Shown here piece after piece: positions 1-64,000 of a DNA stretch of 64,000 nt; the first letter of the stretch is position 1; each line of letters starts with the position of its first letter. The translations under genes and the position numbers were made by a program. The DNA comes from Gammaproteobacteria bacterium (lineage in GTDB: Bacteria > Pseudomonadota > Gammaproteobacteria > Pseudomonadales > Pseudohongiellaceae), in the NCBI GenBank assembly GCA_018661465.1, contig JABJIC010000030.1, positions 62,001-126,000 of the forward strand, written 5' to 3'. The notes under the pieces are model-generated. The model ran no database searches. It saw only the letters and a list, made by a program, of their open reading frames with translations, and was not told the DNA's origin.

Positions 1-2
1 GA

Positions 3-656
3 TTGTATGGAGATGTTGTAGAAACAATTGACTGGAGTGTTGGAGAGATCTTAAAAACTCTTGAAGAACTGGGTTTGGATGAAAATACACTAGTGCTATT
101 TACTTCTGATAATGGCCCCTGGTTTGAAGGCAGTGCCGGTCCCTATAGAGACCGTAAAGGCAGCTCCTGGGAGGGTGGTCAAAGAGTTCCTTTTATAGCC
201 AAGTGGACCGACAAAATTCCCGGCGGTTTGGTCAGTGATGAGCCAGCCATGAACATAGACATCTTTCCTACTCTGGTAAAGCTTGCCGGAGGAAATCTTC
301 CTCAGGACAGGGATATCGATGGCCTGGATATTATGCCCATGCTCTTGGGTGAAGCGGACTCACCTCACGAGGCTCTTTACCTGTTCGATAGAGATCGCAT
401 TGCCGGTGTTCGCAGTGGCCACTGGAAGTTGGTGGTAGAAACCCATTACCGTGCAGCAGTTCCAAGTTTTGATAACCCGCAATCCTATTACGGTCCAGAT
501 GGCTTGTTGTTCGACGTCGCTAAAGACCCTTCGGAAACCTACAGCTATACAAGAGAATTCCCCGAGGTAGTTGAGCGAATGCGTGAACACCTGAAAAACG
601 GACAAGAAGAATTGAACAGCACCGTGCTTCCGAACATGTGGAACAGACCTGACTGA
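3..656 (+). CDS. Sulfatase family protein, C-terminal part (5' truncated by window edge)
   Basis: The frame is open to the left edge and begins inside a sulfatase. The TTG at 3 is not a real start. Visible sulfatase features are the DNTLVLFTSDNGPW block, a WEGGQRVPFIAKW segment, and the DIFPTLVKLAGG and GLDIMPMLLG segments of the C-terminal subdomain. The active-site Cys/Ser that matures to formylglycine would lie upstream and cannot be checked. The family hydrolyses sulfate esters, often on polysaccharides, in the periplasm. The stop at 654-656 lies 16 bases before a sugar ABC transporter gene, so it probably belongs to the same carbohydrate operon and may desulfate a glycan before uptake. 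The substrate is not deducible. Confidence 0.9.
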   Translation: MYGDVVETIDWSVGEILKTLEELGLDENTLVLFTSDNGPWFEGSAGPYRDRKGSSWEGGQRVPFIAKWTDKIPGGLVSDEPAMNIDIFPTLVKLAGGNLPQDRDIDGLDIMPMLLGEADSPHEALYLFDRDRIAGVRSGHWKLVVETHYRAAVPSFDNPQSYYGPDGLLFDVAKDPSETYSYTREFPEVVERMREHLKNGQEELNSTVLPNMWNRPD

Positions 657-672
657 GATTCGCTCTTAACAA

Positions 673-2268
673 ATGCCTGAAAACAATAATCAGAATATGA
701 CCATGATGTCAGTTACCCAACTGCGCAAATCTTTTGCGGATGTTGAGGTGCTCCATGGCATTGATCTGCAGATTAATGCCGGTGAAGTTCATGCCATTTT
801 GGGTGAGAACGGAGCGGGTAAATCTACTCTGGTAAAAATTCTTTCTGGTTTCGAGCCCGCTTCCAGCGGTGAAATGATGCTATCAGGCTCTACTACATCC
901 AACACAGCTGGCTCGGTTGATGGTGCAATGCAAAAACTAAGCTTCTGGAATAATGAAATCGCCGAACAGTCTGGCGTGGTTCTGATTCATCAGGAATTCA
1001 ATTTGGCTGAGCAGCTTTCGGTAAGCGAAAATATTTTCCTGGGGAATGAAATCCGCAAAGGTTTATTCCTTGATAAGAAGTCAATGCATGAAAAATCCAG
1101 GACGTATTTGCAGAATTTGCATAGCGATATAAACCCGGACAGTAAGATAAGTGATCTTGCCGTATCAGCGAAACAAATGGTTGAGCTTGCCAAGGCTCAG
1201 GCCAAGCATGCTCGCTTGTTAATTCTCGACGAACCTACCGCCGTACTCACTCAACAGGAAAGCACAGTTCTGTTCGAGTTAATTGAGAGACTAAAACAGC
1301 AGGGTGTTGCCATAGTCTATATCTCTCACAAGCTGGATGAGATAGAACAGATTGCAGATAGCATTACAGTCCTGCGGGATGGAGAGCTGATCGGAAACTA
1401 TCCCGCACGCGAACTGAGCAAAGACGATATGGTGCGATTGATGGTTGGGCGTGAACTAACATCTTTGTACCCGAATATTCCTGCGCCGGATACGGAATCA
1501 GCGCAAGCCCTCAGCGTTGAAGCACTTGTGGTTTCTGGAGTAGGCGCTCCGGTTAGCTTCTCATTGCGAAAAGGCGAAGTGCTGGGCTTCTCGGGCCTTG
1601 TGGGCTCTGGCCGTACTGCCCTATTGGAAACAGTTGTCGGCTTGCGTAAACAGGCATCATCGGCAAAGGGAAAGGTAATTCTGAATGGCCAGCAAGTTGA
1701 TTTGAATCATCCCGCCACTTCCAGAAATCTTGGTATCGCCTATTTGACCAAGGACAGAAAAGGCAGTGGTCTTTTGCTTGATAAAGGGCTGAGCCTCAAT
1801 TTTTCTCTGTTCGCGCTCCACAAGTTTTCAAAAATACTTTTGGATACAAAGAAAGAAGAGGAAGCCTTTAACGCGGCCGTAGATACCTTCGATATCCGAA
1901 TGAAGGACAGCAGTGTAACAGCAGGAAAACTTTCCGGAGGGAATCAACAAAAATTGTTATTAGCTAAGGTCATGGAAGCCGAGCCCGGAATTATCATTAT
2001 CGATGAGCCAACCAGGGGAATCGATATAGGTACAAAGAGCCAGATCTACCACTTTATCGCCGAACTAGTAGCCGCTGGTCATTCCATAATCGTTATTTCG
2101 TCAGATATAACTGAAATCATCGGCTTGTCCCACAGAGTTGCAGTAATGTATCACGGGGAAATTGCAGGTGTGCTCGAAGATGATGAGATCGAGGAAGAAG
2201 AAATTATGCGATACGCCACAGGACTGAAATCAAAATTGCTTGAGATACATTCAGCTGAACAAGTTTAG
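673..2268 (+). CDS. Sugar ABC transporter ATP-binding protein (RbsA/MglA type, two ATPase domains)
   Basis: The protein has 531 residues, the usual length for duplicated ATPases of the ribose/galactose/xylose importer class. Domain 1 carries Walker A GENGAGKST near residue 45 and a LILDEPTAVL Walker B. Domain 2 has the degenerate GLVGSGRTAL P-loop, an LSGGNQQK signature and an IIIDEPTRGID Walker B. The weakened second P-loop is normal for this class. The protein would sit on the cytoplasmic face and drive import with the permease and binding protein that follow. The order ATPase-permease-binding protein is that of a carbohydrate uptake 2 (CUT2) importer. The transported sugar is unknown. Confidence 0.95.
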   Translation: MPENNNQNMTMMSVTQLRKSFADVEVLHGIDLQINAGEVHAILGENGAGKSTLVKILSGFEPASSGEMMLSGSTTSNTAGSVDGAMQKLSFWNNEIAEQSGVVLIHQEFNLAEQLSVSENIFLGNEIRKGLFLDKKSMHEKSRTYLQNLHSDINPDSKISDLAVSAKQMVELAKAQAKHARLLILDEPTAVLTQQESTVLFELIERLKQQGVAIVYISHKLDEIEQIADSITVLRDGELIGNYPARELSKDDMVRLMVGRELTSLYPNIPAPDTESAQALSVEALVVSGVGAPVSFSLRKGEVLGFSGLVGSGRTALLETVVGLRKQASSAKGKVILNGQQVDLNHPATSRNLGIAYLTKDRKGSGLLLDKGLSLNFSLFALHKFSKILLDTKKEEEAFNAAVDTFDIRMKDSSVTAGKLSGGNQQKLLLAKVMEAEPGIIIIDEPTRGIDIGTKSQIYHFIAELVAAGHSIIVISSDITEIIGLSHRVAVMYHGEIAGVLEDDEIEEEEIMRYATGLKSKLLEIHSAEQV

Positions 2269-2361
2269 TAGAAATAAATTCAGTAGAAAAAGCTGTATAG
2301 AAGTTAATTCCATTGAAGCAGCTAGTGAAAACAAAATGACAAAAGGATATTGGGTAGAAGA

Positions 2362-3330
2362 ATGCCAAAGATTGATTTAAAAACCGCCGGACCATTTATT
2401 GCGCTAGTTGCTATTTTCATCATCGGCATTCTTGTGAATGATGCATTTCTCAGCACGGGAAATATTAGCAATATTCTGGCGAGAAGTTCCTTCATCGGCA
2501 TCGTTGCCATCGGTGCAACATTTGTAATTACCGCAGGAGGCATCGATCTTTCTGTGGGTTCCATGGCAGCATTCATTTCCGGCTGCATGATTCTGTTAAT
2601 GAATGCTCTTATGGAGTCAATTGACTCGATTGTAGTCATTATCTTCTTGGCAGTGTTGGCATCCGTCGGCATAGGAGCCTTGGCTGGTCTTATAAATGGC
2701 CTGTTAACAACCAAGGCGAAGATTGAAGCTTTCATCGTTACTCTGGGCACCATGGGGATCTATCGCTCACTGGTTACCTATATGGCTGACGGTGGAACTC
2801 TCTCCCTCAGCTTTACCATCGGTGATGTTTATTCGGAAGTTTACTACGGAGCTTTTCTTGGTTTGCCCTATCCGGTGTGGGTGTTCTTCGCTGTCGCCAT
2901 CATCGGCTATGTTCTGCTGAATATGACCGTGTTCGGCAGGCACTGCTTTGCTGTGGGATCGAACGAATCTGTTGCCCGCTATTCGGCGATCCATGTAGAC
3001 AGGGTAAAGACTGCCACCTATATGCTGCAGGGGGTTTGCGTGTCCATTGCCACCATTATCTATGTGCCCAGGCTCGGCTCAGCGTCGGGTCAGACGGGCA
3101 TTCTTTGGGAGTTAGAGGCCATTGCTGCCGTAATAATAGGCGGCACCATGCTAAAAGGTGGATATGGTCGAATATGGGGCACAGTAGTAGGGGCATTGAT
3201 CCTCACATTGATAGGCAATATCCTCAATCTTACCGATGCGGTGAGCAACTATCTCAATGGCGCGGTTCAGGGCATAATCGTGATCGTCGCGGTCTATCTA
3301 CAACGGGGCGCCTGGCGTCGGGATTCCTGA
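2362..3330 (+). CDS. Sugar ABC transporter permease (RbsC family)
   Basis: This is a hydrophobic protein of about 322 residues with roughly 8-10 membrane segments. It has the GIDLSVGSMAAF segment near residue 60, typical of RbsC/XylH/AraH permeases, and a late GGTMLKGGYGRIWGTVVGA block. I chose the ATG at 2362. A TTG at 2350 in the same frame would add four residues, but it lies only about 3 bases from the AAGGAT upstream. It is the membrane channel partner of the ATPase upstream and the binding protein downstream. The 93-base gap from the ATPase gene shows no terminator. Confidence 0.94.
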   Translation: MPKIDLKTAGPFIALVAIFIIGILVNDAFLSTGNISNILARSSFIGIVAIGATFVITAGGIDLSVGSMAAFISGCMILLMNALMESIDSIVVIIFLAVLASVGIGALAGLINGLLTTKAKIEAFIVTLGTMGIYRSLVTYMADGGTLSLSFTIGDVYSEVYYGAFLGLPYPVWVFFAVAIIGYVLLNMTVFGRHCFAVGSNESVARYSAIHVDRVKTATYMLQGVCVSIATIIYVPRLGSASGQTGILWELEAIAAVIIGGTMLKGGYGRIWGTVVGALILTLIGNILNLTDAVSNYLNGAVQGIIVIVAVYLQRGAWRRDS

Positions 3331-3407
3331 GCCAATGCGTCTAGAACCAGCTCGCAGAAAAGAACTGAGAAGAGATCGAAGAGAATTAAGGATTGACTGG
3401 AGAAAAA

Positions 3408-4346
3408 ATGAAGTTACTTAAGAGAATTATTGTTGTCGCTGGCCTTACCCTGTTTTCCCTGGCAGCTAGTGCACAAACTATTGGCGTGTCCATTCCTGCC
3501 GCGACCCATGGTTGGGCTGGAGGACTAAATTTTCACGCCGAGCAGACCAAGGCAAGATTGGAGTCTGCTCACCCGGAGCTGAAGATAGTTTTAGTGACTG
3601 CAAACAGTGCTTCAGAGCAAGCAAATGATCTGGAAGATCTGGTGGCAATTCACAATATGGATGCGCTGGTAATTCTGCCTTTCGAGTCAGCACCTCTTAC
3701 CGGCCCGGTGCGTAATGTAAAGAGACGGGATGTTTTTGTCACTGTCGTCGACCGTGGCTTGAGCGAAGAAGGTATCGAAGATGTCTATGTTGCCGGTAAC
3801 AATGCCGAGATGGGAAGAGTGTCTGGCGAATACATTAAGGAAGCCTTGAATGGGAGCGGCGACATTGTTGTATTGCGAGGCATGCCTACCGTTATCGACG
3901 AGCAGCGCTTTGACGGATTCATGGCAGCAATAGAAGGCAGCAATATAAACGTGCTGGACCACCAATATGCAAACTGGAATCGCGACGATGGTTTCACGGT
4001 TATGCAGGATTTCCTTTCTCGATTTCCAAAGATCGATGCGGTCTGGGCTCAGGACGATGATATTGCGATCGGAGTCATACAGGCGGTGCGTCAAGCCAGA
4101 AGACAGGATGATTTATTCATCGTCGGCGGTGGCGGCATGAAAGATATTATTCGCCGGGTAATGGAAGGCGATCGTCTAACACCTGTAGATGTTCTCTATC
4201 CTCCATCCATGATTTCAACAGCGATGGAGCTGACCGCGCTCAAATTCATCTCCGATACTCCCATTGAAGGGGAATACATATTGGGTTCGCCTTTGATAAC
4301 CGAAGAGAATGCTGAGCAATACTATTTTCCGGAATCACCCTTTTAG
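3408..4346 (+). CDS. Periplasmic sugar-binding protein of ABC importer (Peripla_BP_4 / RbsB-like)
   Basis: The protein has 312 residues from the ATG at 3408, which has GGAG at 3399-3402 as ribosome binding site. A TTG at 3393 is possible but less likely. The Sec signal peptide MKLLKRIIVVAGLTLFSLAASA ends at an A-x-A-like site before QTIGVSIP. The mature protein opens with the beta-strand typical of type-1 periplasmic binding proteins (IGVSIPAATHGWAGGLNF), followed by DALVILPFESAPL and a VWAQDDDIAIGVIQAV segment. It would capture a sugar in the periplasm for the RbsAC-like importer. An 81-base gap separates it from the next gene. Confidence 0.94.
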   Translation: MKLLKRIIVVAGLTLFSLAASAQTIGVSIPAATHGWAGGLNFHAEQTKARLESAHPELKIVLVTANSASEQANDLEDLVAIHNMDALVILPFESAPLTGPVRNVKRRDVFVTVVDRGLSEEGIEDVYVAGNNAEMGRVSGEYIKEALNGSGDIVVLRGMPTVIDEQRFDGFMAAIEGSNINVLDHQYANWNRDDGFTVMQDFLSRFPKIDAVWAQDDDIAIGVIQAVRQARRQDDLFIVGGGGMKDIIRRVMEGDRLTPVDVLYPPSMISTAMELTALKFISDTPIEGEYILGSPLITEENAEQYYFPESPF

Positions 4347-4427
4347 AAAATAAGCGTACTATTACGCGCTTAAGCAATATCGAGAAGAAAGACTAGAGTT
4401 TGAAAAACCGAATATGAAAAGAATTAT

Positions 4428-5486
4428 ATGAGAACAATAAAAGGACCAGCAATTTTTCTGGCTCAGTTTGCCGATGATGAGCCACCTTTCAATTCCCTTG
4501 ATTCCCTCGCTGCCTGGGTGGCGGAGATGGGGTTTAAAGGCGTGCAGATTCCCAGTTGGGATGAGAGGCTTTTCGATCTAAAGAAGGCAGCGGAAAGTAA
4601 GACTTATTGCGATGAAGTAAAGGGCAAGCTGGCAGAACATGATGTTGAGATTACCGAGTTGTCTACTCATATTCAGGGTCAGCTAGTTGCAGTTAATCCC
4701 GCATACGATGAAATGTTTGATGGCTTTGCAGCGCCTGAGGTTCGAGGGAATCCGGCAAAGAGGCAAGCATGGGCAGTCGATCAATTGATGCTGGCTGCTA
4801 AAGCCTCTGGCAATCTTGGCTTAAGCGATCATGCCAGTTTTTCCGGCGCCCTGGCCTGGCCTTATTTCTATCCCTGGCCACAGCGCCCAGCAGGGCTGGT
4901 AGAAACCGCATTTGACGAATTGGCCAAGCGCTGGCTGCCCATTCTGGACGCCTTCGATGAGCAGGGAGTGAACATCGGTTATGAAATTCACCCCGGTGAA
5001 GATCTTCATGATGGAATTACCTTCGAGATGTTTCTCGAACGAGTTAACAATCATCCCCGCGCGAATATTCTATTTGACCCAAGCCATCTGATTTTGCAGC
5101 AGCTGGATTATCTGGGTTTTATGGACGAATACAAAGACAGAATCAATCTTGTTCATATCAAAGACGCTGAATTTAATCCAACCGCCAAACAAGGAGTCTA
5201 TGGTGGTTATCAGCCTTGGGTAGATCGGGCGGGACGGTTTCGATCGCTAGGCGACGGGCACGTAGACTTTGTTTCCATATTTTCAAAACTCGCTGCAAAC
5301 GATTTTTCGGGCTGGGCTGTTCTAGAATGGGAGTGTTGTCTCAAGCATCCAGAGGATGGAGCGCGAGAAGGAGCCGAGTTTATTCGAAATCATATAATTC
5401 GTGTTACCGACAAAGCCTTCGATGATTTTGCCGGCGCAGGAACCGATGACGAAGCCAATAAGCGTATTCTCGGAATCGACACATGA
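4428..5486 (+). CDS. Sugar phosphate isomerase/epimerase family protein (AP endonuclease 2-like TIM barrel), cytoplasmic
   Basis: The protein has 352 residues and no signal peptide. The TIM-barrel family is shown by the metal-site segments GYEIHPGEDLHDG, NILFDPSHLI, INLVHIKDAEF and the late VLEWECC strand with its metal-binding Glu. The stop overlaps the next start as ATGA (5483-5486), which implies translational coupling to the Gfo/Idh/MocA oxidoreductase. Members of this family include xylose isomerase-like epimerases and, in 3-keto-glycoside pathways, hydrolases or lyases acting on 3-ketosugars. Given the neighbours I favour a role on an oxidised sugar, but that is inference. Confidence 0.9.
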   Translation: MRTIKGPAIFLAQFADDEPPFNSLDSLAAWVAEMGFKGVQIPSWDERLFDLKKAAESKTYCDEVKGKLAEHDVEITELSTHIQGQLVAVNPAYDEMFDGFAAPEVRGNPAKRQAWAVDQLMLAAKASGNLGLSDHASFSGALAWPYFYPWPQRPAGLVETAFDELAKRWLPILDAFDEQGVNIGYEIHPGEDLHDGITFEMFLERVNNHPRANILFDPSHLILQQLDYLGFMDEYKDRINLVHIKDAEFNPTAKQGVYGGYQPWVDRAGRFRSLGDGHVDFVSIFSKLAANDFSGWAVLEWECCLKHPEDGAREGAEFIRNHIIRVTDKAFDDFAGAGTDDEANKRILGIDT

Positions 5487-6628
5487 GAAAAATTCGTCTG
5501 GGCATGGTTGGCGGCGGGCAGGGCGCATTTATTGGTGAAGTGCACCGGATAGCCTCTAGGATCGATGACCGATATGAACTGGTGGCTGGTGCTTTGAGCA
5601 GTGACCCCCAGGTGTCCGCAGCGTCAGCCGCCGAACTCGGTATAGCTCATGATCGCGCCTATGCTGATTTTCATCAAATGGCCTCAGCCGAATCAGAGAG
5701 AGAAGATGGTATTGAAGTAGCCGTTATCGTCACGCCTAACTATCTGCACTTCGGGCCAGCTCGTGTGATGCTACAACACGGTATTCACGTGATATGCGAC
5801 AAGCCGCTTACAGCACATCTTGAAGAGGCTGAAGAATTAGCCATGCTGGCAAAGGATAGTGGCTGCCTATTTGCGGTGACGTACAATTACAGTGGTTATC
5901 CCATGGTTCGGCAAGCCAGAGAGATGATTCGCAGCGGAGAGCTGGGAGCTATTCGTCTGGTTCAGGTGGAGTATCCCCAGGACTGGTTGGCAACAGATAT
6001 TGAAAGCGACGGGCAGAAACAAGCAGTCTGGCGAACAGATCCATCTCAAGCAGGTAAAGGTGGAAGTATTGGAGACATTGGCACCCATGCCTTTCATTTG
6101 GCAGAATTTGTTAGCGGACTAAAAGTTAGTAGTTTGTTGGCAGAACTTACCTCCTTTGGTGAAGGGCGCAAGCTGGATGACAACGCCCAGATTTTGCTTC
6201 GCTACAATAACGGAGCTCGAGGATCGCTGTGGGCTAGTCAGATTGCTGTCGGTCACGAAAATGGCTTGCGCTTGCGCATCTATGGAGAGAAGGGCGGGCT
6301 GGAATGGTTTCAGGAGGATCCGAATAAGCTGAACCTTAGTCTATTAAACATGCCGAAGCAGATTCTAACCCGGGGCGGCCCAGGAGTTGGTGAGCTTGCG
6401 AATCGCTCAAGCAGAATCCCGTCTGGGCATCCGGAGGGATTTCTTGAAGGCTTTGCCAATCTCTATAAGGATTTTTCCGAGCTAGTTATTGCTCGGGGAA
6501 ATGGAGATGATACTAATATTGAAGACACTCTATTACCAACTGTCGCAGATGGTTTGAGAGGTGTGCGTTTTATAGAAACAGCCGTGGCTTCGTCACAAGC
6601 TGGTGGAATCTGGCAGGATCTCAATTGA
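5483..6628 (+). CDS. Gfo/Idh/MocA family NAD(P)-dependent oxidoreductase
   Basis: The protein has 381 residues. The N-terminal Rossmann fold starts RLGMVGGGQGAFIG (residues 4-17). The conserved HVICDKPLTAHLEEAEEL block holds the catalytic EKP-type Lys (here DKP), and GDIGTHAFHLAEFV holds the catalytic D-x-x-x-H pair. Family members oxidise or reduce a sugar hydroxyl with tightly used NAD(P). In 3-keto-glycoside systems such enzymes interconvert the 3-OH and 3-keto forms. The gene is coupled to the upstream epimerase by a 4-base overlap and to the next gene by near-overlap. The cytoplasmic location is inferred from the lack of a signal. Confidence 0.93.
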   Translation: MRKIRLGMVGGGQGAFIGEVHRIASRIDDRYELVAGALSSDPQVSAASAAELGIAHDRAYADFHQMASAESEREDGIEVAVIVTPNYLHFGPARVMLQHGIHVICDKPLTAHLEEAEELAMLAKDSGCLFAVTYNYSGYPMVRQAREMIRSGELGAIRLVQVEYPQDWLATDIESDGQKQAVWRTDPSQAGKGGSIGDIGTHAFHLAEFVSGLKVSSLLAELTSFGEGRKLDDNAQILLRYNNGARGSLWASQIAVGHENGLRLRIYGEKGGLEWFQEDPNKLNLSLLNMPKQILTRGGPGVGELANRSSRIPSGHPEGFLEGFANLYKDFSELVIARGNGDDTNIEDTLLPTVADGLRGVRFIETAVASSQAGGIWQDLN

Positions 6629-6648
6629 GTGTGCCTCAGGAGAAAATA

Positions 6649-7503
6649 GTGAAAGAAAAAGTGAAGAAAAATCTAAATACACGCCGCAGATTTATCCAGT
6701 CGTCCTTATTGATGATGGCGGGAACCATGACACCCTTCAGCCTGAGTTTGGCGCAAGGACGAAGGGTTGAACGGCCCGGTCTTCAGCTCTATACACTGCG
6801 TGCAGATATGTCTCGTGATTTCGAAGGTACTCTGGCCAGAGTCGCAGAGCTTGGCTATAAAGAGATGGAATTTGCTGGCTACTTCAATAAGAGCCCCTCT
6901 CAGGTGCGAAGTATTTTGGATCAGAATGGGCTGACCTCTCCGGCGAGCCATATCCAACTAACTGAAGTGCGCGATAATCTCGAAGAAACTATCGAGACTG
7001 CTGTCGCTATTGGTCAAAAATATATCGTCGTGCCAATTATTTCGCCGAACGAGCGCAGCCTTTCTGATTATCAGCGCCATGCAGAAACTCTGAATAGAGC
7101 TGGTGAAGCATGCAGAAGAGCTGGCATCAAAATGGGCTATCACAACCACGATTTCGAGTTCGTGGAAACATCCGGGCGTATTCCCTACGATGTGCTATTG
7201 GAAGAAACAGATCCAGACCTGGTTGATTTCGAATTGGATCTCTATTGGATAAAGAATGCTGGTAAGGACTATTCAGCGTATTTCGAAAAACATCCCGGAC
7301 GGTTCAGCATGTTGCACGTCAAAGACATGGATGAATTCGGCAGGATGGTGGAAGTAGGCCGAGGCACTATTGATTTTGCCGAAATATTTTCCCATCAAGA
7401 TAGTGCTGGAATAGAACATTTTTTCGTTGAACATGACCGACCTGTAAATGGTCTTGCATCAGTAGCAGATAGTCTTTACACCTTGCGTAATATGACGTTC
7501 TAA
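6649..7503 (+). CDS. Sugar phosphate isomerase/epimerase family protein with Tat signal (exported TIM barrel)
   Basis: I chose GTG at 6649 because AGGAG at 6638-6642 lies 6 bases upstream. A TTG at 6625 overlapping the previous stop would add eight residues. The N-terminus has a twin-arginine signal (TRRRFIQS, then a hydrophobic stretch ending SLAQ). The mature part is a TIM-barrel epimerase-type fold: GLQLYTLRADM, MGYHNHDFEF, VDFELDLYWI, MLHVKDMD and the closing FFVEHD strand. Export of this fold to the periplasm is a recognised feature of 3-keto-sugar processing loci, where such proteins act as hydrolases or lyases on 3-keto-glycosides. The exact reaction here is not provable. Confidence 0.88.
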   Translation: MKEKVKKNLNTRRRFIQSSLLMMAGTMTPFSLSLAQGRRVERPGLQLYTLRADMSRDFEGTLARVAELGYKEMEFAGYFNKSPSQVRSILDQNGLTSPASHIQLTEVRDNLEETIETAVAIGQKYIVVPIISPNERSLSDYQRHAETLNRAGEACRRAGIKMGYHNHDFEFVETSGRIPYDVLLEETDPDLVDFELDLYWIKNAGKDYSAYFEKHPGRFSMLHVKDMDEFGRMVEVGRGTIDFAEIFSHQDSAGIEHFFVEHDRPVNGLASVADSLYTLRNMTF

Positions 7504-7560
7504 AACACTAGTGTCGAAGGCAGCACAGGTGGAGAACCGAAACAGGAAAAGGAATAGAAA

Positions 7561-8103
7561 ATGACAACAAGGCGAGAAGTTTTACAGGGTCTAATAGTAT
7601 CCATGGGCGGGGCTGCAGCCCTTACTGCCTGTGGCGGTGTGGCAAATGTAGTAGCTACCAGACCGGGCTCGGCTGGAAGATTTTATACTGCTTCAGAAAT
7701 GTCTTTCCTATCATCACTAAGTGATCTGATTATTCCACGTACTGAAACTCCAGGTGCTGTGGACGTCAATGTATCTGGCTATATGGATGCGCTGATGACA
7801 GATTGGGCTAATGACGAAACCCGAAGCTCTCATCGACAGGATTTGGGTCGAATCGAGAATGAATTAAACCAACTAGTTGGTGGCAGCTTTGTCGGTGCGG
7901 AAGAAGATAGATCGGTTCGAGTATTAAGCGAACTTGATGCCGCTGTGTTTGATGGTAGTAAAGATCTTGAAGGCTATAGAAGTATCAAAGGCTATATAAG
8001 TCGATCCTACTTCGCCACTGAAAGTGGTGCGGTAGAAGAATTGAAATGGGTGTCGGTTCCCGGAAGGTGGGATCCATCCGTAGACATCTCGGGCACTCTT
8101 TAG
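7561..8103 (+). CDS. Gluconate 2-dehydrogenase subunit 3 family protein (Tat lipoprotein)
   Basis: The protein has 180 residues and starts MTTRREVLQG, a twin-arginine motif, followed by a hydrophobic segment and the lipobox LTAC, so it should be a Tat-exported lipoprotein. The body has the FYTASEMSFLSSLSDLIIPRTETPGAVD block typical of the small subunit of gluconate 2-dehydrogenase and FAD-dependent glucose/glycoside dehydrogenases. This subunit usually carries the Tat signal for its GMC partner, which has none. The GMC gene follows after 20 bases, as expected for a hitch-hiking heterodimer. A cytochrome c third subunit is not present nearby. Confidence 0.9.
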   Translation: MTTRREVLQGLIVSMGGAAALTACGGVANVVATRPGSAGRFYTASEMSFLSSLSDLIIPRTETPGAVDVNVSGYMDALMTDWANDETRSSHRQDLGRIENELNQLVGGSFVGAEEDRSVRVLSELDAAVFDGSKDLEGYRSIKGYISRSYFATESGAVEELKWVSVPGRWDPSVDISGTL

Positions 8104-8123
8104 AAGAATTCCAGTAGGAGAAC

Positions 8124-9830
8124 ATGATAGTGGCAGATTTTGATGCAATAGTAGTGGGTTCCGGGATGAGTGGCGGCATGTCTGCCAAAGAGCTCACCGA
8201 GCGTGGTTTAAAAGTTTTGGTTCTTGAAAGAGGGCCGGAAATTATTCCGGAAAGAGACTATGTCGATCAATTGTCTCCTTGGGAAACTCCGAACTTTGAC
8301 AGCGTTCCGCAAGACGAGATTGAAAAGCACTATCCGAAACAATACGGTGGTGTTGCCTATGCAATCAAGGAGTCAAACAAGGATTTCTGGGTAAAGGATG
8401 ATGAGCACCCCTATGAAGAAGCAGAGGGTACCAGTTATGACTGGTTACGGGGTTATCACACGGCGGGACGATCTATCATGTGGAGCCGCCAAACTTATCG
8501 CTTGAGTGATCTTGATTTTGAGGCAAACAAAACCGATGGCCACGGCGTCGATTGGCCAATTCGATATGCAGATATAGCTCCCTGGTATGAGAAGGTAGAA
8601 ACATTCGCGGGGATTTCAGGAAGTGCTGAAGGTCTTCCGCAATTACCCGATAGTGTTTTTCAACCGGCTTTTGAATTAACTGATGCCGAGAAGGAGCTGA
8701 AGTCAAAAGTAGAGACTGCATTTCCAGAACGAAACATTATTCCAGCTCGAGTAGCTCACCTAACTGATGCCACGGACGAACAGCGCTCTTTGGGAAGAAC
8801 AAACTGCCAGGCACGGAATCGCTGCCACTTCGGCTGCACATTCAAAGCCTATTTCTCATCTCTTAATGCAACACTACCGGCTGCTGAACGAACCGGTAAT
8901 CTCACCATGGTGCATAACGCCATTGTGCAGTCTGTTGAATATAACGCCGAATCCAATAGAGTTACGGGCGTTAGAGTGGTTGATGCCGAGACTAATGAAA
9001 AGAAACTCTACACTGCCAAAGTCATCTTCCTTAATGCATCGACCATCGCCTCGGCGATGATTCTGCTGCAATCAAAATCTGAAGCCTACCCGACTGGATT
9101 GGCAAATCGATCCGATCAAGTTGGTCGCAACTTGCTTGACCATGTCAGTGGTGCAGGCGCGGCCGGTTTGATGAGCGGATACGATAATATGAAAGTATTC
9201 GGAAGACGGCCTAGCGGAGGGATATATATTCCTCGTTATGCCAACCTCAATGGACAGGATAAACCTTATCTACGTGGCTTTGGATTTCAGGGAGGCTCGA
9301 GTCCCCTTGGAAACTCTGGCGGGCAGATTGCCGGTATAGGTCGTGAATTTAAAGAGGCTCACAAGAGCCCTGGTCCATGGCGAATAAATATTGGAGCGTT
9401 TGGCGAGCAGCTGCCGAATCCTGATAATCGCGTCACATTGCATGCTTCCAAGCGAGATAGATGGGGCAATCCTCTTGCGCTGTTTAACGTTACTTATAGC
9501 GACAACGAACACACCATGTTGCAGGAAGCCAGTAAGGATGCGGTTGCCATGCTTGAGGCTGCCGGTTGCACTAATATTACTTCGTCACCCGTGAATTTAA
9601 CCAAGCCGGGAAATAGAATTCATGAGATGGGCAGTGCGCGTATGGGACATGATCCTGCAACTTCTGTTCTTAATGGCTGGTGTCAGGCTCACGATATTCC
9701 CAATCTATTCATCACAGACGGCTCGTTCATGACTTCTTCAGCGTGCCAGAACCCTTCGCTGACCTACCTGGCCTTCAGTGCTCGCGCAGCACACTATGCG
9801 GCTGATCTATTGGCCGATGGATTGATCTAG
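8124..9830 (+). CDS. GMC-family FAD-dependent sugar/glycoside dehydrogenase, large subunit
   Basis: The protein has 568 residues. The FAD-binding GSGMSGGMSAKEL motif is at residues 12-24. The catalytic GMC pair is His500 (in RIHEMGSARMG) and Asn543 (in ACQNPSLTYLAF). Cys228, Cys234 and Cys238 form C-x5-C-x3-C, the spacing described for the [3Fe-4S] cluster of bacterial FAD-glucose dehydrogenase. It lacks a signal peptide and probably rides through Tat with the preceding subunit. A GTG at 8130, with better spacing to TAGGAG at 8115-8120, is an alternative start. The likely role is oxidation of a sugar hydroxyl, perhaps at C3 of a glycoside, passing electrons to a quinone or cytochrome. The substrate is inferred from neighbours only. 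Confidence 0.92.
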   Translation: MIVADFDAIVVGSGMSGGMSAKELTERGLKVLVLERGPEIIPERDYVDQLSPWETPNFDSVPQDEIEKHYPKQYGGVAYAIKESNKDFWVKDDEHPYEEAEGTSYDWLRGYHTAGRSIMWSRQTYRLSDLDFEANKTDGHGVDWPIRYADIAPWYEKVETFAGISGSAEGLPQLPDSVFQPAFELTDAEKELKSKVETAFPERNIIPARVAHLTDATDEQRSLGRTNCQARNRCHFGCTFKAYFSSLNATLPAAERTGNLTMVHNAIVQSVEYNAESNRVTGVRVVDAETNEKKLYTAKVIFLNASTIASAMILLQSKSEAYPTGLANRSDQVGRNLLDHVSGAGAAGLMSGYDNMKVFGRRPSGGIYIPRYANLNGQDKPYLRGFGFQGGSSPLGNSGGQIAGIGREFKEAHKSPGPWRINIGAFGEQLPNPDNRVTLHASKRDRWGNPLALFNVTYSDNEHTMLQEASKDAVAMLEAAGCTNITSSPVNLTKPGNRIHEMGSARMGHDPATSVLNGWCQAHDIPNLFITDGSFMTSSACQNPSLTYLAFSARAAHYAADLLADGLI

Positions 9831-9852
9831 TAAATGGGGCTGACTTAAGAGA

Positions 9853-10638
9853 TTAGGGAGACAGTGGAAGCAATTCAATCTTGCGAAATTGGGTTGGATG
9901 GCTTTCGGCTTGCAGGGAAATAAAACCTTCGCCCACTTTGAGGGGCGAGCCACTGGACAGCAATCTTTGGGCGTCTGGGTCTCTTGCGTCTAGTTGAGTC
10001 TCTGTATATTCGAATACCACTTCGCCATTCACAGTGTGTCGGATAAGTTCATCGCCGCGTACTTCAACTTCAAGACTAACCCATTGATCACCATGATAGG
10101 TGGCTGAGCTGGAATTCACACAGTGCTGTGTAATGAGTTCGCCCTCGAGCACATAGTTTGTTCCCGGCGTACACACATTTGCGGTCGCCCTCGGGTCGTT
10201 GCCATTTCCACCCAGTAACTGAACTTCGATTGAGGCAGGGAACTCCTGATCTAAAGTCATGGAGCGAGGATCCTGACTATGAATCATGATTCCGTTATTG
10301 CGGTAAGCCCACCCTGGTCCGTTAGTTACCTGGTCCCCTGAAAAGCGATATTCCACTCGCAGAAGATAGTGTGAGAAAGACTGGTCATAAAAAATGTGCC
10401 CAAATTCGCCGCTGAAGTCATTCCAGTTATCATATGAAACTGTGAGCAGCCCATCTTCTACTTTGAAAGTATCAAGGTGGTTCACACCTAAATCGTAGCC
10501 AGTAAATTTAGGAACCCAGTTTGATAAATCCTCACCATTAAACAATTGAACCCATGACTCATTTGAGTTCTGAGCGAGTGATTGGTTTCCTGTCAGCAGA
10601 ACACAGAAAGAAAGTGATAGAAGATGAAGTGTTTTCAT
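9853..10638 (-). CDS. DUF1080 / 3-keto-disaccharide hydrolase family secreted protein
   Basis: The protein has 261 residues with a Sec signal peptide ending SLA/QNSN. The mature part starts with WVQLFNGEDLSNWVPKF, the hallmark of DUF1080 (PF06439, a concanavalin-like fold now named 3-keto-disaccharide hydrolase). It continues with LLRVEYRF, NNGIMIHS and a C-terminal ISLQAESHPTQFRKIELLPL, all typical. The start overlaps the upstream lipoprotein stop by one base (TAATG), so the two are translationally coupled. It faces the GMC operon tail to tail with a 22-base gap. Together these suggest periplasmic cleavage of a 3-oxidised glycoside. Confidence 0.9.
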   Translation of the reverse strand: MKTLHLLSLSFCVLLTGNQSLAQNSNESWVQLFNGEDLSNWVPKFTGYDLGVNHLDTFKVEDGLLTVSYDNWNDFSGEFGHIFYDQSFSHYLLRVEYRFSGDQVTNGPGWAYRNNGIMIHSQDPRSMTLDQEFPASIEVQLLGGNGNDPRATANVCTPGTNYVLEGELITQHCVNSSSATYHGDQWVSLEVEVRGDELIRHTVNGEVVFEYTETQLDARDPDAQRLLSSGSPLKVGEGFISLQAESHPTQFRKIELLPLSP

Positions 10639-11036
10639 TAGCGAATACCGTTAATGGTTCTATTGAATTCTACTTTCTTGTCCCAGAGATTTGAGCAGCC
10701 ATAGGCGCTGAAGCATTCAATATCAACCACTATGTTAAAACCTGTTGTACTTTCTTCTCTGTACACAACGACACCGAGTCCACTTTGAGTAGTTAAAGTA
10801 CTTGAAGCAAAGATTCGTGTATCACTATCTCCCTGAATAACGAAGCTGGAATTTTCTTCTGTCCAGCTGCGAGCGGCATCCCACTTGGCTCCACAGTCAG
10901 CGGAACTGGAGCAGCTGGGAATTGTGCGATTAAACTCATCCATCTTGGCTTGAGTTTCGGGGGAAACGGCGCAAGAGGATATTGCTGTAGCCATCGCTAG
11001 TCCAAGCAGGGCAGGAATAATTTGTGGTTGTTTCAT
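10638..11036 (-). CDS. Small lipoprotein of unknown function
   Basis: There are 132 residues from the ATG at 11036, which has a GAGAGA ribosome binding site. A TTG two codons earlier is less likely. The signal peptide ends in a lipobox (AISSC). The mature part has four further Cys residues in two pairs (IPSCSSSADCG and ECFSAYGCS), suggesting two disulfides in an envelope protein. I do not recognise the family. It is coupled by a 1-base overlap to the DUF1080 gene, which links it to that function or merely to its transcript. Confidence 0.75.
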   Translation of the reverse strand: MKQPQIIPALLGLAMATAISSCAVSPETQAKMDEFNRTIPSCSSSADCGAKWDAARSWTEENSSFVIQGDSDTRIFASSTLTTQSGLGVVVYREESTTGFNIVVDIECFSAYGCSNLWDKKVEFNRTINGIR

Positions 11037-11084
11037 AATCAAGCATCTCTCTCAGAAGAAAGTGTCATTGGGAAGCTCAATATC

Positions 11085-12086
11085 CTATTCAGGGATATTG
11101 AGCTTCTTGGTCCAGAATATGTCGATGTTCCCAAGATTATTATCGGAACGTGTGGAGAACCAAGAAAAGCTATCTTCGCCCGGTGGAAGAGCTGGACACA
11201 TATCCGCAGCAGCGGTATTTACCTGCGGGCCTAGATTGAAAGCCTCACCCCAGCTATTTGCCCCTTGAGATTTCGCTCCCCATAAGTCCATGCCACCAAA
11301 TCCACCTGGGCGAGCGGAGGTGAAAAATACCGTTCCGTTTCGGTCCTGAGTGAAGTGGAATTCTTCGGAGGCGGTGTTGATGTTTGGTCCCTGGTTAACT
11401 GGTTCCTGCCAGCCGCCATTTCCATCAGGAGATGAACAATAAATATCCGAACCACCATATCCACCAGCTCTTCTGGAAGCAAAGCAGAGAGTCTCTCCGT
11501 CTTGAAGAATGGCAGGGCAGTGTTCATTGCCCTCGTTGGTGCTCACTGGAAAGCCGATTATTTCAGGAGTAGTCCACGCACCATTTACTTTTCGGGTAAC
11601 GAAAAGGTCGGTTGCATTGTTGGGGTTGCTTGTCGCCAATCGATCAGATTTGAAATAGATGGTATTGCCATCAGCTGTGATCCAGGGCTCCCGATCATCC
11701 CCAAGGCGAAGCGGGTCAACGTCAGTGGCTGGCGCAGCATTTATGGGAATACCCATATTCACAGGCGTATTCCAGCCCCCTGTTTGTTCATTAAATGTCG
11801 CAATATAAAGATCTTTAGGGTCGCCAGGGGCAACCGCCATATCTTCACGAGCGCTACAAAATACCATGGTACCGTCTGCGGCAAAGCTGAGCTCTCCTTC
11901 AGCCCACATAGTATTGATGGGCTCGCCGATGTTGTGAACTGCCAGATCAACCCAGCTGTCTTGGGCTAGCGCCTGGCCGCTGATGCTGCCTATAAGCAGG
12001 CCAGTCATAAGGATCAGAGTCTTTTGAATCATCGTCTGAACGGTTTTCAGAAAAGAGTTTCCAACAGTGTGAAGAGAGTAGTTCAT
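11085..12086 (-). CDS. PD40/TolB-like beta-propeller secreted protein
   Basis: The protein has 333 residues. Repeated WD40-like (PD40) units are clear: LSFAADGTMVFCSARED, EPWITADGNTIYFKSDR, ETLCFASRRAGGYGGSDIYCS, TVFFTSARPGGFGGMDLWG. The signal peptide is MIQKTLILMTGLLIGSISGQALA, preceded by 18 residues if the ATG at 12086 is used. That ATG has GGAG 8 bases upstream, while the inner ATG at 12032 has no evident site, so I keep the longer form. Such propellers bind partners or ligands in the periplasm. No enzymatic function is claimed. It ends 49 bases before the lipoprotein gene on the same strand. Confidence 0.85.
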   Translation of the reverse strand: MNYSLHTVGNSFLKTVQTMIQKTLILMTGLLIGSISGQALAQDSWVDLAVHNIGEPINTMWAEGELSFAADGTMVFCSAREDMAVAPGDPKDLYIATFNEQTGGWNTPVNMGIPINAAPATDVDPLRLGDDREPWITADGNTIYFKSDRLATSNPNNATDLFVTRKVNGAWTTPEIIGFPVSTNEGNEHCPAILQDGETLCFASRRAGGYGGSDIYCSSPDGNGGWQEPVNQGPNINTASEEFHFTQDRNGTVFFTSARPGGFGGMDLWGAKSQGANSWGEAFNLGPQVNTAAADMCPALPPGEDSFSWFSTRSDNNLGNIDIFWTKKLNIPE

Positions 12087-12275
12087 CTCAGTCGCTCCAA
12101 TTTTTTATGTGCTTATGTACCGATTTCCCAAAAGAATATCACAATTTAGATAGGGAGTTTTATCTACGAATCCTGAATTTATCCCCCATTGTTTCGTCAC
12201 GGCTTTGATCCAATTGAATAGATCCTCATAAAGGGCATAATGGCTCATTCATCCAGTAAATGAGGGAGTGAGAAG

Positions 12276-12581
12276 ATGAATTTACGCAGCATATATCTGG
12301 TGGGGGCTATACTGGGAGCGGTTATCCCGGTTGCCTTCTTTGTGAGTTTTATTATGGCTGAGGGGTTCGATCTGATCGCCTTTGTGCAAGGGCTATTCGT
12401 CAATGGAGCAGCCGGGGGGTTCACGGCAGACCTGCTCATCTCTTCATTCGTATTTTGGATCTACATGTTTTCGAAAAAGCAGAATGGACCCAAACCCTGG
12501 GCGTTTATCGGACTCAATCTTTGTATTGGATTGTCCTGTGCGTTACCTGCTTATCTTTGGGTGGCCAGCAAAGAAAGTTAG
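12276..12581 (+). CDS. DUF2834-like small membrane protein
   Basis: The protein has 101 residues and three predicted membrane helices (about residues 6-27, 50-66 and 74-96). The start has a strong GAGGGAG site before the ATG at 12276. The pattern of an N-terminal helix, a loop with GFDLIAFVQGLFVNGAAGGFTADL and a later FVFWIYMF helix resembles DUF2834 proteins, which have no known function. It is convergent with the antiporter gene, with only 7 bases between stops. Confidence 0.75.
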   Translation: MNLRSIYLVGAILGAVIPVAFFVSFIMAEGFDLIAFVQGLFVNGAAGGFTADLLISSFVFWIYMFSKKQNGPKPWAFIGLNLCIGLSCALPAYLWVASKES

Positions 12582-12588
12582 ATTGAAT

Positions 12589-13764
12589 TTAGTCTGGAAT
12601 CTCGCCAGCTCTTCGCAGAGTGAATCGGGTGGAGAGTGGGCCGACTATTTCAAAGAAGATGCAAGTGCCTACTACGGTCGAGAGTACTTGAGCGCCTAGC
12701 TCCGGGAAGCGTTCCGCTGCGAACAAGGCGAGACCCAGGGCGACTCCAGCCTGCGGCAGCATGCACCAGCCAATATGATTCCTTACTTTAGAGCTCGCGC
12801 CGGCGAGATAGGCTCCTGTGAAGGAGGATGAAATCAAGCCGAAGGTTCTTGCCAGGATATACGCGGCACTCAGTAAACCCAGAGTGAGCAGACTGCTAAT
12901 GTCAGCATGAAACCCTGCCAGTATGAAAAATATAACTAGAAATGGTTGTTGTACATTTTCGATTGCGTGAAATGGGCGAGTGTGGTGCTTGGCAACGTTG
13001 GTTACAACACAGCCCATGCTCATGCAGGCGAGGATATAGGAAAGATCAAGCGCCGCCGCAATGCCGCCGCACAGAAATACAAAACCAAGTGCCTCTATTA
13101 GTGTTAATTCACCTTCGCTAACTCGCCCGGTTACCCAGGCCATGGGAAGGCCGATGATTGCGCCGAGAATGATTGCACCGAATATTTCTCGAATGCCACT
13201 CCACATCAGGCCGTTGGCCGAGTGATCGCCACTCACGATGGCTGCGGCGGCCAGCATGAAACTGAACAGAATGACGCCCCAGGCATCATCAATAGCTACC
13301 AACCTCAATGAGGTTTCAGTTAGCTCGCCCTTTGCTTTAACTTCGTTAATGACGTCTGCCGTAGTCGCTGGTGCAGTCGCGGGGGCAATGCCGGCCAATA
13401 TTAATGCAATCTCTATGGGGAATTGAAATAGCAGAAGTATCAGGAAAACAATGGCTGCAGTTCCTATCACTTTTGTTATGGAAATAATGACCAGGGACTT
13501 CCCTATTTGTCTTATTGTAGCGCCAAGAAATTTTTCCCCCAATTCAAAACCGATAACGCTGAGAGCAGCCTGAGTAGCAACTGGAAACCATTGTTCGGCG
13601 TATTCGGGAACTAGATCGAGGCCAAAAGGACCAATGCAGATCCCCAATAACAAAAGGAGTATTACTCGAGGTATATGAGTGTGATGTCCAATACCATGGG
13701 CCGCATAGCCGACCAGCAAGAAGCAGCCGAGAAGAAGTAAGAACGTAGAGTCTGCTGTTTCCAT
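12589..13764 (-). CDS. CPA2-family cation:proton antiporter
   Basis: The protein has 391 residues with about 12 membrane helices. The conserved core is APATAPATTADVINEVK followed by RLVAIDDAWGVILFSF, where the Asp pair in the VAIDDAWG helix is the ion/proton-binding signature of monovalent cation:proton antiporter family 2. There is no C-terminal TrkA-N domain, so it is a short antiporter rather than a KefB/C channel. The expected role is Na+ or K+ against H+ exchange across the inner membrane. Confidence 0.9.
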   Translation of the reverse strand: METADSTFLLLLGCFLLVGYAAHGIGHHTHIPRVILLLLLGICIGPFGLDLVPEYAEQWFPVATQAALSVIGFELGEKFLGATIRQIGKSLVIISITKVIGTAAIVFLILLLFQFPIEIALILAGIAPATAPATTADVINEVKAKGELTETSLRLVAIDDAWGVILFSFMLAAAAIVSGDHSANGLMWSGIREIFGAIILGAIIGLPMAWVTGRVSEGELTLIEALGFVFLCGGIAAALDLSYILACMSMGCVVTNVAKHHTRPFHAIENVQQPFLVIFFILAGFHADISSLLTLGLLSAAYILARTFGLISSSFTGAYLAGASSKVRNHIGWCMLPQAGVALGLALFAAERFPELGAQVLSTVVGTCIFFEIVGPLSTRFTLRRAGEIPD

Positions 13765-13824
13765 TTAGCCAGTGTGTCTCGAATTAGTAGTCAATCGTGA
13801 GACTAAGATCTAGGTTATCGACAG

Positions 13825-14472
13825 CTAGATTAGCGCTAACTCTGAAAGAAATCGATTGGATTCTGTTATTGAATTTTCCATATCCACGATCAAAGCAGAA
13901 ATATCTCCTTCAATAGTGGCCAGCTCCGATCGCAAAGACGCTATCGCTCTGCTATTGAGGTTGTGTTTCAGGAAAAGTACTTGATCGCGAAATGCGTTTA
14001 CAACAGGAGTCATTTTTGATTCCGCTGCATGCATGGATGCTACCAATTGCTCATAGCGAACTCGAGTTTGTCTGAGTGTAGCAGCGCTGGAGTTACGCAG
14101 GGTTTGGTTTGTATAAAGTTCAAGCTCATCCTCCCACTCACTGAACAAGTCGGCGGATACATCTTCAACGGCTCGAATTCTATCGCTAACAACTTCGGCT
14201 CTCGATTCACTCTCTTCAAATTCACCGTTAAGAGAATCATAGGCAGCCTGCAGGTCACCACCATCAAAATTAAGAAGGGTAGTGAATTGTTCCAGCGCGG
14301 AACTGAATTGTTCCTTGGCCGCTTCCTGAGAATCTCTGGCCTCTTCAACTCGATCAACAAGAATGTCTCGCTTGTGAACGCCAAACTGTTCCATAGTTTC
14401 GTAATAAACCGTACTGCAGGCAGCAAAAACTAAAAGTGAGAAAAATAGGGAAATTCTTTTTGTGTTAGTCAT
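13825..14472 (-). CDS. DUF2959 family lipoprotein
   Basis: There are 215 residues from the ATG at 14472. An in-frame ATG at 14499 would add nine residues, and neither has a strong ribosome binding site. The signal peptide ends with the lipobox FAAC. The mature protein begins YYETMEQFGVHKRDILVDRVE, the hallmark of DUF2959, and is largely alpha-helical and acidic with heptad-like stretches. The family is common in gammaproteobacteria; its function is unknown. The YqaE gene lies just upstream on the same strand. Confidence 0.88.
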   Translation of the reverse strand: MTNTKRISLFFSLLVFAACSTVYYETMEQFGVHKRDILVDRVEEARDSQEAAKEQFSSALEQFTTLLNFDGGDLQAAYDSLNGEFEESESRAEVVSDRIRAVEDVSADLFSEWEDELELYTNQTLRNSSAATLRQTRVRYEQLVASMHAAESKMTPVVNAFRDQVLFLKHNLNSRAIASLRSELATIEGDISALIVDMENSITESNRFLSELALI

Positions 14473-14505
14473 TGGGTTATTCACCAGAAGATTAGTCATC
14501 TATCA

Positions 14506-14709
14506 CTAAGGTTTATGGGTTTCTTTGATTGCCTTTATAAGCTCTTTGTTTCGATTGTCGGCCAGATGTGTATGTACCACGAAAAAGGCATGAATGACGC
14601 CGGGGATCCAGAAAGCTATACACAGGAACACATTAAGGATCGCCTGAAACGGCTTCCCACATAGAAATACCGCCAATGGTGGAAGGAATATAGCGAGAAG
14701 GTATCGCAT
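14506..14709 (-). CDS. YqaE/Pmp3 family small membrane protein
   Basis: The protein has 67 residues with two membrane helices. The segments FLPPLAVFLCGKPFQAILN and IAFWIPGVIHAFFVV match the UPF0057/Pmp3 family. Yeast Pmp3 and plant relatives affect membrane potential and salt tolerance. The bacterial role is not established, although stress induction is common. It lies 34 bases upstream of the DUF2959 start at 14472, so they may share a transcript. Confidence 0.93.
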   Translation of the reverse strand: MRYLLAIFLPPLAVFLCGKPFQAILNVFLCIAFWIPGVIHAFFVVHTHLADNRNKELIKAIKETHKP

Positions 14710-14931
14710 GTCAAAACTCCAGTATTCATGATTGCTGATCAGAGTCAGCTGATGGCGATATCATAGCCCAAATAGATCATCTATCCATGAAAAAAATAGG
14801 GAGAAAACGGGAACGCTTCGCTGGATCCCTTTAAAACAGTGGCTTTTCGAAGAATTGACTGCAAATTAGAACAAGGCTCTAGAGCATCTCAGATATTGGG
14901 CTAGCTGGTCTGATACTGTACTATTAAAAAT

Positions 14932-15504
14932 ATGAAAATCTTTCTCACATTGTTTTTTGCTATGGCTCTGGCGAGCTGTCAGTCATCTTCGCTTCAGCAT
15001 GTAACTATAGAAACTGAACTGGGAAATATTGTCGTAGAAATAGATTCTGCAGCAGCTCCATTAACGGCGACTAATTTTTTGCGATATGTGGATGGGAACT
15101 TTTATCAGGGAGGAAGTTTCTATCGGACCGTCCGTATGGACAACCAGCCTGATAATGACATTCGTATAGAAGTCATTCAGGGTGGCGCTAATTCTGACCG
15201 TGATGAAGATTCTTTTGAGCCCATCCTGCTCGAAAGAACAAGCCTAACCGGAATTAGTCATAGGGATGGGGTGATCTCCATGGCCAGGGGCGGCCCTGAT
15301 TCGGCAACTCATTCATTCTTTATATGTATCGGTGACCAGCTCTCGCTTGATTATGGCGGCATGCGTAATCCTGATGGACAGGGATTCGCTGCATTCGGCC
15401 GTGTGATCGAAGGCATGGACATAGTTCGTGAAATACAATCTGGAGCAGATACTAGTCAAACTCTTGATAGTCCTATACTGATTGGAAATATTACTCGAAT
15501 GTAG
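14932..15504 (+). CDS. Cyclophilin-type peptidylprolyl isomerase, exported lipoprotein
   Basis: The protein has 190 residues. The signal peptide MKIFLTLFFAMALASC ends in a lipobox, so it is probably anchored in the periplasm. The cyclophilin core is visible: TELGNIVVEIDSAAAP, TNFLRYVDGNFYQGGSFYR with the catalytic Arg, ISMARGGPDSATHSFFICI and FAAFGRVIEGMDIV. It would catalyse cis-trans proline isomerisation in secreted proteins. It stands alone, with 62 bases before the monooxygenase gene. Confidence 0.93.
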   Translation: MKIFLTLFFAMALASCQSSSLQHVTIETELGNIVVEIDSAAAPLTATNFLRYVDGNFYQGGSFYRTVRMDNQPDNDIRIEVIQGGANSDRDEDSFEPILLERTSLTGISHRDGVISMARGGPDSATHSFFICIGDQLSLDYGGMRNPDGQGFAAFGRVIEGMDIVREIQSGADTSQTLDSPILIGNITRM

Positions 15505-15566
15505 ACTATCGCTTATCGCTGTTTTTGAACTCTCTCGAAACTACATGTGTTAAATGGAAATAGAGA

Positions 15567-17012
15567 ATGCTAGATGTATTGATTATAGGTGCGGGCATTT
15601 CAGGTATTAGTGCGGCATGCCATCTTCGCCAAAAATGCCCGAGCAAGACATTCGCCATTCTAGAAGGACGGAAAGCCCTGGGAGGAACCTGGGATTTGTT
15701 TCGCTATCCAGGAATACGCTCCGATAGCGACATGCACACTTTTGGATTCAATTTTAAACCTTGGACAAATCCCAAATCTCTGGCCGATGGACCTTCAATC
15801 CTTAAGTACTTGAATGAAGCGGTAGCAGAACATCAACTGGAAGATCAGATTCGCTACTCTCATCGGGTCGAAAAGGCATCATGGAGTGAGAGTGAGTCAT
15901 GTTGGACTGTAATCACAAACAATGAAAAGGGAGAGAAGGAAAGTATCAGCTCCCGCGTTCTGTTTATGTGTAGCGGCTACTACAATTACGATCGCGGGTA
16001 TTTACCGGACTTTACCGGCTTGGATGATTTTGAAGGAATCACGGTTCATCCTCAACACTGGCCCGAGGACCTGGACTACAGAAATAAGAAGGTAGTGGTT
16101 ATTGGAAGTGGGGCAACAGCCATGACTATAGTGCCGGCTATGGCTGGAAAAGCTGAGAAAGTGACTATGCTGCAGCGATCTCCCACATATGTTGCTTCTG
16201 CTCCGGGGGAAGATCGAATTGCGAATTTCTTGGGGAAAGTATTACCGGCCAATTGGGCTTATGCAATAACTCGCTGGCGGAATATTCGTTTTCAGAATTA
16301 CGTTTACAAACAGTCGCGTAAGAATCCGGAAAAACTTAAAAACATGATTTTGAAAAGGGTTCGCAAAGAGCTGAATACTGACTTCGATGTTGATCGTCAT
16401 TTTACACCCAGCTATAACCCCTGGGACGAGAGACTATGTCTGGTACCTGATGCTGACTTGTTTAAAGCAATTAATCGGGGGGACGCTGAGGTAGTCACAG
16501 CTGAGATTGAGTGCATTACGGCAAATGGAGTAAAGCTTACTAACGGCGATTTCCTCGAAGCAGACATGTTGGTCACTGCAACAGGATTAAATTTGCAAAT
16601 GATGGGTGGCGTTGAATTCGATTCAGACGGCGAGGCGATAGATTTTTCACAACGCTTCTATTACCAGGGCATGATGTTTTCCTCAGTGCCAAACCTCTTG
16701 CAGACCTTCGGTTATATCAATGCATCCTGGACACTGCGAGCCGATTTAAATTCGGAATTCCTTTGTAGAGTTTTAGATCATATGGACGCGAAGGGTGCTT
16801 CTCGATTTGTTCCTGTGCTTAATGAAAAAGATGAGAATATGGAAACCAAGGACTGGGTCAGTGATTTCCAACCTGGTTATATGAAAAGAGCGATGCACCT
16901 CTTTCCAAAGCAGGGCGCGGATGCGCCTTGGCACAATACCCAGAATTATCTCTTGGATAGAAAACTTCTTGGCTCAGGGGATCTGGAAGATGGTGTTCTT
17001 CAGTTCCGTTAG
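15567..17012 (+). CDS. Flavin-containing monooxygenase, Baeyer-Villiger type
   Basis: The protein has 481 residues. The first Rossmann motif GAGISG is at residues 8-13, and a second (GSGATA) is near 180-185. Residues 155-166 read FEGITVHPQHWP, an exact match to the FxGxxxHxxxWP fingerprint of type I Baeyer-Villiger monooxygenases. The early GGTWDLFRYPGIRSDSDM block is also typical. The enzyme would insert oxygen next to a ketone using NADPH, FAD and O2. The substrate is unknown. Its stop overlaps the convergent NhaC gene by four bases. Confidence 0.93.
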   Translation: MLDVLIIGAGISGISAACHLRQKCPSKTFAILEGRKALGGTWDLFRYPGIRSDSDMHTFGFNFKPWTNPKSLADGPSILKYLNEAVAEHQLEDQIRYSHRVEKASWSESESCWTVITNNEKGEKESISSRVLFMCSGYYNYDRGYLPDFTGLDDFEGITVHPQHWPEDLDYRNKKVVVIGSGATAMTIVPAMAGKAEKVTMLQRSPTYVASAPGEDRIANFLGKVLPANWAYAITRWRNIRFQNYVYKQSRKNPEKLKNMILKRVRKELNTDFDVDRHFTPSYNPWDERLCLVPDADLFKAINRGDAEVVTAEIECITANGVKLTNGDFLEADMLVTATGLNLQMMGGVEFDSDGEAIDFSQRFYYQGMMFSSVPNLLQTFGYINASWTLRADLNSEFLCRVLDHMDAKGASRFVPVLNEKDENMETKDWVSDFQPGYMKRAMHLFPKQGADAPWHNTQNYLLDRKLLGSGDLEDGVLQFR

Positions 17013-18415
17013 AATGTCCAACCAATCGCCAAATAAATAAGCACGCTTATTACGCCCACTATGGTCGCATAGGGCATCTGTGTCTTCACATGATCGATAT
17101 GATCAGATGCCGCTCCTGTTGAAGCGAGGATAGAAGTATCCGAGAGTGGAGAACAGTGATCGCCGAATACGCCTCCCCCTGATACCGCAGCGATTGTGGC
17201 GTAGACAACGGTGTCTAACTCGTTGCCGGAAAAGGCGAAGGCCAGAGGAACGGCAATCGGAATCATGATGGCGTAGGTGCCCCATGAGGTGCCGGTTGAA
17301 AAAGCGATTATGCCCGTAATAAGGAAAGCCAACATAGGTAGAACCTTTGGAGTAAGCCAAGATTCCGTTATTGAGATTATGTATTGTGCTGTATTAAGCG
17401 ATGCTGAAAGGTCGTTAAGCGCATAGGCAAAAGCAAGAATTATTACCGCAGGCATAATGCCCTTGATGCCGGACATCGCCGTATTGGTAATCTCGTTTAG
17501 AGGAATTCCCTGAATGCGCATTACCACCCCCGCCATCACCGCAGAAAGAAGAAATGCCTCCATGGGTTTTGCGCTTGAGGTAATGGCCACTGAGCCAATG
17601 GCAAAGCCGATCACCAAAACCACTGGGAATACAAAATTCCAAAGCAGGCTGGTTTGTATTCCTTCATAGGGTTCGATATTGGTGAGTTCTTCGCCCATTA
17701 AGGGCTCTGCGCCGTCACGAAGTACCTTGCCTTCGTTCTGAGCTCTGTCTTCCGCGGTTTTCATTGGTCCGAAATCGGGAATAATTTTCCCGGCAATCAA
17801 GCCAACCATGACCACTGCCAGAATTGAATAAATGTTGTAGGGAATGGAACCGATGAAAACTCTCATGGCCACCATCGGGTCGTCGATAGGCCCCATGCCA
17901 ATTGTTAGCCCTGCAACTAGAACAGCCCAGCCGGTAATCGGAACCAGAATGCTCACCGGCGCCGAAGTTGAGTCACAAATGTAAGCTAACTTCTCTCTGG
18001 AAATGTTGAAGCGATCAGACAGTGCTCTCATGGTTGATCCAACAAAGAGAGGACTGAAGTAATCGCTGAAATAAACAAACATGCCCATGAGCCAGGCAAT
18101 CAGCTGTACCCGGATGCGGGTCATCTTGCGCCGTTCGATAAATTTTGCGAAGTTCAGTATGGCCCCAGTTCGCTGAAAGAAAGCAATGGAGATGCCGATG
18201 AAAAGCTCCAGCAAAAAAATCCAGGAAAAATCTTCGGTGCCCAGGGCGCTTACTAATAGCGCTGGAAAACCTAACAAGCCTTCTCCGGCCACCAAAACCC
18301 CGGCAAGACATGCGACAGCAAGAGAGATAACAGTATTTCGTGTAGTGAAAGCCAGTACGATGGCGACGGTGGCCGGCACCAGAGATAAGGGACCTATATA
18401 TTCGACAGCTTCCAT
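17009..18415 (-). CDS. NhaC-family Na+/H+ antiporter-like transporter
   Basis: The protein has 468 residues and about 11-12 helices. Recognisable family segments are YFSDYFSPLFVGSTMRALSDRF, GTSWGTYAIMIPIAVPLAF and GGGVFGDHCSPLSDTSILAS. NhaC-like proteins exchange Na+ for H+ or for organic substrates. Because the gene follows the amine dehydrogenase and flavoenzyme genes on the same strand (55-base gap), import of an amine or a related compound is a plausible alternative to pure ion exchange. Confidence 0.92.
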   Translation of the reverse strand: MEAVEYIGPLSLVPATVAIVLAFTTRNTVISLAVACLAGVLVAGEGLLGFPALLVSALGTEDFSWIFLLELFIGISIAFFQRTGAILNFAKFIERRKMTRIRVQLIAWLMGMFVYFSDYFSPLFVGSTMRALSDRFNISREKLAYICDSTSAPVSILVPITGWAVLVAGLTIGMGPIDDPMVAMRVFIGSIPYNIYSILAVVMVGLIAGKIIPDFGPMKTAEDRAQNEGKVLRDGAEPLMGEELTNIEPYEGIQTSLLWNFVFPVVLVIGFAIGSVAITSSAKPMEAFLLSAVMAGVVMRIQGIPLNEITNTAMSGIKGIMPAVIILAFAYALNDLSASLNTAQYIISITESWLTPKVLPMLAFLITGIIAFSTGTSWGTYAIMIPIAVPLAFAFSGNELDTVVYATIAAVSGGGVFGDHCSPLSDTSILASTGAASDHIDHVKTQMPYATIVGVISVLIYLAIGWTF

Positions 18416-18470
18416 GACACTTCCTTGAGGGTTTGGATTCTTATTGGTTTTTTCGCTTTTTGGTTTTAAT

Positions 18471-19763
18471 TCACAGCTCGGCCTTGCCGCGATACCTTTC
18501 CCATGAGGAAGCGAGTTTAAACCCTATAGCCCGAAAAGGTTCCGGAGGCATCCAACTTGCTTTACCAAACAGGGTGTCAATATTTGGTACTTCGTTCCCA
18601 TTTGCCTTTTCAGCTAAAAGCTTGCCGAGTAAAGTGCCTTTGACTATACCACCTCCGTTACAGCCAGCGGAAACAAATAGCCCGGGTTTGACTTCACCCC
18701 ATAAGCCGCCTCCATTGAGAGTGAAGCCAACGGCACCACCCCAGACCGATTCGAATTCAGGGGATTCAAGTTGGGGAAAACGCCTGGTGAGATTTCTGCT
18801 CAGTTCTTTTTCTATTTCAGAGCTGCGACTCTCCTTCTCGTATCCATAGAAGGATCGTACCAGTAGTCTACCATCGACAGTCTTTCTCAAAGTGCTGCCA
18901 AGTCGATGGCTGGGCAATATCCCCCAGCTGGAATCAGAACCAAGACTCTGGAGAACGTCATTTCCTAGCACGGGTGTAATCCCTGCATAGGTATACATGG
19001 CGACCAACCTTGATTTCCCAACTCCCAGTTCCTTGGCAAAGGCGTTATTGGCCAGTATCAGCTTTTTGCTTCTTATTAGGCCGTTCCTGGTTTCGACTAT
19101 CCAGCCATCGCCATCTTGTTGGAAACGAAGGGCGCCGGTATTTTCAAACAAGCGAACTCCTTCCGGTAATTGACTAGCTAGCGCCTTTATTAAAGAAGCA
19201 GGTTGTGCGAGATAGCAATGAGGTGAGTAAAGTCCTTGCCGATAGAAGCGGGTTCCTATTTTCTTGGAGAGAGCATCTTTGTCGAGATCCTCAAAGGGTA
19301 GTTCGGCGGCTTCAAGAAAATTCCTATATTGCATCAGCGCCTTCATCCCAGCCTCACCGGCGGCAGCTCGATAGGTGCCGGTTCTATCAAGCTGACAATC
19401 GATATTTGAGAGCTTCACATCTCGAGCGATATCTTCCATAGCTCCGGCGATTAGCTGATTGCATTCACTCATGCGTTTCATCTGAGCAGGGTCAGCGTCA
19501 TTGGCTAGAGCAATCTCCAAAACAAAGCCGGAGTTTCTGCCAGGATTACCTTCTCCTATCTCGCTCGAGTCAATAATGACAATCTCATCGTCCGGTGCCA
19601 ATTGCCTCCAGCGTTTGGCGGCGGAGATTCCGGTATAGCCTGCACCGACAATAGTCAGCTCACAATTGTAATCAACGTCGAGAGATGGGTTTGGTCGCCT
19701 GGCTGGCAGCAGCTTATTCCAGCCAGATGCTTGGCTGTATTGGGGGAAGCTAGTTTTTTTCAA
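18471..19763 (-). CDS. FAD-dependent oxidoreductase of the DAO family (PuuB-like)
   Basis: The protein has 430 residues. The FAD motif GAGYTGISAAKRW is at residues 40-52, IVIIDSSEIGEGNPGRNSG holds the ribose-binding acid and flavin loop, and the C-terminal GGGLWGEVKPGLFVSAGCNGGG closes the FAD site. The family includes gamma-glutamylputrescine oxidase and other amine or amino-acid oxidases. It lies 90 bases downstream of the cytochrome gene in the amine dehydrogenase cluster, which supports an amine-related substrate. No signal peptide is visible, so it should act in the cytoplasm. Confidence 0.88.
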   Translation of the reverse strand: MKKTSFPQYSQASGWNKLLPARRPNPSLDVDYNCELTIVGAGYTGISAAKRWRQLAPDDEIVIIDSSEIGEGNPGRNSGFVLEIALANDADPAQMKRMSECNQLIAGAMEDIARDVKLSNIDCQLDRTGTYRAAAGEAGMKALMQYRNFLEAAELPFEDLDKDALSKKIGTRFYRQGLYSPHCYLAQPASLIKALASQLPEGVRLFENTGALRFQQDGDGWIVETRNGLIRSKKLILANNAFAKELGVGKSRLVAMYTYAGITPVLGNDVLQSLGSDSSWGILPSHRLGSTLRKTVDGRLLVRSFYGYEKESRSSEIEKELSRNLTRRFPQLESPEFESVWGGAVGFTLNGGGLWGEVKPGLFVSAGCNGGGIVKGTLLGKLLAEKANGNEVPNIDTLFGKASWMPPEPFRAIGFKLASSWERYRGKAEL

Positions 19764-19853
19764 AGCGGGTGAATGTTTTCAAAGGGGGTGAATGGAATAT
19801 GAAAGGTGTGTGAGCAACTCTCGGTCAGAATGCTTTCTATAGAAAGGGACTGT

Positions 19854-20258
19854 CTAATCCTCGTAGTCCTTCCAGAATTGGATTCGATATTTAAGAGGGT
19901 CTGCCAAAACATTTTTGCGTGCCTCGCTGACTTCTCCCAGAGTGAGTTTTTGAAAATCATTGGGGAGAGTGTCTTCGTTCAATTCTTCCAACACCCAATT
20001 AATTACTTCCGTGAGTTCTTCATCATTAATAGGCGCCTGGGATGCGCCGGGAATTCGAACAAGATAGCCACGCATTTCCGGAACGCTCATCATCTTGCCA
20101 AGTTCGTCTACCAAGGTGGGGACATTAGGTGGCTTGCCTTCGCCAGTAGTTCGGTGACAACCCGAACAATAGAGCAGATAGTTAGTACGTGGACTAGCGG
20201 CATACACAGAACTGCTTGCAAGAAAAAGGCAAAGAGCAATGGAAATCGATTTCAACAT
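19854..20258 (-). CDS. Monoheme c-type cytochrome, secreted
   Basis: The protein has 134 residues with a signal peptide ending VYA/ASP. The single heme site CSGCH is at residues 31-35, and Met residues in GKMMSVPEM are candidate axial ligands. It lies 8 bases downstream of the amine dehydrogenase light chain gene and is the obvious periplasmic electron acceptor or relay for that enzyme. From memory, a small cytochrome gene also follows aauA in the Alcaligenes aromatic amine dehydrogenase cluster. Confidence 0.9.
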   Translation of the reverse strand: MLKSISIALCLFLASSSVYAASPRTNYLLYCSGCHRTTGEGKPPNVPTLVDELGKMMSVPEMRGYLVRIPGASQAPINDEELTEVINWVLEELNEDTLPNDFQKLTLGEVSEARKNVLADPLKYRIQFWKDYED

Positions 20259-20266
20259 TCCTGACT

Positions 20267-20803
20267 CTACTCGTCCGCTGCACCAAGTACCAAAGAAACG
20301 GTACAGTGATAACTGGTGTTCTCAGTGCCGAAACACCAGAGAACTGTATTGCTATTGCTGTTGAAATAGACGGGCTTGTCGCCTTCAGTGTTATGGCAAC
20401 CGCAACGTGAACAAACGGCCTTTCCACAGCAGTCATTGTACGACATCAGATAGTCGCGACCATCGACCGGATTCCGACAAGTTCCAACCCATGTTATTGG
20501 AGAAGGCTCAGAGCCAGGAGGGCAAGACGTATAGGATCCGCCACAACATGAACAGAGGGTTCCGCTCATCGCACAGTAACGCCAGTATTCGCAACTTTGC
20601 GGATCGCCAACTTCCGTTATTGAGTTTTGGGCAAAAGAGCGAGCTACGGGCAAAAGAGGAAACGCTGCAGCACCAGCCAATATCATGCCAAGGCGAGACA
20701 GAAAATTTCTCCTCGATAGCTTTCGAGCTAAAGAGAGACTGCCGGCACGTGCCTTTTCATCTACCCAATAATAGGTCTTATCTACTATCTGTTCGATATT
20801 CAT
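20267..20803 (-). CDS. mauA: Amine dehydrogenase light chain (TTQ subunit; MauA/AauA family)
   Basis: The protein has 178 residues. The long Tat-type leader has SRRNFLS at residues 30-36. The Cys-rich mature chain contains CEYWRYC, CSCCGG, TSCPPGS and YNDCCGK. Trp105 (ITWVGTC) and Trp156 (VLWCFG) align with the two Trp that form tryptophan tryptophylquinone, and Asp124 aligns with the catalytic base Asp76 of Paracoccus methylamine dehydrogenase. There are 14 Cys in the mature chain. The CSCCGG and SPITWVGTC segments look closer to aromatic amine dehydrogenase than to methylamine dehydrogenase, but that comparison is from memory. The start overlaps the mauD stop as ATGA. Confidence 0.95.
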   Translation of the reverse strand: MNIEQIVDKTYYWVDEKARAGSLSLARKLSRRNFLSRLGMILAGAAAFPLLPVARSFAQNSITEVGDPQSCEYWRYCAMSGTLCSCCGGSYTSCPPGSEPSPITWVGTCRNPVDGRDYLMSYNDCCGKAVCSRCGCHNTEGDKPVYFNSNSNTVLWCFGTENTSYHCTVSLVLGAADE

Positions 20804-21468
20804 GAGTTCTGTTCCATTGCATTGGAAATTTGATTTTGATTTTCTTCCAAGTCCTGTTTATCCATTTCTTCTTGCACCTGACCAACATATTCCTGAACGG
20901 TAGCTATTCCACTGTCCATGGCTTCTATCAAGCTCTCCATATGTTCTCTGGTATTGACTAGTCCCTTGCTCTGGAGGGTCCCATCTGCCGCAATCAATAC
21001 CGCAAATGGTAATTTGCTCACTTGATAACTCATGCCGAGTTGCTCTGATAATACGTAGGGGTAGTCTGATAGTTGCAGATCGCTTGCGTAAGCTTTGTGC
21101 TGATCTAATTCGCCGCCGTCGCTGGCAAACACCAGTCGCATGCGATTCTTCTCTGAATGCACCAGCGACTTTGCGGTTGGAACCAGTGATTTACATACCG
21201 GGCAAGTGGGTGAGATAAAAAGTATAAAGCTTGCTAGATCGCTACTATTGGGACCGCCTATCACCAATGGTTCTTCGTCTAGAGTCTTAAGCGACAATTC
21301 TGTAGTAAGTTCTCCTACCTTCGGTCCGCTAGTAGGCTGCAGTGCTCCGGCGGGAGCGACGCGCTCATGGAGTATCCCTACTTGTCTGCTAAGTGCCAGA
21401 ACCAATAAGGCTAGAACAATAACCAAAACCCATAGAACTATATTGGAAATTAGCAGTGCCTCAAGCAT
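20800..21468 (-). CDS. mauD: MauD-like membrane-anchored thioredoxin for amine dehydrogenase maturation
   Basis: The protein has 222 residues. An N-terminal membrane anchor at about residues 8-26 is followed by a thioredoxin-like domain with the redox motif C89-P-V-C92 (FISPTCPVC). MauD is required for correct disulfide formation in the Cys-rich light chain. It overlaps mauE by 8 bases upstream and the light chain gene by 4 bases downstream, so the genes are tightly coupled. The C-terminal tail of about 30 residues is Gln/Glu-rich. Confidence 0.93.
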   Translation of the reverse strand: MLEALLISNIVLWVLVIVLALLVLALSRQVGILHERVAPAGALQPTSGPKVGELTTELSLKTLDEEPLVIGGPNSSDLASFILFISPTCPVCKSLVPTAKSLVHSEKNRMRLVFASDGGELDQHKAYASDLQLSDYPYVLSEQLGMSYQVSKLPFAVLIAADGTLQSKGLVNTREHMESLIEAMDSGIATVQEYVGQVQEEMDKQDLEENQNQISNAMEQNS

Positions 21469-22051
21469 GGGAGCCCTCCGCTGCCTTCTCCGGAATATTT
21501 CGCCAGGTATTAATCGCGCTTCTATTACTTAGAAGCTGGTTAAAACCCCCGTATAACAAAACTAAAGTAAGAGTAGCCATGAGCAGGGCAAAGTGATCAA
21601 TGAAGCCAAGCTCTCGTGCTGTGCTTGGAAATGCAGCAACTAGAGTAGCGAGAATCAGGATGGAATTTCTAACAACTAATCCTGAAGAAAGCTGTTGTAT
21701 ATCGTTGCCGGAGTTTTTTGCAAAACCACAACCGCAATCGATGTAGTTTCTTCCGCGTATCAAATTAAGTGCAATGGAAAATGTATAAGATCCAAGAAGC
21801 ATCATGCTAACAAGGGGCACCAAATTGTATTGCACTAGAAATAGAGAGAAGACAAGCCAAGCCAGACCGAGAGTTAATTCAACAACGGGAATTAGCAGCG
21901 ACACTATGTTTAGAGTTCCTGCTGGCAGGATTTTATAGGCAAGGAGTATCGCTTTGAAATTTCCTCTGTTTCCAAGTTTATGCAATGCTGCAAAAAAGAA
22001 AAGCAGAGAAAAGCTCAGTGCGATAATTCTATAAATTAGTGGATCTATCAT
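21461..22051 (-). CDS. mauE: MauE-like membrane protein for amine dehydrogenase maturation
   Basis: The protein has 196 residues with four to five membrane helices. The family pattern is visible in FAALHKLGNRGNFKAILLAYKILP and the NYIDCGCGF segment, whose Cys pair is typical of MauE and its DoxX/VKOR-like relatives. MauE is thought to pass electrons across the membrane to or from MauD during light-chain disulfide formation. It lies 28 bases downstream of the heavy chain gene. Confidence 0.92.
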   Translation of the reverse strand: MIDPLIYRIIALSFSLLFFFAALHKLGNRGNFKAILLAYKILPAGTLNIVSLLIPVVELTLGLAWLVFSLFLVQYNLVPLVSMMLLGSYTFSIALNLIRGRNYIDCGCGFAKNSGNDIQQLSSGLVVRNSILILATLVAAFPSTARELGFIDHFALLMATLTLVLLYGGFNQLLSNRSAINTWRNIPEKAAEGSHA

Positions 22052-22079
22052 TTTCTATTTATTCGCAGTTTTGCAATTA

Positions 22080-23174
22080 TTAAAAATCTTCAAACAGAGC
22101 AGCGCCTGGAGTCGCGATACTGCGTTCATGTTTAAAGCTGAGCGCATCATAAATTTCGGTGCCACCTTCTTCAGTGCCTACGATCAATTTAGGATTAGCT
22201 TCCTGGGTTACCATTAAACTGTTTGCAGGATTTTCCATTTTGATTCTCTGTATTCGTCGCCCCGTATTCGAGTTGAGTACCCAGACCTCAGTGCCGGCGA
22301 CATGATGGGTGTCAACCTCACCTTCGTGCATCGCTACGTAAATCAATCCCGTGTCGCGATGAGCGCTGATAAACTCTCCGCCCCCTGGCCGCCATCCCTC
22401 ATCTTCTTCCGATACAATATCCCAGGCATCAGAAATATTAATTTCATCATCGTCTGTGGATATTTCATAAATTGTTCCACCGTGAGTAATCAGGAACCAG
22501 CCATCGTCTGATCTGGCAGTGCGATCAAATACTGCATCTTCGATTACATTGAAAAATTGCGGGCTACGAACACGATTTGTTTCGAATCCACTAATATCCA
22601 GTTGAATCAATTGCAAAGTACCGTCTCCGCAAACTTGCATAAAATCATTGTCGGCGGTTGGCATAATAACAGCGCAACCTGGTGTAGAAATCTCATAGAC
22701 AAAAACTCGATCGACTACATCGACTATAGAAACCGAATGTCCGGGATTCATATTGAGAATAGCAAGGTGGCGGCCATTGCCGGTCAGGCCGAGGTGATTT
22801 CGAACTGCCAATCTAGCCATGTGGTTGGGGATCTCAATTTCGGCTACAGGGCTGAGGTTCTCAAAATCGTAAATAGCTACGATATCTGTTCGATCACCAT
22901 ATACCCCTCGAGATAGATAGGATTCTGTTGCGTAAAACTCTTCTCTTGGAGCCCAGCTGGTCACTGCAGGCGTGTTTCGAGAGAGAGACAAGAGTCCCTG
23001 CATTTCTCCAGTGTTTGCATCGAAGATATAGCCGCCATTGCCGGTTTTGGAAATAAACCAGTTTTCCCCGGGTGTGGGGAGGGTTTCCACTGATATTTCC
23101 TCAGGGATAAGCTGTGCTGAAGCAGCCGGTATCAAAATCAAGGAACTCAGCAGTATAGAGGTGATGAAGCGCAT
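22080..23174 (-). CDS. mauB: Amine dehydrogenase heavy chain (MauB/AauB family)
   Basis: I chose the ATG at 23174 because AAGGAG lies 8 bases upstream and the protein then begins with a clean Sec signal peptide ending ASA/Q. The open frame extends a further 30 residues upstream. The mature chain is a seven-bladed propeller of the amine dehydrogenase large-subunit type: DIVAIYDFENL, STPGCAVIMP, FMQVCGDGTLQLI, GTIYEIS and GTEVWVLNSNTGRRIQRI. The WRPGGGEF and CGDG segments resemble aromatic amine dehydrogenase more than methylamine dehydrogenase, as judged from memory. It forms the periplasmic alpha2beta2 enzyme with the light chain. Confidence 0.93.
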   Translation of the reverse strand: MRFITSILLSSLILIPAASAQLIPEEISVETLPTPGENWFISKTGNGGYIFDANTGEMQGLLSLSRNTPAVTSWAPREEFYATESYLSRGVYGDRTDIVAIYDFENLSPVAEIEIPNHMARLAVRNHLGLTGNGRHLAILNMNPGHSVSIVDVVDRVFVYEISTPGCAVIMPTADNDFMQVCGDGTLQLIQLDISGFETNRVRSPQFFNVIEDAVFDRTARSDDGWFLITHGGTIYEISTDDDEINISDAWDIVSEEDEGWRPGGGEFISAHRDTGLIYVAMHEGEVDTHHVAGTEVWVLNSNTGRRIQRIKMENPANSLMVTQEANPKLIVGTEEGGTEIYDALSFKHERSIATPGAALFEDF

Positions 23175-23412
23175 TATTATTCTCCTTTTACCGGAAATCT
23201 GGCTTTTTCCAGTGTGGTGGCTTCTTTTGCTTTTCTCGCAGCAGTCTAGCCTATTAATTCGCAAGAGGCTTCAGCTTTTTTGCCAGAAAACTACTTGATA
23301 TTCACATCAGAAGGGCTATTCCCACACTGCTTATATACAGATATGAGGTTTTACCCTTCGATCAAATCTCGGTTAATATCTGTCTCACAGACCACAATGA
23401 ACGGTTCAAGGT

Positions 23413-24270
23413 ATGAAGCACAACACTGGCTGGCTTAGTAGTAATGACAATACTGAATTGTTCTATCAATCCTGGCATCCGGAGGCTGAAGCCACCGCTG
23501 TTATCGCCGTGGTGCATGGTGCCGGTGAACATTCGGGGCGTTATTCCCATCTCCTTGAATATTTTGTGCAGCGTAACTATTGTGTCTATGGCTTCGATTT
23601 TAGAGGTCATGGAAAATCTGAAGGCAGGGTAGGTCATGTTCTGAATTGGCAGGAATATCGGGATGATCTCAATAGTTATCTACAGCTGGTGATTGAGGAA
23701 AACCCGGATACCAAGATATTTCTTTATGGTCACAGTATGGGTGGTCAGATTACTCTCGACTACCTGACCAAGGATAAATCTGAAAAAGATCACTCGAATA
23801 GAAACAAGCTCTCAGGGGCAATAGTTTCCGCGCCGGCAATTGCCCAGCCTCCTATTAATCCTCTGTTGTTGAGAGTAGGGCGGCTACTATCAAGGCTATG
23901 GCCCACATTCCCCATGGACAATGGTCTCGATGTAAAGGATATAAGTAGGGATGGGGACGAGGTGAAAACCTATAGTGAAGATCCCCTGGTGAGCTCACGT
24001 ATTACTGCGCGATTTGGTGCCGAATTTATTGACGCTATCTCCCGAGTGCAAAGTAACGCGGATGGAATTCAGTTACCTCTTTTTATACTCCAAGGGGAAG
24101 ATGACAAAATTATCCCGGTGCAAGGCAGTCGAGACTATTTCGCGAAAGTCGATTTTGAAGACAAGACGCTGAAAACTTATGGTGGCGGGTTTCACGAGCC
24201 TCATAATGATTTGCAAAAGCTCGAAGTGTTTCACGATGTTGAACAGTGGCTTGAAAAGCACTGCGATTAA
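23413..24270 (+). CDS. Alpha/beta hydrolase, monoacylglycerol lipase/lysophospholipase family
   Basis: The protein has 285 residues and no signal peptide. The serine hydrolase nucleophile is Ser108 in YGHSMGG. The early VVHGAGEHSGRY oxyanion-type loop and GFDFRGHGKSEGR are typical of monoacylglycerol lipases (Hydrolase_4 family). The acid and base are likely in LQGEDDKIIP and GGGFHEPHND. It would cleave monoacylglycerols or lysophospholipids. It is divergent from the amine dehydrogenase operon, with a 238-base intergenic region that must hold both promoters. Confidence 0.92.
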   Translation: MKHNTGWLSSNDNTELFYQSWHPEAEATAVIAVVHGAGEHSGRYSHLLEYFVQRNYCVYGFDFRGHGKSEGRVGHVLNWQEYRDDLNSYLQLVIEENPDTKIFLYGHSMGGQITLDYLTKDKSEKDHSNRNKLSGAIVSAPAIAQPPINPLLLRVGRLLSRLWPTFPMDNGLDVKDISRDGDEVKTYSEDPLVSSRITARFGAEFIDAISRVQSNADGIQLPLFILQGEDDKIIPVQGSRDYFAKVDFEDKTLKTYGGGFHEPHNDLQKLEVFHDVEQWLEKHCD

Positions 24271-24292
24271 CAACCCCCGAACGAATCATCGC

Positions 24293-24898
24293 TTACAGTA
24301 GATTAAACTGCTCGGCAAGATAGGCTTCCGATTGTTGTCCATTCATTAGCGGAACTACTTTATCGGGATCAAGGCGGACCATCAAATAGCTAATGTGATC
24401 AGGAATGCGAGTAAATTCGTGTCCGGTACCAGCCGGAATTACAAAGACATCACCGGCTTTCAATTCATGGCTAACACCGTTGCGAACATCGGCTGCATTA
24501 TGGCCTGGACCATTTAGAGTCATGACGGCTCGGTTGTCAGCAGGACGTCGAACAGAATTGACCAATTCCGGACCAGTTAACACGGTGCCGCTGCCGCTGA
24601 GCACATAATAGACCTCGGTAACCAGATCATGTTCAGCAACGCGTCCGGCTCTTTCGGTAAGCTGACCTCGATGAGCGACGGCGACTTGTACATTGCTTCT
24701 GCCAATATCCAGTGATCGAACTTGTTGATCAGTGATTCGCAGCTCCCTGCCTATTTGAGCATATCTTTCTATTTCCTCAGCGGACACGTAATCGGCCGAG
24801 CAGAGATCACAAGATGGCTGTACATCTTCTTGGGCTGATAGCCGACCAAAAATGAACACTATAGATAGTAGAAGTAAGATGCCGATATTTTTCTTCAT
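24293..24898 (-). CDS. Secreted cupin-domain protein
   Basis: The protein has 201 residues with a signal peptide ending LSA/QED and a mature CDLC pair near the N-terminus. The cupin motifs are visible: HDLVTEVYYVLSGSGTV (motif 1, with His and Glu ligands) and LKAGDVFVIPAGTGHEF (motif 2, with His). It is a single-domain metal-binding cupin. Its substrate is unknown. It is convergent with the hydrolase gene, with 22 bases between the stops. Confidence 0.85.
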   Translation of the reverse strand: MKKNIGILLLLSIVFIFGRLSAQEDVQPSCDLCSADYVSAEEIERYAQIGRELRITDQQVRSLDIGRSNVQVAVAHRGQLTERAGRVAEHDLVTEVYYVLSGSGTVLTGPELVNSVRRPADNRAVMTLNGPGHNAADVRNGVSHELKAGDVFVIPAGTGHEFTRIPDHISYLMVRLDPDKVVPLMNGQQSEAYLAEQFNLL

Positions 24899-25128
24899 GA
24901 TGGAATCGCTCTAGGTGCTTGGGTTCACTTTAGGTGGTTCCCCGAAATTGTTTTGTGCAAGCGTAATTCTTGAAGCTTCGAGATTACACCTCCTTTATTA
25001 ATAAGGGCAAGAACAAGCTCAAGTGGGGGAAAAGGCATTTATACGAATAAATCGGTCCTCTTTTTGCTGGCAGTGATGCATAATTGCCATCCTCTTTTAA
25101 GCTGCAATTAAATGCTGGAAACTGATCT

Positions 25129-26052
25129 ATGTGGTTCAAGAACGTCCGCCTTTACTGTTTTACCAAACCTTTCGAAATATCCCCAGAAGACATAGAGAAG
25201 AAGCTGCTTGCAGAGCAATTCAGCCCCTGTAGCAGTTATGAAAAATCCAGCAGTGGGTGGGTAAGCCCTTTGGGTAAGGAAGGGGAAATGCTTACTCATA
25301 TTGTTGGTGACTTCCTCATGGTTTGCCTGCAGAAACAGGAGCGTATTCTTCCTGCTTCGGTTATTCGAGATGCTACGGAGGAGAAGGTCGCAGAACTGGA
25401 AGAGCGACAGGCTCGAAAAATCCATCGCAAGGAGAAGCGTCAGATCCAGGATGATGTATTCGTTACTCTATTGCCCAAGGCATTTACTCGTAATCAGCAA
25501 ACTTATGCCTATATTGCTCCCAAGGACAATCTTATAGTTATCGACGCGGCCAGCGCTCCCAAGGCGGAAGAACTGCTAAAGAACCTGAGGGACAGCATTG
25601 GCTCTTTGCCTGTAGCTTTGCCGGATACTCGCAGAGCTCCCAGTGACGTGATGACTCGTTGGCTCAAGGAGCAGAATGCCTCAGACAATTTCGAAATCGA
25701 AGACGATTGCGAATTCTACAATCCTCTGGATGGTGGCAATGTTATTCGCTGTAAAGGACAGGACCTCTATTGCGATGAGATTCAGTCACATCTGGATGCG
25801 GGTAAGCAGGTGAAGAATCTGGGTGTAAGTTGGAAATCTTTATTGAGTTGCAATATCGGCAGCGATCTCTCGATAAAGCGATTGAAATTTGAAGTAGTCA
25901 AGGAAGAACAAGACAGCTTTGAAGAAGAGACCCCGGCACAAAAATTCGATCAGGAATTTGCATTGATGACTCTGGAGCTTTCCAGTTTCTTCAAATCTTT
26001 TTTCAATGCCTTTGGCGGTCTCGAAGATCTAAAAGAATTGGATCAAGAATAA
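25129..26052 (+). CDS. rdgC: Recombination-associated protein RdgC
   Basis: The protein has 307 residues, close to the 303 of E. coli RdgC. The start MWFKNVRLYCFTKPF, the GWVSPLG motif, the Lys/Arg-rich middle and the LPVALPDTRRAPSDVMTRWL block are diagnostic. RdgC is a DNA-binding ring protein that modulates RecA. The gene is a chromosomal core marker of beta- and gammaproteobacteria and supports the taxonomic call. It stands alone, with a 230-base upstream region containing no recognisable gene. Confidence 0.97.
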   Translation: MWFKNVRLYCFTKPFEISPEDIEKKLLAEQFSPCSSYEKSSSGWVSPLGKEGEMLTHIVGDFLMVCLQKQERILPASVIRDATEEKVAELEERQARKIHRKEKRQIQDDVFVTLLPKAFTRNQQTYAYIAPKDNLIVIDAASAPKAEELLKNLRDSIGSLPVALPDTRRAPSDVMTRWLKEQNASDNFEIEDDCEFYNPLDGGNVIRCKGQDLYCDEIQSHLDAGKQVKNLGVSWKSLLSCNIGSDLSIKRLKFEVVKEEQDSFEEETPAQKFDQEFALMTLELSSFFKSFFNAFGGLEDLKELDQE

Positions 26053-26126
26053 CTGGATCAAGAGACTCTGAATTAAGAGAATTTTGAAAAAGAGTTAGAC
26101 GAACTGTTTGTTCTTGACCTGGAGAC

Positions 26127-27902
26127 TCAGGATTGTTTTTCGGCTGCGGCCATCTTGAGATTCTTTACACCCGACATCATAACTTGCTTGTGGTACTTGG
26201 CCCTCGGCAAAATCCTTTCGAAATAGAAATGGGCAGTGTTTATCTTTTCTTTATAGTAGTCAGTCTCTTCAGTTCCATTTTCAATTGCCCGGTGTGCGGT
26301 GTCTGCCATAAGAGCCCAGAAATAGGCTAGAGTGATGTAGCCTGAATACATCAGGTAGTCGACCGAGGCGGCACCTACTTCGTCTCTGTTTCTCAGTGCC
26401 TTCAGTCCAAGTCGGCGAGTGAGCCCACCCCATTCTCGATAATAACTACGCAGAGGCTTTATCAATTTTTTCATGCCACGGGTTTCATTATCTCTACAGA
26501 AACGGTGAATGATCCGAGTGACGTATCTAAGTTGCTCTCCCTTATCAGAAAGAACTTTTCTGCCCAGCAAGTCCAATGCTTGAATTCCGGTTGTGCCTTC
26601 GTAGAGCATGGATATGCGAGTATCTCGAACGATCTGCTCCATTCCCCACTCTGCTATGTAGCCATGGCCGCCAAAAACCTGCATGCCATGATTCGCCGCC
26701 TCATATCCAGTCTCTGTAAGAAACGCTTTGGCAATAGGAGTGAGCACACTCATTAAAGCATCCGTTTCTTTCTTCACCTCCTCGTCTTCCGTGCTGTGCA
26801 GAATGTCACCTTGGAGAGTGCAGAAATATATAAGAGCGCGACCACCCTCGGCGATGGCTTTCTGAGTCAATAACATGCGCCGAACATCGGGATGAACAAT
26901 AATCGGATCCGCTGGTTTCTCCGGATAGACAGGTCCTGACAGGGATCGCATTGCGAGTCTGTCCTGAGCATAGGCATAGGCCCCCTGAAAGCTAAGCTCT
27001 GCCGCAGCAACCCCCTGCATAGCCGTGCCCAGTCGGGCGACGTTCATGAAAGTAAACATGCATCGAAGACCTTGATTCTCTGGGCCGATTAAGTATCCCT
27101 TGGCACCGTCGAAATTAAGTACAGCGGTAGCATTACCATGGATTCCCATCTTGTGTTCGATGGAACCGCAGCTCACATTATTCGGGGAACCGTTATCGGC
27201 ATTCATCTTCGGTACGATGAATAAGGAAATGCCTTTGGTGCCCGCAGGAGCGCCAGGAATACGAGCGATTACGATGTGAACTATATTTTCAGCCATGTCG
27301 TGGTCACCGGCTGAGATAAATATTTTGGTGCCAGTGATGTCATAGCTGCCATCTGTATTTAATTCCGCCTTGGTTTTTAGCAAACCCAGATCGGTACCGC
27401 AGTGAGGCTCAGTAAGGCACATGGTGCCTGTCCACTCGCCACTTATTAGTTTGCTCAAAAAAACTTGCTTCTGTTCCTCGGTTCCATATCTGGAAAGAGT
27501 GACTTTCGCTCCATGACTCAAGCCGGGGTACATACCCCAGGACCAATTCGCCGTATTTAGCATCTCGCTGACGACAGTGCCCAATGATTCCGGAAGCCCC
27601 TGACCACCATACTCCACTTCACCGGCAAGGCTTGGCCAGCCACCAGCAACATACTGCTGATAGGCTTCCTTAAAACCAGCAGGTGTAGTTACTATTCCAT
27701 TATCAAATTTACAGCCTTCATCTCCGATTCGATTCAGAGGCGCTAAAACCTCTTCGGCGAATTTTGCCCCTTCTCCGACAATGGCATCCACCATGTCTCG
27801 ACTGGCATCTTCTGCGCCGAGATCCTGGTAGTGCTGCTGAGCATTCAATACTTCATAGAGCGCAAATTGAATGTCGCGAATCGGTGCTTTGTATTCAGGC
27901 AT
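26127..27902 (-). CDS. Acyl-CoA dehydrogenase, long form with C-terminal extension (DmdC-like)
   Basis: The protein has 591 residues, longer than the classical 380-400. The FAD-binding segment MCLTEPHCGTDLGLLKTKA lies mid-protein, and GMQVFGGHGYIAEWGMEQIVRDTRISMLYEGTTGIQALDLLGRK carries the adenine-binding loop and the Glu in YEGTTG used as catalytic base. The extra C-terminal domain and length match the group that includes 3-methylmercaptopropionyl-CoA dehydrogenase (DmdC) and Pseudomonas long-chain enzymes. The substrate could be a DMSP product or a medium/long acyl-CoA. No other dmd gene is nearby. Confidence 0.93.
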   Translation of the reverse strand: MPEYKAPIRDIQFALYEVLNAQQHYQDLGAEDASRDMVDAIVGEGAKFAEEVLAPLNRIGDEGCKFDNGIVTTPAGFKEAYQQYVAGGWPSLAGEVEYGGQGLPESLGTVVSEMLNTANWSWGMYPGLSHGAKVTLSRYGTEEQKQVFLSKLISGEWTGTMCLTEPHCGTDLGLLKTKAELNTDGSYDITGTKIFISAGDHDMAENIVHIVIARIPGAPAGTKGISLFIVPKMNADNGSPNNVSCGSIEHKMGIHGNATAVLNFDGAKGYLIGPENQGLRCMFTFMNVARLGTAMQGVAAAELSFQGAYAYAQDRLAMRSLSGPVYPEKPADPIIVHPDVRRMLLTQKAIAEGGRALIYFCTLQGDILHSTEDEEVKKETDALMSVLTPIAKAFLTETGYEAANHGMQVFGGHGYIAEWGMEQIVRDTRISMLYEGTTGIQALDLLGRKVLSDKGEQLRYVTRIIHRFCRDNETRGMKKLIKPLRSYYREWGGLTRRLGLKALRNRDEVGAASVDYLMYSGYITLAYFWALMADTAHRAIENGTEETDYYKEKINTAHFYFERILPRAKYHKQVMMSGVKNLKMAAAEKQS

Positions 27903-28047
27903 GGTGTTTCTCTTGTTTGCTTAGCGGTCTTCAGACTTTATGAACCTATTTTAATGTAACTGAGAGACTTGATATAGTGAATAAACAAAGAACAATACAT
28001 GAATTGTTTTATAAGGCTTGTAAATGGCTTGATAGGGGTCGTAAACG

Positions 28048-28656
28048 ATGAAGTTATACCACTGCAAAGGCGCTCGCTCACTTCGGCCGCTGTGGGCTCT
28101 GGAAGAAATGGGTCTGGAATACGAACTGGTGACTATGGAGTTTCCTCCTCGCTTTAATCATGAGGGCTATCTGGATATCAATCCGCTGGGAACCGTTCCC
28201 ACTTTTATTGACGGCGATGTCACCATGACTGAGTCCTCAGGAATTTGTCAGTACCTGGTAGATAAACACGGCCCTCACTTAATTGGATTGGACCCTGGGC
28301 ATTTGGAATATGGTGACTACCTGAATTGGCTACATCGAAGTGATGCGACACTAACCTTTCCTCTTGCAATAGTGTTGCGTTATAGCGAACTGGAACCCGA
28401 GGAGCGAAGAATTCCACAGGCAGTCGAAGACTACAGCATTTGGTTCATGGCAAGATTGAGATCGGTAGAAGCGGCACTGGAAGGCAAAGAATTTCTAGTC
28501 GCCAATCGTTTTACTATCGCCGATATTGCTGTTGGCTACGCACTATTTATGGGCGCCCGCTTAGGTCTGGATGAGAGATATAAGCCAAACTGCAAAAGAT
28601 ACCTGGAATCCCTAATGGCAAGAGAGGCTTTTAAGAGAGCTAATTCCGAGGCTTAA
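28048..28656 (+). CDS. Glutathione S-transferase family protein
   Basis: The protein has 202 residues. The N-terminal thioredoxin-like domain shows MKLYHCKGARSLRPLWALEEMG with Ser11 as candidate catalytic residue, then NPLGTVPTFIDGDVTMTESSGICQYL, the glutathione-binding core. The all-helical C-terminal domain has the ANRFTIADIAVGYAL capping motif. The cytoplasmic role is conjugation or reduction of electrophiles. It is not obviously in an operon and is divergent from the acyl-CoA dehydrogenase gene. Confidence 0.93.
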   Translation: MKLYHCKGARSLRPLWALEEMGLEYELVTMEFPPRFNHEGYLDINPLGTVPTFIDGDVTMTESSGICQYLVDKHGPHLIGLDPGHLEYGDYLNWLHRSDATLTFPLAIVLRYSELEPEERRIPQAVEDYSIWFMARLRSVEAALEGKEFLVANRFTIADIAVGYALFMGARLGLDERYKPNCKRYLESLMAREAFKRANSEA

Positions 28657-28986
28657 CGATGGTGACCGCTCAATCCTGGGGCTCAATCAAATGCTCGCGC
28701 AGCTTCAGACTAGATTCGAATTGTCGCTACGGAGTGTAGCTATCGAATTAATCGAAACGAACAACTGTTAAATCGAATAGAAGAAGACATAGTTGGCAGA
28801 GAAGCTTTATTGGTGGCAGATGGAACCAGTACCGAAACTCGAGTGATTTTATTGGCAGAGGTAAAGCAGCTCGCTGAACGCATGGGTGAGTTAGAAGAAG
28901 AGGTGAAGGTTCTTATTGATCAGCGCGCAAGAGCTGACCTTGAGCTTCAGGACTATGAGGCTTCGATTCCAGGTTATGGGTTTTAG
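28655..28986 (+). pseudogene. Possible frameshifted small coiled-coil gene (remnant)
   Basis: No intact gene fits here, but two adjoining frames look coding. One, from the ATG at 28691, gives MLAQLQTRFELSLRSVAIEL and then stops. The other is open from about 28714 to the TAG at 28984-28986 and gives an acidic, heptad-like helix (segments LLNRIEEDIVGREALL, VKQLAERMGELEEEVKVL) but has no ATG before its middle. A single-base change around 28755-28765 would join them into a protein of roughly 95 residues. It may be a decayed gene or a sequencing error. I do not recognise a family. Confidence 0.3.
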
Positions 28987-29184
28987 AAGCAGATTTAGCG
29001 CAGCGAAGAGGCTTGATAATTCTTTGATTTAGGAAAAGGCTTAGACAGGAATTTATTGAAGCAAAAGAGTTTGGTAGTTCATTGATCTGAGTAAACATTT
29101 AGGGCAAGAGCCTATTTAGTTTGATCTTCTTGGCTTGCAGTCATGTTATCCTGCAAGCACTACTACGGCAATGAGGTTAAAGCC
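28987..29184. other. Intergenic stretch without a recognisable gene
   Basis: Together with the possible remnant before it, this makes the longest gene-poor stretch of the window. It is AT-rich. Two segments around 29010-29045 and 29065-29105 are loosely similar to each other (GAGGCTTGATAATTC and GAGTTTGGTAGTTC), but the match is too weak to call a repeat. It presumably holds the promoter of the small gene that starts at 29185. Confidence 0.4.
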
Positions 29185-29427
29185 ATGCACTTAGGTAACG
29201 AATTTCTTGAAGATCTGGAGCTGCTCAACTTGTTCAACTTGGAGACCACTCAAGGGGGCATTAAAATTCACCATGAGGCAGCTCCGGAGAGAATCGCTGC
29301 AGCAAAGCGATTGTTTGATAAGGGAATTATCACGCTCAAAGATGGTGGCTATCTAACACCCCATGGCATCGAGGCGGCGCAACATACCCAATCACTGTTA
29401 ACTATTCTTCGAGACGATATTTCCTGA
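29185..29427 (+). CDS. TIGR02647-family small protein
   Basis: There are 80 residues from the ATG at 29185, which has GAGG 9 bases upstream. The frame is open to an ATG at 29143, but the shorter form fits the family length. The sequence FLEDLELLNLFNLETTQGGIK, RLFDKGIITLKDGGYLTPHG and AAQHTQSLLTIL match TIGR02647, a conserved gammaproteobacterial protein of unknown, possibly DNA-binding, function. Confidence 0.85.
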   Translation: MHLGNEFLEDLELLNLFNLETTQGGIKIHHEAAPERIAAAKRLFDKGIITLKDGGYLTPHGIEAAQHTQSLLTILRDDIS

Positions 29428-29647
29428 CTATTAGTAGAACAGTCTAGCTTCCCTCTTCGCCGTGCATCGGTTGGGAGGAAGCCCTTCAAACTCAGGTCTT
29501 TAGTAAAGACCGCTGTCAGTAGCAAAATTCTCAGTAACTAGAACGCTATTTTCAGGCAAAACAACCTGGTTCCCCATCTCTCCTTCGCTCATGCTTGCTT
29601 GTGCGAAAAAATACGAACTCGCATATAAAGTTCTGAATTACTGCTAG

Positions 29648-29815
29648 TTAAAGGAACAAGGCACTGAGTGCTGAGCTCGAGGAAATTTGAAATAGCAGCA
29701 GAGACACAATGATTGTAGCCTTTGCCGCCACCAGCAAAACTTTCTGGGCCGGCGACAATTGCCTGAAGGCCCGTATTAGGGGCAAATAAAGGTAATGATA
29801 TCGGTGGTTGCTCAT
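29648..29815 (-). CDS. Small single-helix membrane protein
   Basis: There are 55 residues from the ATG at 29815. The call rests on an unusually good ribosome binding site (GAGGAGG, 5 bases upstream) and a plausible architecture: a basic, Tyr-rich N-terminus, LSPAQKVLLVAAKATIIVSLLLF as the membrane segment, and a short Ser/Ala/Leu tail. The frame extends further upstream to 29887 without a better start. I do not recognise a family. Confidence 0.5.
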   Translation of the reverse strand: MSNHRYHYLYLPLIRAFRQLSPAQKVLLVAAKATIIVSLLLFQISSSSALSALFL

Positions 29816-30054
29816 AAAGCCTCCTCGGCTATTGCTTTGTTTCGTTTCCATGGAGGGCATTCTTATGCAAGTAGAATGTTGCTGCATTAGCTTTTCCGCG
29901 AGTGAGGGCTAAGACTCGGTGACTGCCGAAAGCCAATGGTTAACAAGGGTTTCGCTATAAGCCGGGGAAAAAGCGGCGTTTACGGAATTTAGGCGGAAAC
30001 GGGAATTTTTTGCCTGTAGTCTGCCTTCATCATATATCTTAAAGAGAATTTGTT

Positions 30055-30807
30055 ATGAGCGATCATGATGCGCAAGACGGCAGAAGAACCACGGCCATCA
30101 TCCTATTAGCGGTAGCAGGCTATATCATTCTTGCTAATACCGGTTTGATGGACTTTTTCGGAATCTCCAACATTATTGGCTGGGTGATCCGTACAGCGTT
30201 CAGTCTGGTTCCTGCAGCAATTCTTGCTCTGGGTGTTTTTTGGATCATCAAGACAAAAGATGGTCAGAAGCCCGTGATTGGTTGGATAGTAGCCGTCATT
30301 GGTCTGGTGTTTCTTGTTTCCCAGACTGAGTTGTTCGGTCTTTCATTTGGCAACATGTTTCTTCCTATGTGGTTGGTGATTGTAGCTGTTGTACTAATGA
30401 ACCCAAGAGACCTATTGCCCAGGCGCATGAATATGCTTTCCGAAGAGTTGGAAGGCGATAACAAGGGCCTTATTCAGCTAGTGGCATTTATGGGAGGTGG
30501 CGAATTAGAATACACTTCTCAGAATCTCAAAGGCGGAGAAGTTGTCGCATTTATGGGTGGCTATAAACTCGACTTTACTGAATCCGACATGGAAGCAGAT
30601 TCAATGGAGCTGAATTTGTTCTGTGTCATGGGTGGAGTCGAAATCCTTGTGCCCCCTAACTGGGACGTTGAGAAACGTGGAGCTGTCTGCATCATGGGTG
30701 GATTCAGTAACAAGACAACTTGCATGGCAGAAGAGCTTGAGCTTCCACGCAAGACATTGATCATAAAAGGCTTCGCCCTGATGGGTGGTGGAGAAATTAG
30801 AAACTAG
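30055..30807 (+). CDS. LiaF-like membrane protein with repeated MGG beta-blade domain
   Basis: The protein has 250 residues. Three to four N-terminal helices (about residues 13-120) are followed by a beta-rich C-terminal domain with five MGG turns (AFMGGGELEY, AFMGGYKLDF, CVMGGVEILV, CIMGGFSNKT, ALMGGGEIRN). This arrangement resembles LiaF and the cell-wall-active-antibiotics response (DUF2154-like) domain. It lies just before a LytS-like kinase and a LytTR regulator, as liaF lies beside liaRS, so it may act as the membrane sensor or inhibitor of that system. Confidence 0.82.
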   Translation: MSDHDAQDGRRTTAIILLAVAGYIILANTGLMDFFGISNIIGWVIRTAFSLVPAAILALGVFWIIKTKDGQKPVIGWIVAVIGLVFLVSQTELFGLSFGNMFLPMWLVIVAVVLMNPRDLLPRRMNMLSEELEGDNKGLIQLVAFMGGGELEYTSQNLKGGEVVAFMGGYKLDFTESDMEADSMELNLFCVMGGVEILVPPNWDVEKRGAVCIMGGFSNKTTCMAEELELPRKTLIIKGFALMGGGEIRN

Positions 30808-30875
30808 AAATTAGAACTCATAGTTCTTTGGCCTCTATCTCAGCCTCCAAACTCTACCTCCATAAATAAATCACT

Positions 30876-31952
30876 ATGCATCCATTCTTTAATACAACAG
30901 GAAAAGTATTCTTTCTACTATTTGGGTGGCTAGTGGTAAGCGCAAGTGTTGCCGCACTGATTAGCATTACCTTGGATGTAGATTTGTTGGATAGCACAGT
31001 GCTTGTTATGCCGCTGTATATACTCCTGCTAATTTTTATTGTTCCCAATTACTATGCTTGTCGCGGTCTTCCCATAAGGGAAACACCGTGGTTGGTATTG
31101 CTCGGTAGTCATTTGCTCATTCTGGGAGTGGGAACTGGTATGTGGATGTTGGCGGGCGAGGCCTATTCCCGCCTTCTTGATTCTTTTGTAGAGCAGGCAC
31201 GATGGGTAAGTATTTTTGAACGTAGTCTCTATATTAATCTGAGCATCGTAATAATTCAGTTTGAGATAGTGGCATTGATTCACTATCTCTACCTCGCTCT
31301 GGAAGCCACCAAAAATTTACAGCAAGCAGCACTGAAGCAAAAGTTGTTAATCAGTCAGGCTGAACTACAGACTCTGAAGGCAACGGTGCACCCTCATTTC
31401 TTGTTTAACTCTCTGAACACTCTGTCCAATATTACCTTGTCGACGCCAGAGGCGGCTCACAGATTTTGTTTGTTGATAGCTGAGTTTCTGAGATACAGTG
31501 TTGCCTATAGCAAGAAAAATTCAGCGGCTCTGTCGGAAGAACTAGAGCATATTCAAAATTATCTTGGTATTGAAAGAGAAAGGTTTGGTGATAGATTGGA
31601 AACTAGTTTTGAGATCGATGATTCTCTTCTCGAAACAAAAGTGCCGCCATTGATTCTTTTCCCCGTGGTGGAAAATGCAATTAAACACGGAATCGATAGC
31701 TGCATCGAAGGCGGCCTATTGGCAATTGTTGTTCGAGAGCAAGAAGGCTCATTGGTATTTGAAGTGCGAAATCCAGTGGACGAACTTGGTAGAAAGCTGA
31801 AAGGCACAGGCCATGGGCTGGCTTCTGTGAAGCAACGTTTAAAAACTCGCCATGGCGAAAAGGCTTTGTTGAAAGTTGAGCGAGACAATGGGACTTTCAT
31901 TGCTAAAATATATTTGCCGCTCTCCAATGAAGAAGAGGTACTACCCGAGTGA
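30876..31952 (+). CDS. LytS/YehU-type sensor histidine kinase
   Basis: The protein has 358 residues. Four membrane helices occupy about residues 8-140, followed by a coiled linker and the His_kinase (PF06580) motif HPHFLFNSLNTLSN at residues 172-185, with His174 the probable phosphorylation site. The ATPase domain follows (VVENAIKHGI N-box, KGTGHGLASVKQRL G-box). The stop overlaps the response regulator start by four bases. The kinase would phosphorylate that regulator. The signal is unknown. Confidence 0.93.
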   Translation: MHPFFNTTGKVFFLLFGWLVVSASVAALISITLDVDLLDSTVLVMPLYILLLIFIVPNYYACRGLPIRETPWLVLLGSHLLILGVGTGMWMLAGEAYSRLLDSFVEQARWVSIFERSLYINLSIVIIQFEIVALIHYLYLALEATKNLQQAALKQKLLISQAELQTLKATVHPHFLFNSLNTLSNITLSTPEAAHRFCLLIAEFLRYSVAYSKKNSAALSEELEHIQNYLGIERERFGDRLETSFEIDDSLLETKVPPLILFPVVENAIKHGIDSCIEGGLLAIVVREQEGSLVFEVRNPVDELGRKLKGTGHGLASVKQRLKTRHGEKALLKVERDNGTFIAKIYLPLSNEEEVLPE

Positions 31953-32707
31953 ACTCGGAGTCTGAAACAAAAATAAGAGCAATCATTGTTGATGATGAGC
32001 CCCATGCGCGGCAGGGTATGGAGCGTGCTCTTTCCGACTTCAGTGATCTGGTAATCGTTGGTATCTGTGAGAATGGTTTACAGGCGGTGAAAGTTGTCAA
32101 TGAACTACAACCGGATCTAATCTTTCTCGATATTCAAATGCCAAAGCTGGATGGATTCGATGTTCTTGAATTATTGGGGGATCAGGCTCCCTGCGTAGTA
32201 TTCGTAACCGCTTATGACGAATACGCAGTGCAGGCATTTGAAGCCAACGCCTTAGACTATTTGTTAAAACCTCTGGACCCTGAAAGATTGAATAAGGCGA
32301 TGGAGAAAATAAGAGAAAGAATTGGCTCTGAATCTTCACCGCAATACACTGAATTGTTAGTGGGCCGAGAACGAGAGAATGAATTACTACAGCGCATATT
32401 GGTTAGAGATGGCAGTGATGTTCATGTGCTGGCAGTAAACTCAGTTTGTTACATCGAGTCGGCGGATGATTACGTAGCAATCCATACAGAAGACGCAACC
32501 CACATAAAACTCGATAGACTTGGCAAGCTGCAGGACAAATTGGACCCTCGCCAATTTTGTCGAATACATAGATTATGCTTATTGAATATCAACTTCCTTT
32601 CCAGAATCGAGACTGAAACCAAAGACAGCAAGATTGCAATTCTGGAAAGTGGCAAAGAATTGCCCATAAGCCGCAGCGGCTACGCGGACCTTAAGAAACT
32701 TCTCTGA
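31949..32707 (+). CDS. LytTR-family response regulator
   Basis: The protein has 252 residues starting with GTG at 31949 inside the kinase stop (GTGA). The receiver domain has the acidic pocket DDE (residues 15-17), phospho-acceptor Asp61 in FLDIQMP, and Lys in LLKPLDP. The C-terminal LytTR DNA-binding domain spans about residues 150-250 (VCYIESADDYVAIHT, FCRIHRLCLLNINFLSRIE). LytTR proteins bind direct-repeat promoters. The target may include its own operon with the LiaF-like gene. Confidence 0.94.
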   Translation: MNSESETKIRAIIVDDEPHARQGMERALSDFSDLVIVGICENGLQAVKVVNELQPDLIFLDIQMPKLDGFDVLELLGDQAPCVVFVTAYDEYAVQAFEANALDYLLKPLDPERLNKAMEKIRERIGSESSPQYTELLVGRERENELLQRILVRDGSDVHVLAVNSVCYIESADDYVAIHTEDATHIKLDRLGKLQDKLDPRQFCRIHRLCLLNINFLSRIETETKDSKIAILESGKELPISRSGYADLKKLL

Positions 32708-32821
32708 TTTCCTTTACATTAGCCGTCATACTGGCGGTACAATGTTCGACCTAAGGCCGTGGTATTAGCGCTTGCGCCGTTGCGACCTTACCTTTCTACG
32801 AAATATTCTTGAGGGCACGAC

Positions 32822-35338
32822 ATGAAAATTTCTCAATCCCTGATTCGTAATTACCCGCGCTTAATGATTGTCGCTGTGATTGCACTATTCACTTCTATGG
32901 AAAGCCTGGCTCAGGTTCCCATCATTCAGCCCGGAGCACCTGGTCAGCCAAGCAGGCAGATCTCGGTAGAAGAAGCATCCGATCTGGCGGGTCTTCAGGT
33001 TACTGAGGCTGATATAAAATTCATGCAGGGAATGATCTCCCACCATGCTCAGGCAATTGAAATGTCTGCGCTGGTTGATTCCCGTAGTAGTCGCGAAACC
33101 ATGCAATTAATGGCGCAACGCATTTCCTTGTCTCAAGAAGACGAGATCGCGATGATGCAAGACTGGCTTGAGGCGCGAGACCTGGATGTGCCATCTCAGG
33201 ATGCGCATCATGAGGAAAGTTTCATGCCCATGCCCGGTATGCTTTCAGACGAGGAATTTGCAGCGCTGGAAGATGCCGATGGCTACGATTTCGATACTCA
33301 ATTCCTGCAGTACATGATCGACCACCATGAAGGTGCTATCGAGATGGTGGACAATCTCTTGGACCAAAGAGGGTCTGCCCAGGATTCCGTGCTCTATGCC
33401 TTCACTACCGATGTGACTTCTGACCAAACTAGCGAGATTGAACGCATGAGTTCAATGCTTTCAGGGTTTTCTCCCGACCCGCGAGTAAATTTGCGCGCCG
33501 GCTTCGATGATGCGGGCGAAGCATCACTGAATATGCAGAGAGTGGCATCGCTGCCAAAACCCGATGGTTTCTTTGATCCGGCAAACCCTCAAGGCCTCCC
33601 TGCCGGCGCCGATGATGAGCCTGCAGAAACCCTGCAGCCAGATACCGATACAGAGGCTGACGATTCAGAAGAACAGACAGTTGGAGACGTGGCAGCAAGT
33701 GGAGCCCCGGAGACACCTACGGCAGAAGAAGAGGAGGATGAAAATTCTGAGCCTCGTCCTAGCCTGCTCAACTTTGCAAATACTGATCTGACATTTTCAG
33801 GGGACGTATTAGTAACAGGTAACTATCACGGTTTTAATGCCTACGATATCAGCAACCCTACTACTCCTCAGCTGCTTAGTTCGGTGGTATGCCCCGGAGG
33901 GCAAGGGGATGTATCTATCGTTGGTGATCTTCTAATTCTTTCCGTTGAGCAGACGAGAGGTCGTCTGGATTGCGGCTTGCAGGGTGTTGCCGAACCAGAG
34001 AGCGCCGAGCGCTTTAGAGGTATTCGTATTTTTGATGTGAGTGATTTTCGTATGCCACAGCAAGTTGGTGCTGTTCAAACTTGTCGCGGTTCACATACTC
34101 ACACAGTAGTAACTGACGCAGATGATGCAGGGAATATCTACATCTATGGTTCAGGTACCGGTTCTGTTCGACCCGGTGAGGAATTGGACGGATGTTCCGA
34201 TGAGTCTCCTTATAAGGATGCAGATACAGCACTATTTCGAATCGATGTGATTCAAATTCCTGTGGACAGACCTCAGGATGCACAGATTGTTAATCGACCA
34301 TTTATTTTCTCCGACCCGGATTCAGGAATAATAGCTGGACTGTGGGAAGGTGGCGATCATGGGCCTGATACACAGCGAACCCGCCAGACAAATCAATGTC
34401 ACGATATTACTACCTTCCCTGAAGTTGGTTTAGCGGCAGGAGCTTGTTCCGGCAATGGTATTTTGCTGGACATATCTGATCCTTCGAATCCTGTTCGTCT
34501 GGACCAGGTAATGGACCCCGGTTTTTCCTACTGGCACTCGGCTACTTTTAATAATGATGGCAGCAAGGTGTTGTTCACCGATGAATGGGGTGGAGGTGGA
34601 AGACCTCGTTGTCGAGCATCCGATCCTATTACCTGGGGTGCTGATGCCTTTTACGATATCGTCGATGGCAAGATGCAGTTCAGAAGCCATTACAAAATGC
34701 CTGCGCCGCAGACTGATACCGAAAACTGTGTAGCCCACAATGGCTCATTGGTTCCGGTTCCTGGGCGAGATATTTTTGTACAGGCCTGGTATCAGGGTGG
34801 AATCTCCGTTATCGATTTTACGGATTCCTCTAATCCGAGAGAGATCGCATTTTTCGATAGAGGACCAATTCATGAAGAAGAATTGATTCTTGGTGGCTAT
34901 TGGTCTGCATACTGGTACGCAGGTTCCATATACGGAACTGAGATCGCTAGAGGCCTCGATGTCTTTACTCTGAGCCCAAGTGATTTTCTGAGCGAGAATG
35001 AAATTGCCGCAGCATCATTTCCTGCACCTAATTTGGTTGTGAATGCCCAGAAACAAGAGCGATATGTGTGGCCAGACGAGCCAGTGGTAGCCAAGGCCTA
35101 TATTGATCAGCTGCTTCGCAGCCAGCAGATAGAACAAGCTCAAGCTAATACACTAACTGACTTACTGAATCGGTCAGAGGAATTGCTTGCCAGTGGTGAA
35201 GACAGTAGTAACGTCGCCGGGCAGCTCGAAGCAATGGCGGAGAGATTGTCTCAATCCAGCGAAGGCAGCAGAGGCGTTACTCGCCAACGCTTTGTCGAAT
35301 TGTCTTCTACTATGAATGGAATTGCTGAGAGATTGTAA
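32822..35338 (+). CDS. Secreted DUF305 + LVIVD-like beta-propeller fusion protein
   Basis: The protein has 838 residues with a signal peptide ending SLA/Q. Residues of about 60-210 form DUF305, with its paired motifs MISHHAQAIEM (about 71-81) and YMIDHHEGAIEMVDNLL (about 164-180), a His/Met-rich helical domain linked to metal binding. An acidic, disordered linker (about 265-310) leads to a propeller with LVIVD-type repeats (VLVTGNYHGFNAYDISNP, GIRIFDVSDFRMPQQVG, GISVIDFTDSSNPREI). A helical C-terminal domain closes the protein (about 760-838). No catalytic function is evident. A bidirectional terminator follows. Confidence 0.88.
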   Translation: MKISQSLIRNYPRLMIVAVIALFTSMESLAQVPIIQPGAPGQPSRQISVEEASDLAGLQVTEADIKFMQGMISHHAQAIEMSALVDSRSSRETMQLMAQRISLSQEDEIAMMQDWLEARDLDVPSQDAHHEESFMPMPGMLSDEEFAALEDADGYDFDTQFLQYMIDHHEGAIEMVDNLLDQRGSAQDSVLYAFTTDVTSDQTSEIERMSSMLSGFSPDPRVNLRAGFDDAGEASLNMQRVASLPKPDGFFDPANPQGLPAGADDEPAETLQPDTDTEADDSEEQTVGDVAASGAPETPTAEEEEDENSEPRPSLLNFANTDLTFSGDVLVTGNYHGFNAYDISNPTTPQLLSSVVCPGGQGDVSIVGDLLILSVEQTRGRLDCGLQGVAEPESAERFRGIRIFDVSDFRMPQQVGAVQTCRGSHTHTVVTDADDAGNIYIYGSGTGSVRPGEELDGCSDESPYKDADTALFRIDVIQIPVDRPQDAQIVNRPFIFSDPDSGIIAGLWEGGDHGPDTQRTRQTNQCHDITTFPEVGLAAGACSGNGILLDISDPSNPVRLDQVMDPGFSYWHSATFNNDGSKVLFTDEWGGGGRPRCRASDPITWGADAFYDIVDGKMQFRSHYKMPAPQTDTENCVAHNGSLVPVPGRDIFVQAWYQGGISVIDFTDSSNPREIAFFDRGPIHEEELILGGYWSAYWYAGSIYGTEIARGLDVFTLSPSDFLSENEIAAASFPAPNLVVNAQKQERYVWPDEPVVAKAYIDQLLRSQQIEQAQANTLTDLLNRSEELLASGEDSSNVAGQLEAMAERLSQSSEGSRGVTRQRFVELSSTMNGIAERL

Positions 35339-35394
35339 TCGTCATTCTTGTTTAGCTTTTTGCGCGAGAAGGCAAAGATTTAGACGGATTGAAT

Positions 35395-35430
35395 AAAAAA
35401 GGGGCAGTGAATTTACACTGCCCCTTTTTC
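35395..35430. terminator. Bidirectional Rho-independent terminator
   Basis: A perfect 9-bp stem GGGGCAGTG / CACTGCCCC (35401-35409 with 35416-35424) and loop AATTTA is flanked by six A on the left and five T on the right. It can stop transcription from both converging genes, the DUF305 fusion protein (+) and the secreted protein at 35444-36439 (-). Confidence 0.92.
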
Positions 35431-35443
35431 GTGTCGGTTGCAT

Positions 35444-36439
35444 CTAGTTTTCAGCTGCGGCCATTCTCTCTTCAGCCCGATGTCCTGACAGAATATTCAT
35501 CATGCCGTAGTTTCCTTCATGGCAGGCATATTCATATATTTTGTCCGGCGTATTATCGAAAATAATTTCTCGGGTATAGGGCGCCGTAAATGAACCAGGA
35601 TCATTGGAGGTGAATTGGTATTGCAGAGACTCTGGGCCAGTTCTGGTAAGGCGCTCTGTGTTTACCTTTCGTGATGTCTCGGGGCCGGTTGAACTCTTGT
35701 CTGAATAATTAGTGGTTTCGATAACAAGTGTATCCCCATCCCAATAACCTCTTGAATCGCCATGCCAGAGTTTTATGTTTTCATTAATGTGGGGCTTTGC
35801 TACCAGTGGAATGATACGTACGTCGTGAGCCATTTCCTGAATGATTGCGACAGTTTCTTTCGACTGTACGATTTGCCAGTAGCTGTTATATCCGGAACTG
35901 AGTCGTGGCGCGCCGAATGAAACGCATCTTTCTCCAAGGGGTCGATCGGTCCAGGTATCGGCAGGATGTTCCTGGCGATGTTCGCTTAGCTCTCTGGACG
36001 CGGCAATTGCGCGCTCAGTGCGAGGAGGGAATTGGCCATTTGGAGGATCAACGATTTGTGATGTGCGGCGGTGAATCTTACGCTCCGCCATCCATTGAGA
36101 GTCGTAGTTGCCCGTTGAAGGGTCGTAGGAGGTGATTTCGCCGCTAAAAGCTGCTGCCAGAACTCCTTCGCCAAATAGGGCATCGGCTCCGGCCTGATCG
36201 ATCTCGATCAGACGCCTTTGCAGAAAATCCACATCCTCATCGGTGAGAAAGGTCTTGTCGCCAAATACCTCTGGCCGTTCAACCGGAGTGATCGTATTGT
36301 TTTCCCAAACACCCTGTAGATCAGGATGGCCATCGATGGTTCGGCCAAGCTGCCAATTACCACTGCTCTGCGCCAGCAATGGGCTCGAGACCAAGGCGAG
36401 GGACAAAAACAGGCTGCATTTTCTTAGTGTTTTTTTCAT
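35444..36439 (-). CDS. Conserved secreted protein of unknown function (paralogue of 48563-49585)
   Basis: The protein has 331 residues with a signal peptide ending LLA/QSS. The mature part starts with HPDLQGVWENNTITPVERP, continues with LWHGDSRGYWDGDTLVIETTNY and ends YEYACHEGNYGMMNILSGHRAEE. The protein at 48563-49585 shares all three landmarks and overall length. Such proteins are abundant in marine and soil heterotrophs, often in several copies per genome. I know of no assigned activity. The conserved Asp/Trp/His/Glu residues would suit a sugar- or metal-binding envelope protein, but that is speculation. Confidence 0.85.
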   Translation of the reverse strand: MKKTLRKCSLFLSLALVSSPLLAQSSGNWQLGRTIDGHPDLQGVWENNTITPVERPEVFGDKTFLTDEDVDFLQRRLIEIDQAGADALFGEGVLAAAFSGEITSYDPSTGNYDSQWMAERKIHRRTSQIVDPPNGQFPPRTERAIAASRELSEHRQEHPADTWTDRPLGERCVSFGAPRLSSGYNSYWQIVQSKETVAIIQEMAHDVRIIPLVAKPHINENIKLWHGDSRGYWDGDTLVIETTNYSDKSSTGPETSRKVNTERLTRTGPESLQYQFTSNDPGSFTAPYTREIIFDNTPDKIYEYACHEGNYGMMNILSGHRAEERMAAAEN

Positions 36440-36679
36440 GGAGCGAGTCCTTTGAAGAAGGTGATGTATTCAACTCTAACCAATTGGTCAAATTTATCAA
36501 CAGTTACAGCATTTGTCAGTTCTCAGCAGGCTTTCGCCTGGGTTCCGATAAACCGATACCGCGGGGGGTTCGGCTGTTTTTACTCGGCGCCGATGTGTAA
36601 TACACTCTGTGTCTGATCTTTTTCCGAGAATTCGGATTTTCAGAATTAAATTATTTAAAAAACAAAGGCTTGCCTAAAA

Positions 36680-37723
36680 ATGACACATAAAAAGCACAAA
36701 TTTACTGCGGTACCCGTTTCACTGATTATGGCCGTTCTACTTACTATTGGCTCCGCCATGGTAAGTGCCGAAGAGCAGTGGCCCGCTGAACCGCCTGCAG
36801 AAGCGCCGGCACACTGGGGAGCGGTGTCTGCAAATTTTGAAGAAATTCCTTATCCATATCCTGTTCAATTCCTCGAGCTGAATCGATTCGGCGAGGACAT
36901 GAGAATGGCGTATATGGACGTTGCTCCCACAGGTCGTGCCAATGGTCAGACTATTTTCTGGCAACACGGCATGAATTTTTATTCAGAAGCCTACACACCT
37001 ACTCTTAAAGTGCTTAGCGAAGCAGGATTTCGCGTTTTGGCCGTTGACCGCATTGGTTATGGCAAGTCTTCAAAGCCGGTTATCCCTTATAACTTCAATT
37101 TCGTTGCAGCAAATATGAAGTCGTTGCTGGATGAACTGGGAATCGACGAAGTCGCCATCGTGGGCCATTCAATGGGCGGCATGGTAGTGAGCCGTTTTGC
37201 CATGTTGTATCCGGAGGTTCTCTCTCACGTAGTGATGGTGAATCAGATTGGTTTAACCGATCAGCGTCAGAGCCGCCCCTGGAGCGATCCATTCGCGACA
37301 CCGGCTGGTAGCTCTAGCTATCGGTCAATTCTCGCCGGGCATCGGCGTTATTTCCCGAAAGACTGGCCTCCTGGTCATCTCGAGTTTGTCAGAAGGCAGT
37401 TTGGTCAAACCCTGAGCGGCGAAGCGCCTCGCCTTGCGATGGTTAGACGTCTGCAGGGTCAGATGCTCTACAACGATCCGGTAGTTTACGATTGGCAGCA
37501 TATTTCTACCAAGACCTTGGTATTAGCAGGTGAGGAAGATGGACTGGTTGCGGATTTTCCAACTCTGGCTCGCCACGTCGTAAGTGAACTACAAAACGGA
37601 GCCTTGTATATGTATCCGGGAGTAGGTCATGCGCCACAGATTGAAATTCCAGATCTGTTTCACGCGGACCTGATTGATTTTCTTCGATCTGATCCGAATG
37701 AGCCGGCGAGTGACTGGAGATAA
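36680..37723 (+). CDS. Secreted alpha/beta hydrolase
   Basis: The protein has 347 residues with a signal peptide ending VSA/EE. The hydrolase triad is visible: nucleophile Ser164 in VGHSMGGMV, a likely acid in LAGEEDGLV, and His in GVGHAPQIE. The FWQHGMNFYSEAY oxyanion loop and VDRIGYGKSSKP are also typical. The substrate is not known; esters or lactones are possible. It lies 56 bases upstream of the PQQ-type dehydrogenase on the same strand, so it might hydrolyse a lactone produced by that enzyme. Confidence 0.9.
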   Translation: MTHKKHKFTAVPVSLIMAVLLTIGSAMVSAEEQWPAEPPAEAPAHWGAVSANFEEIPYPYPVQFLELNRFGEDMRMAYMDVAPTGRANGQTIFWQHGMNFYSEAYTPTLKVLSEAGFRVLAVDRIGYGKSSKPVIPYNFNFVAANMKSLLDELGIDEVAIVGHSMGGMVVSRFAMLYPEVLSHVVMVNQIGLTDQRQSRPWSDPFATPAGSSSYRSILAGHRRYFPKDWPPGHLEFVRRQFGQTLSGEAPRLAMVRRLQGQMLYNDPVVYDWQHISTKTLVLAGEEDGLVADFPTLARHVVSELQNGALYMYPGVGHAPQIEIPDLFHADLIDFLRSDPNEPASDWR

Positions 37724-37779
37724 ACCAGTCACTTTTCCGTATTTGAAAAAGTAGAAAAATAATAAGAAGGAAATAGTTA

Positions 37780-39930
37780 ATGAAAGCCATAATCAGAGCC
37801 GCTGCTAAATTCAGTTCTCGTGTTTCTGCGATAGGTATCTTGCTGACGGCTGCGTCGCAGGTCTTTGCTCAGGGCCTACCCGGTACTGAGAATGGTGAAT
37901 GGCGTTACCTCGGTGGCGATATGGGTAATACCCGTTATTCGCCGTTGGATCAGGTTAATGCCAGTAATTTTTCAGACCTTGAACAGGCCTGGGTTTGGCG
38001 CAGTGATAACTTCGGGCCGAACCTAGACTATTTCTCTCGATCCACACCGGTGTACGTGGACGATATGCTGTATACGGTTGCTACTCCGAGGCGACAAGTC
38101 ATCGCCATGGACCCGGCAACTGGTGAAAACGTCTGGACCTTTCGTGAACCGGAAACCATTCGCCATCAGCGTTCGCCACGTCAGGCTTACGGCAAGGGCG
38201 TTGCCTATGCTGAGGTAGATGGTCGTGGTGTGGTTTACATTACGACACCAGGGTTTTTTCTCTGGGCTCTGGATGCCAAGACTGGCCGCCCTCTGGAAAA
38301 CTGGGGCGGTCCTCAGGTGCAATTGGATGGGTTTGAAGACACTGGAGTTATCGACCTAATTCCCAAGCTGGTCGAAGATTGGGGTCCCTGGCAGGACTAT
38401 GTCGTAGCAGGGGGTGAGTACAACCCTGATTATGGTATCCCGCGCGAACTGGGAATGGTTACTGCTTCAGCTCCACCTATTGTAGTTAACGGTGTCGTCG
38501 TTGTTTTGGTTGGACATCAGCCAAGCTACGGCCAAACCAGAATTGAGAACGTGCCTGGCGACATCATGGGCTTCGATGCCGCCACTGGTGAATTTCTTTG
38601 GAAGTTCCATTCCATACCAAGACCTGGAGAAATTGGTCATGAGACTTGGGAGAATGATGCCTGGCGTTGGTCAGGAGATATCTCAACCTGGGCTCCTGCT
38701 TCTGCAGACCCAGAGCTTGGCTTGGTATACATGGTCACCAATGCGTCTACGGTGCAAGCCTACGCAGGCCATCGACCCGGTGATAATCTCTTCGGTGGAT
38801 CGGTGCTTGCACTGGATGTGAAAACCGGTGAGCGACGTTGGCATTATCAGATTCATCGCAGCGATCAGTGGAATTACGATTTACCTACGCCGCCGATGTT
38901 GATGGATCTAAATGTGAATGGTCAGAGTATTCCTGCGTTGATTCAGAATACCAAACAGGGATTGGTTTTCGCTTTTAACCGTGAAACCGGAGAACCCATT
39001 TGGCCTATCGAAGATCGCGCGGTAATACAGACAGAGGTTCCAGGCAATTACACTGCAGCAACCCAGCCATATCCAACTTGGCCAGAGCCGGTAGACCCAA
39101 TCATTACCGACGGCCTGACTGAAGAATTTGTAATCGACTACACACCAGAGCTGAAAGAACAGGCGATGGTGATATTGAATGGCTATCGAGTTGGAGGACT
39201 TTATGTGCCTTCTTTGCCTCAAGGTCATGAAAATGACTTTATCAATAATATTGGCTGTATCGGTGCTGGTAATGTCATTCCCCATCCTCCTGTTGGAGAT
39301 CCAAGCACCGGTCTGATGTTTTCCTCGCATGCGCGAAATTGTTTTGCGCCAGGATTCATGCGGCCTACAAATGGGTCGGATAGAGACAATCCAAACTACC
39401 CAGCTCCAGGTGAAGGTGGTGCAACACCTAATAGCACGCCAACAACAGGAACAACTGTTGCGGCATGGTTACCTGGTGGTGGAGGTGGCATGCCAACCAT
39501 CGATGGCTTGAGATTATTTAAGCCAATGGATAATGAACTAACCGCCTATCAAATGAACACCGGAGATAAAGCCTGGTCACTTCCTGTAGGTGAAACGCCG
39601 GAGTCCATAAGAAACCATCCGCTGCTAGAGGGTGTAGATGTGCCCAATACGGGTGGCGTCGGTTGGTCAATTCAAATGGTGACGGGTGATTTACTGGTGC
39701 AAACCAGAGCGCTCAGTGAGGGCATGGTTCAATTTGTTCCAGACGCACCCTTGACCTTAAATGCCAGAGACAAATTCAGTGGAGAGATTGTGGGCAGCGT
39801 CGAATTGCCGGCCCCTGGACAGTACGGAATGATGACCTATATGCATAGAGGCAAGCAGTACATCGTTGTGCAGATAGGAAGTTCACGCACAGATTTCCCA
39901 GGTGGTTTGGTGGCATATAGACTGCCTTAA
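37780..39930 (+). CDS. PQQ-dependent dehydrogenase-like beta-propeller protein, secreted
   Basis: The protein has 716 residues with a signal peptide ending VFA/QG. The quinoprotein propeller fold is shown by WRYLGGDMGNTRYSPLDQVN, repeated PATGENVWTFREP-type W-motifs (AATGEFLWKFHS, VKTGERRWHYQIH, RETGEPIWPIED) and the C-terminal GQYGMMTYMHRGKQYIVVQIG. It has no CxxCH, so it carries no heme of its own, unlike quinohemoproteins. It is closest to membrane-type glucose/quinate dehydrogenases without their N-terminal helices. It probably oxidises an alcohol or sugar in the periplasm; the acceptor is unknown. A strong terminator follows. Confidence 0.9.
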   Translation: MKAIIRAAAKFSSRVSAIGILLTAASQVFAQGLPGTENGEWRYLGGDMGNTRYSPLDQVNASNFSDLEQAWVWRSDNFGPNLDYFSRSTPVYVDDMLYTVATPRRQVIAMDPATGENVWTFREPETIRHQRSPRQAYGKGVAYAEVDGRGVVYITTPGFFLWALDAKTGRPLENWGGPQVQLDGFEDTGVIDLIPKLVEDWGPWQDYVVAGGEYNPDYGIPRELGMVTASAPPIVVNGVVVVLVGHQPSYGQTRIENVPGDIMGFDAATGEFLWKFHSIPRPGEIGHETWENDAWRWSGDISTWAPASADPELGLVYMVTNASTVQAYAGHRPGDNLFGGSVLALDVKTGERRWHYQIHRSDQWNYDLPTPPMLMDLNVNGQSIPALIQNTKQGLVFAFNRETGEPIWPIEDRAVIQTEVPGNYTAATQPYPTWPEPVDPIITDGLTEEFVIDYTPELKEQAMVILNGYRVGGLYVPSLPQGHENDFINNIGCIGAGNVIPHPPVGDPSTGLMFSSHARNCFAPGFMRPTNGSDRDNPNYPAPGEGGATPNSTPTTGTTVAAWLPGGGGGMPTIDGLRLFKPMDNELTAYQMNTGDKAWSLPVGETPESIRNHPLLEGVDVPNTGGVGWSIQMVTGDLLVQTRALSEGMVQFVPDAPLTLNARDKFSGEIVGSVELPAPGQYGMMTYMHRGKQYIVVQIGSSRTDFPGGLVAYRLP

Positions 39931-39963
39931 GCTGGAATTAGCAACAAAACAAAAAGCAGCAAC

Positions 39964-40001
39964 AAAAAGGGGAAGATCATAAAGTGATCTTCCCCTTTTT
40001 T
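39964..40001. terminator. Bidirectional Rho-independent terminator
   Basis: An 11-bp perfect stem GGGGAAGATCA / TGATCTTCCCC (39969-39979 with 39985-39995) and loop TAAAG is flanked by five A and six T. It separates the convergent PQQ-type dehydrogenase (+) and TonB receptor (-) genes. Confidence 0.93.
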
Positions 40002-40070
40002 GTATCTGTCTCTGTCAATCTTCGACAGTGACGAACAGTTCATGTTACTCACAAATTGCTAAATGAAGTA

Positions 40071-42263
40071 TTAGAAAGTGCCATTTACTTTAAGTGACAC
40101 CACAGTACCTCGAGAACTGCATTGATCTTCAATCTCTTCGAGAATACCGGCGGATAGACGACCAACATAACGAATTCTCTGTCTACACTGCTCGTTAGTG
40201 GTGGCGTCACGTGCATCGAATCTAAAAGTGATGTTATCAAAGGCAACAAACTCCACGAATGCATTCACTGTGGGCTCGCCCAGGCTGCTTACGACGTCAT
40301 CAATATCATACATCTTTTGGTTACTATCGAATCGGTTGCTCCAGCTCCCTCCCCAGTTCATGTTCCACTGAGGAACATCGTGACGAAAATTCATCGACCA
40401 CCGGCCACGACCAAAAAAAGCGAAGCGTCTATCAATTCCGGTGAACGGGTCTGTGATCTCTGAATCGGCGACATTGAATCTCGAGCTGATCAAAAGGTTT
40501 GGCATATTGATCATCTTCATTCTGATGCTGGCATTGAGTGTCATGCCATACATGGAGCCGTCGCCGATGTTTCCGCGGGTGGACTGCAGGTCATCTTCGG
40601 AAGTGCTGATATCGATGCGATCAATCATGTCATGATGATCATGGTAGTAAATATTGGCATCAAGCACGCCTACATCATCCGGAAGGCGGTACTCTGCGTT
40701 GAAGTCATATTTCCACAACCACATTTGGCGCAGGTTGGCATTACCCGCCAGAGTGTTGGAATCATTATCCTGACTATCGGTGGATGCTACGAAGTCGCTG
40801 AAGCTTAGCTGGCTGACTCGCTTCTCGATGGAGCCTCGCAATTGCAAGGTTGGCGTCACATTGAAACGATAGTCCACCTTGGGTTTTACAAAATCGAAAT
40901 CCCGTTTGTTATTGATATCACCCCATTGCTCGATTGTGGATGTCTCGTATAGAAGAGTACTTTCCAATGACATTCGAGAATTGATATTCCAGTTGTGAAT
41001 TATAAATGGCTCGTAACGAATCTCTTCGACAGTTGATTTTGCGTTGGAAACCGAAACCGGTACCAGCCCTCCGAAAGCGGGGGAGGGAATTCCAGTAGAA
41101 CTGGCTATTCCGAGGCCAAGATCTGAGTCGAGAATTGTCTGGGCGCGCTCTGCACCAAATTCAATATCTTGATCATCTCTTAAATCGAAAGTGTATGAGC
41201 CACGAACAATGCGCTCACGGGTTGTGCTTCCGGACGAAAGAAATAAATCTTTGGTTTCGATGCCGTCGTTTGCAACGTTGTATCTTTCCCTAACAATTGA
41301 TCTATCGTAGGAGTTGCTGATAAATAAAACCTTGAAGCGATTGCCATTGTCTCTGAGGAATTCATAGTCACCGCCGAGTTCCCAGTTACTCTGTTCGCCA
41401 GGAATATCTTCTCTCTCGGTGTCCACCAAATTTGGTGTCACCGTCAGGTCGGTAGTAGTTCTAAATACATCTGTGGGATTGTCATTCTCGGAAAACAAGC
41501 CATTCAGACGGAAGCTGCTGTTTGCGGCAATCTCGTAATCGATATTGGCGCTATAGTCATAACTGGTTTGATCTCTAATTCTGTCTTCGATCACCCGGTC
41601 GTTGGGTGAAAAATCTCCAAGGATACTGTCTTCCTCACTTTCCTGATGGTCATAGCGAGGTTCAGCACCGGCGCTTAAAACGAAATCCAGATTCCCGATC
41701 TTGTTGCTATAGGATACAGATCCACCTGGTTCGTTAGTGCCATCTCGATAACGGTCCATATTCACTTCGTAGGAAATACTGGAGTTGGACAGCTCTTCGA
41801 AAAGCACCACATTCACTACTTGGCCACTACCTCGTACATCCAGATCTCCGGAGGTACCGCGAATGATCTCGATATAGTTCACCTGATCTGCGGTGATTCG
41901 ATCAAGAAGGCCGCCGGTTGAGTTGTTCTTGCCAGCTGTGCGCTTGCCATTGATTAATGTCTGACTGCCACCGCTGCCGCTGCCGAATCCGCGTCCTCCA
42001 CGTCCTCCGCCACCGGGACGAAAACCACTGCCACTGGAAGAGCTTTCAAGTCCGGGTATACGATCCATCATGTCTTTAGCTGTTACTGGTGCATATTGGC
42101 TGAAATAGGACGCTGGATACTGAACCGTGGTGTCATCATTCACACTATCTTGAGCCCAGACAGAAGCGGCTGATAATAAGCCTGCCGATAGAATTGCGGC
42201 TCGCGAAAAGCCAAGCAGGTTTCTCCCGCCGGTTTTTGCGGAGAAGGTATTACTCTCAGTCAT
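40071..42263 (-). CDS. TonB-dependent outer-membrane receptor
   Basis: The protein has 730 residues with a signal-type N-terminus ending VWA/QDS. The plug domain shows TAKDMMDRIPGLE, then an unusual Gly/Arg/Ser-rich stretch (about residues 77-98), LINGKRTAGKNN, and ITADQVNYIEIIRGTSGDLDVRGSGQVVNV. The remainder is a long beta-barrel with alternating aromatic strands, ending in a terminal Phe (VVSLKVNGTF) that fits the BAM recognition signal. It transports a siderophore, vitamin or glycan; no adjacent gene identifies which. Confidence 0.93.
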   Translation of the reverse strand: MTESNTFSAKTGGRNLLGFSRAAILSAGLLSAASVWAQDSVNDDTTVQYPASYFSQYAPVTAKDMMDRIPGLESSSSGSGFRPGGGGRGGRGFGSGSGGSQTLINGKRTAGKNNSTGGLLDRITADQVNYIEIIRGTSGDLDVRGSGQVVNVVLFEELSNSSISYEVNMDRYRDGTNEPGGSVSYSNKIGNLDFVLSAGAEPRYDHQESEEDSILGDFSPNDRVIEDRIRDQTSYDYSANIDYEIAANSSFRLNGLFSENDNPTDVFRTTTDLTVTPNLVDTEREDIPGEQSNWELGGDYEFLRDNGNRFKVLFISNSYDRSIVRERYNVANDGIETKDLFLSSGSTTRERIVRGSYTFDLRDDQDIEFGAERAQTILDSDLGLGIASSTGIPSPAFGGLVPVSVSNAKSTVEEIRYEPFIIHNWNINSRMSLESTLLYETSTIEQWGDINNKRDFDFVKPKVDYRFNVTPTLQLRGSIEKRVSQLSFSDFVASTDSQDNDSNTLAGNANLRQMWLWKYDFNAEYRLPDDVGVLDANIYYHDHHDMIDRIDISTSEDDLQSTRGNIGDGSMYGMTLNASIRMKMINMPNLLISSRFNVADSEITDPFTGIDRRFAFFGRGRWSMNFRHDVPQWNMNWGGSWSNRFDSNQKMYDIDDVVSSLGEPTVNAFVEFVAFDNITFRFDARDATTNEQCRQRIRYVGRLSAGILEEIEDQCSSRGTVVSLKVNGTF

Positions 42264-42451
42264 TTGAGATCCTTGTAGTTCGCTGTGGCTTGAAGCCAGT
42301 AAATTCGAGTTTTCAGGTAGAAGTGGACCGTTAGAGGCCTCACTACTATTCAGTGCTGGGCATTATTGTCGGCCACGGAGGGAATCTCAATAGATCGTTA
42401 CAGTTCCTCACAAATACAGGGTTGAGAGGCTGATTTACGGTTGTCTCTTTA

Positions 42452-43291
42452 TTAGGGGGAGATGGTTCGCATCTCACCTGGCTGGGTAAATAAGTCCGCA
42501 GATCGAAGAGAAGGCGTCCTGCGAACAGGGTCGGAAGGGATGTTTACCGGAACATGGATGCCCACATTGCGAGAAGCACCTATGCGCTCAGTAAGAATTT
42601 GTGGTCCGGAGCGGGAATCGAAGAACCAATAGGGGGGGAATGCCATATCAACCTGGGTTCTGTTCCAAAACTCTTCATCTCGGGCAAAATGAACATCATT
42701 GGGGTCAGCATCGCCCATATGCAGAACGGTGGTATCACTGCCCTCACTAAGAGTAACTCGCCAAGAAATATTCTCTATATCAGTGCGCCCAGTTGGCCAG
42801 CCCGAATGAGGAATTCGCACTGCCTCTATGAACAGTCCTTCCATCTCCATACTTATCGGAGTGTCCATATACTCCAGGCTTACTGCGCTCACTCTATCGA
42901 AAACGGTGGAGTCATCGGCAGCCGCGATGGCGCGCATGGCAACAACAGCTTGTGTTGGAGCGTAGAGATGAATGCTTGTCTGTGCCTTGAGTAAGTTGAG
43001 TATGTCTTCGGGAGAAAAATGATCTCCATGATGGTGACTGATGAATACCGCATCAACATCTTCAAATGGAGGATCTCCGGCGAACAAGGCTGCCTGCATT
43101 GCGTCTGGCATTAAAAGGTATTGACCATAGGTTTCGCGAAACAGTGGGTCGAACAGGATGCTTGCTTCTCCCTGAGTCACCATCAAGCCTTCATTGGCCA
43201 GATATTGGGCTGTAGACTCCTGCGCCAAGCTCCATGAGCTCAAAGAGCAAGAGAAGCAAAGCATCGCTGTAAGTAGAGATTTTCCACCCAT
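42452..43291 (-). CDS. Secreted metallo-beta-lactamase-fold hydrolase
   Basis: There are 279 residues from the ATG at 43291; the frame extends five codons to a GTG at 43306. A signal peptide ends SLA/QES. The metal motif is SHHHGDHFSPEDIL (HxHxDH), with later ligands probably in RIPHSGWP and HMGDADPND. This resembles UlaG-like or lactonase-type metallo-hydrolases that recruit one or two metal ions. The substrate is unknown. Confidence 0.88.
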   Translation of the reverse strand: MGGKSLLTAMLCFSCSLSSWSLAQESTAQYLANEGLMVTQGEASILFDPLFRETYGQYLLMPDAMQAALFAGDPPFEDVDAVFISHHHGDHFSPEDILNLLKAQTSIHLYAPTQAVVAMRAIAAADDSTVFDRVSAVSLEYMDTPISMEMEGLFIEAVRIPHSGWPTGRTDIENISWRVTLSEGSDTTVLHMGDADPNDVHFARDEEFWNRTQVDMAFPPYWFFDSRSGPQILTERIGASRNVGIHVPVNIPSDPVRRTPSLRSADLFTQPGEMRTISP

Positions 43292-43552
43292 GATTTTTTC
43301 ATCCACAGTTAGTTGATATTTAGGAGTAGTAAACCTAACAACAAAATTGATCTTAGTAAAAATTATGTATGCCTGGATTTCCCTTTGAAGCGAGAATTTC
43401 CATTACATCTGACCTATTCAACTGTTTCGATATGAATAAAACAAGGAAAAGGCAACTTTCTGTCGTTTCCATTGAATTGATCTTGGTCAAGACGCCCGCG
43501 AGAATTCATTTTAGAATGGGATCATCACTTGGCACATTCAAGGAGAAGCGTA

Positions 43553-44377
43553 ATGCCAACTTTTAATAAGATTTTTGCAGTAATTGATCCGACTACCGAC
43601 AATCAGATAGCTCTTACTCGAGCAGGGAAAATTGCTGGGCGGAATGAAAATATTTCGGTTCATGTTTACGAGGCTATTCATAGCAGTGCAGACAGTAAAG
43701 ATGCCGAAGCTATGGAGCGAGTTGAGACTGCTCGCCACAAAGCTTGGCTGGAGACCTTAGTTACTCCTCTTCGTGAATCAGGTCTTGAGGTGGTTGTTGA
43801 GGTTGAATGGACTGCGAATTGGCGAGATGCTATCGCTCCGGCTGCAACAAGAGCTGAGGCCAGCATGATAATTAAAGCGGCCAATGCCAGAAGTGGCGCG
43901 CAGAGGCGCTTACTTAATACAGCTGATTGGACTCTTTTGCGTAATGCTCCTTGTCCGGTTTATCAGATCAAGAAAGATCAAATTTCAGATCAAATCAAGA
44001 TATTGATGGCAATAGATATGTCTCGCGATGATGAATTGCATGTCAAGCTTAATGAACAGGTTATTGCTTATGCCAATGCTCTATTTGTAGGAGCCGAAGG
44101 CGCCAGTCTTCACGCAGTTAATTCCTATCCAAATTCGGACCACTTCGTATACAAGGATGATCTGGCGGCTAAAGCGGGAGTTGATTCTGCTAATGCGCAT
44201 ACAGTCGAAGGTCCACCTGAGACGGTTATTCCTGAAGTTGCTGAACTGGTTGAAGCTGACATTGTTATTGTCGGTACCGCGGCCCGTGATGGAATCAAGG
44301 CTGCAGTAATTGGCAACACGGCTGAAAAGATATTGGATGCGATTACAACCAATATCCTTACCGTAAATGTTGGTTAA
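43553..44377 (+). CDS. Universal stress protein with two tandem Usp domains (UspE-like)
   Basis: There are 274 residues from the ATG at 43553, with AGGAG at 43541-43545. Upstream in-frame TTG codons lack a site. Two Usp folds lie in tandem: residues of about 1-145 (KIFAVIDPTTDNQIALTRA to NAPCPVYQI) and about 150-274 (KILMAIDMSRDDELH to ILTVNVG). The second ends with VIVGTAARDGIKAAVIGNTAEKIL, close to the G-x2-G-x9-G(S/T) ATP-binding loop. UspE-type proteins take part in stress and motility responses. Confidence 0.92.
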   Translation: MPTFNKIFAVIDPTTDNQIALTRAGKIAGRNENISVHVYEAIHSSADSKDAEAMERVETARHKAWLETLVTPLRESGLEVVVEVEWTANWRDAIAPAATRAEASMIIKAANARSGAQRRLLNTADWTLLRNAPCPVYQIKKDQISDQIKILMAIDMSRDDELHVKLNEQVIAYANALFVGAEGASLHAVNSYPNSDHFVYKDDLAAKAGVDSANAHTVEGPPETVIPEVAELVEADIVIVGTAARDGIKAAVIGNTAEKILDAITTNILTVNVG

Positions 44378-44383
44378 TCTGAG

Positions 44384-45694
44384 CTACTCTGGTTTTTCCC
44401 TAAGAGCTAGAAAATAAAACAGCAGGCCGGAACCAATAATTCCCAGCCCGAACAGACCTTCCACCGGCCTGCTGATCAATACAAACCACAAAGTCCAACC
44501 GGTTAAAGCCAGATAGATAAGAGGCGTAATCGGGTACATAAATGTTTTGTATGGTCTCGGCAGATCGGGCTCCCTCCATCGAAGTACAAAAGCTCCTAAT
44601 ACCGTTGCAAAGCTGTTTAGAGCAAGCGTAAATCCAGAAAAAACCAAAATTGATTCGAAGGTTGATGAAAAGATAAATAGCATTGCGATTGTAGATTGAA
44701 GATAAATCGCATTTGCAGGCACGCCATTTTTGTTTGTTTTTCCCAGTACGTTGAGTGCTTTAAAATCCTCGCCGATTACCTGGATAACTCTTGGCCCAGC
44801 AATGGTCATTGCGCTAACCGTAGAAATCAGTAGCAGGGCGAGTACGAAACCAATGAAGCGACCTCCCACATCTCCAAAAGCAGCCTCGGCTGAAATAAAT
44901 CCCACCTCAACCTGACCGGCCATGGCTTCCATGGGCGCAGTGTAAAGAAACACAAAATTAAGAAGCACATAAAGGGTGGTTACGATAAGCGTTCCGCTAA
45001 TCAATACCCAGGGCAGAGTTTTCTGTGGATTCTCTAATTCACTGGATAAATAAGTAGCGGCATTCCACCCGGCGTAGGCATAGCTGACGTAAATCAGAGA
45101 GACAGCAAAAGTGCCGCTGGTGAGCAGGCTGCCATCTCCCTGAACAGGAAGAAAAGTTACTGGCTGTGGGGTGTCGATTGCAACAATCGCGGCAAAGGAA
45201 AAAATAACAATTATTGCGAGCTTGATAATCGTCAGAACAACTTGTGTTGCGCCACTGTTACGCCGGTTTGTTGCATGAATTACAGTTAGAGCGAGGAGTA
45301 GCGAAGCGGCTAGTATTTTCTCCGCCATATCGCTTAAGCCGTCAGGTGACAGAGTCGAGGCATAGGCTGCAAAGGTTATTGCTGCCAATGCCACTGGTCC
45401 GGAGAAACCAACCGTGGATGAAACCCAGCCAGAAACAAAGCCGGCCGACGGGTGATAGATGTGGGTTAGAAAATTATACTCTCCACCGGAGCGGGGAAGA
45501 CTTGCACCCAGTTCCGCATAAGTCATTGCGCCGCATAAGGCAGTCAATCCGCCAACTGCCCACAGCATTAACAATACAAAGCCTGAGCTTATATCGAGCA
45601 GCTGAAAGCCAAGGCTGGTAAAGACACCTGTGCCGATCATATTGGCGACTACGACGGCGGTAAGGGTTACATAGCGAAATTTGTCCGACTGCAT
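44384..45694 (-). CDS. APC-superfamily amino acid permease
   Basis: The protein has 436 residues and 12 predicted helices. The first helix begins VVVANMIGTGVFTSLGF, where the unwound GTG-type segment binds the substrate amino group. TALCGAMTYAELGASLPRSGGEYNFL is the hallmark second/third helix region. It imports amino acids or related amines; specificity is not predictable. It is convergent with the Usp gene, with 6 bases between stops. Confidence 0.92.
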   Translation of the reverse strand: MQSDKFRYVTLTAVVVANMIGTGVFTSLGFQLLDISSGFVLLMLWAVGGLTALCGAMTYAELGASLPRSGGEYNFLTHIYHPSAGFVSGWVSSTVGFSGPVALAAITFAAYASTLSPDGLSDMAEKILAASLLLALTVIHATNRRNSGATQVVLTIIKLAIIVIFSFAAIVAIDTPQPVTFLPVQGDGSLLTSGTFAVSLIYVSYAYAGWNAATYLSSELENPQKTLPWVLISGTLIVTTLYVLLNFVFLYTAPMEAMAGQVEVGFISAEAAFGDVGGRFIGFVLALLLISTVSAMTIAGPRVIQVIGEDFKALNVLGKTNKNGVPANAIYLQSTIAMLFIFSSTFESILVFSGFTLALNSFATVLGAFVLRWREPDLPRPYKTFMYPITPLIYLALTGWTLWFVLISRPVEGLFGLGIIGSGLLFYFLALREKPE

Positions 45695-45934
45695 GAACTG
45701 TCCATGTTGAAGAATGTCAGGAAGCGCTATTATTGCGGTGAATGCGGGGTACGTCTATCGGAATAGCGCATGTTGGGAAGCTTTAGCGTTTTACAGGGTC
45801 CTTATAAGTATTGAATCCATTCGAGGCTTTCGATAGGCTGGAGTGGTGTGAGCTAAAGCATAATCTTTGTATTTCAGCCTTGTCCCACGCGATCAAGCCT
45901 TTGGGTTGAAGTAACAATTCAGGAGTTAACAAAG

Positions 45935-46225
45935 ATGAGATCTGTAGTAATTTTCGCAACAGCTATGATGCTGGCTGCCTGTGCATCCGATTCATCCACT
46001 CCGAGACCAAGACTGCCTACCGATGCCGAAGTCGAGCAATACAATGCCCAAGTGCCGAGAGATCAGCAAATTGTTTGTCGAATGGAAACCAAGCTTGGAA
46101 GCCGCTTCCCTCGAAGAGCATGCTACCGGGTTGGATATCTGGAAGAATTGAACGATCAAGGCCAGGATGTTGTAGACTTAATGCAAATTGATGGTTTATT
46201 GGACAGCCAATTACACTATCAATAA
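45935..46225 (+). CDS. Small lipoprotein of unknown function
   Basis: The protein has 96 residues. The signal peptide ends in a lipobox (LAACAS). The mature part has PTDAEVEQYNAQVPRDQQIVC and SRFPRRACYRV, with a Cys pair that could form a disulfide. A ribosome binding site, CAGGAG, precedes the ATG at 45935. The last codons and stop lie in a 12-base tandem repeat (TATCAATAAAGT, 46217-46248). I do not recognise the family. Confidence 0.75.
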   Translation: MRSVVIFATAMMLAACASDSSTPRPRLPTDAEVEQYNAQVPRDQQIVCRMETKLGSRFPRRACYRVGYLEELNDQGQDVVDLMQIDGLLDSQLHYQ

Positions 46226-46253
46226 AGTTATCAATAAAGTTATCAATGTTTAT

Positions 46254-47408
46254 TTATCGATATCGCAGCATTTCTCTATTGAGTTGATCTACCCTCGTAA
46301 CGCCGAGTAGTTTCATGTCGCGTTCGATTTCGGTTTTAAGATTTTGTAATGCGCGTTCAACTCCAGGCTGCCCTGCGGCAGAAAGAGCGTAAAGATACAT
46401 GCGCCCGCCTGAACAAGCTTTTGCGCCAGCGGCCAATGCTTTCATTACATGACTTCCTCTGCGTACTCCGCCATCGAGAATTATATCCACATCATCCCCT
46501 ACTGCGTCTGCAATCTCGGAAATTTGGTCGAAAGGAGAGCGGGAGCCATCCAGTTGCCGACCTCCATGATTGGAAACCATGATCGCATCGGCGCCGATAT
46601 CGACAGCTTTTTTGGCGTCGGCAACACTCATAATCCCTTTTAAACAAAATGGGCCATTCCATTTTGCACGCAGTGCTTCGGCGTCGGACCAATCCATAGA
46701 CTGATCGAGCATTTCGGCAAAGTAATCACCAATGCTTACCGCCACGTTTGATCCTTTTTGTACGAAGTCTTTAAGTTCCGCTAACTCGAATGAGTCTCGT
46801 AAAAAATAGTTCGCGGCCCAACCCGGATGGGTAGCAAAACTTAGCAGGCTCTTAAGTGTCAATCGTGGTGGTGAAGTAAATCCAGTGTAGAGATCTCTCT
46901 CTCGATTTCCTCCGGTGATAGTGTCCACTGTGAGGGCGAGGGCATTGAATCCGGCAGCCTGTGCGCGGTCAACCATTGCGTCATTTAGTCCTCTGTCTTT
47001 GTGAAAATAGAACTGGAAAAGTTTCGGAGTGGAAATCATCTCGCCAATCTCCGCCAAACTTACCGTGCCGAGAGCTGAAACGCCGAACATGGTGCCGAAT
47101 TTTTCTGCAGCACGAGCCACTGCGCGTTCACCATCGTGATGAAATAGGCGCTGAAGAGCAGTGGGAGAGCAGAAAATTGGCATATCCAGCTTCTGCCCCA
47201 TCACAGTTACCGACATATCGATTTCTTCCACACCGGCCAAGACGTTAGGAACGAGGTCGCAATCGTCAAATGCAGAGGTATTTCTGCGGTAGGTGATTTC
47301 GTCATCTGCCGCGCCATCAATATAGTGAAAAATGGGACCGGGAAGTCGCTGTTTGGCTAAAAGGCGGAGATCTTCCACGTTGTGGCAATTCTTGAGGCGT
47401 CTGAACAT
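46254..47408 (-). CDS. FMN-dependent alpha-hydroxy-acid dehydrogenase (lactate dehydrogenase LldD family)
   Basis: The protein has 384 residues. FMN and substrate residues are visible: FCSPTALQRLFHHDGE, ALTVDTITGGNRERDL, FCLKGIMSVADA with the flavin-contacting Lys, and VSNHGGRQLDGS with the catalytic His. ILDGGVRRGSHVMKALAAGAKAC forms the phosphate loop. The enzyme oxidises L-lactate or another (S)-2-hydroxy acid. No lactate permease or LldR regulator adjoins it, so substrate identity is uncertain. Confidence 0.93.
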   Translation of the reverse strand: MFRRLKNCHNVEDLRLLAKQRLPGPIFHYIDGAADDEITYRRNTSAFDDCDLVPNVLAGVEEIDMSVTVMGQKLDMPIFCSPTALQRLFHHDGERAVARAAEKFGTMFGVSALGTVSLAEIGEMISTPKLFQFYFHKDRGLNDAMVDRAQAAGFNALALTVDTITGGNRERDLYTGFTSPPRLTLKSLLSFATHPGWAANYFLRDSFELAELKDFVQKGSNVAVSIGDYFAEMLDQSMDWSDAEALRAKWNGPFCLKGIMSVADAKKAVDIGADAIMVSNHGGRQLDGSRSPFDQISEIADAVGDDVDIILDGGVRRGSHVMKALAAGAKACSGGRMYLYALSAAGQPGVERALQNLKTEIERDMKLLGVTRVDQLNREMLRYR

Positions 47409-47573
47409 ATTGCTAGCTCTATCTATTGCTTATATGACTCGCATTATCTATGGAAAGACTCAAGAATCGAAGGCCTTATTGAAACAAACTGAAACAATAT
47501 AGCTCTCCCGAATAGGCTCGTTCTTCCTTATACTGTGCTAATCTTCCAATTAATCGTGGAACCAGTGGAAAAG

Positions 47574-48431
47574 ATGAAAATGTTCAGCAAACAGTTACTT
47601 GCCCTTGCTCAAAGACTTGGGTTGTATTGCATCTTGGCTCTCTTACCGGTCTCCGTTCTGGGCCAGAACATCGCAGTTACTCACTGTCAGGGTGCCTGCC
47701 CTCAATATGCCTCCAATATAGTCGCCAACCAGGCAAAAATTGTAATTCATCATGTTTACGCGGCTGGCTTGAATAACGACTCGGGAATGCCCGATTGGGT
47801 GGCATATCATTTAAGCAGTGATGCTGTAGGTGTTGCCTCTTTGTTACCGCGAAACTGGCAGTCTGACAGTCTGTTAAGGTTTTCAGACGCAGGAGATCTA
47901 ATTGAAGTAGGCGATTCTGAATTTTCGCTAGCGCAAATTAGCGCGGATACGAGCGCCTATGCCGGGCTTGGTGCGCCCGATATGCAGGAAGAGGAAACGG
48001 TTCGCCTTGCGCCAATGACAAGTTTCGCAAACACACCTTATTGGCCTGAACTTAATAACATAAGCAATATGGTTCCAATGCCAGCCAATCTTAGATTAGG
48101 TGCATGGCTAAAGCTTGAACAGGCGTTGAATCAGCTTGTTGACACCGAAGAAGATCTCTATGTCGTAAGCGGTCCTCTGTTCCTTATAAGTCAGCCATTG
48201 AGCACCTCCCTGCAGGGAACTGATTTTGGACCGGCTGCGTATTACAAAATAGTATCCAGTGATGACGGATTTCTGTCCTTCATGTTTCCAGAAAATATGC
48301 AGCGATATGAATCATTCTGTGACAGGCGTATGGCGCTGGATCAGATTGAGGGCATGAGTGGTCTAAATATTTTTCCGGGACGAGAACCAAAAGAGTCTGT
48401 CAAATTACTTGATGCTTTGGGTTGTGGTTAA
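47574..48431 (+). CDS. Secreted DNA/RNA non-specific nuclease homologue, probably catalytically inactive
   Basis: There are 285 residues from the ATG at 47574 (GTGGAAAAG upstream), with a signal peptide ending LGQ. The sequence tracks Serratia nuclease: CQGACP, IVIHHVYAAGLNN, PDWVAYHL, PRNWQSD, NNISNMVPM, LGAWLKLE and VVSGPLF. The Arg57-equivalent (Arg93) and Glu127-equivalent (Glu182) are kept. However, the catalytic DRGH is replaced by ETVR (His89 position is Arg144), and the Mg-binding Asn119 position is Arg174. The fold is therefore present without the general base and metal ligand. It may be a binding protein or an inactive relic. Residue equivalences are from memory of the Serratia sequence. 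Confidence 0.8.
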   Translation: MKMFSKQLLALAQRLGLYCILALLPVSVLGQNIAVTHCQGACPQYASNIVANQAKIVIHHVYAAGLNNDSGMPDWVAYHLSSDAVGVASLLPRNWQSDSLLRFSDAGDLIEVGDSEFSLAQISADTSAYAGLGAPDMQEEETVRLAPMTSFANTPYWPELNNISNMVPMPANLRLGAWLKLEQALNQLVDTEEDLYVVSGPLFLISQPLSTSLQGTDFGPAAYYKIVSSDDGFLSFMFPENMQRYESFCDRRMALDQIEGMSGLNIFPGREPKESVKLLDALGCG

Positions 48432-48562
48432 CTCCCGTTTCACCGTTTGAATAATGTTGTAGTGCACTATTTATTTTGAAAGAATAATTAGTAATAAAGA
48501 ATGCTTGTTAAGAAAGAGCAGCTACAGTTCGATCAATCTGATTTTCTGATACGGAGCACATA

Positions 48563-49585
48563 ATGAAAAAAATCAGCTCACAATTTATTTCTAGCAGCTT
48601 ACTGGTGATCGCCAGTACTTTTTCACTAGCAATTTTTGCTGCAGACAATTATACGGTTCCCAAAACTGAATGGGGCCAACCTGATCTGCAAGGTGTTTGG
48701 AATTTTTCATCCGATACTCCCATGCAAAGACCCTCAAGATTTGGTGACAGACAGTTTCTAACTCCTGAGGAGCTCATTGAGATTCAGGCGCGAAGAGCAT
48801 CTGCTGATGCCAGCAACGATGGGGCTATCAATGTTGAAGGAGTTGATGGGTCCTATAATGATTTCTGGGTTGAGAATGCCGGAATTGGTGGCGACGCCCG
48901 TACATCTCATATCGTCTATCCGGAAAATGGCAGACTGCCGTCTCTTGTGGAAGGAGCTATTGCCAATCAGGGAGTCTATGGTGGAGGCACTACTGGCGAG
49001 TCACGCCCGGTACGAATATCTGCTGGCGGCATTGGTACCGATGGACCTGAAGACAGAGGTCTTTCTGAACGATGTATCATTGGATTTAATGGCGGGCCAC
49101 CGTTTGTTCCCAGCCTGTACAATAACAATGTGCAAATTTTTCAGAGTAAAGATCATGCAGTACTGATGACTGAAATGATTCACGATTCACGCATTGTGCC
49201 CCTGTTTGATTCCGCAGATGATTTGTCTGCCCTCGACGATCAGCTGAGATTATGGACTGGAGATTCCAGAGGCTACTGGGACGGAAATACATTAGTGGTT
49301 AAAACAAGAAATTTTAATGGGCTCGCCGCAAGTTTTGGTTCAGCAGGAACATCGTTCGATAAGGTTTTAACAGAGCGTTTTACAAGAGTAGGTCCGGTTA
49401 CCGTAAATTACGAATTCACAGTCGATGATCCTTCTACTTATACAGATAGATTCACAGCGATCGTGCCAATGACTAAAGTGGCGGGTCAGCTCTATGAATA
49501 TGCCTGCCACGAAGGTAACTATGGAATGGTAAATATCTTGCGCGGTGCCAGAGTGCAAGAGAGACTCGAGCAGGAGTCACGTTAG
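48563..49585 (+). CDS. Conserved secreted protein of unknown function (paralogue of 35444-36439)
   Basis: The protein has 340 residues with a signal peptide ending IFA/AD. It has the same three landmarks as its paralogue: QPDLQGVWNFSSDTPMQRP near the start, LWTGDSRGYWDGNTLVVKT in the middle, and YEYACHEGNYGMVNILRGAR at the end. A Gly-rich insertion (GVYGGGTTGE) is not shared. It is a single gene with its own upstream region and no enzymatic assignment. The following DUF6122-like frame starts in the same reading frame directly after its TAG stop. Confidence 0.85.
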   Translation: MKKISSQFISSSLLVIASTFSLAIFAADNYTVPKTEWGQPDLQGVWNFSSDTPMQRPSRFGDRQFLTPEELIEIQARRASADASNDGAINVEGVDGSYNDFWVENAGIGGDARTSHIVYPENGRLPSLVEGAIANQGVYGGGTTGESRPVRISAGGIGTDGPEDRGLSERCIIGFNGGPPFVPSLYNNNVQIFQSKDHAVLMTEMIHDSRIVPLFDSADDLSALDDQLRLWTGDSRGYWDGNTLVVKTRNFNGLAASFGSAGTSFDKVLTERFTRVGPVTVNYEFTVDDPSTYTDRFTAIVPMTKVAGQLYEYACHEGNYGMVNILRGARVQERLEQESR

Positions 49586-49627
49586 ACTAGTAGTCTAGCG
49601 TCTCCAGCTGCACTAAGGGTTGGCACT

Positions 49628-49945
49628 ATCTCAATTCATCTGATACTTCACTTTCTGGTGCCTGCTGGAATTGTAGCTGGATTCTTTCGCAAGCAGTGGC
49701 GGCGAGCCTATTTAATAATGATCGGAACTATGGTGGTCGACCTCGATCATCTTCTTGCTGATCCGATATACGACCCAGGTCGTTGCAGTATAGGATTTCA
49801 TCCGCTTCATGAACCCATTCTGTTTGCGCTCTATTTCGGCCTCTGTTTTCATTCCAAGACTAGATATATAGGTCTCGGGCTCGTGGTTCATATGGCTCTG
49901 GATTCTTTGGATTGCCAGCTCACCAATGGAATTTGGTTCGTCTAG
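49628..49945 (+). CDS. DUF6122-like small membrane protein with a non-standard start
   Basis: There are about 105 residues. The family core VDLDHLLADPIYDPGRCSIGFHPLHEP is clear, with helices on both sides. The first ordinary start is GTG at 49658, but that would remove HLILHFLV, which looks like the family's N-terminal helix. Upstream in frame there is no ATG, GTG or TTG back to the preceding TAG at 49583. ATC at 49628, 8 bases after AAGGG (49615-49619), is the best-placed candidate. The gene may use ATC, or its ATG may have mutated. If only GTG is accepted, the gene is 49658-49945. Confidence 0.65.
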   Translation: MSIHLILHFLVPAGIVAGFFRKQWRRAYLIMIGTMVVDLDHLLADPIYDPGRCSIGFHPLHEPILFALYFGLCFHSKTRYIGLGLVVHMALDSLDCQLTNGIWFV

Positions 49946-49995
49946 GAAAATATTGTTAAGGTAGTGGAAATAAAATGCCACTAAGGTTCATAGCT

Positions 49996-50286
49996 ATGAT
50001 TTATAACAACGTTCTACTTACTGTGAATAAGGACAGCGATGTAGAAGAGGTTAGAGGCCTGTTGGCAGAACAAGCCAGGCGCTCAAGCGAAGAACCGGGT
50101 TGTGTTCGTTTCGAGGTCTATCAATCACAGGCCGAAATTGGTCAGTTTTTTCTTGTGGAGCAATGGGAGACTCAGGAAGATCTCGATGCGCATAAACAAG
50201 CAAAAGCATTTACCGAACTCTATATTCCCAAAGTAATACCTCTGGTCAGCAGAACGCCTCATCCATCAGATCTTGTGTGGCCCTAG
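49996..50286 (+). CDS. ABM-family monooxygenase/quinol monooxygenase-like protein
   Basis: There are 96 residues from the ATG at 49996, which has AAGG 9 bases upstream and gives the usual family start IYNNVLLTV. An ATG at 49975 in frame is the longer alternative. The ferredoxin-like ABM fold is shown by ARRSSEEPGCVRFEVYQS, FFLVEQWETQEDLDAHK and AFTELYIPKV. The family includes YgiN-type quinol monooxygenases and small cofactor-free enzymes. The exact role is unknown. Confidence 0.85.
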   Translation: MIYNNVLLTVNKDSDVEEVRGLLAEQARRSSEEPGCVRFEVYQSQAEIGQFFLVEQWETQEDLDAHKQAKAFTELYIPKVIPLVSRTPHPSDLVWP

Positions 50287-50333
50287 TTTTTTCAGGGTTG
50301 GCCTAAGCTTGAGCGGGAAGAACAGGAAGTTAC

Positions 50334-51527
50334 ATGAAGTTAGCAAAACAATTAGAAAAGCTTGGTACGGAAACAGCGTTTTCTGTATCCGCGGCGGCTG
50401 CAGCCTGGGGGGCGAAAGGCAACAAGATATATCCTTTCCACCTGGGGGATATAAATATTGCCACTCCGCGAAATATTATTGAGGCAACAGAGAAGGCGAT
50501 TGCAGATGGCTTTACCGGTTACTGTCCCGGAGCCGGAATTCCGGAATTGCGAGAGGCGATTGCCAGAGACGTAGGCAGTAAGAGGCAGTTGAATTACAGC
50601 GATTCGAATGTTTCCATTCAGCCTGGAGGAAAGCCGGTGATTGGAAAATTTCTCGCTGCCGTGATGAATCCAGGAGATGAAGTCCTCTATCCAAATCCTG
50701 GATACCCCATCTATGAATCCCAAATTGAATACCAGGGTGGTGTTGCTGTTCCTTATGGATATATGGAGACAGAGAACGGTTTTGATCTCGACATGGAAGC
50801 TATCAGGAGAGCCATTAACCCAAACACCCGCGTGCTTATCTACAATAATTTTCAGAACCCGAATGGTGCGCAATCCTCGCCCGAAGAGATGCGGCAACTT
50901 GCAAAATTGGCCATTGAAAATGATCTATGGGTTTTGAGTGACGAAGCGTATTTTGAAATTCAATACGCCAACAAAGCCGAATCAATAGTAAGTATCGATG
51001 GCATGCAGGAGCGAAGTGTCATTCTCTATACCTGTTCGAAACGCTTCGCCATGACGGGTTGGCGCCTGGGAGCAGCGATTGGGCCCCAGAATGTTATCGA
51101 TGTCATTAACAAGATGAATACTAATATCGAATCCTGTACTACACATTTCATTCAGAAAGGAATGGTGGAAGCGATCGAAGGAGACTCTTCCGGACCTGAA
51201 GCGATTATCGAAGAATTGAGAAAGCGCAGAGATGCTGCGGTTGAAGGTCTCAATGGGATTGCAGGAATTAGAATCGCAGCACCTGAAAGTACTTTTTATC
51301 TTTTCCCTAATGTATCGTCGATCATGCAACGGAAAGGCTTTCACAATGTTAATCAGCTTATGGATGAAGCCTTGATAGAAACCAATGTATCTTTCTGTAC
51401 TCGCAATCATTTTGGTCGACCAACGCCCGGCGAGAAAGACTTCTATATCCGATTTGCCTACTCAGGTATTGGGGTAGCAGATATAGAGGAAGGCCTGGAA
51501 AGATTAAAAACTTATTTCGAAAAGTAG
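50334..51527 (+). CDS. PLP-dependent aminotransferase class I/II (cytoplasmic)
   Basis: The protein has 397 residues. Fold type I features are GGKPVIGKFLAAVMNPGDEVLYPNPGYP, NNFQNPNGAQSS, LSDEAYFEI (Asp binding the pyridine N) and the PLP-binding Lys236 in TCSKRFAMTGWRLG. It resembles aspartate/aromatic aminotransferases of the AspB group. There is no signal peptide, unlike the two aminotransferase-fold proteins downstream. A 72-base gap precedes the NIPSNAP gene. Confidence 0.93.
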   Translation: MKLAKQLEKLGTETAFSVSAAAAAWGAKGNKIYPFHLGDINIATPRNIIEATEKAIADGFTGYCPGAGIPELREAIARDVGSKRQLNYSDSNVSIQPGGKPVIGKFLAAVMNPGDEVLYPNPGYPIYESQIEYQGGVAVPYGYMETENGFDLDMEAIRRAINPNTRVLIYNNFQNPNGAQSSPEEMRQLAKLAIENDLWVLSDEAYFEIQYANKAESIVSIDGMQERSVILYTCSKRFAMTGWRLGAAIGPQNVIDVINKMNTNIESCTTHFIQKGMVEAIEGDSSGPEAIIEELRKRRDAAVEGLNGIAGIRIAAPESTFYLFPNVSSIMQRKGFHNVNQLMDEALIETNVSFCTRNHFGRPTPGEKDFYIRFAYSGIGVADIEEGLERLKTYFEK

Positions 51528-51599
51528 AAAGACAGAGTATGTTTGCCTACAGCGGTCGCGTTGTGTGGCGTAAATTTTGGAAAATAGAGAGGATTTAGA

Positions 51600-52073
51600 A
51601 TGAAAAAGTTTGGAATAAAAGAATTAGTATTGATAGTTATCGCTAGCTTCGGCTTCGCAAATTTAAGCAATGCCCAGAATGGGCCTCCACCCTGTGGACC
51701 GGCTGCTGATCTGTCTTCAGACCTGGGGGCAAACGTTGCTGCCGATTCCCGTTGCTTCGAGCTGCGCATGTATACAGCAGAGCCAGAAGTGGATGGAGTT
51801 GGTGGTATCAACAATCTCCATCAAAGATTTCGTGAGCAAGAAGTAGCTATCTTCGAAAAGCTCGGAGCCCAGGTGTTGGCGGTTTGGCAGCGGTTGGATG
51901 ATCCCAACACCCTGGTGTGGATGTTGGCCTATAGAGACCGTGCCCACCGGCAGGAAGTTTGGGAAGCCTTTGGCACAGATCCGGAATGGATAGCATTGCG
52001 TGAGAAGTACCCTGTGCCTATTTCAGCCGAGACATATACGATGAGTGCAACCGACTATTCCAATTTTAAATAG
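51600..52073 (+). CDS. Secreted NIPSNAP-family protein
   Basis: The protein has 157 residues with a signal peptide ending SNA/QN. The NIPSNAP core is seen in CFELRMYTAEP, LHQRFREQEVAIFEKLGAQVLAVWQ, LVWMLAYRDRAHRQEVWEAFGTDPEW. The family has a dimeric alpha-beta barrel-like ferredoxin fold, and its bacterial role is unsettled. It lies between the cytoplasmic aminotransferase and the first Tat-exported one. Confidence 0.88.
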   Translation: MKKFGIKELVLIVIASFGFANLSNAQNGPPPCGPAADLSSDLGANVAADSRCFELRMYTAEPEVDGVGGINNLHQRFREQEVAIFEKLGAQVLAVWQRLDDPNTLVWMLAYRDRAHRQEVWEAFGTDPEWIALREKYPVPISAETYTMSATDYSNFK

Positions 52074-52156
52074 CAAAAAGCAAATAAAAGCTTTTGCGGA
52101 TTAGCTTAAGAAGGAATATCCTGCTTCAAAGCTCTAAAAATAATAAGGAGAAGGTA

Positions 52157-53509
52157 ATGAGCAGTATCGGAGAACTCAATAGAAGAACCTTTCTTAAGAA
52201 CGCAGGAATTACAGCAGTAGCGGGGGCTGCGGGCGCATTGTCTAGCACTGCGGCGCAGGCAGCCCCAGCGCCACACGCCAGAATGAACGGTGGAAAATAC
52301 GACTTCGATACCGTTTATAATCGGGTAGGGTCCAACTGCTCCCGCTGGGACGGTGCCGCCGCTCCTTACCCCGAGGGTGTCTTCAAGTACGGCATGGGTG
52401 TGGCTTCGCAGGATTTCGAGTGTGCACCTTGTATTACTGAAGCACTTGCCGAGCGGGTTCAGCACCACAATTGGGGCTATATGGCAGGTGCCCAGACGGA
52501 CACCTTAGTAGAGTCCATTATCAACTGGAAAGGCGAGCGCAATAACCTTGACCTCGACCCTGACAGTATTACTGTATCTGATGGAGTCTACCCAGGTATG
52601 ATCGCCGCGATGCGCGCGTTTGTGCCAGCCGGTGGTAAGGCGCTAATCATTACTCCCGCCTATTCTGGTTTCTACTCAATGGCTCGCGCTGCCAATATAG
52701 GCACAGTCGATAGTCAAATGAAGATTGTTGCAGGTCGTTATGAGCCCGATTGGGCGGATCTGGAATCGAAGATGACATCGGACGTTCGGGTGCTGATCGT
52801 ATGTAACCCACAAAACCCTACTGGCAATGTTTGGCGTGCAGATGAACTAGAGCGTATGGGTAGGTTAGCCCTAGACAACGATGTAGTCGTTCTTTCGGAC
52901 GAAATTCACTGCGACGTCGTTCGTCGTGATCACAAATTTACACCTTTCGCCTCCCTGGCTGACAGAGCTGTAGCAGATAACAGCATATCGTTTACTGCTA
53001 TCAGCAAAACCTTCAATATGGCTGGCTTGAAGAACGCCTATTACTATTCATCTAATCCCACACTGCTTGGTCGTGTTGATCAATATCACCGAGCAGAGTT
53101 AAGTACGCTGGGAATGGTAGCTACCGAGGCGGCTTATAAGCATGGTGGTGACTGGTTCGATCAGGCCAATGCATATATGGATGATAATCATCAATTTATT
53201 GAAGACTACGTAAAGGCTAATTTGCCGAACGTGGGGTATACCCGCAACGAAGGAACCTATATGACTTTCCTGGATTTTTCCAAAGTGATTGCTGCTTTGG
53301 GTCCTGAAGAGTTGATGGCTGCTTATGATCGTGAAACAGCTGACCAGGCATTTCGAGAATGGCTGGTTTATAACTCTGGAGTCTATCTGAATTACGGCAC
53401 AAGTTATGGCGCCGGCGGAGAAGGCCATGTTCGTTTGAATGTTGCTTCATCACGCTTGATACTCAATGAAGCCTTTGACGCAATCGCCGCGGCCATACGC
53501 AATGCATAA
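52157..53509 (+). CDS. Tat-exported PLP-dependent aminotransferase/C-S lyase (MalY/PatB-like)
   Basis: There are 450 residues from the ATG at 52157, with AAGGAG upstream; the frame extends to 52094 without a site. The N-terminus has a strong Tat signal, NRRTFLKNAG, a hydrophobic Ala-rich stretch and a STAAQA/AP cleavage region. The fold type I enzyme has NPQNPTGNVW, VVLSDEIHCDVV and PLP-binding Lys284 (TAISKTFNMAGLKNAY). Similarity to MalY/PatB suggests cystathionine beta-lyase or aminotransferase activity. An exported PLP enzyme of this fold is uncommon, and Tat would allow cofactor loading before export. Confidence 0.9.
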   Translation: MSSIGELNRRTFLKNAGITAVAGAAGALSSTAAQAAPAPHARMNGGKYDFDTVYNRVGSNCSRWDGAAAPYPEGVFKYGMGVASQDFECAPCITEALAERVQHHNWGYMAGAQTDTLVESIINWKGERNNLDLDPDSITVSDGVYPGMIAAMRAFVPAGGKALIITPAYSGFYSMARAANIGTVDSQMKIVAGRYEPDWADLESKMTSDVRVLIVCNPQNPTGNVWRADELERMGRLALDNDVVVLSDEIHCDVVRRDHKFTPFASLADRAVADNSISFTAISKTFNMAGLKNAYYYSSNPTLLGRVDQYHRAELSTLGMVATEAAYKHGGDWFDQANAYMDDNHQFIEDYVKANLPNVGYTRNEGTYMTFLDFSKVIAALGPEELMAAYDRETADQAFREWLVYNSGVYLNYGTSYGAGGEGHVRLNVASSRLILNEAFDAIAAAIRNA

Positions 53510-53547
53510 ATGAAGTGTAAGAAGTTACTCAGACGAGGAAAAACACA

Positions 53548-54696
53548 ATGAAAATAACACGTCGAGGATTTGTAGGAACTATAGGGCTAGGAGCGGCCAC
53601 CAGTCTTTTATCCGGGACATCATTAATAAACAAAGGTGCCAGTGCGCAGACAGTTGCAGATGCAGAATCCGGTGTTTATGACGGCGGCATCATGCAGCTT
53701 AATCAAAATGAAAGCGCGCGAGGTCCCGGACCTAAAACCATGCAGGCAATTCACGCCCACACTACCAAGAGAGTAGGGCGAGGTTATTCACCTGATCATG
53801 TGAATGAACTTCGATCCGCCCTCGCAGATGAATACAGTGTTGGTCGGGAAAACGTGATGATGGCAACTGGTTCATCGCCTATTCTACGTGGTGCTGTACG
53901 GGCTTTTTGCACGGCTGAAAAAGGACTTGTTTCTGCCGGACCGACATATTCAACCTGCGAACAGGTTGCCAGACAGATCGGTGCTGGATTGGAGGTTATT
54001 ACTCTTGATAACTCCATGCATATCGATCTAGATGGCATGGCGAATGCTGCAGTGGGCGCGGGTTTGGTTTATTTTTGTAATCCCAATAACCCAACTGGGA
54101 CAGTGCATGGCCCCGGGGCAGTTGAGGGCTTCGTCAGACGTATTATGAGAGAGTCGCCGGATACCAAAATCCTGATTGATGAGGCCTATATAAATTACGC
54201 TGCAGAAGGAACAATAGAAACGGCGTTACCTCTGGTTCACGAGTTTGAAAATGTCTTCATCAGTCGTTCTTTTTCTAAGGCCCATGCTCTAGCCGGTTTG
54301 AGAATCGGATATGCGCTGGGGCAGGAACAGACCCTGAAAGCCATGACCGATGTCTGGGGCATGGGTGAGGTCAATATGCTGGGTGCTGTAGCCGCATTAA
54401 CAGCCTTACAGGATAAAGAGCATCTTGAATGGGAGCGGGGAGAGAATGCCGAGATAAGGGCGTTTGTTTCCAATTCATTTCGTGAAATGGGATACGAAGT
54501 TACTGAATCCAGTACTAACCATATCTTTGTAAACCTTCGTCAGCCAGCTAGGGATTTCCGCGCTGCCTGTCTAGAGAACAAGATATTGGTAGGCCGGGAT
54601 TTTCCGCCATTTGAGAATACTCACTGCCGGATTTCCATGGGAAGCCGGGAAGAAATGGCTATCGCTGTAGAGGTGTTTAAGAAAGTTTTAGCCTGA
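53548..54696 (+). CDS. Tat-exported histidinol-phosphate aminotransferase-like enzyme
   Basis: The protein has 382 residues. The start MKITRRGFVGTIGLGAATSL is a twin-arginine signal with a likely cleavage near GASA/QT. The body resembles HisC-type class II aminotransferases: QLNQNESARGPGPK, CNPNNPTGTVHG, LIDEAYINYA and PLP-binding Lys244 (SRSFSKAHALAGLRIGY). It lies 38 bases downstream of the other Tat-exported aminotransferase. It is unlikely to be the biosynthetic HisC because it is exported. It is followed by a strong terminator. Confidence 0.9.
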   Translation: MKITRRGFVGTIGLGAATSLLSGTSLINKGASAQTVADAESGVYDGGIMQLNQNESARGPGPKTMQAIHAHTTKRVGRGYSPDHVNELRSALADEYSVGRENVMMATGSSPILRGAVRAFCTAEKGLVSAGPTYSTCEQVARQIGAGLEVITLDNSMHIDLDGMANAAVGAGLVYFCNPNNPTGTVHGPGAVEGFVRRIMRESPDTKILIDEAYINYAAEGTIETALPLVHEFENVFISRSFSKAHALAGLRIGYALGQEQTLKAMTDVWGMGEVNMLGAVAALTALQDKEHLEWERGENAEIRAFVSNSFREMGYEVTESSTNHIFVNLRQPARDFRAACLENKILVGRDFPPFENTHCRISMGSREEMAIAVEVFKKVLA

Positions 54697-54714
54697 GAAT
54701 CAAATAGAACTGCC

Positions 54715-54765
54715 AAGGGGCAGAGCCTATTTCATGTTATGTGAAATGGGCTCTGCCCCTTTCTT
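54715..54765. terminator. Long-stem Rho-independent terminator
   Basis: GGGGCAGAGCC (54717-54727) pairs with GGCTCTGCCCC (54749-54759), and the inner arms ATTTCA and TGAAAT extend the stem toward a short apical loop. A T-rich tail, TTTCTT, follows. It ends the aminotransferase operon, so the decarboxylase gene starting at 54843 probably has its own promoter. Confidence 0.9.
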
Positions 54766-54842
54766 CTTTCCTGTTATTATTCCCGCCTAGTTTTGTTTTA
54801 GAGCTCTGTGAATGAGTTCCAAGTAGAGTTTCGAGACAGAGT

Positions 54843-56255
54843 ATGAGCAAGCAGAAAGATTTTGAAAAAGCCGCTGAACTGGCACTGCAAGAGGCAGTGA
54901 GCTGGAGGTCAGATGGTGTGAAGTTGCCGGCCATTCCCACTGCCAGTAAGGAAGACATGTTAGCTCTGTTTGACGGAGGGCTTCCTGAGACTGGTAATAG
55001 TGGTGAAGCAGTGATCGAACAACTCATCAAGGCGGCTGAGAATGGATTGGTAAACAACACTCACCCAAACTTCTATTCGTGGGTACAGGGCAGTTCACAC
55101 CCAGTTGGAGTGGCGGCTGATATTTTGACTTCTGCATGGGGACAGAATGCCGCTATTTATCAGACTGCTCCCGCTGCAGCCATAGCCGAAGAAGTTGCTG
55201 CAAAGTGGTTGCTTGAATTGCTTGGGCTTCCCAGTTCTTCTTCGCTTGCTTTCGTAACCGGCGCCACTATGGCTAGTTTTATCTGCCTGGCGGCTGCTAG
55301 AAGTGAGGCTCTCAAACGCCATGGTTATGATCTCGAGGAAGAGGGCATGAGTGATGCTCCTGCCATTCATGTCTTCCTCGGAGCTGAAGCCCACGCGACC
55401 ATTTTGTCGGATCTTCGTTATTTGGGCTTCGGTCGAAATAATCTTGTGTTTATAGATGTGGATGATCAAGGACGGATGCTGGCGGACGATTTGCGACAGC
55501 AGATGAAGAATTTCGAGGGCCCCAAAATAGTCATTGCACAAGCGGGCCATATTAACTCCGGGGCCTTTGATCCCTTCAATGAAATTGTAGATATTGCCAG
55601 GAGTCACGACACCTGGGTTCACGTGGATGGAGCATTCGGTCTGTGGGCAAATGTCGTTCCTGAATTGAGCGACCTTTGTGCCGGCATAGAGAAGGCCGAC
55701 TCTTGGACAGTTGATGGTCATAAGTGGTTGCAGGTTCCATATGACTCCGGGTTTGCAATCGTAAAACATCCTGACGCTCACAAGCGGGCAATGGACATTT
55801 CAGCGAGCTATCTTGTCAGGGATGAGAGAGACGGTCGCAACCCAAGTCAATTTAGCCCTGAGCTTTCTCGCAGATCTAGAGGCTTTGTGGTTTGGGCTGT
55901 TTTACAGGCGATGGGCAAGCAAGGTGTTCAAGAGATGGTGGCACGCCACTGCCGCTGCGCGCTTCACTTGCAGAGTCGACTTGCGGAGGTTTCTGGTGTT
56001 CGCATACTCAACGAAGTAAGACTCAACCAGGTAGCCATAGCATTTGGTGAGGGAGCTTCGTCTGAGGAATGTGATCGAATGACTAATGAAGTTATCGATG
56101 AGATAAGATTGGAAAACACAAATTTTGTTCTGGGCGCTCGCTGGAAAGAGCAAGTAATCCTGCGAATTTCCATAATTTCATTGTTCACTGATTTGGAACA
56201 CATCGACAGTTTGGCTGATTCAATAATCAGGGCGTGGGCAAAAGTTGCTCGCTAA
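54843..56255 (+). CDS. PLP-dependent group II decarboxylase family protein
   Basis: The protein has 470 residues. The family is shown by NTHPNFYSWVQGSSHPVG, FVTGATMASFICLAAAR, VHVDGAFGLWA (Asp binding PLP) and PLP-binding Lys294 in VDGHKWLQVPYDSGFA. It resembles aromatic-L-amino-acid/glutamate decarboxylases. There is no signal peptide. The next gene, encoding the selenoprotein, starts 28 bases after its stop, so the two are probably cotranscribed. Confidence 0.92.
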   Translation: MSKQKDFEKAAELALQEAVSWRSDGVKLPAIPTASKEDMLALFDGGLPETGNSGEAVIEQLIKAAENGLVNNTHPNFYSWVQGSSHPVGVAADILTSAWGQNAAIYQTAPAAAIAEEVAAKWLLELLGLPSSSSLAFVTGATMASFICLAAARSEALKRHGYDLEEEGMSDAPAIHVFLGAEAHATILSDLRYLGFGRNNLVFIDVDDQGRMLADDLRQQMKNFEGPKIVIAQAGHINSGAFDPFNEIVDIARSHDTWVHVDGAFGLWANVVPELSDLCAGIEKADSWTVDGHKWLQVPYDSGFAIVKHPDAHKRAMDISASYLVRDERDGRNPSQFSPELSRRSRGFVVWAVLQAMGKQGVQEMVARHCRCALHLQSRLAEVSGVRILNEVRLNQVAIAFGEGASSEECDRMTNEVIDEIRLENTNFVLGARWKEQVILRISIISLFTDLEHIDSLADSIIRAWAKVAR

Positions 56256-56283
56256 GTATTTTTGTAAGTGAATGAGGTTTTAG

Positions 56284-57429
56284 ATGTCAGATAGAGAAGT
56301 AAAGGCTTTGGCGGAGAATGTAGATGCGCCGCAGTTTGAGGTAATGGCGTTCACAATTCCTCCTGAATTGAGTAAGGCAAAGGTTGCCGTAGTTACATCG
56401 GCTTCTTTGCATCACGTAGATCAGGATGATTTTGATCCGGCCGATGAGGGTTTTCGAGTTCTCGACAATAGGAAAAGAGACTTCCAATCCGGTCACTGGA
56501 GTCCGAATTTTGATAGCACAGGTTTCGCGGTTGATTTTAATACAGTGATTCCGCTGGATAGATTGGATGAGCTTGAGCGGGATGGAAAAATAGGAAAGGT
56601 TTCTGATGTTCATCTTTCATATGCCGGGAATCAATTCGATCTCAGCGCCATTCGAATGGACAGTGGGCCGGCGGGTGCAAAATTGCTGAAAGAAGCCGGG
56701 GTCGACGTCGTACTGCTCACCCCGGTCTGACCTCTTTGCACGCGTACCGTGAGTACGCTAGCACATGTATTTGAAGCAGCTGGTTTAGCGACAGTCGCTC
56801 TTGGATCAGTTCGTAAACAAATTGAAAGCACAGCGCCACCCCGTGGTTTGATATGTAACTTTCCCCTAGGTAGACCTCTAGGTAAACCTGACGATGGGGA
56901 ATTTCAACATCGTGTTTTGGCCCACGCTTTTTCTCTTCTTGATTCAAGCGAGCCCGTTCTTGATGAATTTGATGACGCAATCGAAGATGATAGTACTGAA
57001 GTCCTTGCCTGCCCCTTACCGGCCCGCAGCAATGAAAATCTTCATCCGGCAATCGATGAGTTGCGAGGCTTGCGACCCGCCTATGACAGAGGGATATCGA
57101 AATACGGTAATCGAGCTGGCACAGGAAGAGCAATCGGAGTTGATGAACTCGAAGCAGCGATTGAGGCTTTAGTTCGGGTTAGCGAAGGAACTCCCTGGAA
57201 ACAGGCTGGAATTCCAGGCATCCCCTCCCGTGTGGCGCAGGATATTCGAGGCTACTATGAAACGGCCGCACTAGGTTTGAGTGATCATATTCCCGCTGCA
57301 TGGGCTGGTACAAATTGGTTTTTCGACGAAACTGAGAGTGGCAAACTGGTATTGGCGGCACGGGCAGTTATGCGTGACGCTGGAGAAAAGAGACCAATCT
57401 GGTTCTATATGACTCCAGGAGATCGTTAG
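56284..57429 (+). CDS. Selenoprotein of the GrdB/PrdB (glycine/sarcosine/betaine/proline reductase B) family, with in-frame UGA = Sec149
   Basis: Conventional reading gives two ORFs, 56284-56730 and 56749-57429, but they are one frame interrupted by TGA at 56728-56730. Across it the protein reads VVLLTPV-U-PLCTRTVSTLAHV, giving a U-P-L-C redox motif (Sec149, Cys152) and 381 residues in all. The C-terminal part has GLATVALGSVRK, APPRGLICNFPLGRPLGKPD and IWFYMTPGDR, matching the selenoprotein B reductase family. The GTG at 56749 is inside the protein and has no good ribosome site, while ATG 56284 has TGAGG. A SECIS-like hairpin follows the UGA. selO starts 5 bases after the stop. The substrate is unknown; clostridial relatives act in amino-acid reductases, but aerobic homologues are uncharacterised. 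Confidence 0.88.
56731..56763 (+). promoter_or_regulatory. Predicted bacterial SECIS element directing selenocysteine insertion at UGA 56728
   Basis: Directly after the UGA, GCGTAC (56742-56747) pairs perfectly with GTACGC (56753-56758) around the five-base loop CGTGA. TGC (56737-56739) pairs with GCA (56761-56763) below a two-base internal mismatch. The loop begins 17 bases after the UGA and has G as its second base, in line with the published bacterial SECIS consensus as I recall it (short G-containing apical loop about 16-37 bases after UGA). The element lies within coding sequence, as SelB-dependent bacterial elements do. Confidence 0.8.
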
Positions 57430-57434
57430 TCAAA

Positions 57435-58958
57435 ATGATATCTTCGAATAGCTATATTGGTTTGGGTGAACGGTTCTACGAAGAAGAGCAGCCTATTCCT
57501 GTATCAGAACCAGAGCTGTTTCTGTGGAATGATGGTCTTGCTGAACAACTTCAGATATGTGAAATCCTGGGCCTGGACTCTTGCTCCAACCCCGGCTCCA
57601 ACTCCAAGGATTTCTCAGAAAAAGACAGTAAGATTCTAGCCGAATATTTTTCCGGTAATCAGATAGTTCCTGATTCCAGTCCTATAGCTCTCGCCTACGC
57701 AGGTCATCAGTTCGGTCAATTCAATCCGCAGCTGGGAGACGGCAGGGCGCATTTACTCGGAGAAGTTTTAGATCGCGATGGCAAGTATTGGGATCTCCAG
57801 CTCAAAGGCTCAGGCCCTACTTCTTTTTCTCGAGGCGGCGACGGACGTTGCGGTATCGGTCCGGCAATAAGGGAATTTCTGATGAGTGAAGCAATGCATG
57901 CTCTCGGTGTCCCGAGTACGCGTTGCCTCTCAGTGGTAACTACAGGGGAAGCAGTATACCGAGACCGAGTACTACCTGGAGCCGTTGTTAGCCGAATAGC
58001 ATCTAGCCATCTTCGCGTTGGCAGTTTTCAATTCTATGCTGCTCGTGGAGACGTCGAGGCATTACAATTGCTTCGCGATTTTGCTATCGAGAAACATTGT
58101 CCTGAATTTGGGCCAAGCTTTGGTTCAGAGGTAAGAGATGATAAAGAGCGAACGCTTCTGCTTCTGGATTGGGCAATAGAAAAACAGATTCATCTCGTGG
58201 TGGAGTGGATGCGAGTAGGTTTTATACATGGAGTATTGAATACGGACAACACAGCGCTCTCAGGAGAGACTATTGATTTTGGACCCTGCGCAATGATGGG
58301 CGTTTACGATCCGGCGACGGTATATAGCTCGATTGATCATATGGGCAGATATGCTTTCGGCAAACAGCCGAATATTATCCACTGGAATCTTGCAAGATTT
58401 GCTGAGTGTTTACTGCCTTTGATCAAAGAAGATGACAAGCAGTCGGCGGATAAAATCGAATCGATGATTGCCGAGGTGCCAGATAGAATCAGTGAGAAAT
58501 ATAGTTCGATGATGGCGAGCAAGTTTGGCATTGCCGCTCAGGTTTCCAGTGACAGTGATTTACTGAACTCATTGCTGGAACATTTCGCTGTAAATAAGTT
58601 GGACTATACAAATACTTTTAATCTTCTGACTGAATCCTTGAGCTCGGGCTCTGCCCGAGAACAATCAGAAGGTTTGCTGAAACAATTTTTTCCAATCTGG
58701 TGGAGCCGGATTGTAGACCAGGAAATTTCGATGGAACAAGTTCAGGCTCTGATGCGAAAAAATAATCCTGTGGTCATACCAAGAAACCATCATGTTGAAG
58801 CCGCAGTGAAGTCAGCTGAAGAGGCTCTGGACCCAGCGCTTGCAAACAGGATGCTTGAGGTAATGCGAAACCCCTATAGGTCAACAACTAACACAGCTCT
58901 CTATCAAGACCTTCCTGTGGATGGAGATAAGCAGTACCAAACCTTCTGTGGAACTTGA
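57435..58958 (+). CDS. selO: Protein adenylyltransferase SelO (YdiU family)
   Basis: The protein has 507 residues. Diagnostic segments are ALAYAGHQFGQFNPQLGDGRAHLLGE, LQLKGSGPTSFSRGGDGRCGIGPAIREFLMSEAMHALGVP and HGVLNTDNTALSGETIDFGPCAMM, with the inverted-kinase metal-binding residues. SelO is a pseudokinase-fold enzyme that transfers AMP to protein hydroxyls and responds to oxidative stress. Eukaryotic SelO has Sec near its C-terminus; here the last residues are FCGT, so Cys takes that place. It lies 5 bases after the selenoprotein gene and is probably cotranscribed with it. Confidence 0.95.
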   Translation: MISSNSYIGLGERFYEEEQPIPVSEPELFLWNDGLAEQLQICEILGLDSCSNPGSNSKDFSEKDSKILAEYFSGNQIVPDSSPIALAYAGHQFGQFNPQLGDGRAHLLGEVLDRDGKYWDLQLKGSGPTSFSRGGDGRCGIGPAIREFLMSEAMHALGVPSTRCLSVVTTGEAVYRDRVLPGAVVSRIASSHLRVGSFQFYAARGDVEALQLLRDFAIEKHCPEFGPSFGSEVRDDKERTLLLLDWAIEKQIHLVVEWMRVGFIHGVLNTDNTALSGETIDFGPCAMMGVYDPATVYSSIDHMGRYAFGKQPNIIHWNLARFAECLLPLIKEDDKQSADKIESMIAEVPDRISEKYSSMMASKFGIAAQVSSDSDLLNSLLEHFAVNKLDYTNTFNLLTESLSSGSAREQSEGLLKQFFPIWWSRIVDQEISMEQVQALMRKNNPVVIPRNHHVEAAVKSAEEALDPALANRMLEVMRNPYRSTTNTALYQDLPVDGDKQYQTFCGT

Positions 58959-59077
58959 TCAGGCGTTCAGCCTGGTCCATCGATAATCCTGTGATATGTT
59001 GAAAATTGGCGTGTTATAGAGGATATTACGGGAATAGCAGAAGAGAGTAGCAATAGGTAGCAATAGAGAGGTACGCC

Positions 59078-59857
59078 GTGGAATCCTTAGCGAGTAATGG
59101 ACATTCTCATCATCAGCTTAAAGCCGGACTGACTTGTTCAGTTCTATTTCTCTGCCTGTTCTCGATCCAGGTCTCTGGTGCCGAGAGAGCTATCGAAATA
59201 ATCGATGAAATGGAAGCGCTCTATCAGGGCGCGTCCAGCAGTGCCACCATGACCATGATTGTGGAAACCCCTCAATTTGAAAGAACCATGGAAATGGAGG
59301 CTAGTTCGATTGGTACCGAGAAATCCTTCATTCGAATTCTCTCTCCGCGCAAGGATAGAGGAATAGCCACACTCAAGCTAGATATGGAAATGTGGAATTT
59401 CCTGCCCAAGATCAATAGAGTAATTAAAGTGCCTCCATCCATGATGATGGGGTCATGGATGGGCAGCGACTTCACCAATGATGACCTGGTGAAGCAAACC
59501 ACGCTGACCGATGAATATTCCCTTACCCTTGAAGAAACAGATGAGCAGTACGCAATAATTCTCGTACCCAAGGAAGAAACCGTTACTGTTTGGGGAAAGA
59601 TCGATTACATAGTAAATAAGGAATATATGGTTCCTGTAGCTCAGAATTTCTATGACGACAATGGAGAGATAATTCGAAAACTGGAATTCAGTGAATTGAG
59701 AGATTTTTCCGGGAGAATGATCCCATCTCGATTAGAAATGATACCCATGAATAAGGAAGGTAATAAAACAATAATAATCTATGACGAGTTGAAATTTGAT
59801 CCTCCCGAAGTAGATGAGTCCATATTTACGCTTCGGAATCTTAGAAGTCGTTTCTAA
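59078..59857 (+). CDS. Outer-membrane lipoprotein-sorting (LolA-like) protein
   Basis: The protein has 259 residues starting with GTG at 59078. The signal peptide ends VSG/AE. The LolA-like fold is seen in MTMIVETPQFERTMEMEA, IRILSPRKDRGIATLKLDMEMWNFLPKINRVIKVPPSMMMGSWMGSDFTNDDLVK, a pattern of PF17131 proteins. The stop overlaps the next start by one base (TAATG). It would act as the periplasmic carrier of the ABC system that follows. Confidence 0.92.
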   Translation: MESLASNGHSHHQLKAGLTCSVLFLCLFSIQVSGAERAIEIIDEMEALYQGASSSATMTMIVETPQFERTMEMEASSIGTEKSFIRILSPRKDRGIATLKLDMEMWNFLPKINRVIKVPPSMMMGSWMGSDFTNDDLVKQTTLTDEYSLTLEETDEQYAIILVPKEETVTVWGKIDYIVNKEYMVPVAQNFYDDNGEIIRKLEFSELRDFSGRMIPSRLEMIPMNKEGNKTIIIYDELKFDPPEVDESIFTLRNLRSRF

Positions 59858-61077
59858 TGCTTCTACTTAAACTCGCTTTTCGCAACATTTTCAGGCAGCG
59901 GCGCAGATCCTTACTAACAGCTATCAGTATGGCGGGAGGATATATACTGTGTACCTTCAGCTTTTCTCTGAGCGAGGGCAGCTACAATAACGCCATTTCA
60001 TTTTTTACTCTCGACCATACCGGTCATGTTCAGATTCACAAAGAAGACTATCTTCAGCGCCCCAAGATTCATAAAACCATTGATGATCCTGAGCAGCTAA
60101 GCGAAATACTGGATTCAAGAGAAGATATTGCAGCTCATACTTTGAGAGTATTTGCTCCTGGGATTGCCTATTCTGATACTGACAATTCCCCCGCTCAGAT
60201 TATTGGTGTTGATCTCGAAAGGGAACGAACCACCAGTACGCTGGAACAAAAAGTTAGCTCTGGAAGCTATATCGGAAGCGACCTCGATAGTGACGGCTAC
60301 TATTCAGCGATGATTGGTGCAGGGTTAGCCAATAGCCTGAACATAGGTTTGGGTGATGAGTTGATACTGATTTCTCAGGGAGCTGATGGCTCTGTTGCCA
60401 ATGATATTTATATAGTGAATGGAATTATTGGAAATCGAGATTCTCCAGACAGGAATACGGTATTTTTGCCTCTGGTGGCTGCGCAGGAATTTTTGAGCAT
60501 GTATGGCAGAGTGCACGAAGTTTCTATATTGCTCAATGATGAAGGCGATTCTCGTTCAGAAGCCAGCCTATTACAGGAAGAATTGCAGGACCTGTCAGTA
60601 GCTCCCTGGCAGGTGGTAGAGTCAACTTTTTATCAATCAATGCAAACAGATAAACAAGGTAACAATTTCTCCATGGGGGTGATTGTCTTCCTTGTTTTCG
60701 TGGGCGTTCTTAATACAGTGCTGATGTCTGTTCTCGAGCGAACCAGAGAGTTTGGTGTGCTGAAGGCTATAGGAAGCAGGCCGACAAAAATTGCACTAAT
60801 GATTACTCTTGAGACTGGCTTGTTAGCCTCGCTAAGTGTGTTAATGGGGCTTTTGATTTCTCTGCCGCTAATTGGATGGTTCACCGCAGTTGGTTTTGAA
60901 CTCGCGCAACCTATGGATGTTGGGGGCATTGTTATGAGCCATATGACCGGTGAGATGTCTTTTTATGTGTTCGCGATACCGCTGGCATTGATAGTATTGT
61001 TTGCTTTACTAATCAGTATTCCTACTGGTATCAGAGCAGCGAGAATCTCGCCCACAGAAGCGATGCGGAGTACGTAG
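59857..61077 (+). CDS. ABC transporter permease, FtsX/LolE family
   Basis: The protein has 406 residues with four membrane helices: an N-terminal one and three clustered at the C-terminus (about residues 270-400). The start LLLKLAFRNIFRQRRRSLLT and the end TGIRAARISPTEAMRST are typical of the LolCE/MacB permease class. The start and the upstream stop share an A (TAATG), and its own stop overlaps the next GTG start (TAGTG). This tight chaining indicates a fixed stoichiometry. Confidence 0.92.
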   Translation: MLLLKLAFRNIFRQRRRSLLTAISMAGGYILCTFSFSLSEGSYNNAISFFTLDHTGHVQIHKEDYLQRPKIHKTIDDPEQLSEILDSREDIAAHTLRVFAPGIAYSDTDNSPAQIIGVDLERERTTSTLEQKVSSGSYIGSDLDSDGYYSAMIGAGLANSLNIGLGDELILISQGADGSVANDIYIVNGIIGNRDSPDRNTVFLPLVAAQEFLSMYGRVHEVSILLNDEGDSRSEASLLQEELQDLSVAPWQVVESTFYQSMQTDKQGNNFSMGVIVFLVFVGVLNTVLMSVLERTREFGVLKAIGSRPTKIALMITLETGLLASLSVLMGLLISLPLIGWFTAVGFELAQPMDVGGIVMSHMTGEMSFYVFAIPLALIVLFALLISIPTGIRAARISPTEAMRST

Positions 61078-62300
61078 TGCTGACACTTAAACTCGCCTTC
61101 CGCAATTTGTTTCGAAATATCCGTCGAACCATTCTAACGGTCATGTTGATTTCCTTGAGCCTGGCAGCGCTGATCGCTGTAGATGGCATTATGAGGGGCA
61201 TGCTTACACTGATGGTGGAGAATGTTACCAGTACGATATTTGGCGAGGCACAAATACACAGGGTCGGATTTCGGGAAAACATGGATGTAGATATCTATCT
61301 CGAGAACTCCAATGAACTGGAGCAAACGCTTCAACAGGATGCATCCCTGGAATCATATACTCCACGGGTGATGAGCGGCGCAATGATTTCTTCCAGTTAT
61401 AACGTTTCCGCTGGTTTGCTCTATGGAGTTGACGCAGATCGAGAGAGAACAATTAGCAAATTGGCGCAAGCAGTGGTTCGAGGAGAATATCTCAGTGGAG
61501 CAGATAGTGAGTTGCTCATTGGCCATACAATGGCTGATCTGCTTGAGGTAGACCTCGGTGATCGCATTGTGCTGACGCTGTCTGAAGCAGGATCAGGAGA
61601 GTTGGCCCAAGCCCTATACAGAATTTCCGGGATAGTAGATTTCGGTATGCGTGAACTGGATGATAATTTTGTATTTGTGAATATTTCTTCTGCGCGGCAA
61701 ACCTTGGGAATGTCTGATCAGCAGACCCATGAATTCGTACTCAAATTTGTAAACTCTGAAGATGCAGAGAATCCCGATTTGAGCATTTTCCAACAATTAA
61801 ACGATGAAGAGGTCGAAGCCCTGGGTTGGTTGGAGTTAAATGAGCAGCTTGGTTTGATCATCGAGTTATCATCTTTCACTTCCCTAATAGTCGGGCTCAT
61901 TCTTTTCTTTTTGGCATCTCTCGGTGTGATTAACTCCATGTTCATGTCAATATACGAGCGCATCTACGAGTTTGGTGTTATCAAAGCCATTGGCACTCGG
62001 CCAGCTGCTATCAGCCTTCTAATTCTCTTTGAAGCTCTCCTAATAGCGCTAATTAGTTCCATTCTGGGAATTATTTTGGGTTATCTACTTGGTTTGTATA
62101 CTTCGAATTACGGAATCGGTATGGGAGAAATGGAGTTTTCTGGCATAGCCATAAACAACAATATCTTTTCCGAATTCCATATTTCGCAGTTCACTCAGTT
62201 TCCAGTATATGTGGTTCTGCTGACAATTGTGGCTGCGATATATCCTGCCAGATTTGCCGCGAAGATAATCCCCTCTGACGCACTGCAGAGAAGTCTTTAG
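61077..62300 (+). CDS. ABC transporter permease, FtsX/LolE family (second subunit)
   Basis: The protein has 407 residues starting at GTG 61077 within the previous TAG stop. It has the same topology as the preceding permease: LTLKLAFRNLFRNIRRTILT at the start, a large periplasmic domain, and three C-terminal helices ending ARFAAKIIPSDALQRSL. The two permeases look like a heterodimer in the LolC/LolE manner. The ATPase gene follows after 8 bases. Confidence 0.92.
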   Translation: MLTLKLAFRNLFRNIRRTILTVMLISLSLAALIAVDGIMRGMLTLMVENVTSTIFGEAQIHRVGFRENMDVDIYLENSNELEQTLQQDASLESYTPRVMSGAMISSSYNVSAGLLYGVDADRERTISKLAQAVVRGEYLSGADSELLIGHTMADLLEVDLGDRIVLTLSEAGSGELAQALYRISGIVDFGMRELDDNFVFVNISSARQTLGMSDQQTHEFVLKFVNSEDAENPDLSIFQQLNDEEVEALGWLELNEQLGLIIELSSFTSLIVGLILFFLASLGVINSMFMSIYERIYEFGVIKAIGTRPAAISLLILFEALLIALISSILGIILGYLLGLYTSNYGIGMGEMEFSGIAINNNIFSEFHISQFTQFPVYVVLLTIVAAIYPARFAAKIIPSDALQRSL

Positions 62301-62308
62301 GAGTTAGT

Positions 62309-62998
62309 ATGACAGCTGTAATTTCAACTAATGAAGTATGTCGCTATTTCGGTGATGAAGAAGAAACCATGGTCAAGGCCGTGGATAGGGTTTCTATCGA
62401 AATTGAGAGAGGGGAATTTACTGCCATTGTTGGTCCATCTGGCTCAGGGAAAACAACCTTGTTACATTTGATAGGTGGGCTCGATAATCCCACTTCTGGG
62501 TCTGTTGAATTGTCAGGTACGAATATTGCCGAGATGAGCGGTGCGATTCTTTCTGATTTTCGAAGAGATCACATCGGCTTCATTTTCCAATCTTATAACC
62601 TGATACCGGTTTTCTCCGCTGAGGAAAATATTGAATACATCATGTTGTTGCAGGGAGTGGAGGCATCGGAGCGAAAGCGTCGGGTTGCGGAAATGTTGGA
62701 ACAAGTGGGCCTCGAAGGTCTGGGAAGCAGGCGTCCTAACAAATTGTCTGGAGGGCAACAACAGCGGGTCGCGATAGCGCGAGCTATGGTTTCACACCCC
62801 GAAATTATTCTTGCAGATGAGCCAACTGCCAACCTGGATTCCAAGACGGGGATTGCTCTTCTCGATTTGATGAAAGAGTTGAATGAGAAACACAATATGA
62901 CCTTTGTCTTTTCAACCCACGATGACAAAATCATGACAAGAGCAGGAAGGCTTATTCATATGATGGACGGTGAAATCGAATCGGATGAAGTAAAGTAA
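62309..62998 (+). CDS. ABC transporter ATP-binding protein, LolD/MacB family
   Basis: The protein has 229 residues. The Walker [12 protein letters not shown], signature [15 protein letters not shown], Walker [11 protein letters not shown] and D-loop/H-loop [10 protein letters not shown] are intact. [16 protein letters not shown] and [12 protein letters not shown] are typical of MacB/LolD ATPases. It powers the two FtsX-type permeases upstream. A start codon 3 bases after its stop begins the outer-membrane protein gene. Confidence 0.95.
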
Positions 62999-63001
62999 TT
63001 C

Positions 63002-64000
63002 ATGCGCCCTGTTTCCAGTGCATTTCTTTTTTCCCTTCTGAGCGTTATTGCTTTTGATTCTTACGCTCAACTAAATTTCTCCGGTTATTTGAAAAATTAC
63101 AGTGTTATTCAAGAAGAAATAGACAACGATCTGTTTCAGTTCGATCAAAGTTATCGTATGCAAAACAGTGCTCGTCTGATGCTGGACTATTTTAACGATG
63201 ATCAGGTTTGGCAGTTACATTACGAGGCAGGCGTTGAGTCTCATTCACAACTTTTACCTGGCGCATCTTCTTTCGTAACACCTGGTCGGCAGAACTATAG
63301 ATTGAGTGACCTGCGATCGACCATTGGGCCCGCGCCAAAGAAAAATACTGTTCCGCAGAATCTGGACAGGTTCAATGTACAATTTCAGATGGAATCCGGG
63401 GACCTCACCATAGGTCGGCAGGCGATCACATTTGGCTCAGCGAGAATTATAAATCCCACCGATGTGTTCATTCCCTTCGATGTAAGAACGCTAAATACAG
63501 AGTATCGCACTGGCATCGATGCTGTTCGTTTCCAAAAGCCTATAGGGCAATTAGGTGAGTTGGACATGGGTGTAGTGCTTGGACCCGATGGCAAGGCGGA
63601 AAATTCTTCAGCCTTTCTACAATTACTTACAAATGCTTCAGGTCGGGATTATCAATTCACCGCAATGCGCTTTGCGGATCAGAATCTTCTGGGAGCAGGA
63701 GTGCAGGCTGCCTTGGGTGAATTGGGGTTTTGGTTGGAAACCGCCTACGTCAGCGGTGATGAAGACTATTTCCGTACTTCCATCGGGGTCGACTATGCAT
63801 TTAACGAGAATGTGTTTGGCATGGTGGAATATCATTACAACGGAGCGGGCTCCAATGATGCCGATGCCTATCTTGCCAACCTGGATAACGTAGCCTACAA
63901 GGCCGGGGGTGTTTTTCTGCTCGGTGAAAATTATTTGATACCCGTCATAAGCTGGCAAGTCAGCACCTTGCTCGGACTTTCATTTCAAACCCTCGCCAAT
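63002..64000 (+). CDS. Outer-membrane beta-barrel protein (3' end beyond the window)
   Basis: The frame is open from the ATG at 63002 to the right edge, 333 codons with no stop. A signal peptide (ending SYA/QL) is followed by LNFSGYLKNYSVIQ and strands with alternating aromatic residues, including LTIGRQAITFGSARIINPTDVF, a porin-like or DUF1302-type segment, and WLETAYVSGDEDYFRTSIGVDYAF. It follows the LolA-ABC genes immediately, so it is probably the outer-membrane exit or the substrate of that system. Its total length is unknown. Confidence 0.85.
   Translation, partial: MRPVSSAFLFSLLSVIAFDSYAQLNFSGYLKNYSVIQEEIDNDLFQFDQSYRMQNSARLMLDYFNDDQVWQLHYEAGVESHSQLLPGASSFVTPGRQNYRLSDLRSTIGPAPKKNTVPQNLDRFNVQFQMESGDLTIGRQAITFGSARIINPTDVFIPFDVRTLNTEYRTGIDAVRFQKPIGQLGELDMGVVLGPDGKAENSSAFLQLLTNASGRDYQFTAMRFADQNLLGAGVQAALGELGFWLETAYVSGDEDYFRTSIGVDYAFNENVFGMVEYHYNGAGSNDADAYLANLDNVAYKAGGVFLLGENYLIPVISWQVSTLLGLSFQTLAN

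Follow-up and report, generated by a model that had tools for sequence, protein, structure and literature searches.

The locus raises the question of whether two open reading frames separated by a TGA codon are a single gene encoding a selenoprotein, and if so, to which kind of enzyme this gene belongs. The window analysed here, i.e. the whole stretch of 64,000 nucleotides, contains a frame running from ATG 56284 to TAG 57427–57429, which comprises 381 residues plus the stop and a single internal TGA at codon 149. A mechanical open reading frame listing with translation table 11 cuts this frame into pieces of 148 and 226 aa, the second starting at GTG 56749. No Shine–Dalgarno-like site was seen by eye ahead of this GTG, in line with the initial annotation, which had described the second half as possessing an internal GTG only and no ribosome site. 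TGA serves as the normal stop in two of the 11 window genes looked at, a HisC-like gene (at 53548) and selO, indicating that the genetic code is not changed here; a recoded TGA was thus ruled out. The coordinates of all features are compiled in Table 1.

Table 1 Features of the selenoprotein locus and its direct neighbours in the window.
Feature	Coordinates	Strand	Remarks
PLP-dependent decarboxylase (PF00282)	54843..56255	+	28 nt upstream of the Sec gene; not found in the flanks of 80 relatives
Shine–Dalgarno-like GAGG	56274..56277	+	6 nt ahead of ATG 56284; by eye
Long-form GrdB/PrdB-like selenoprotein gene	56284..57429	+	381 aa, U149-P-L-C152
GrdB/PrdB-like alpha/beta core	56284..56943	+	about aa 1–220; from family matches and model
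In-frame UGA, read as selenocysteine residue 149	56728..56730	+	TGA kept in relatives; sel machinery in the genome
SECIS-like hairpin	56737..56763	+	stems 56737–56739/56761–56763 and 56742–56747/56753–56758; loop CGUGA 56748–56752
C-terminal, mostly helical domain	56947..57426	+	about aa 222–381; no Pfam match; whole-protein matches stop at aa 219
selO/YdiU protein adenylyltransferase	57435..58958	+	begins 5 nt downstream of the Sec gene; no internal TGA

To read the TGA in the light of its conservation, we used a profile search of the named genomes, which yielded 190 confirmed stretches, the best 80 of which were read. These are relatives of the same long form, in which the core is followed by a C-terminal domain. 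All 80 of them carry TGA at the Sec codon, as recounted from the DNA, and so do all 14 further long-form frames, at least three of which lie on contigs already among the 80. Among these copies (best 80 of 190, plus the 14 frames) no Cys-bearing long form was found, even though one of the two search patterns carried Cys at the Sec position and would have favoured such forms; Cys long forms may exist among the remaining 110 confirmed stretches. An alignment of 77 rows, as suggested by the initial annotation, revealed that Sec149 is invariant and that Cys occupies position 149 in none of the rows. The other invariant residues on either side of it include P150, C152, H71, D77, N86, H110, R187, R197 and W345. 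The loci L112, L115, L135 and L148 were omitted from this alignment because they are truncated or contain an extra upstream TGA; all four carry TGA at the Sec codon. By its sequence, the locus is therefore confirmed as one frame with a Sec-type UGA, and the continuity across the TGA that had been claimed for it holds throughout the aligned rows.

The genome of the window, a 3.26 Mb draft with a completeness of 97.7%, encodes the entire machinery for selenocysteine incorporation, on whose presence the initial annotation had made its reading depend: selA (576.6 bits), selB (402.2 bits), tRNA-Sec (selC; 64.9 bits, above the gathering score) and selD (272.5 bits, located within a 788-codon open frame).

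Directly after the UGA we observed a putative SECIS hairpin (MFE −11.2), whose loop begins 17 nt past the UGA and has its G early in the loop. Compared with dinucleotide shuffles, this hairpin is weak, exhibiting a z of −1.35 with 20 of 200 shuffles equally good, whereas synonymous codon shuffles, which keep the protein fixed, resulted in a z of −1.83. Across the family, the mean synonymous-shuffle z at the UGA was −1.5 (69% of the genes below −1), compared with values of −0.30 to +0.09 (10–25% below −1) at seven control offsets. This excess at the UGA indicates that the hairpin is selected beyond the amino-acid code. Likewise, a hairpin of at least five pairs at the set distance with a G within the first two loop bases was present in 76 of 81 genes at the UGA and in 17–34 of 81 at the seven control offsets, where hairpins with any loop are also frequent (42–65 of 81). 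The case for a SECIS element, already proposed in the initial annotation, rests on the synonymous-shuffle test, the folding score against dinucleotide shuffles being weak by itself. No Rfam match was obtained between 56000 and 57500 at E ≤ 1.

Together, these data lead us to conclude that the window gene almost certainly encodes a genuine selenoprotein. A pseudogene or a sequencing error at the TGA would account for the broken table-11 frame, but the same TGA in the 80 relatives read, the conservation of the protein on both sides of it, the selected hairpin and the presence of the Sec machinery leave this reading with a practically negligible probability, and it was ruled out.

We next asked to which family the protein belongs. 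Its core (aa 25–219) matches the PrdB model TIGR04483 with 103.2 bits, far from the cut-off of 300, and TIGR01918 with 56.0 bits compared with a cut-off of 65.45; the protein also remains under the cut-offs of TIGR01917, NF040794 and NF040795. For PF07355 the score of 33.9 exceeds the gathering threshold of 22, with only the profile positions 222–345 of 347 being matched. The family signal is shared by the aligned long forms, all 77 of which match TIGR04483 at E ≤ 0.001 and PF07355 at E ≤ 0.01, the match positions being given for the first member only (end at aa 219). The homologous core bearing the U/C-P-x-C motif thus places the protein within the GrdB/PrdB superfamily, in agreement with the UPLC motif that the initial annotation had recognised inside a GrdB/PrdB-type protein. 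For the C-terminal domain we found no Pfam or NCBIfam family, and the second half of the protein searched alone yielded no Pfam match. The sole other family besides the GrdB/PrdB-type ones was UGSC, to which two of the 77 long forms showed a weak match (best E 0.0047); this similarity hints at a relationship between the two families UGSC and GrdB.

An AlphaFold2 model calculated on the 77 rows displayed a pLDDT of 88 and a pTM of 0.90. In this model, Sec149 is predicted to sit between the strand formed by residues 142–146 and the amino terminus of the helix comprising residues 150–165. Searches for solved structures by sequence gave a best E of 0.097 with phmmer and nothing at E ≤ 1 with a profile. 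Foldseek against the PDB returned weak matches only (best E 4.5e-4 with a TM of 0.25), and against viral models none at E ≤ 0.001.

The known reductases of this superfamily work with partner subunits, which we therefore sought in the genomes of the carriers. Neither PF09338 (the pyruvoyl-type PrdA/GrdE) nor PF04723 (GrdA) was found in the genome of the window, consistent with the stand-alone character that had been assigned to the gene. Each was detected in one of 30 long-form carrier genomes, both in the same Desulfobacterales genome, so that 29 of the 30 carriers lack both. The low scores relative to the curated cut-offs and the missing PF09338 and PF04723 proteins argue that the protein is not a known reductase subunit as defined, and on these grounds membership in D-proline reductase PrdB or in GrdB was ruled out. 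Clostridial PrdB resembles the window protein in its core (aligned over aa 25–219) and in its UxxC motif with Sec, but its model is 238 residues long compared with 381 aa, and in the clostridial control locus prdA lies near prdB with one small gene in between. The GrdB/GrdF/GrdH proteins (PF07355, TIGR01918) share the Sec motif and the PF07355 match above gathering, whereas the genome of the window contains neither GrdA nor a GrdE/GrdG-type partner. The short form of about 300 aa, annotated as 'glycine/sarcosine/betaine reductase selenoprotein B family protein', is part of the same superfamily, but is shorter, forms a separate clade in the tree and has both Sec and Cys members.

The quick tree, built without bootstrap and without the loci L115, L135 and L148, places 85 long forms on one side of a branch with an SH-aLRT of 95, and 13 short forms together with clostridial PrdB and GrdF on the other side. 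On the basis of sequence, the window gene is a member of a distinct long-form clade that combines a GrdB/PrdB-like core with a C-terminal helical domain of its own. Within this clade it is drawn as the outermost row with an end branch of 2.01 and a best identity to the others of 35%; its exact place is unsure because long branches meet there. The long-form branch is widespread: the best 80 of the 190 relatives derive from Alpha-, Beta- and Gammaproteobacteria, desulfobacterial and myxococcal 'Deltaproteobacteria' and Chloroflexi, and include one Clostridiales and one Flavobacteriales MAG. The contig of the latter (L103) and one from a 'Halieaceae' MAG (L098) group tightly with alphaproteobacterial rows and are probably mis-binned.

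Closer to the window the long form is rare. Within the class, eight of 369 genomes match at E ≤ 1e-10, three of them with the full-length form: the genome of the window and a pair from a single other genus. Among 398 sampled genomes of the phylum, the genome of the window was the only match at E ≤ 1e-25, and at the same threshold the family of the other carrier genus showed matches in 10 of 41 genomes at 14 places. Of the 24 other genomes searched in the genus of the window, 17 have a match at E ≤ 1e-10, in each case to a short-form paralogue distinct from the long form (about residues 22–224 of the query), the long form being confined to the genome of the window. This short-form gene bears a TGA in 17 of the 24 genomes (17 of the 37 other relatives covered). 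The genome of the window also has a second Sec gene belonging to the superfamily (C27:83331-83750; L028, L070), a short form of about 300 aa with a UPVC motif. Ten pattern matches in viral contigs contained no confirmed relative, and a phage or viral origin was ruled out accordingly. Among plasmids, 24 records had a match, none of which covered 80% of the query. The 20 plasmid matches listed for the window protein are PrdB/GrdF-type proteins of clostridial, enterococcal and lactobacillar origin plus one alphaproteobacterial short form, and a second alphaproteobacterial short form on a plasmid (Haematobacter) was listed with the Roseomonas query.

We then assessed the gene neighbourhoods, grouping the neighbours by BLAST clustering and scanning one or two representatives of each cluster to assign its family. 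As the initial annotation had stated, selO directly follows the Sec gene in the window. Its further suggestion of a pathway formed by the selenoprotein with the PLP decarboxylase and SelO is not supported as stated: around the 80 long-form loci (best 80 of 190; tblastn E ≤ 1e-5), the flanking sequence fetched contains neither gene. Of these loci, 59 extend by 1.5 kb or more to each side, while many end at contig ends, making these absences incomplete. The PLP decarboxylase has one other copy, 36% identical, among 37 other relatives at E ≤ 1e-60. Over 162 fetched loci (tblastn E ≤ 1e-5), selO was found in the locus of the window and in Roseomonas haemaphysalidis only, where a short-form Cys relative on a plasmid (L160:3890-6275) is arranged tail-to-tail with selO at a distance of 4 nt. 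With a distant short form as its single other case, the selO link is regarded as an anecdote.

Two other associations emerged from the relatives. In one sub-clade, selA, selB or selD is present in 32 of 37 loci, compared with 6 of the 43 other long-form loci, which comprise 40 placed elsewhere in the tree and the three outside it (L115, L135 and L148); L115 and L135 bear the UPFC motif of the sub-clade and probably belong to it. In 13 of the 80 loci, selD follows the long-form gene in the same orientation at a distance of at most 400 nt. The gene in the window has no adjacent sel genes. The same sub-clade exhibits onium-type neighbours in 9 of 37 loci, compared with none of the 43 others. This set consists of a GcvT-fold methyltransferase, an OpuAC betaine-type binding protein, a BetI-type regulator and a choline dehydrogenase, and five of the nine loci contain all four. 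The varying order of these genes speaks against a single arrangement having simply been inherited. The nearest NCBIfam models of the GcvT-fold neighbour are TMAO demethylase, GcvT and DMSP demethylase, all under cut-off, and a TorA/BisC-type oxide reductase is present in six loci. A GcvT-type gene (E ≤ 1e-40) was detected in 22 of 30 carrier genomes, the genome of the window not being among them, so the onium idea is not simply transferable to the window gene. GST_N_3 domains were found in 6 of 55 adjacent same-strand genes, stemming from three lineages with two loci each, compared with at most one match per GST model in 110 distant genes (a random draw from 218 far genes; the 25 commonest families were compared per set); of the three GST families, that of L095 matches only weakly (best E 1.6e-4). 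Both the GST and the onium associations rest on few independent lineages.

Based on these data we tentatively favour, at a level of confidence that stays on the doubtful side, a selenol/thiol reductase that has a small molecule as its substrate and works without a pyruvoyl partner. The selenolate of Sec149 at the helix amino terminus would attack the substrate directly, thereby removing a leaving group or reducing an oxidised group. Cys152 would resolve the Se adduct as a selenenyl-sulfide, to be reduced by cellular thiols such as glutathione or thioredoxin. Such an enzyme would be related to betaine or D-proline reductase but work alone, its C-terminal domain perhaps binding the substrate or standing in for the partner subunit. 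For the sub-clade, methylated onium compounds or products of their breakdown are possible substrates. Several points speak against this proposal: the window gene is a long-branch outlier, it lacks the neighbours of the sub-clade and no solved structure resembles the protein well. In an extended version of the proposal, aerobic marine bacteria might use selenium to cleave methylated onium compounds of the betaine, choline or sulfonium type reductively and without partner proteins, one Sec protein with a helical domain of its own replacing the pyruvoyl subunit and its gene being usually accompanied by selA, selB or selD in one sub-clade. We regard this extended version as decidedly unlikely; if true, it would constitute an aerobic counterpart of clostridial betaine reductase.

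The same data can be read differently. The UxxC motif, the GST genes that precede the long-form gene in three lineages, the MAPEG and GFA genes near it in other lineages and the adjoining SelO in the window, a protein that passages of the literature tie to redox homeostasis (PMC10364804), would also suit a general thiol/selenol oxidoreductase of oxidative stress or glutathione metabolism, reducing peroxides, disulfides or GS-conjugates rather than cleaving C–N or C–S bonds. We consider this somewhat unlikely, as the matched families are all of the GrdB/PrdB type, apart from the weak UGSC matches, with no thioredoxin or peroxiredoxin among them. The conserved polar residues beyond the motif furthermore suggest a substrate pocket, and the onium-type genes of the sub-clade point in the same direction.

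A role in selenium handling itself, be it delivery, storage or sensing, would explain the place of the gene beside selA, selB and selD in the sub-clade and the closely following selD. The scarcity of sel genes at the other long-form loci and their absence next to the window gene render it very unlikely, and selenoprotein genes often travel with sel genes in any case. Finally, the family core and the Sec motif would be in agreement with a D-proline or glycine/betaine reductase subunit having an unrecognised partner; given scores under all five curated cut-offs and a genome devoid of PF09338 and PF04723 proteins, this is highly improbable. The reductase acting without a partner remains the reading that we favour.

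Selenoproteins of this superfamily have been noted in the sea before. The 2005 analysis of the Sargasso Sea set lists Sec 'PrdB' as the third most abundant selenoprotein family with 42 Sec sequences and a UXXC motif (PMC1088965), and 235 Sec 'PrdB' sequences were reported from the GOS data in 2008 (PMC2398784). As described there, and compared by description rather than by sequence, these proteins resemble the long form in family, UxxC motif and the use of Sec in marine bacteria, whereas the C-terminal domain, the missing partners and the gene clusters go unmentioned in the relevant passages on PrdB. The initial annotation had regarded a marine Sec-containing member as a gap in knowledge by itself, which is not supported as stated in view of these reports; its interpretation stands with respect to selenocysteine, family core, SECIS and lacking partners, and lacks support as stated with respect to the marine gap and the neighbour-defined pathway. 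In their relevant passages, a 2006 survey names 'proline reductase' selenoproteins in Anaeromyxobacter dehalogenans and Geobacter uraniumreducens (PMC1794560), a 2026 review describes the family via the clostridial enzymes (PMC13188914), and the main text of a 2025 study on glycine-betaine demethylation in marine bacteria contains no words starting with 'selen' (PMC12478193). The sections of these Sec 'PrdB' and betaine papers that were available describe neither a long-form clade with a domain of its own, nor its Sec-only record among the copies read, nor the lack of partners, nor either of the neighbourhood associations. Literature searches, with subscription papers mostly outside their scope, yielded nothing tying selenoproteins to glycine betaine in Rhodobacteraceae or betaine reductase to alphaproteobacteria, and nothing joining selenocysteine, choline dehydrogenase and proline reductase. 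Sec 'PrdB' is among the commonest selenoproteins in the sea-water sets described, yet its name implies a clostridial fermentation enzyme. The long forms lack that enzyme's partners, curated scores and architecture, and each of the copies read carries Sec. Should some published sequences prove to be long forms, a misleading label would turn into a testable question, namely what purpose the selenium economy of these bacteria serves.

Two arrangements were observed in addition. Between 50334 and 54696, the window contains three consecutive aminotransferase-like PLP genes, two of which have Tat-like amino termini; the PLP decarboxylase and the Sec gene come after them. The third of these aminotransferase-like genes alone was scanned against families, the others being assigned by eye and BLAST clustering. 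At three loci (L059–L061; G786:C267, G787:C376 and G812:C26), two different long-form Sec genes flank selA–selB on one contig, accompanied in two of the three by an iron alcohol dehydrogenase.
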